Source: Bacteroidota bacterium (lineage in GTDB: Bacteria; Bacteroidota; Bacteroidia; Flavobacteriales; Flavobacteriaceae). Taken from it: 16,840 nucleotides of DNA. The translations under genes and the position numbers were made by a program. Position 1 is the first letter of the stretch. The number at the start of each line of letters is the position of its first letter. The stretch lies in assembly GCA_015767395.1 (NCBI GenBank), contig JADWMI010000020.1, forward strand, positions 1-16,840. The letters are read 5' to 3'. Below are positions 1-16,840 of this stretch, in pieces. The notes under the pieces are model-generated. The model was given only the letters and a program-made list of their open reading frames with translations. It was not told the DNA's origin and did not search any database.

Positions 1-2
1 TT

Positions 3-164
3 AATTTTACGCTTGGTTCAACACTAAGTTCCCAAAAACTGGAATCTAGAATTGGTCAAAATTTAGAAGATGGTTCTAAAATAGAGTTTGATCAAGAAAA
101 TTTAAATAATGATGTGAAATATAATTTTACCGATGTTTTTTGGCGGCTCATTATAAAATGGTAA
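3..164 (+). pseudogene. Upstream fragment of outer-membrane beta-barrel receptor, out of frame with its 3' part
   Basis: This frame is open from the left edge and ends at TAA 162-164. Its translation has the alternating polar/aromatic pattern of outer-membrane barrel strands and ends with NFTDVF before the frame fails. Adding one T to the T6 run at 136-141 joins it to the frame of the following barrel segment as ...NFTDVFLAAHYKMVTG, a smooth barrel-like join. I infer one gene broken by a 1-nt deletion, either a real mutation or a sequencing error at the homopolymer. The start and the N-terminal plug and signal regions lie outside the window. Confidence 0.6.
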
Positions 165-1129
165 CGGGTATTTTCACCTTTGATCCGGGTGTTATTTTGC
201 ATCAATATAAAATAAAAGATGATCAATTAGGAACTGTTGAAGACGAGAGTTTAACCAAAGTAGTGCCAAATATTTATGCACGTTTGCAATTTAAGTCTTC
301 AGAGAGCTTGCGTTTTAATTATTCAATTACATCACAATTTTCAGATATAAATAAGGCAGCAGAAGGTTATGTTTATTCAAATTATAGATCTATGAGTAGA
401 GGTAATAGAGATTTAGAAAACTCCTTAAATCACAGATATTCATTAAGCTATTTTAGCTTTAGTATGTTTTCATTCACCAATATAAATGCCTCACTTAGCT
501 ATACTAAAAAAGTTAATGGAATAAAAAACAGTACTGAGCTGGTTGGCATAGACAGGGTTTCCTATCCTATAAATTCGGCTTTTGCTGACGAAACTTTTTC
601 AGGAAATTTTAGATATGGTAAAACATACAGTAAGCTTAAAACAAATTTTAGGGCAAATTTTAATAATTCGATATTTAATAACCTTGTAAATGGTGAAGAA
701 ATTGAGTCTAAAAATTTCTCACATAGTTATCAAGCCAGTGTAGCTACTAAATTTAAAAATGCACCTAATTTTGAAGTAGGCTATAATTTGTCTTTCTCAA
801 AATATGCAGAGACAGGTAGCATTACAAACAGACCTTTTGCAAATATGGAAATTGCTTTTCTGAAGCGTTTTATTTTAACAGCCGATTATAGCTATTACAA
901 TTATCAAAATGAAGAGAAAACCTATAAAAATGAGTATTCTTTTTTAAATGCCAATCTATATTATCAAAAGCAAGATAGTAAATGGGAATTTAAATTTACT
1001 GCAAAAAATATTACAGATAATAAATCCATAAATACGGATAGTTATAATGAGATTTCAGATAGTAATTCAAACTCTTTATATTTTATTCAACCAAGATTGT
1101 GGATGTTCTCTGTAAAGTATAATATTTAG
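140..1129 (+). CDS. C-terminal part of TonB-dependent receptor-type outer membrane beta-barrel protein
   Basis: This 329-codon segment is rich in Tyr, Phe, Asn and Ser, with many alternating aromatic/polar stretches such as LRFNYSITSQF, FILTADYSYYNYQ and WEFKFTAKNITDNKSI. It ends in an aromatic-containing strand (RLWMFSVKYNI). This is the usual look of the barrel end of Bacteroidota TonB-dependent receptors of the 'outer membrane beta-barrel family' type, which sit in the outer membrane and import bulky substrates with TonB energy. The substrate cannot be read from this part. The first in-frame start-like codon is TTG at 140, but it is not a credible true start: the upstream 130 nt encode more barrel in another frame. 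Treat this as the 3' part of a larger, frameshifted gene. No clear terminator follows the stop. Confidence 0.7.
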   Translation: MAAHYKMVTGIFTFDPGVILHQYKIKDDQLGTVEDESLTKVVPNIYARLQFKSSESLRFNYSITSQFSDINKAAEGYVYSNYRSMSRGNRDLENSLNHRYSLSYFSFSMFSFTNINASLSYTKKVNGIKNSTELVGIDRVSYPINSAFADETFSGNFRYGKTYSKLKTNFRANFNNSIFNNLVNGEEIESKNFSHSYQASVATKFKNAPNFEVGYNLSFSKYAETGSITNRPFANMEIAFLKRFILTADYSYYNYQNEEKTYKNEYSFLNANLYYQKQDSKWEFKFTAKNITDNKSINTDSYNEISDSNSNSLYFIQPRLWMFSVKYNI

Positions 1130-1289
1130 GAGTTTTTATTATAACTGATCTCTTGTTACACCCTTTTATAGTTTTTAAAAGACAATGGCAATAGCGTTTG
1201 AACAAACCTAGCTATTCCTAAAGTATAAGAGAAACCTTATATCAAAGTTAATTGTATATTTATGATTGACTTTAAATTCAACAATAAAT

Positions 1290-2816
1290 ATGAAATACTT
1301 TTACTTAAGTGCCATAATTTTATTGGTATCATGTTCCCAAGGTAAAGCTGAAAAACCAATCGATGAAATTGATTTTTGTGACAGAATCCATGATACAAAT
1401 ACTACAAGTTTGTCAAATGAATTAAAGGACGTTTCTGAATTAATGCAAGAGAAAACAGGGGTTTATGTTTTAGAAGATGGGGGTGGTTCATTGGTAATAA
1501 GAGCATGGCTCAGTGAAAATGCTGAGCAAACAATAGATATCCAGTATTTTATTTTTTCAACAGACAATGTTGGACTTATTGCTATTGATTATTTGGTAAA
1601 AGCTGCAGACAGAGGTGTAAAAGTTAGAATATTAGTAGACGATATTATGGTAGATGTTGATATTAAGGATGTTCTAACGTTGAATTCTCACGAAAATATT
1701 GATGTCAAAATTTACAATCCAGGAGTTAATCTTGGAAAAAATATTTTCAGTAAGATTAAAAAATTCACCACTGATTTTAGAAGCGCTAATCAAAGAATGC
1801 ATAACAAAACCTTTATTGTAGATCAAAAAGTTGTGATCACTGGTGGTAGAAATGTTGCTAATGAATATTTTGATTACGACCATGAATATAATTTTAGAGA
1901 TCGGGATGTGTTATTACTAGGAAAAGCAACTCAAGATGTAAATACCTCATTTAGTCATTTTTGGAACGATGAGCTGAGTGTGGCTGTTGAAGACTTGGCC
2001 AATAATGATGAGGCCATTGTCGATAGCGATATTGTATTTGAAAAGCTTCATCAATATGCTTGTAATCCAGAAAATTTTTGGCCACAAATTAGAGCGCAAA
2101 TTGAAAACCTACCGATGGTATTTGAAACAATTAAAAAGTCAGGTAAGTTGGTTTGGGTTGATGATGTTAGTTTTGTTTCTGATGCACCTGGGAAAAATGA
2201 TGGTACAAGTGGTTTAGGAGGAGGAGGGCTTTCGACAACCGCTTTGATAGATTTGGTGAAAACGGCCGAGCACTCTATTGAAATTCAAACACCGTATTTA
2301 ATAACTTCGGCATTAAGTCAACAACTTTTTCGTGAAGCTGTAAATCGCGGTGTTAAAATTAGAATTTTAACAAACAGCCTTGCATCAACTGACAATATAG
2401 AAGCATTTAGTAGTTATCAAACCGATCGTGAAGTATTATTAAATACAGGTATTCAAATTTATGAATTTAGACCTGACGCAGCTGAGCGTGTAAAGATTAT
2501 GACAGGTGATTTACATGCAACATTAGACCATATACCTGTTTTTGGTTTGCATGCAAAATCTATGGTTATTGATGGAAATATTACGGTTATTGGAACCTTT
2601 AACCTTGACCCTAGAAGTGCAAATTTAAATACTGAATGTGTGGCGATTATTAAATCAGAGGATGTTGCAGAAAAGGTATTGAAAGGAATGGAAATTGAAT
2701 TTAAACCTGAGAACTCCTGGAGAATTACTGCTGAATTTAATCCAGATTCAGAAGTTGATAATATGAAACGTATAAAAACTTGGACAAGAAAAATACTACC
2801 AAAGGAAGTATTATAA
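1290..2816 (+). CDS. Phospholipase D / cardiolipin synthase-like lipoprotein (ClsC/YmdC type)
   Basis: The predicted protein of 508 residues has two HKD catalytic motifs, HNKTFIVD at residues 171-178 (followed by GGRN) and HAKSMVID at 421-428 (followed by GTFNLDPRS). Two such motifs define the phospholipase D superfamily. The surroundings, such as NQRMHNK, EYFDYDHEYNFRDRD and NLDPRSANLNTE, resemble E. coli ClsC (YmdC), which makes cardiolipin from two phospholipids, so transfer of phosphatidyl groups is the likely chemistry. I chose ATG 1290 over the TTG at 1266 because it begins a clear lipoprotein signal peptide: MKYFY, a hydrophobic stretch, then lipobox LVSC with the lipidated Cys at residue 15. 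The residues after Cys (SQGKAEK) lack the acidic cluster linked to surface export in Bacteroidota, so a periplasm-facing anchor is more likely. The exact substrate is not shown by sequence. Confidence 0.85.
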   Translation: MKYFYLSAIILLVSCSQGKAEKPIDEIDFCDRIHDTNTTSLSNELKDVSELMQEKTGVYVLEDGGGSLVIRAWLSENAEQTIDIQYFIFSTDNVGLIAIDYLVKAADRGVKVRILVDDIMVDVDIKDVLTLNSHENIDVKIYNPGVNLGKNIFSKIKKFTTDFRSANQRMHNKTFIVDQKVVITGGRNVANEYFDYDHEYNFRDRDVLLLGKATQDVNTSFSHFWNDELSVAVEDLANNDEAIVDSDIVFEKLHQYACNPENFWPQIRAQIENLPMVFETIKKSGKLVWVDDVSFVSDAPGKNDGTSGLGGGGLSTTALIDLVKTAEHSIEIQTPYLITSALSQQLFREAVNRGVKIRILTNSLASTDNIEAFSSYQTDREVLLNTGIQIYEFRPDAAERVKIMTGDLHATLDHIPVFGLHAKSMVIDGNITVIGTFNLDPRSANLNTECVAIIKSEDVAEKVLKGMEIEFKPENSWRITAEFNPDSEVDNMKRIKTWTRKILPKEVL

Positions 2817-2830
2817 ATTGGTGTTAAAGC

Positions 2831-2865
2831 AAAACCCCCATAATTATTTAAATTATGAGGGTTTT
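2831..2865. terminator. Two-way hairpin terminator between convergent genes
   Basis: A 15-bp inverted repeat (arms 2831-2845 and 2851-2865, one C/A mismatch, 5-nt loop) lies between the stops of the phospholipase gene and metK. Each arm ends in four A or T bases at the stem base, so the hairpin has a short U tract when read from either strand. It is well placed to end both convergent transcripts. Confidence 0.8.
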
Positions 2866-2886
2866 GAAATATGATAAAGGAATTTC

Positions 2887-4143
2887 TTATAAACCGAAAG
2901 CTTCTTTTACTTTAGCTACATAATCTAGTTTTTCCCAAGTAAATAACTCAACATCAACTACTTTTTCAGTACCATCAACATTTCTAAATGTTTTTTGAAC
3001 TGTTTCGTTTTTACGACCCATATGTCCGTAAGCAGCTGTTTCCGAATACATTGGTTGGCGCAATTTTAATCGATTTTCAATGGAAGCAGGTCGCATATCA
3101 AATAGTTGTCCAACTATTTCAGCTATTTCACCATCAGCTTTATCAACATTTGAAGAGCTGTTTGTATTTACATAAATCCCCATTGGTTCAACAACACCGA
3201 TAGCATAAGAAACCTGAATTAAAATTTCATCAGCAACACCTGCAGCAACCAAATTTTTTGCAATATGACGTGTAGCATACGCAGCACTTCTGTCAACTTT
3301 ACTTGGATCTTTTCCTGAAAATGCACCTCCACCGTGTGCGCCTTTTCCTCCGTATGTGTCAACAATAATTTTTCTTCCTGTTAAGCCGGTATCTCCATGA
3401 GGTCCACCAATAACAAACTTACCAGTTGGATTTACGTGATACACAATATTATCATTAAACAATGCTTTTATTTCTGTAGGTAATTTTGCAATTACACGCG
3501 GGATTAAAATTTCGATAACATCACTTTTGATTTTAGCTAACATAGCTTCATCATTAGGACCAAAGTCATCATGTTGTGTAGAAACAACAATATCTTTTAT
3601 TCTAAATGGAACATTATCATCTGTATATTCAATGGTTACCTGACTTTTAGAATCTGGTCGTAAATAAGTAATTTCTTTATTTTCTCTTCGCAAGGCTGCC
3701 AATTCCACTAAAATTAAGTGACTTAAATCCAAAGCCAAAGGCATATAGTTTTCAGTTTCATTGGTTGCATAACCAAACATCATTCCTTGATCACCTGCCC
3801 CTTGTTGTTCTTTTGATTCACGGTCAACACCTTGATTAATGTCTTGAGATTGTTCATGAATTGCAGAAAATACACCACATGAATTTCCATCGAACATATA
3901 TTCGCTTTTTGTATAACCAATTTTATTGATAACATCTCTGGCTATTTTTTGTACATCTAAATAGGTTTTAGATTTTACTTCTCCTGCCAAAACAACTTGA
4001 CCAGTTGTTACCAAAGTTTCACAAGCTACTTTTGAATCTTTATCAAATGCTAGAAAATTATCAACCAATGCATCTGAAATTTGATCAGAAACTTTATCTG
4101 GATGACCTTCCGAAACAGATTCGGATGTAAATAAATATGACAT
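2887..4143 (-). CDS. metK: S-adenosylmethionine synthase
   Basis: MetK (methionine adenosyltransferase) joins methionine and ATP to make S-adenosylmethionine, the cell's main methyl donor, in the cytoplasm. The family signatures are clear: [11 protein letters not shown] at residues 11-20, the [12 protein letters not shown] motif at 115-126, and the phosphate-binding [16 protein letters not shown] loop at about 271-286. The length of 418 residues is longer than the roughly 384 of E. coli; such lengths are usual in Bacteroidota. The start ATG at 4141-4143 gives the conserved [16 protein letters not shown] opening. The gene appears to be transcribed alone: a terminator for galE lies upstream, a promoter and a SAM-II-like riboswitch occupy its leader, and the shared terminator at 2831-2865 follows. 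This suggests feedback control by its own product. Confidence 0.97.
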
Positions 4144-4167
4144 ATCTTTTTAATTTAAATATTATAT

Positions 4168-4269
4168 AAGAGAAGAATAAGGTTGATTGCTATAGTCGCT
4201 AAAAGGAGTAAGTAATTACTGCTTTAGCATTTTTTAATGAGGTTGCAATCAGTTCAAATTCTTCCTCTT
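4168..4269 (-). promoter_or_regulatory. Alternative 'anti-aptamer' fold in metK leader
   Basis: On the transcript strand, four nested helices can form between the riboswitch and the RNA just after it: 4258-4269 with 4168-4178 (11 bp, one bulged G), 4245-4250 with 4185-4190 (GATTGC/GCAATC, perfect), 4223-4228 with 4198-4203 (GCTAAA/TTTAGC, perfect), and 4216-4220 with 4207-4211 (AGTAA/TTACT, perfect). They use the same bases as the aptamer helices, so the two folds exclude each other. I infer an expression platform. No U-rich terminator is seen, so the output may be on translation or RNA stability. The fold has not been computed. Confidence 0.5.
4218..4267 (-). promoter_or_regulatory. SAM-II-like riboswitch in metK leader
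   Basis: Read on the minus strand, the leader has the order of motifs of the SAM-II (metA) riboswitch: a P1 5' strand (GAGG, 4267-4264), a loop with AATTTGAACTGATTGCAA, the P1 3' strand (CCTC, 4242-4239), an A-rich linker, then TGCTAAAGCAGT. Pseudoknot P2 can form by GCA (4246-4244) with TGC (4229-4227) and ACTG (4253-4250) with CAGT (4221-4218). The known SAM-II fold has the same ATTGCAA loop end and GCTAAA segment. P1 is short at 4 bp. The location before metK, whose product is the ligand, supports the call. I compared it from memory with the family, not with a covariance model. Confidence 0.7.
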
Positions 4270-4282
4270 GAATTTTGAGTTG

Positions 4283-4311
4283 CAAATTTATGAAAATTAA
4301 TAGGACGAAAA
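4283..4311 (-). promoter_or_regulatory. metK: Putative Bacteroidota-type promoter of metK
   Basis: On the minus strand, TAAATTTG (4290-4283) is a perfect TAnnTTTG -7 box, with a weak distal element TTTTCG (4311-4306) 15 nt upstream, a little closer than usual. Transcription would start near 4276, just ahead of the riboswitch that begins around 4268. This spacing makes the two predictions support each other. Confidence 0.55.
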
Positions 4312-4351
4312 TATTTTTTAACTAAATTTTTGGTTTTTAGTGTTTGAACAT

Positions 4352-4389
4352 AAAAAAAACCTAACAAGTAATAGAAACTTGTTAGGTTT
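4352..4389 (-). terminator. Intrinsic terminator downstream of galE
   Basis: A perfect 13-bp stem (4377-4389 with 4357-4369, loop of 7 nt) is followed on the minus strand by a run of eight T (complement of A 4352-4359, partly within the stem base). It lies about 100 nt past the galE stop and just before the metK promoter, so it should insulate metK from the aminotransferase-galE transcript. Confidence 0.88.
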
Positions 4390-4412
4390 GTAATTTGTAA
4401 ATATGGCTGTTA

Positions 4413-4489
4413 ACTGTTTCTGAAAACAACAACTTTAGATTGTAAGCTTTAATAGTTTAATGCCTACTGCGATTGAAAACTACTAACTT
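4413..4489. repeat. Two imperfect short direct repeats after galE
   Basis: Segments 4413-4435 and 4466-4489 share the pattern ACTG-N4-TGAAAAC followed by a similar CAACAACTT or CTACTAACTT end, with one 1-nt length difference. The second copy touches the galE stop codon. They lie in the untranslated 3' stretch between galE and its terminator. I cannot assign a function. Confidence 0.45.
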
Positions 4490-5498
4490 ATTTTAAAGTT
4501 TCTTGCCATTTCCAAGCTGAAAGTAATGCATCGTCCAAGCTTAAATCGGTTTTCCAGCCCAATTCATCGTTTGCATAATTAGTATCCGCATACGCAGCTG
4601 TGATGTCCCCTTCTCTACGGTCGACCAATTTGTAATTTACTTTTTTTCCAGTAACTTTTTCAAATGATTGAATAACTTCTAAAACTGAATTTCCTTTTCC
4701 CGTTCCAAGGTTAAAAACTTCATATTGAGCTTTGTTATTGTCTTCAATTAATCTTTTTAAAGCTACAATATGTGCTTTTGCTAAATCAACTACATGAATG
4801 TAATCCCTAACAGCAGTTCCATCAATAGTATCATAATCACTTCCAAAGACTGATAATTCTTTTCTAATTCCTGCCGCAGTTTGCACTACAAATGGAATTA
4901 AGTTTTGAGGAACACCAATTGGTAATTCTCCAATTTTTGAAGAATCGTGGGCGCCAATCGGATTGAAATAACGAAGGGCTATGGCTTTTAAGTCAGAAAT
5001 TTTGGTAGCGTCTTTAATAATTTCTTCACCAATTTGCTTGGTGTTTCCATATGGAGATTCCGCAGCTTTAATTGGGGCCTTTTCAGTAATTGGTAATTCA
5101 TCTGCTTGTCCGTAAACCGTACAAGATGAGCTGAAAATAAAGTTATTTAAATTGTTGGCTTTTAATTCTTGAAGGATGTAAACCAAGCTTCCAATGTTAT
5201 TTTCGTAATATTCTAAAGGCATTTGAACACTTTCTCCAACCGCTTTTGAAGCTGCAAAATGAATAACACCATCAACTTTATTGTTTGCAAAGAAATCTTT
5301 TACAGCAGTTTTTTCTCTCAGGTCAATGTTAAAATAGGCTGGCTTTGTTCCTGTAATAGAAGTTATTCTATCTAAAACCTCGATGCTTGAATTTGATAAA
5401 TTATCAATAATTACAACCTCAAACCCTTCGTTTTGTAATTCAACAACTGTGTGAGAACCAATAAAACCTAAACCGCCGGTTACTAAAACTTTTTTCAT
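4488..5498 (-). CDS. galE: UDP-glucose 4-epimerase
   Basis: GalE interconverts UDP-glucose and UDP-galactose using tightly bound NAD, linking sugar use to polysaccharide and lipopolysaccharide precursors. The protein of 336 residues is very close to the E. coli length (338). It has the Rossmann NAD motif TGGLGFIGSH (7-16), the catalytic Ser in FSSSCTVYG (122-130), the YxxxK pair Y150 and K154 (SPYGNTK), and the family-typical RYFNPIGAHDSSKIGE segment, all of which separate GalE from more distant short-chain epimerases. It starts 2 nt after the stop of the upstream sugar aminotransferase, so the two form an operon. A strong terminator at 4352-4389 follows. A related substrate such as UDP-GlcNAc is possible but cannot be told from sequence alone. 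Confidence 0.92.
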   Translation of the reverse strand: MKKVLVTGGLGFIGSHTVVELQNEGFEVVIIDNLSNSSIEVLDRITSITGTKPAYFNIDLREKTAVKDFFANNKVDGVIHFAASKAVGESVQMPLEYYENNIGSLVYILQELKANNLNNFIFSSSCTVYGQADELPITEKAPIKAAESPYGNTKQIGEEIIKDATKISDLKAIALRYFNPIGAHDSSKIGELPIGVPQNLIPFVVQTAAGIRKELSVFGSDYDTIDGTAVRDYIHVVDLAKAHIVALKRLIEDNNKAQYEVFNLGTGKGNSVLEVIQSFEKVTGKKVNYKLVDRREGDITAAYADTNYANDELGWKTDLSLDDALLSAWKWQETLK

Positions 5499-5500
5499 AG

Positions 5501-6628
5501 TTATTTGATGAAATTTAATATGGTTGTAGTGATGAAAGTTAATTGTTCATCATCTAATTCAGTGTGCATTGGTAATGAAATTACAGTATCAATCAATTCA
5601 TTGGTTACTTTAAAATCGTCCTCATTATAACGTTTATCAGCATAGGCTTTTTGACCGTGTAAAGGAACTGGATAATAAATAGCATTTGGAATACCATTAT
5701 CCAATAAATGTTGATGTAACTCATTACGTTGACCATTTGTTATTTGCAAGGTGTATTGATGAAAAACGTGCGTTGAAAAATCACTTACAACCGGTGTAAT
5801 AATATTTTCGTTTGAAGCAAATGCATTTGAATAATATTCAGCAGCTTTTCTTCTGGCATCACAATAACCGTTTAACAGCGGTAATTTAATTCTTAAAACA
5901 GCAGCTTGTAAGCTGTCTAATCTTGAATTTACTCCTACAACATCGTGATAATAACGTTTGTACATTCCGTGATTTACCATTCCTCTTATGGTATGAGCTA
6001 GATCATCATCGTTTGTGAAAATTGCGCCACCATCGCCATAACAACCTAAGTTTTTTGAAGGGAAAAATGAAGTTGTACCAACCATTCCCATAGTTCCAGC
6101 TTTTCTTTTTACACCATTTTTAAAAGTATAATCTGCTCCAATAGCTTGTGCGGTGTCTTCAATTACAAATAAGTTATATTCACAAGCAACATCTAAAATT
6201 GCTTCCATATTTGCACATTGGCCAAATAAATGAACAGGGACTATTGCTTTTGTTTTAGGAGTAATCGCTTTTTTCAAAGCTTCAATATCCATATTAAAAG
6301 TGTCTTTTTCAACATCAACAAGAACAGGAGTTAAATGTAACAATGCAATTACTTCAACAGTAGCTGCAAAAGTAAAATCGGCTGTGATTACTTCATCACC
6401 TGGTTGTAATCCCAATCCCATCATTGCAATTTGCAATGCATCAGTACCATTAGCACAAGGAATTACGTTTTTAACACCTAAATATGCTTCTAAATCTTTT
6501 TGAAAAGCGTGAACTTCCGGCCCGTTAATATACGCTGAAGAATTTAAAACGCCTTGTAATTGAGTATCTACTGTATCTTTTATTTTCTGATATTGACCTT
6601 GTAGGTCAACCATTTGAATTTTTTTCAT
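5501..6628 (-). CDS. DegT/DnrJ/EryC1/StrS-family sugar aminotransferase (WbpE-like)
   Basis: This 375-residue PLP enzyme belongs to the family that transfers an amino group to keto-sugar nucleotides for surface polysaccharides and antibiotics. Visible motifs are ANGTDALQI (59-67), the FTFAATVEVI segment, IEDTAQAIGA with Asp158 expected to hold the PLP ring, and SFFPSKNLGCYGDGGAIFTND with the PLP Lys at 192. The opening (IQMVDLQGQYQKIKD, then a YINGPEV segment) and the lysine region strongly resemble WbpE, which aminates UDP-3-keto-GlcNAc uronate in Pseudomonas. The exact sugar here is an inference. It is the first gene of a two-gene operon with galE (2-nt gap) and has its own promoter at 6657-6687. 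The partner genes expected for a WbpE pathway are not in the window. Confidence 0.85.
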   Translation of the reverse strand: MKKIQMVDLQGQYQKIKDTVDTQLQGVLNSSAYINGPEVHAFQKDLEAYLGVKNVIPCANGTDALQIAMMGLGLQPGDEVITADFTFAATVEVIALLHLTPVLVDVEKDTFNMDIEALKKAITPKTKAIVPVHLFGQCANMEAILDVACEYNLFVIEDTAQAIGADYTFKNGVKRKAGTMGMVGTTSFFPSKNLGCYGDGGAIFTNDDDLAHTIRGMVNHGMYKRYYHDVVGVNSRLDSLQAAVLRIKLPLLNGYCDARRKAAEYYSNAFASNENIITPVVSDFSTHVFHQYTLQITNGQRNELHQHLLDNGIPNAIYYPVPLHGQKAYADKRYNEDDFKVTNELIDTVISLPMHTELDDEQLTFITTTILNFIK

Positions 6629-6656
6629 GGTAAGAAATTTATGTAATTCGAGCTAA

Positions 6657-6687
6657 CAAAAATACAATAAAAGGCTTTCTTAAACAA
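6657..6687 (-). promoter_or_regulatory. Putative promoter of aminotransferase-galE operon
   Basis: On the minus strand, TTG (6687-6685), a 20-nt spacer and TATTTTTG (6664-6657) match the Bacteroidota -33/-7 consensus well. Transcription would start near 6650, leaving a leader of about 20 nt before the ATG at 6628. Confidence 0.65.
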
Positions 6688-6716
6688 TGATAAATACAGA
6701 ATACTGCTACAACGTT

Positions 6717-7604
6717 TTATTCAAATAAATCAGAAGATAAATAGCGATCTCCACGATCGCAGATTATTGCCACAATTACACCAGAATTGATGGTTTTGGC
6801 TAGTTTTAAAGCAGCTGTTACGGCGCCTCCACTGCTCATTCCTGCAAAAATACCTTCTTCTTTAGCCAAACGTTTGGTCATTTCACGAGCTTCTGTTTCA
6901 CTTACCTCAATTACGGTGTCAACTTTTGAGGGATTAAATATTTTTGGAAGAAATTCTGGAGACCATTTTCGAATGCCAGGGATTTTTGAATTGTCAGTTG
7001 GTTGCGCACCTATAATTTGAATATTTTTATCTTTCTCTTTTAAAAAAGTTGAGGTTCCCATAATAGTTCCTGTAGTACCCATGGCTGAAACAAAATGGGT
7101 GATTTCACCATTGGTATCTCTCCAAATTTCTGGTCCAGTTGTCTTGTAATGTGCTTTCCAATTATCATCATTTGCAAATTGATTCAACATGAAATACCCC
7201 TTTTCTATCACCATTTTTTCTGCATATTCACGGGAGCCTTCAATGCCAACATCAGATGAAGTTAAGGTAACTTTGGCTCCATAGGCTTGCATAGTTTGCA
7301 CACGCTCTTTGGTTGAATTTTCGGGCATTACCAATTCAATGTTAAGACCAAATTGTTGCGCAATCATTGCCAAGGCAATTCCTGTGTTTCCGCTGGTAGC
7401 TTCAATTAAATAATCACCTTTTTCAATCTCTTTTCTTTCAATAGCAGATGCAACCATATTGTAAGCAGCCCTGTCTTTTACACTTCCTCCAGGGTTGTCT
7501 CCTTCGAGTTTTAGATATAACGAAATCCCCTCTTTTTTTATGATATTCTGAGATTTCACCAAAGGTGTATTGCCTATAAAATCAAATAAAAAATGATTTT
7601 CCAT
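6717..7604 (-). CDS. cysM: Cysteine synthase B (O-acetylserine sulfhydrylase)
   Basis: CysM is a cytoplasmic PLP enzyme that makes cysteine from O-acetylserine and sulfide (or thiosulfate in some bacteria). The 295-residue protein has the PLP lysine K43 in NPGGSVKDR, the substrate loop TSGNTG (70-75), the phosphate-binding GTTGT (176-180), the SSGG segment (257-260) and CDRGDRYLS (282-290). The double-glycine form NPGGSVKDR, the short length and the CDRGDRYLS tail are typical of CysM rather than CysK. It starts 1 nt after the cysE stop, so substrate maker and user are translated from one message. It could also be called a CysK-type synthase by generic pipelines. Confidence 0.92.
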   Translation of the reverse strand: MENHFLFDFIGNTPLVKSQNIIKKEGISLYLKLEGDNPGGSVKDRAAYNMVASAIERKEIEKGDYLIEATSGNTGIALAMIAQQFGLNIELVMPENSTKERVQTMQAYGAKVTLTSSDVGIEGSREYAEKMVIEKGYFMLNQFANDDNWKAHYKTTGPEIWRDTNGEITHFVSAMGTTGTIMGTSTFLKEKDKNIQIIGAQPTDNSKIPGIRKWSPEFLPKIFNPSKVDTVIEVSETEAREMTKRLAKEEGIFAGMSSGGAVTAALKLAKTINSGVIVAIICDRGDRYLSSDLFE

Positions 7605-7605
7605 A

Positions 7606-8394
7606 CTATCTTTTTTGCTTTAGTTTGGTTTCTGGTTTGTGATAAACCAATGAATTTTTTGGAATAGATTCAGTAATCCAAACGTTACCACCGATTATAC
7701 TGTTTTCGCCGATTACCGTTTCACCTCCTAAAATGGTTGCATTTGCGTAAATGGTTACATTTTTTTCAACCGTTGGATGTCTTTTTATGTTTCTCAATTC
7801 TTTTGATACCTGTAAAGCACCCAAAGTTACACCTTGATATATTTTTACGTGGTCTTTAATTAAACAAGTCTCACCAATTACGGTTCCTGTTGCGTGGTCA
7901 ATAAAAAATGATTTTCCAATAATTGCCCCCGGGTGAATATCTGTACCGGTTTTACTATGCGCATATTCACTCATTAATCGGGGAATTAAAGGTGTGTTTA
8001 AAAGGTGTAACTCATGACTGAATCGATAAATTGCAATGGCATAAAAACCTGGGTAAGCCAAATACACTTCTTCAATATTGTTTGAAGCCGGGTCGTTTTT
8101 TACCAATTCTTGTGCATCTAGATTTAAATTCTCTAAAATTTCAGGTAATTTTGAAAGGAAAGTTTTCCATATAGTACCACACGATTCTTGATCAACTTTA
8201 CATGCGAGTTTGTAAATTTCATCAAAATCCAATTCTAATTGTTCAATATTTTTAGCAACGCAAGCATTGGCATCAAACAAGGTGTGAAACAAGTTAACAG
8301 TGAATTTTTCAGTTTTATGTTTTAAACTAAAGTCTAAATGTGGTCGATTTTTACTCGACATGATTTTGTTTATAATGCTTTCTTTTGCTGTCAT
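7606..8394 (-). CDS. cysE: Serine O-acetyltransferase
   Basis: This enzyme acetylates serine with acetyl-CoA to give O-acetylserine, the first step to cysteine. The protein of 262 residues has an N-terminal helical part (about 1-145) and a C-terminal left-handed beta-helix built of hexapeptide repeats (about 150-245). Diagnostic segments are GTDIHPGAIIG (150-160), FFIDHATGTVIGET with a likely catalytic His167, and IYQGVTLGAL (185-194). The chain ends soon after the helix in a basic tail (KLKQKR) and lacks the C-terminal Ile used by enteric CysE to bind CysK. The gene precedes cysM with a 1-nt gap and follows the nitroreductase by 47 nt; no clear promoter is seen in that gap, so read-through from the nitroreductase gene is possible. 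Confidence 0.93.
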   Translation of the reverse strand: MTAKESIINKIMSSKNRPHLDFSLKHKTEKFTVNLFHTLFDANACVAKNIEQLELDFDEIYKLACKVDQESCGTIWKTFLSKLPEILENLNLDAQELVKNDPASNNIEEVYLAYPGFYAIAIYRFSHELHLLNTPLIPRLMSEYAHSKTGTDIHPGAIIGKSFFIDHATGTVIGETCLIKDHVKIYQGVTLGALQVSKELRNIKRHPTVEKNVTIYANATILGGETVIGENSIIGGNVWITESIPKNSLVYHKPETKLKQKR

Positions 8395-8441
8395 TATCGT
8401 AGTTGACTATTTTTAATTTTGTCGTTCTAATTTATAATAAA

Positions 8442-9176
8442 TTACCATTGTTTGTAAACTGATTCAAATGGGATTCTAAAGCGTTCACCATAAACCCCTT
8501 CAGGTTTTCTTATTCCGCAAGAAATCACCATATTTATTTCACTGGAAAAAGGAAGGTTTAATATTTTCTTGATCCTAAGTGTATCTGAACCTTCCATAGG
8601 ACAGGTATCATATTTTTCAGCTGCCATACTCAACATGAATGTTTGAGCAGCCAAGCCGGCAGATTTATGCGCTACAATTCGCAAGTCTGAATTTCGAAGT
8701 TGACGATAGCTAGGTTTAAAAAGTCCGGTGATCCATGAGATCCCAAATTTTATATAGCCGAATATTCCAAAAAAATCTGCGTAAACAAAAGGAATTAATT
8801 TTTTGTAATAATTCAATGCGAATTTTTCTCTTGAAGAATAATCGGTTGTGGCCTTATCTCCAAATGTTTTTAGTAAGTGGGAGGCATTTTTTTTAGTGCG
8901 CTGTTTCCATAAATCTTTTCTAACTACAATTACAACGAGTTGTTTGGCTGTTTTTGCAGTACTTTGCCCCAAACAAGCAATTGTTAATTGATCAATCACA
9001 CTTTTGGAGGTTACATGATGAAATTCCCACAATTGCATATTGCTACTACTAGGTGCCAACGTTGCCTGTTGGATACATTTTTTTACAATTTCAGTGTCGA
9101 TTTCTTGATTTTCATCATAAACCCTGACCGAACGTCTATAATTAATTGCTTCAACAAGACTTGTGTCGTTTTTCAT
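8442..9176 (-). CDS. Nitroreductase-family flavoprotein
   Basis: The 244-residue protein has hallmarks of FMN-dependent nitroreductases: an N-terminal RRSVRVYD segment (14-21, FMN phosphate contact), APSSSNMQLWEF (41-52), a central AHKSAGLAAQTFMLSMAAE helix, CPMEG, and a C-terminal GIRKPEGVYGERFR segment. Such enzymes use NAD(P)H to reduce nitro groups, quinones or enones; the natural substrate is unknown. A hydrophobic, aromatic-rich insert lies at about residues 127-154 (IPFVYADFFGIFGYIKFG and after), which I believe is usual in this subfamily and not a true membrane anchor. The gene sits between leuB and cysE with a possible leuB terminator upstream. Nothing in the context gives its role. 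Confidence 0.85.
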   Translation of the reverse strand: MKNDTSLVEAINYRRSVRVYDENQEIDTEIVKKCIQQATLAPSSSNMQLWEFHHVTSKSVIDQLTIACLGQSTAKTAKQLVVIVVRKDLWKQRTKKNASHLLKTFGDKATTDYSSREKFALNYYKKLIPFVYADFFGIFGYIKFGISWITGLFKPSYRQLRNSDLRIVAHKSAGLAAQTFMLSMAAEKYDTCPMEGSDTLRIKKILNLPFSSEINMVISCGIRKPEGVYGERFRIPFESVYKQW

Positions 9177-9221
9177 AGTTTATTATTATATAAGACTTGA
9201 TACTGAGCAATTTTGTAATTT

Positions 9222-9248
9222 AAAAGTAAATGAATATCTACATTTACT
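9222..9248 (-). terminator. Possible weak terminator after leuB
   Basis: A perfect 8-bp stem (AGTAAATG/CATTTACT, loop of 8 nt) lies 26 nt past the leuB stop on the minus strand and is followed by four T then AAATT. The stem is AT-rich and the U tract short, so it may be leaky. Confidence 0.4.
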
Positions 9249-9273
9249 ACCCGTTATTTTTTTATAAACTAAT

Positions 9274-10389
9274 TTAAATAATGGTTGATTGCCCCAGGTC
9301 TATATTGTTTTTATTGTAAAATGTATTTTCATCATCTAAAATAAAATCTCTTAAAAAATTGCCAACGTTTGTGGTTGAAAAATGATTTGTAGCATTTAAA
9401 TCGGGTGTTGAAATATTTAATTCTAATGATTTTTCAACAGCAGCTCTAATATCTTCAGCCTCTTCATACAATTTAAAGTGATCTAATAACATAGCCGCTG
9501 ATAAAATAGCAGCCAACGGATTGGCGAAGTTTTTACCTTTTGCTACTGGATATGATCCGTGAATTGGTTCAAATAAGGCAGCTTTTTCTCCAATTGAAGC
9601 CGAGGCTAATAAACCTATTGAGCCTGAAATAACACTGGCTTCATCAGATAAAATATCGCCAAACATATTTTCAGTTAAAATAACATCAAACTGTTTTGGG
9701 TTTAAAATTAATTGCATTGCTGCATTGTCTGCCAACATGTAATTTAAATTTACACTTGGATAACTTTTTGAAATTTCAGAAACACGTTTTCTCCAAAGTC
9801 TGGAAGTTTCTAATACATGAGCCTTGTCAACCAAGGTTAGTTTCTTCCTTCTTAGTTTTGCTGCGCTAAAAGCAAGGTGAGCAATTCTATCTATTTCTTC
9901 TACAGTATATGTACAAGTGTCTGAAGCTGTTTTTCCATCTTCGCTCAATACTTTGTCTCCAAAATAAATGCCTCCTGTTAATTCTCTATAAATAATAAAG
10001 TCAACTCCCTTAATAACTTCGACTTTTAAATGAGACTTATGAATTAAAGCTTCATAAGTTGTTAAAGGAAAAATATGAGCAAAAAGGTCTAATTTTTTTC
10101 GAAGTTGCAATAAGCCTTGTTCAGGGCGAATCGTAACGGTAGGAATATTATCGTATTTCGGGTCTCCAATAGCACCAAATAAAATGGCGTCAGCATCTTT
10201 GCAAATTTGCAGTGTTTCTTCTGGTAATGGATTTCCAGTTTCATCAATAGCAATTGCTCCAATAGCAGCCTTCGTATATTCAAATGTGTGTTTGTACTTT
10301 TCAGCTACTGCGTTTAATATTTTAACAGCTTGTTGAGTTACTTCTGGTCCAATACCGTCACCAGGAAGCAAAGCGATTTTTAATTTCAT
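9274..10389 (-). CDS. leuB: 3-isopropylmalate dehydrogenase
   Basis: LeuB oxidises and decarboxylates 3-isopropylmalate with NAD, the third step specific to leucine. The 371-residue protein carries the full family pattern: GDGIGPEV near the N-terminus (10-17), LLQLRKKLDLFA (93-104), RELTGGIYFG (135-144), VDKAHVLETSRLWR (187-200), the metal-binding NMFGDILSDE (241-250) and EPIHGSYP (274-281). The RELTGGIYFG and LLQLRKKLDLFA forms are those of LeuB rather than isocitrate or tartrate dehydrogenases. The upstream neighbour is leuA, 67 nt away, with a strong inverted repeat in the gap. leuC and leuD, needed for the step between LeuA and LeuB, are not in the window. Confidence 0.96.
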   Translation of the reverse strand: MKLKIALLPGDGIGPEVTQQAVKILNAVAEKYKHTFEYTKAAIGAIAIDETGNPLPEETLQICKDADAILFGAIGDPKYDNIPTVTIRPEQGLLQLRKKLDLFAHIFPLTTYEALIHKSHLKVEVIKGVDFIIYRELTGGIYFGDKVLSEDGKTASDTCTYTVEEIDRIAHLAFSAAKLRRKKLTLVDKAHVLETSRLWRKRVSEISKSYPSVNLNYMLADNAAMQLILNPKQFDVILTENMFGDILSDEASVISGSIGLLASASIGEKAALFEPIHGSYPVAKGKNFANPLAAILSAAMLLDHFKLYEEAEDIRAAVEKSLELNISTPDLNATNHFSTTNVGNFLRDFILDDENTFYNKNNIDLGQSTII

Positions 10390-10401
10390 TATTGATATAA
10401 T

Positions 10402-10452
10402 CTGTTTTTCTAAGGTGTAAATTTAATTAAAATTTAAATATTAGAAAAACAG
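10402..10452. repeat. Nested inverted repeat between leuA and leuB
   Basis: A perfect 12-bp inverted repeat (CTGTTTTTCTAA 10402-10413, TTAGAAAAACAG 10441-10452) encloses a second perfect 7-bp one (10418-10424 with 10430-10436, loop AATTA). It fills most of the 67-nt gap between leuA stop and leuB start. No U tract follows on the minus strand, so a processing or stability hairpin is more likely than a full terminator. Confidence 0.7.
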
Positions 10453-10456
10453 CGTT

Positions 10457-11632
10457 CTATATAGCTATTCGTGTTTTTATAATTTGGTTTAATTCCATTA
10501 AATGATGTAAATCTTCATCATTAATTTCTTTATGGTGGTCAGCAAATTTTAAAAATTGAGGATACAAATCATCCAATTCAATTTTGGTTAAATCGTATCC
10601 AACATTTTTTGCTCTGTATGCCAAGGCTGCTCTACCGCTTCTAGCCGTTAAAACAATTGAAGATTCTGTTACTCCAACATCAGCCGGATCCATTATCTCA
10701 TAAGTTTCACGATTTTTAATTACACCATCTTGATGAATTCCAGAACTATGCGCAAAAGCATTTTCGCCTACAACAGCTTTATTAGGCTGCACTATCATTC
10801 CCATACTGCGTTGTACAAGTAAGCTCGTATCGTATAAAAGTCTAGTATTAATGCCAGTATCTAAATTTAAATAAGGGTGTTGTTTTAAAATCATAACAAC
10901 TTCTTCCAAAGCTGTATTTCCAGCACGTTCACCAATTCCGTTGATGGTACATTCTATTTGACGCGCTCCATTTTGAACACCTGCAATAGCATTGGCAGTT
11001 GCCAAACCTAAATCGTTATGGCAGTGACATGATAAAATTACATTATCAATACCTTTTACGTTTTCTTTTAAGTATTTTATTTTGGCTCCGTATTCGTCAG
11101 GTAAACAATAACCTGTAGTGTCCGGAATATTTAATACTGTAGCTCCAGCTTTTATTACTTGTTCTAAAACTCTTGCTAAATATTCATTGTCTGTTCTTCC
11201 TGCATCTTCAGCATAAAATTCCACATCTTCAACAAATTTCTTTGAATAGGCAACCGCATCATAAGCGCGTACCATAATTTTTTCTTTTGTTGAATTGAAT
11301 TTGTGAACTATATGTGAATCAGAAGTTCCAATTCCTGTATGTATTCTAGGGCGTTTTGCATATTTTAATGCATCCGAAGCAACTTCAATATCTTTTTGAT
11401 TTGCTCTTGTAAGTCCGCAAACTGTAGCGTTTTTCACTAATTTTGAAATTTCAACAACTGAATTGAAATCACCTGGACTTGAAATTGGAAATCCAGCTTC
11501 AATTACATCAACTCCTAATATATCTAAGCGCTCGGCTATGACCAATTTTTGTTCAGTATTTAACTTACAACCTGGAACCTGTTCACCATCTCTTAAGGTA
11601 GTGTCAAAAATTTGAACTCTATTTTTACTCAT
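10457..11632 (-). CDS. leuA: 2-isopropylmalate synthase, short form
   Basis: LeuA condenses 2-oxoisovalerate and acetyl-CoA to 2-isopropylmalate, the committing step of leucine synthesis. The TIM-barrel signatures are clear: [10 protein letters not shown] (9-18) with the metal and catalytic Asp/Arg residues, [11 protein letters not shown] (201-211) with metal His203 and His205, and NGIGERAGN (231-239). The later [13 protein letters not shown] segment (291-303) is typical of LeuA rather than HMG-CoA lyase. The chain has only 391 residues, against about 520 in E. coli, and stops after the subdomains that follow the barrel: the C-terminal leucine-binding regulatory domain is absent. Homocitrate or citramalate synthase are alternatives in this family, but linkage to leuB favours LeuA. 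It is first in the leuA-leuB unit. Confidence 0.9.
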
Positions 11633-11663
11633 TTCTGATTTTTTTTTATCACATTTGATGTGT

Positions 11664-11671
11664 CAAAAATA
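11664..11671 (-). promoter_or_regulatory. leuA: Putative -7 box of leuA promoter
   Basis: On the minus strand, TATTTTTG (11671-11664) is a perfect TAnnTTTG box about 31 nt before the leuA ATG. No clear TTG element is seen about 20 nt upstream. A small perfect hairpin, CACAT-TTG-ATGTG (11650-11662), lies near the predicted start of the transcript. Confidence 0.4.
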
Positions 11672-11782
11672 GTGGTATAGGTTTTTTATATTTTCGTAGA
11701 AAAGAGTATATTACTATATTCAAATTGTTATCGATACCTTTAGGAAACTGAAAAACAGTACATTAAAAATATTTTCACTACA

Positions 11783-13327
11783 ATGTCTATTGAGCAAAAA
11801 GATGCGCTTTTCACCTTAGTTAAGTCCCTTTCCAAATCAGAAAAGCGGCAATTTAAGCTTTATGTTGGCCGATTGGGAGGCAATGTTGACGCCAATTTTA
11901 TGTCGTTATTTAATTTGTTAGATAAAGTTTCAAGTTATAATGATGAACTTATATTGTCAAAAACAAATATTAAGAAGCAGCAAATATCCAATACAAAAGC
12001 CCATTTATATAAACAAATTTTAGTGAGTTTACGCTTTAACCCTGTGCATCATAATTCGAAGGCTCAAATTAGAGAGCAATTTGATTTTGCGTCTATTTTA
12101 TATAGTAAAGGGTTATATAAACAAAGCTTAAAAATATTAGATAAAGCGAAGGAATTGGCTTTAAATAATGATGAAAATAACTTGGCCTATGAGATTGTTG
12201 AGTTTGAAAAAATTATTGAATCTCAATATATTACTCGAAGTATGAGTAATAGAGCCGATAAGCTTTCTGAGCAGGCAAAAGAACTTAGTTTAAGAAATGT
12301 AAGAACCAGTAAATTATCAAATCTTTCTTTACAATTATATAGCCTGTTATTAAAACAAGGCTATGTAAAAGATGAATCAGATTCTAGACTTGTTAATGAA
12401 TATTTTGAAAAACGTTTACCTAAATTTAAGTTGTCGGAACTTGGTTTTATGGAAAAACTTTTTTTATTCAAGGCTCATTTATGGCGAAGTTTAATTTTAC
12501 AGGATTTTGTTTCTAGTTATAAGTATGCTCAAAAATGGGTTGATTTGTTTGGAGGCTACCCTGAAATGAAAAAACAAAATCCAGTTTTTTATTTAAAAGG
12601 TTTAAATTATTTATTAGAATCGTTATTCTTAATACGTCATAAATCAAAATTCAAAAAGGTACTGGAAAATTTTAAAAAGGATATTGACAATGGAAATATT
12701 TTATTAAATGAAAATACACAAACCTTAGCCTTTTTATACTACAACCAGAATAAATTGAATTCGTATTTTATTGATGGTAAATTTACCGAAGGCCTACGTT
12801 TTATTCCTACTTTGTTGTCAGATTTAGAATCTTATAAAGCAAAAATAGATGCGCATCATATTATGGTTTTTTACTATAAAATTGGTTGCATGTACTTTGG
12901 AGCAGGTGAAAATGAATCTTGTATTGTTTATTTAGAAAAAATAATTAATAATAAAGATTTAAAAATGCGAGAGGACTTATTGTGTTTTTCACGCGTTTTA
13001 AATTTGGTAGCACATTATGAGGCTGGTATCGACTATAATATTGAAAAGCTAATTGTTTCAACCTATAAGTTTTTGTTGAAAATGGATGATTTACATGATG
13101 TTCAACGAAAGATGATTGCTTTCCTTAAAAACCTAAGTAATATTTATCCTCAAGATTTACGGAAAGAATTTATAAAATTACATGCAGAATTGATTAAGTA
13201 TAAAGATCATCCTTATGAAAAAAGAGCTTTTTTATATTTAGACATCATTTCATGGCTAGAAAGCAAAATCCAAAATTTATCTGTTGAACAAATTATTCAA
13301 CAAAAAGAAAAAAATAAATTTCATTAA
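11783..13327 (+). CDS. Unrecognised helical-repeat protein, TPR-like
   Basis: I do not recognise this 514-residue protein. It has no signal peptide, no long hydrophobic segment and no catalytic motif I can name, so it is likely cytoplasmic. It is rich in Leu, Lys, Asn and Tyr. Several stretches look like paired amphipathic helices of TPR type, for example FASILYSKGLYKQSLKILDK (about 101-120), AHLWRSLILQDFVSSYKYAQ (about 233-252) and MVFYYKIGCMYFGAG (about 361-375). The N-terminus (SIEQKDALFTLVKSLSKSEK) is charged and helical. The gene is divergent from leuA and precedes the ilv leader on the same strand, with no terminator of its own before it. An adaptor or regulatory scaffold is possible, but the sequence does not show a function. 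Confidence 0.8.
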   Translation: MSIEQKDALFTLVKSLSKSEKRQFKLYVGRLGGNVDANFMSLFNLLDKVSSYNDELILSKTNIKKQQISNTKAHLYKQILVSLRFNPVHHNSKAQIREQFDFASILYSKGLYKQSLKILDKAKELALNNDENNLAYEIVEFEKIIESQYITRSMSNRADKLSEQAKELSLRNVRTSKLSNLSLQLYSLLLKQGYVKDESDSRLVNEYFEKRLPKFKLSELGFMEKLFLFKAHLWRSLILQDFVSSYKYAQKWVDLFGGYPEMKKQNPVFYLKGLNYLLESLFLIRHKSKFKKVLENFKKDIDNGNILLNENTQTLAFLYYNQNKLNSYFIDGKFTEGLRFIPTLLSDLESYKAKIDAHHIMVFYYKIGCMYFGAGENESCIVYLEKIINNKDLKMREDLLCFSRVLNLVAHYEAGIDYNIEKLIVSTYKFLLKMDDLHDVQRKMIAFLKNLSNIYPQDLRKEFIKLHAELIKYKDHPYEKRAFLYLDIISWLESKIQNLSVEQIIQQKEKNKFH

Positions 13328-13334
13328 ATAGTCT

Positions 13335-13361
13335 TTTGTTTAAATATTTTTTACATATTTG
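13335..13361 (+). promoter_or_regulatory. Possible promoter of ilv leader transcript
   Basis: TTTG (13335-13338) and CATATTTG (13354-13361, one mismatch to TAnnTTTG) are separated by 15 nt, somewhat short for the consensus. Transcription would begin near 13368, giving a leader peptide start codon only about 5 nt from the RNA 5' end. Confidence 0.45.
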
Positions 13362-13372
13362 TAGCCAATAAG

Positions 13373-13444
13373 ATGAAACAATTTATTATCAATATTATTA
13401 TAATTCGTGTCTCTGTGATTATTTCACAAGAAGATCGGGAATAG
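13373..13444 (+). CDS. Ile/Val-rich leader peptide of the ilvDB attenuator
   Basis: This ORF of 23 codons plus TAG encodes 8 Ile and 2 Val, with no Leu. Residues 5-6 are Ile, residues 8-11 are four Ile in a row (codons ATT ATT ATA ATT), Val is at 13 and 15, and Ile at 16-17. It lies directly before a hairpin terminator and upstream of ilvD-ilvB, whose products make Ile and Val. This is the classic form of a leader peptide whose translation senses charged tRNA-Ile and tRNA-Val. I infer that stalling at the Ile codons allows read-through into ilvD. The peptide itself is not expected to have a function. Confidence 0.8.
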   Translation: MKQFIINIIIIRVSVIISQEDRE

Positions 13445-13500
13445 TATTGTGTTTTTATAAATCAATAAAGCCTTCCTGATTAATTTTAGGGAGGTTTTTT
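13434..13500 (+). terminator. Attenuator: antiterminator and intrinsic terminator before ilvD
   Basis: The terminator stem is CCTTCCT (13471-13477) with AGGGAGG (13488-13494), 7 bp with one G-T wobble, extended by A-T pairs at the base and followed by T6 (13495-13500). The competing antiterminator pairs ATCGGGAA (13434-13441) with TTCCTGAT (13473-13480), 8 bp with one wobble, and so uses up the terminator's 5' arm. The upstream strand overlaps the last codons of the leader peptide, so a ribosome that reaches the TAG covers it and lets the terminator form. A ribosome stalled at the Ile codons leaves it free. A small 5-bp hairpin (13414-13418 with 13424-13428) could act as a pause signal. Confidence 0.78.
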
Positions 13501-13514
13501 ATTTTAAAGCAATT

Positions 13515-13568
13515 ATGACAATCAATAAAGTAAAAATCATCATTTTAACACAAGTCATTATAGCATAA
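13515..13568 (+). CDS. Possible second Ile/Val-rich leader mini-ORF
   Basis: A 17-codon ORF begins 14 nt after the attenuator's T run. It encodes 6 Ile, 2 Val and 1 Leu, including three Ile then Leu at residues 8-11 and Val-Ile-Ile at 14-16. It has no strong ribosome binding site. A and T-rich DNA favours Ile codons, so chance is a real alternative. Its stop overlaps a short stem (13555-13561 with 13565-13571), but no close, convincing terminator follows. It may be a second leader peptide acting in tandem. Confidence 0.35.
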   Translation: MTINKVKIIILTQVIIA

Positions 13569-13705
13569 TGAATTGAAGCATGTTTTTTTATTGAATAATC
13601 ATTGTAAAAAAAAGAGCGATAACACTTTGAAGAACAGAGATATAAGTAATATATAGTTGATGTGACTATTGTAAAAAAAGCAAATGAAAAAACTATAAAA
13701 CAAAT

Positions 13706-13761
13706 ACCTAAATTAAATTTGACACTTATTACGAATTAAGTGCCTAAAGTTAGGTTGTTTT
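13706..13761 (+). other. Competing stem-loops just upstream of ilvD
   Basis: Within the untranslated stretch 13569-13799, two nested helices can form: ACCTAA (13706-13711) with TTAGGT (13750-13755), enclosing CACTTA (13723-13728) with TAAGTG (13737-13742). A local alternative pairs CCTAA (13743-13747) with the same TTAGG and is followed by TTGTTTT, like a weak terminator. The rest of 13569-13799 is AT-rich with a repeated ATTGTAAAAAAA (13610 and 13668 regions); I see no further gene there. Confidence 0.4.
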
Positions 13762-13799
13762 AAAAATAATTTAAAATAATTAAAAAAGGATTAAAATAA

Positions 13800-15482
13800 A
13801 TGCAATTAAACAAGTATAGTAAAAGAGTAACACAAGATCCAACACAGCCTGCTGCCCAAGCAATGCTATATGCTGTTGGGCTTTCTGATGAAGATATGAA
13901 AAAACCTCAGGTAGCTATTGCAAGTACTGGTTACGATGGTAATCCTTGTAATATGCATTTGAATGGTTTGGCTTCAAAAATTAAAGAAGAGGTAAATAAA
14001 CAAGATCAAATTGGATTGATTTTTAATACTATTGGGGTAAGTGATGGTATTTCAATGGGGACATTGGGAATGAATTATTCATTGCCTTCTCGTGATGTTA
14101 TTGCTGATTCTATAGAAATTGTAATGAACGCACAAAGTTACGATGGTTTGGTTACTGTTGTAGGTTGCGATAAAAATATGCCAGGAGCAATTATGGCAAT
14201 GTTGCGTTTAAATAGACCTTCATTAATGGTATATGGTGGTACTATTGCTTCAGGACGCTATAAAGGAAAAAAATTAAACATTGTTTCTGCTTTTGAGGCT
14301 TTGGGTCAAAAAATAGCAGGAGATATTTCAGAAGAAGAATATAAAGAAATTATTAAGAATGCAATACCAGGCGCAGGTGCCTGTGGAGGAATGTACACTG
14401 CAAATACAATGGCTTCATCAATTGAAGCACTAGGGTTTGCCTTGCCTTACAATTCATCTATTCCTGCAGAAAACCCTCACAAGGAAAATGAAAGTGAGCG
14501 CATTGCTGCAGCTATCAAAAATTTATTAGAGTTGGATTTAAAGCCATTAGATATTATTACTAAAAAATCGTTAGAAAACGCGGTTGCTTTGGTAAATGCT
14601 TTAGGTGGCTCAACCAATGCAGTTTTACATTATTTAGCAATTGCACATGCTGCTGAAATCGATTTCACATTGGAAGATTTTCAACGTGTAAGTGATAGAA
14701 CACCTTTAATTGCTGATTTAAAGCCTAGTGGTGAATACTTAATGGAAGATGTTCATGGAGTAGGTGGTACACCAGCAGTGATGAAATATTTATTGGAAAA
14801 AGGCTTTTTACATGGTGATTGTATGACAATTACTGGTAAAACATTGGCTGAAAATTTAGCTGATGTAAAAGCATTGAGTTTTGAAGAGGATCAAAAAGTA
14901 ATTCATACAACTGAAAAAGCATTAAAACCATCGGGAAATCTTCAAATATTATACGGAAATTTAGCTACTGCAGGTTCAGTTGCAAAAATTAGCGGTAACG
15001 AAGGGAATTTATTTGAAGGAAAAGCTGTGGTTTTCAATAGTGAGCAAGAAGCCAATGACGGAATAGGAGCAGGTAAAGTTTCAAGAGGTGATGTCGTTGT
15101 AATCCGTTATGTGGGTCCAAAAGGAGGTCCGGGAATGCCAGAAATGCTAAAACCAACTTCAATGATTATGGGCGCTGGTTTAGGAAAATCTGTAGCTTTA
15201 ATTACAGATGGACGTTTTTCAGGTGGAACACACGGTTTTGTAGTAGGTCACATTACACCCGAAGCACAATCAGGTGGGGCTATTGGATTGGTAAAAGATG
15301 GAGATGTTATTGTAATTGATGCTGACAATAAAACCATTAACGTGAAAATTTCAAATGAGGAATTGGCAGAGAGAAAGTCAAGATGGGTTGAACCAGCTTT
15401 GAAACATACAAAAGGAATATTATATAAATACGCTAAAACCGTTTCTTCAGCTTCAGAAGGTTGTGTAACGGATAAATTTTAA
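13800..15482 (+). CDS. ilvD: Dihydroxy-acid dehydratase
   Basis: IlvD removes water from dihydroxy acids to give the 2-keto acid precursors of isoleucine and valine, using an iron-sulfur cluster. The 560-residue protein has the three cluster cysteines of the family, C50 (GNPC), C123 (VGCDKNMPG) and C195 ([12 protein letters not shown]). It also has SDGISMG (81-87), [22 protein letters not shown] and [11 protein letters not shown] with the active-site Ser. The related phosphogluconate dehydratase differs in length and in these segments. ATG 13800 has an AAAAGGA sequence (about 13784-13790) at a good distance, an unusually clear ribosome binding site for this window. It lies downstream of an Ile/Val attenuator, and ilvB follows after 4 nt. 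Confidence 0.97.
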
Positions 15483-15486
15483 ACCA

Positions 15487-16840
15487 ATGGAGACATTAAA
15501 AAAAGAAGGTTTAGAAGTGAAAACTTCAAAAACTGTAAGAATAACGGGTGCAGAAGCAGTAATTAAATGTTTACTTGAAGAAGGAGTAGATTTGGCTTAC
15601 GGATATCCTGGAGGCGCTATTATGCCTGTTTATGATGAGATTTATAAATATCAAGATAAATTTCACCACGTATTAACACGTCATGAACAAGGTGCTATTC
15701 ATGCAGCGCAAGGGTTCGCACGCGTAACTGGTAAAGTTGGGATGGTTTTTGCAACTTCAGGTCCAGGAGCAACAAATTTGGTAACCGGTATTGCTGATGC
15801 CCAAATTGATTCTACGCCTTTGGTTTGTATTACAGGTCAGGTAGCATCTCATTTATTAGGTTCTGATGCTTTTCAGGAAACAGATATTATTGGTATTTCA
15901 ACGCCAGTTACAAAGTGGAATTATCAGATTACCAAAGCTTCTGAAATTCCTGAAATAATAGCAAAAGCTTTTTATATTGCAAAATCAGGCCGTCCAGGTC
16001 CAGTTTTAATAGATATTACAAAAGATGCACAGTTTGGTGAATTGGATTTTTCATACAAAAAATGTGAAAAAGTTAGAAGTTATAGAGCAATCCCTAAATT
16101 TGATATAGAAAAAGTAAAAGGAGCGGCAGCATTAATTAACTCGGCTAAAAAACCTTTTATTGTTTGGGGACAAGGTGTTATTCTAAGTGGAGCAGAGCAA
16201 GAGTTTAAAAATTTTATTGAAAAAACTGATATTCCCTCGGCCTCTACAGGCTTAGGTCTATCGGCTTTAGAAACAGCGCATCCGTTAAATGTTGGGATGG
16301 TTGGTATGCACGGTAATTATGCACCAAATGTATTGACCAATTCTTGTGATGTTTTAATTGCCATTGGAATGCGCTTTGATGATCGAGTTACTGGTAATTT
16401 AGCTGCCTATGCAAAGCAGGCAAAAGTAATTCATTTTGAAATTGACCCAGCTGAAGTTGATAAAAATGTTAAAACAGATGTTGCGGTTATAGGAACTGTT
16501 AAAGAAACATTGGTTGAAATAATGCAATATGTAGACAAAGCAGACCGTAAAGAATGGATGAAAGAATTTGATAAATTATATCAAATAGAAAAAGATCAGG
16601 TAATTAACGATCAGTTAAATCCTTCAAAAACAGGCTTAACAATGGGTGAAGTTTTAGGCGGAATTAACAAGGAAACTAATGGTGATGCTGTAATCGTTTC
16701 TGATGTTGGTCAGCACCAAATGTTTGCTTGGCGTTATGCCGAATTCATTAAAACGAGAAGTAATGTAACTTCCGGAGGTTTAGGAACTATGGGTTTTGCC
16801 TTACCAGCTGCTATTGGAGCAAAAATGGGCGTTCCAGAAC
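15487..16840 (+). CDS. ilvB: Acetolactate synthase large subunit (3' end outside window)
   Basis: This ORF starts at ATG 15487, 4 nt after ilvD, and stays open to the window edge, giving 451 of an expected 570 or so residues. The enzyme uses thiamine diphosphate and FAD to join two pyruvates, or pyruvate and 2-oxobutyrate, for valine, leucine and isoleucine. Visible signatures are GYPGGAIMPVYD (39-50), the catalytic Glu67 in RHEQGAIHAAQGFAR, TSGPGATNLVTG, the DAFQETDIIGIS segment, FAD-region GMVGMHGNYAPN and GMRFDDRVTGN, and the start of the C-terminal cofactor domain (SDVGQHQMFAWRY, then GLGTMGFALPAAIGAK). The metal-binding GDGSF-type motif lies beyond the window. A short N-terminal extension of about 15 residues precedes the first domain. 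The small subunit ilvN and ilvC probably follow. Confidence 0.96.
   Translation, partial: METLKKEGLEVKTSKTVRITGAEAVIKCLLEEGVDLAYGYPGGAIMPVYDEIYKYQDKFHHVLTRHEQGAIHAAQGFARVTGKVGMVFATSGPGATNLVTGIADAQIDSTPLVCITGQVASHLLGSDAFQETDIIGISTPVTKWNYQITKASEIPEIIAKAFYIAKSGRPGPVLIDITKDAQFGELDFSYKKCEKVRSYRAIPKFDIEKVKGAAALINSAKKPFIVWGQGVILSGAEQEFKNFIEKTDIPSASTGLGLSALETAHPLNVGMVGMHGNYAPNVLTNSCDVLIAIGMRFDDRVTGNLAAYAKQAKVIHFEIDPAEVDKNVKTDVAVIGTVKETLVEIMQYVDKADRKEWMKEFDKLYQIEKDQVINDQLNPSKTGLTMGEVLGGINKETNGDAVIVSDVGQHQMFAWRYAEFIKTRSNVTSGGLGTMGFALPAAIGAKMGVPE

What the first reader, a model, noticed from the sequence alone, without database searches (positions are those of the whole stretch)
13373..13444. Ile/Val leader peptide upstream of ilvD in a Bacteroidota-type genome
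The sequence shows a 23-codon ORF with 8 Ile (four in a row) and 2 Val but no Leu, placed before a terminator and the ilvDB genes. Ribosome-mediated attenuation is best known in enteric and related bacteria, so a complete example here deserves attention. The codon mix suggests that it senses Ile and Val rather than Leu, although ilvB and ilvD also feed leucine synthesis.
Basis: partly seen in the sequence, partly recalled or inferred. Interest (0 to 1): 0.8.

Follow-up and report, generated by a model that had tools for sequence, protein, structure and literature searches.

The report
Twin leader-peptide attenuators before ilvD
The small isoleucine/valine-rich reading frame in front of the branched-chain amino acid genes looks like a real amino-acid sensor, and it is the first half of a two-stage sensor found in many flavobacteria, whose second half seems to have lost its off-switch in this genome.

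Summary
Observation confirmed: 13373-13444 encodes MKQFIINIIIIRVSVIISQEDRE, then comes an intrinsic terminator, then ilvD-ilvB, in a Lutibacter-like genome. The leader is conserved (model hits 33 of 38 Lutibacter genomes, 26 of them used to build the model). Sequence around its stop codon is complementary to the terminator's 5' arm, so a ribosome at the stop should hide the antiterminator strand and one stalled on Ile/Val codons should leave it free.

A second Ile/Val-rich leader (13515-13568) starts 16 nt after the terminator stem. In 12 of 38 Lutibacter genomes, 11 of 103 other Flavobacteriaceae ilvD regions and 2 further loci, leader 2 has its own terminator with a different pairing word (UGAUACAG against CCUGUAUCA); in 26 of 32 such units the leader's stop codon is the first codon of the word. 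The window lost that terminator arm by a deletion of about 45-50 nt. Tandems lie on both sides of the deepest split of the IlvD tree: probably old, repeatedly lost.

Single leader-peptide attenuators were already suspected in flavobacteria; I found no report of this tandem. No expression data; covariation is not above shuffles; a possible internal promoter at -86 could bypass the system.

The parts
13354..13361 (+). probable -7 promoter box of leader 1 (CATATTTG; flavobacterial consensus TAnnTTTG with one departure)
   Evidence: sequence; consensus from PMC9723704 (passage); a TTTG lies 4-45 nt before the start of the first leader in 80 of 99 loci (shuffled mean 26.3), median 10 nt; no well-placed -33 element was established
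13373..13444 (+). leader 1, MKQFIINIIIIRVSVIISQEDRE*, unit 1
13433..13441 (+). antiterminator word of unit 1 (GATCGGGAA, codons D-R-E just before the stop)
   Evidence: 9 consecutive pairs (2 of them G-U) with 13473-13481 by inspection; paired in the MFE of the nascent leader when the ribosome is upstream
13467..13498 (+). terminator 1 (13-bp stem, 6-nt loop, then TTATTTT)
13473..13481 (+). part of terminator 1's 5' arm and loop (TTCCTGATT) that pairs with the unit-1 word
13515..13568 (+). leader 2, MTINKVKIIILTQVIIA* (6 Ile, 2 Val, 1 Leu), unit 2
   Evidence: model R1 matches 13515-13594 with 49.8 bits, E 8.4e-8 for the 651 bases searched
13569..13594 (+). remnant of unit 2's terminator: end of the 3' arm and T-tract; the 5' arm is deleted (47 model positions absent between leader and T-tract)
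   Evidence: folding 13510-13640 is no better than shuffles (z 0.17)
13714..13721 (+). TAAATTTG at -86 from ilvD, possible internal promoter box downstream of both units
   Evidence: TAnnTTTG at -110..-60 in 34 of 38 Lutibacter/Lutimonas regions against 4.5% of shuffles; no TTG at the expected spacing in 33 of those 34
13800..15482 (+). ilvD, dihydroxy-acid dehydratase
15487..16839 (+). ilvB, acetolactate synthase large subunit (runs off the window)

Best explanation
The finding is unit 1 of a tandem pair of ribosome-mediated transcription attenuators in front of the ilv operon. Transcription starts just before leader 1 (inferred, about 5-7 nt of 5' UTR). When Ile- and Val-tRNAs are charged, the ribosome runs to the leader stop codon and covers the antiterminator word that overlaps or abuts it, so the terminator hairpin forms and transcription stops. 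When Ile or Val is short, the ribosome stalls upstream, the word pairs with the terminator's 5' arm, and RNA polymerase continues. In intact tandems it then meets a second leader that repeats the test with a different word (UGAUACAG:CCUGUAUCA), so full expression needs passage of two gates in series; with both closed, leak-through would be the product of two small numbers (inferred). In the window, unit 2 has lost its terminator arm, so only unit 1 should still regulate. Shown by sequence: the ORFs, terminators, complementarity, conservation, tandem order, deletion. Inferred: translation, stalling, termination, the series behaviour.
For: Unit 1 is conserved: strong R2 hit in 33 of 38 Lutibacter genomes, 7 not in the training set. 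In leader 1 the synonymous share of single-nucleotide codon differences is 0.449 in frame against 0.291 and 0.086 in the other frames. A unit detector found units in 75 of 141 ilvD upstream regions and in 0 of 137 shuffled ones. Best complement of the terminator 5' arm lies within -6..+14 of the end of the stop codon in 108 of 121 units, mean -9.5 kcal/mol; shuffled arms 63%, -6.0; arms of the other type 57%, -6.2. Nascent-RNA folds: ribosome stalled on an Ile/Val/Leu codon leaves the arm paired upstream in 1121 of 1203 cases, ribosome at the stop in 4 of 121; with the arm shuffled 828 of 1203, with the word shuffled 675 of 1203. Tandems: 12 of 38 Lutibacter genomes, unit 2 directly downstream of unit 1 on the same strand, 2 of the 12 outside the training set; 11 of 103 other Flavobacteriaceae regions; 2 more in L280 and L281. 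The promoter-like TTTG precedes first leaders (80 of 99) but not second leaders (4 of 22, shuffled 6.3), so both leaders should share one transcript. Window unit 2 is recognised by the model and lacks the arm.
Against: No expression, ribosome-profiling or 3'-end data. Covariation of the word-arm helix is not above shuffles within Lutibacter, because both strands are nearly invariant. Positional preference for the stop codon is partly compositional: shuffled arms also prefer it 63% of the time, and arm-shuffled folds still pair upstream in 69% of stalls. With no ribosome the MFE is the antiterminated state in 53 of 87 type-1 and 18 of 32 type-2 units, so a protector hairpin as in trp is not generally present; if translation of the leader is poor, repression would fail. 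Leader 2 shows no excess of third-position variation (8 rows). A conserved TAAATTTG at -86 may be an internal promoter that bypasses both units. 49 of 103 family regions have no unit by my detector.
Confidence: 0.82

Rival explanations
1. A single ordinary Ile/Val attenuator; the second ORF in the window and in relatives is incidental or a non-functional duplicate.
For: In the window unit 2 has no terminator and its region folds no better than shuffles. About as many Lutibacter regions have only unit 1.
Against: Unit 2 has its own terminator and its own matching word in 25 loci, the same word outside Lutibacter, constant start-to-start spacing of 123-167 nt in the 22 tandems measured, and 12 of 103 family regions have a type-2 unit alone, so type 2 is kept on its own.
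Confidence: 0.12
2. The terminator hairpins are not regulated by translation; leader ORFs are by-products, and ilvD is driven mainly by a promoter at -86 with other control.
For: TAAATTTG sits at a fixed distance before ilvD in 34 of 38 regions, downstream of both terminators.
Against: It explains neither the conserved Ile/Val frame nor the complementarity between stop-codon region and terminator arm. The box has no TTG at the expected spacing in 33 of 34 regions.
Confidence: 0.08
3. A tRNA-binding T-box or a ligand-binding riboswitch rather than ribosome-mediated attenuation.
For: Both regulate BCAA genes elsewhere (established knowledge).
Against: Rfam at gathering thresholds finds only a SAM-II riboswitch at 4214-4273 in the window. 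The conserved element is a short reading frame, not a structured aptamer.
Confidence: 0.02

Closest known systems
Enteric ilvGMEDA / trp-type ribosome-mediated attenuators (recalled; trp described in PMC3641672 section 11, read)
   Same: Short leader rich in the regulatory amino acids, intrinsic terminator, mutually exclusive antiterminator, upstream of the cognate biosynthetic operon.
   Different: Here the antiterminator word overlaps or abuts the leader stop codon, a protector hairpin is not predicted in most units, the 5' UTR before leader 1 is probably only a few nt, and in many relatives two such units stand in series.
Salmonella mgtCBR tandem attenuators (PMC3641672; abstract and section 11 read)
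   Same: Two leader ORFs in one leader mRNA, each controlling transcription elongation.
   Different: mgtM/mgtP respond to ATP and proline and their hairpins do not resemble intrinsic terminators; here both leaders are Ile/Val-rich and each has an intrinsic terminator with its own antiterminator word.
mefA/msrD operon, two ribosome-mediated attenuators (PMC10314930; passages seen)
   Same: Two leader-peptide attenuators in one operon, intrinsic terminator at msrDL.
   Different: Macrolide-induced stalling, and the second attenuator controls msrD alone, downstream of mefA, not in series before the first gene.
Flavobacterium psychrophilum leader-peptide attenuation candidates (PMC9723704; passages seen)
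   Same: Same family; 'strong clues' for leader peptide attenuation upstream of amino-acid biosynthesis operons.
Bacteroides thetaiotaomicron 5' UTR sORFs (PMC7366714; passages seen)
   Same: Short ORFs in long 5' UTRs described as reminiscent of attenuation leaders in the same phylum.
   Different: Not tied to ilvD in the passages seen, no tandem described.

Membership tests
Ribosome-mediated (leader-peptide) transcription attenuator | short ORF with clustered codons of the regulated amino acid | tested here: met
   8 Ile + 2 Val of 23; 1 of 2000 shuffles gives such an ORF; conserved in relatives
Ribosome-mediated (leader-peptide) transcription attenuator | intrinsic terminator between leader and first gene | tested here: met
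   13467-13498; 12-pair consensus terminator in 27 sequences
Ribosome-mediated (leader-peptide) transcription attenuator | antiterminator that excludes the terminator | tested here: met
   word-arm pairing 89.6% of cells in A1 against 29.7-61.5% when slid; folds. Covariation not above shuffles
Ribosome-mediated (leader-peptide) transcription attenuator | cognate biosynthetic genes downstream | tested here: met
   ilvD, ilvB
Ribosome-mediated (leader-peptide) transcription attenuator | leader is translated under selection on its frame | tested here: inconclusive
   synonymous share highest in frame for leader 1 and leader 2, but leader 2 has no third-position excess; no ribosome data
Ribosome-mediated (leader-peptide) transcription attenuator | starvation for the amino acid raises read-through | not testable with these tools
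   needs experiment
trp-type three-hairpin attenuator | protector (1:2) hairpin that keeps the terminator state without translation | tested here: not met
   without ribosome the MFE leaves the arm paired upstream in the window and in 53 of 87 type-1 and 18 of 32 type-2 units; MFE test only. The full-length fold does show a hairpin over leader codons and the stop region once the terminator is complete
Tandem attenuators (two units in series before the first gene) | two leader ORFs, each with a terminator, on one transcript | tested here: not met
   window: unit 2 lacks the terminator arm. Met by sequence in 25 relatives; shared transcript only inferred from promoter placement
T-box riboswitch | T-box covariance model match | tested here: not met
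   Rfam gathering scan of the window lists only SAM-II

The most novel reading that the evidence does not exclude
The ilv operon of the flavobacterial ancestor carried two transcription attenuators in series with separate pairing words, one usually built on a UGA stop codon and the other on UAG, acting as a two-gate multiplicative switch on Ile/Val supply; individual lineages then shed one gate or the other, and the window is caught shortly after losing the second gate's terminator arm.
Probability: 0.55. Interest if true: 0.72.

Novelty: new variant of a known kind. Interest (0 to 1): 0.6.

Why it matters
Leader-peptide attenuation is a textbook mechanism worked out largely in bacteria that use Shine-Dalgarno initiation. 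[quoted passage not shown] Natural single-unit and broken-unit relatives, including this window, give ready comparisons for asking what a second gate adds: lower leak, a steeper response, or a different amino acid.

Tried and rejected
Recent duplication inside Lutibacter as the origin of unit 2: rejected as the simplest view once the same two terminator words turned up in tandem outside the genus and on both sides of the deepest split of the IlvD tree. Caveat: rows of that tree were chosen (40 fetched genes of 104 regions, 26 loci and the window), it rests on one protein, and 19 of 64 inner branches are weak; independent gains are not excluded.

Covariation as proof of the antiterminator: counted on A1 and A2, not above shuffles. 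Observed single cases: the window's word/arm pair changed at two places (one U-A to C-G, one A-U to G-U) relative to the consensus, with the stop moved two codons downstream; L101 has UAA instead of UGA with a matching arm change.

Strict orthogonality of the two words: supported only in part. Own pairing is stronger than cross pairing in 38 of 44 comparisons, means -9.7 and -4.8 kcal/mol; word 2 hardly pairs with arm 1 in most tandems, but word 1 against arm 2 is as strong or stronger in L001, L002, L005, L016 and L207, and L015 is a tie.

Leu sensing by leader 2: leader 2 has more Leu than leader 1 in tandems (1.73 against 0.73), but the Leu codon of Lutibacter leader 2 lies in a predicted hairpin arm, so it may be kept for pairing. 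Left open.

A leader before leuA (11632, minus strand): the 150-nt gap was read and no obvious unit was seen by eye; no detector was run on it.

Exact pattern search for unit 2: 5 of 395 genomes of the order and 2 of 395 of the class (both already among the 5), reversed-pattern control 0. All 5 places lie upstream of ilvD. The exact pattern misses most known type-2 units, so it says little about absence. Wider orders were not surveyed by other means.

Literature: searches (open-licence library only) gave no tandem amino-acid attenuator in front of a biosynthetic operon; of the 49 papers only 30 were listed. Attenuator predictions in Bacteroidetes/Chlorobi by Vitreschak et al. 2004 are recalled, not seen.

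Full report
What is in the window. The ORF at 13373-13444 reads MKQFIINIIIIRVSVIISQEDRE*: 8 Ile with four in a row, 2 Val, no Leu. A 13-pair terminator-like hairpin follows at 13467-13498, then a 301-nt stretch to ilvD (13800-15482) and ilvB (15487 onward), both named by NCBIfam models above cut-off. An ORF this rich in Ile+Val arose in 1 of 2000 shuffles of the intergenic region; leader plus terminator fold better than all 200 shuffles. IlvD is 95% identical to that of a Lutibacter MAG; the window's own genome is not held.

Conservation of unit 1. Among the 80 ilvD loci, the pattern MK..I.NIIsI.VSVIISQ recurs upstream of ilvD in Lutibacter and related genera. A covariance model of 27 such units (R2) hits 33 of 38 Lutibacter genomes with E at most 4.3e-10; 26 of these are training sequences, 7 are not. 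In leader 1 the synonymous share of single-nucleotide codon differences is 0.449 in frame against 0.291 and 0.086 in the other two frames, and the third codon position varies most.

Mechanism. The region around the leader stop is complementary to the terminator's 5' arm. In most Lutibacter it is UUAGGAA (the stop UAG inside it) against UUCCUAA; in the window it is GAUCGGGAA (13433-13441) against UUCCUGAUU (13473-13481), with the stop two codons later. Across 121 units (120 distinct), the best complement of the arm lies within -6..+14 of the end of the stop codon in 108, mean -9.5 kcal/mol. Controls: shuffled arms 63% and -6.0, arms of the other type 57% and -6.2, so the position is partly compositional and the pairing strength is the better evidence. 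In A1 the word-arm helix is formed in 89.6% of cells, against 29.7-61.5% when slid by 1-3 columns; covariation does not exceed shuffles. Folding the nascent RNA with the ribosome footprint removed: stalls on Ile/Val/Leu codons leave the arm paired upstream in 1121 of 1203 cases, a ribosome at the stop in 4 of 121; arm-shuffled 828 of 1203 and word-shuffled 675 of 1203. In the window the switch point lies at codons 17-19: stalls at codons 2-17 give the antiterminator, 19 onward do not. Without a ribosome the arm is paired upstream in the window and in 53 of 87 type-1 and 18 of 32 type-2 units, so translation to the stop, rather than a protector hairpin, seems to be what permits termination. This is inference from MFE folds.

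The tandem. Ten of the 80 loci have a second leader plus terminator about 138 nt downstream of the first (L004 by its GTG start and by eye). A model of these ten (R1) gives strong hits (E at most 5e-9) in 12 of 38 Lutibacter genomes, each directly downstream of unit 1 on the same strand; ten are training sequences, G011 and G017 are new. In a family survey, 109 of 149 genomes had IlvD at E at most 1e-180; I fetched 104 upstream regions, 1 was empty; the other 5 genomes were two Lutibacter already held and three contig ends. Of 103 usable regions the relaxed detector finds no unit in 49, type 1 alone in 24, type 2 alone in 12, another terminator word alone in 7, and two units in 11 (nine type 1 + type 2, two variant + type 2). 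Two of these 103 regions repeat loci. The strict detector found 0 units in 137 shuffled regions. Two more tandems came from the pattern search (L280, L281). That makes 25 loci, besides the window.

Unit 2. Its word is UGAUACAG or a near form against CCUGUAUCA; in 26 of 32 strict type-2 units the stop codon (UGA, rarely UAA) is the first codon of that word. In 22 tandems measured, start-to-start spacing is 123-167 nt and leader 2 starts 9-47 nt after terminator 1. A promoter-like TTTG precedes first leaders in 80 of 99 loci (shuffled 26.3; median 10 nt to the start codon) but second leaders in only 4 of 22 (shuffled 6.3), so both leaders probably share one transcript with a very short 5' UTR. 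Own word-arm pairing beats cross pairing in 38 of 44 comparisons (-9.7 against -4.8 kcal/mol), but word 1 pairs with arm 2 about as well in several Lutibacter.

The window's unit 2. Model R1 matches 13515-13594 with 49.8 bits although 47 model positions, the whole 5' arm of terminator 2, are missing; the alignment with four intact relatives shows the gap, and the region folds no better than shuffles. L109 (another Lutibacter) has unit 1 and a different remnant of unit 2. Whether the deletion is real or an assembly matter cannot be checked here.

History. On an ilvD DNA tree of 32 rows the tandems need two changes against the rows labelled as other groups; 17 unlabelled single-unit rows were not counted, and several of them lie inside the tandem clade. 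On an IlvD protein tree of 67 chosen rows the four states need 18 changes (shuffled mean 30.1), and tandems occur on both sides of the deepest split. The economical reading is an old tandem with repeated loss of either unit; repeated gain or transfer is not excluded.

Caveats. No expression data. A TAAATTTG box stands at -86 of ilvD in nearly all Lutibacter (34 of 38 regions with such a box at -110..-60, against 4.5% of shuffles; those 38 include three Lutimonas-type loci), so part of ilvD transcription may bypass the attenuators.

Known and new. Leader-peptide attenuation upstream of amino-acid operons was already noted for F. psychrophilum (PMC9723704, passages) and hinted at in B. thetaiotaomicron (PMC7366714, passages), so unit 1 alone is a new member of a known kind. 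Tandem leader attenuators are known from Salmonella mgtCBR, called a singular example by its authors (PMC3641672, abstract and section 11), without intrinsic terminators, and two attenuators exist in mefA/msrD with a gene between (PMC10314930, passages). Two intrinsic-terminator leader attenuators in series before a biosynthetic operon, with different stop-codon words, I did not find in the searches; supplements and subscription papers were not searched.

Noticed in passing
window 4214-4273 (-): SAM-II riboswitch (65.2 bits, cut-off 44) upstream of metK (2887-4143, minus strand; TIGR01034), found by the Rfam scan.
   Followed up: no
window 13714-13721: TAAATTTG at a nearly fixed distance (-84 to -86 in most) before ilvD in Lutibacter: possible internal promoter downstream of both attenuators; the stretch ATAATCATTGTAAAA after terminator 2 is also conserved and unexplained.
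   Followed up: partly
L129:749-876 and L124: Histidine-rich leaders in Lutibacter genomes: L129 reads MNFTQIHHHHFHSRTQVS before a terminator and hisG (TIGR00070); L124 has a similar His run read by eye on the other strand. Attenuation of his seems to exist in the same genus.
   Followed up: partly
window 11783-13327 (+): 514-aa protein before the leader; weak match to the BT2802 family model, far below its cut-off (109.6 of 550 bits). The same C-terminal reading (YLDIISWLES) recurs before ilvD in many Lutibacter and Lutimonas loci.
   Followed up: no
L109:1520-1740: A second Lutibacter genome with unit 1 intact and unit 2 reduced to the end of its terminator, by a different loss from the window's.
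   Followed up: partly
L071, 176 nt before ilvD: Cyclobacterium xiamenense has MFLLVSVVVLIVIII before a GC-rich terminator upstream of ilvD: a possible BCAA leader outside Flavobacteriaceae with other words.
   Followed up: no
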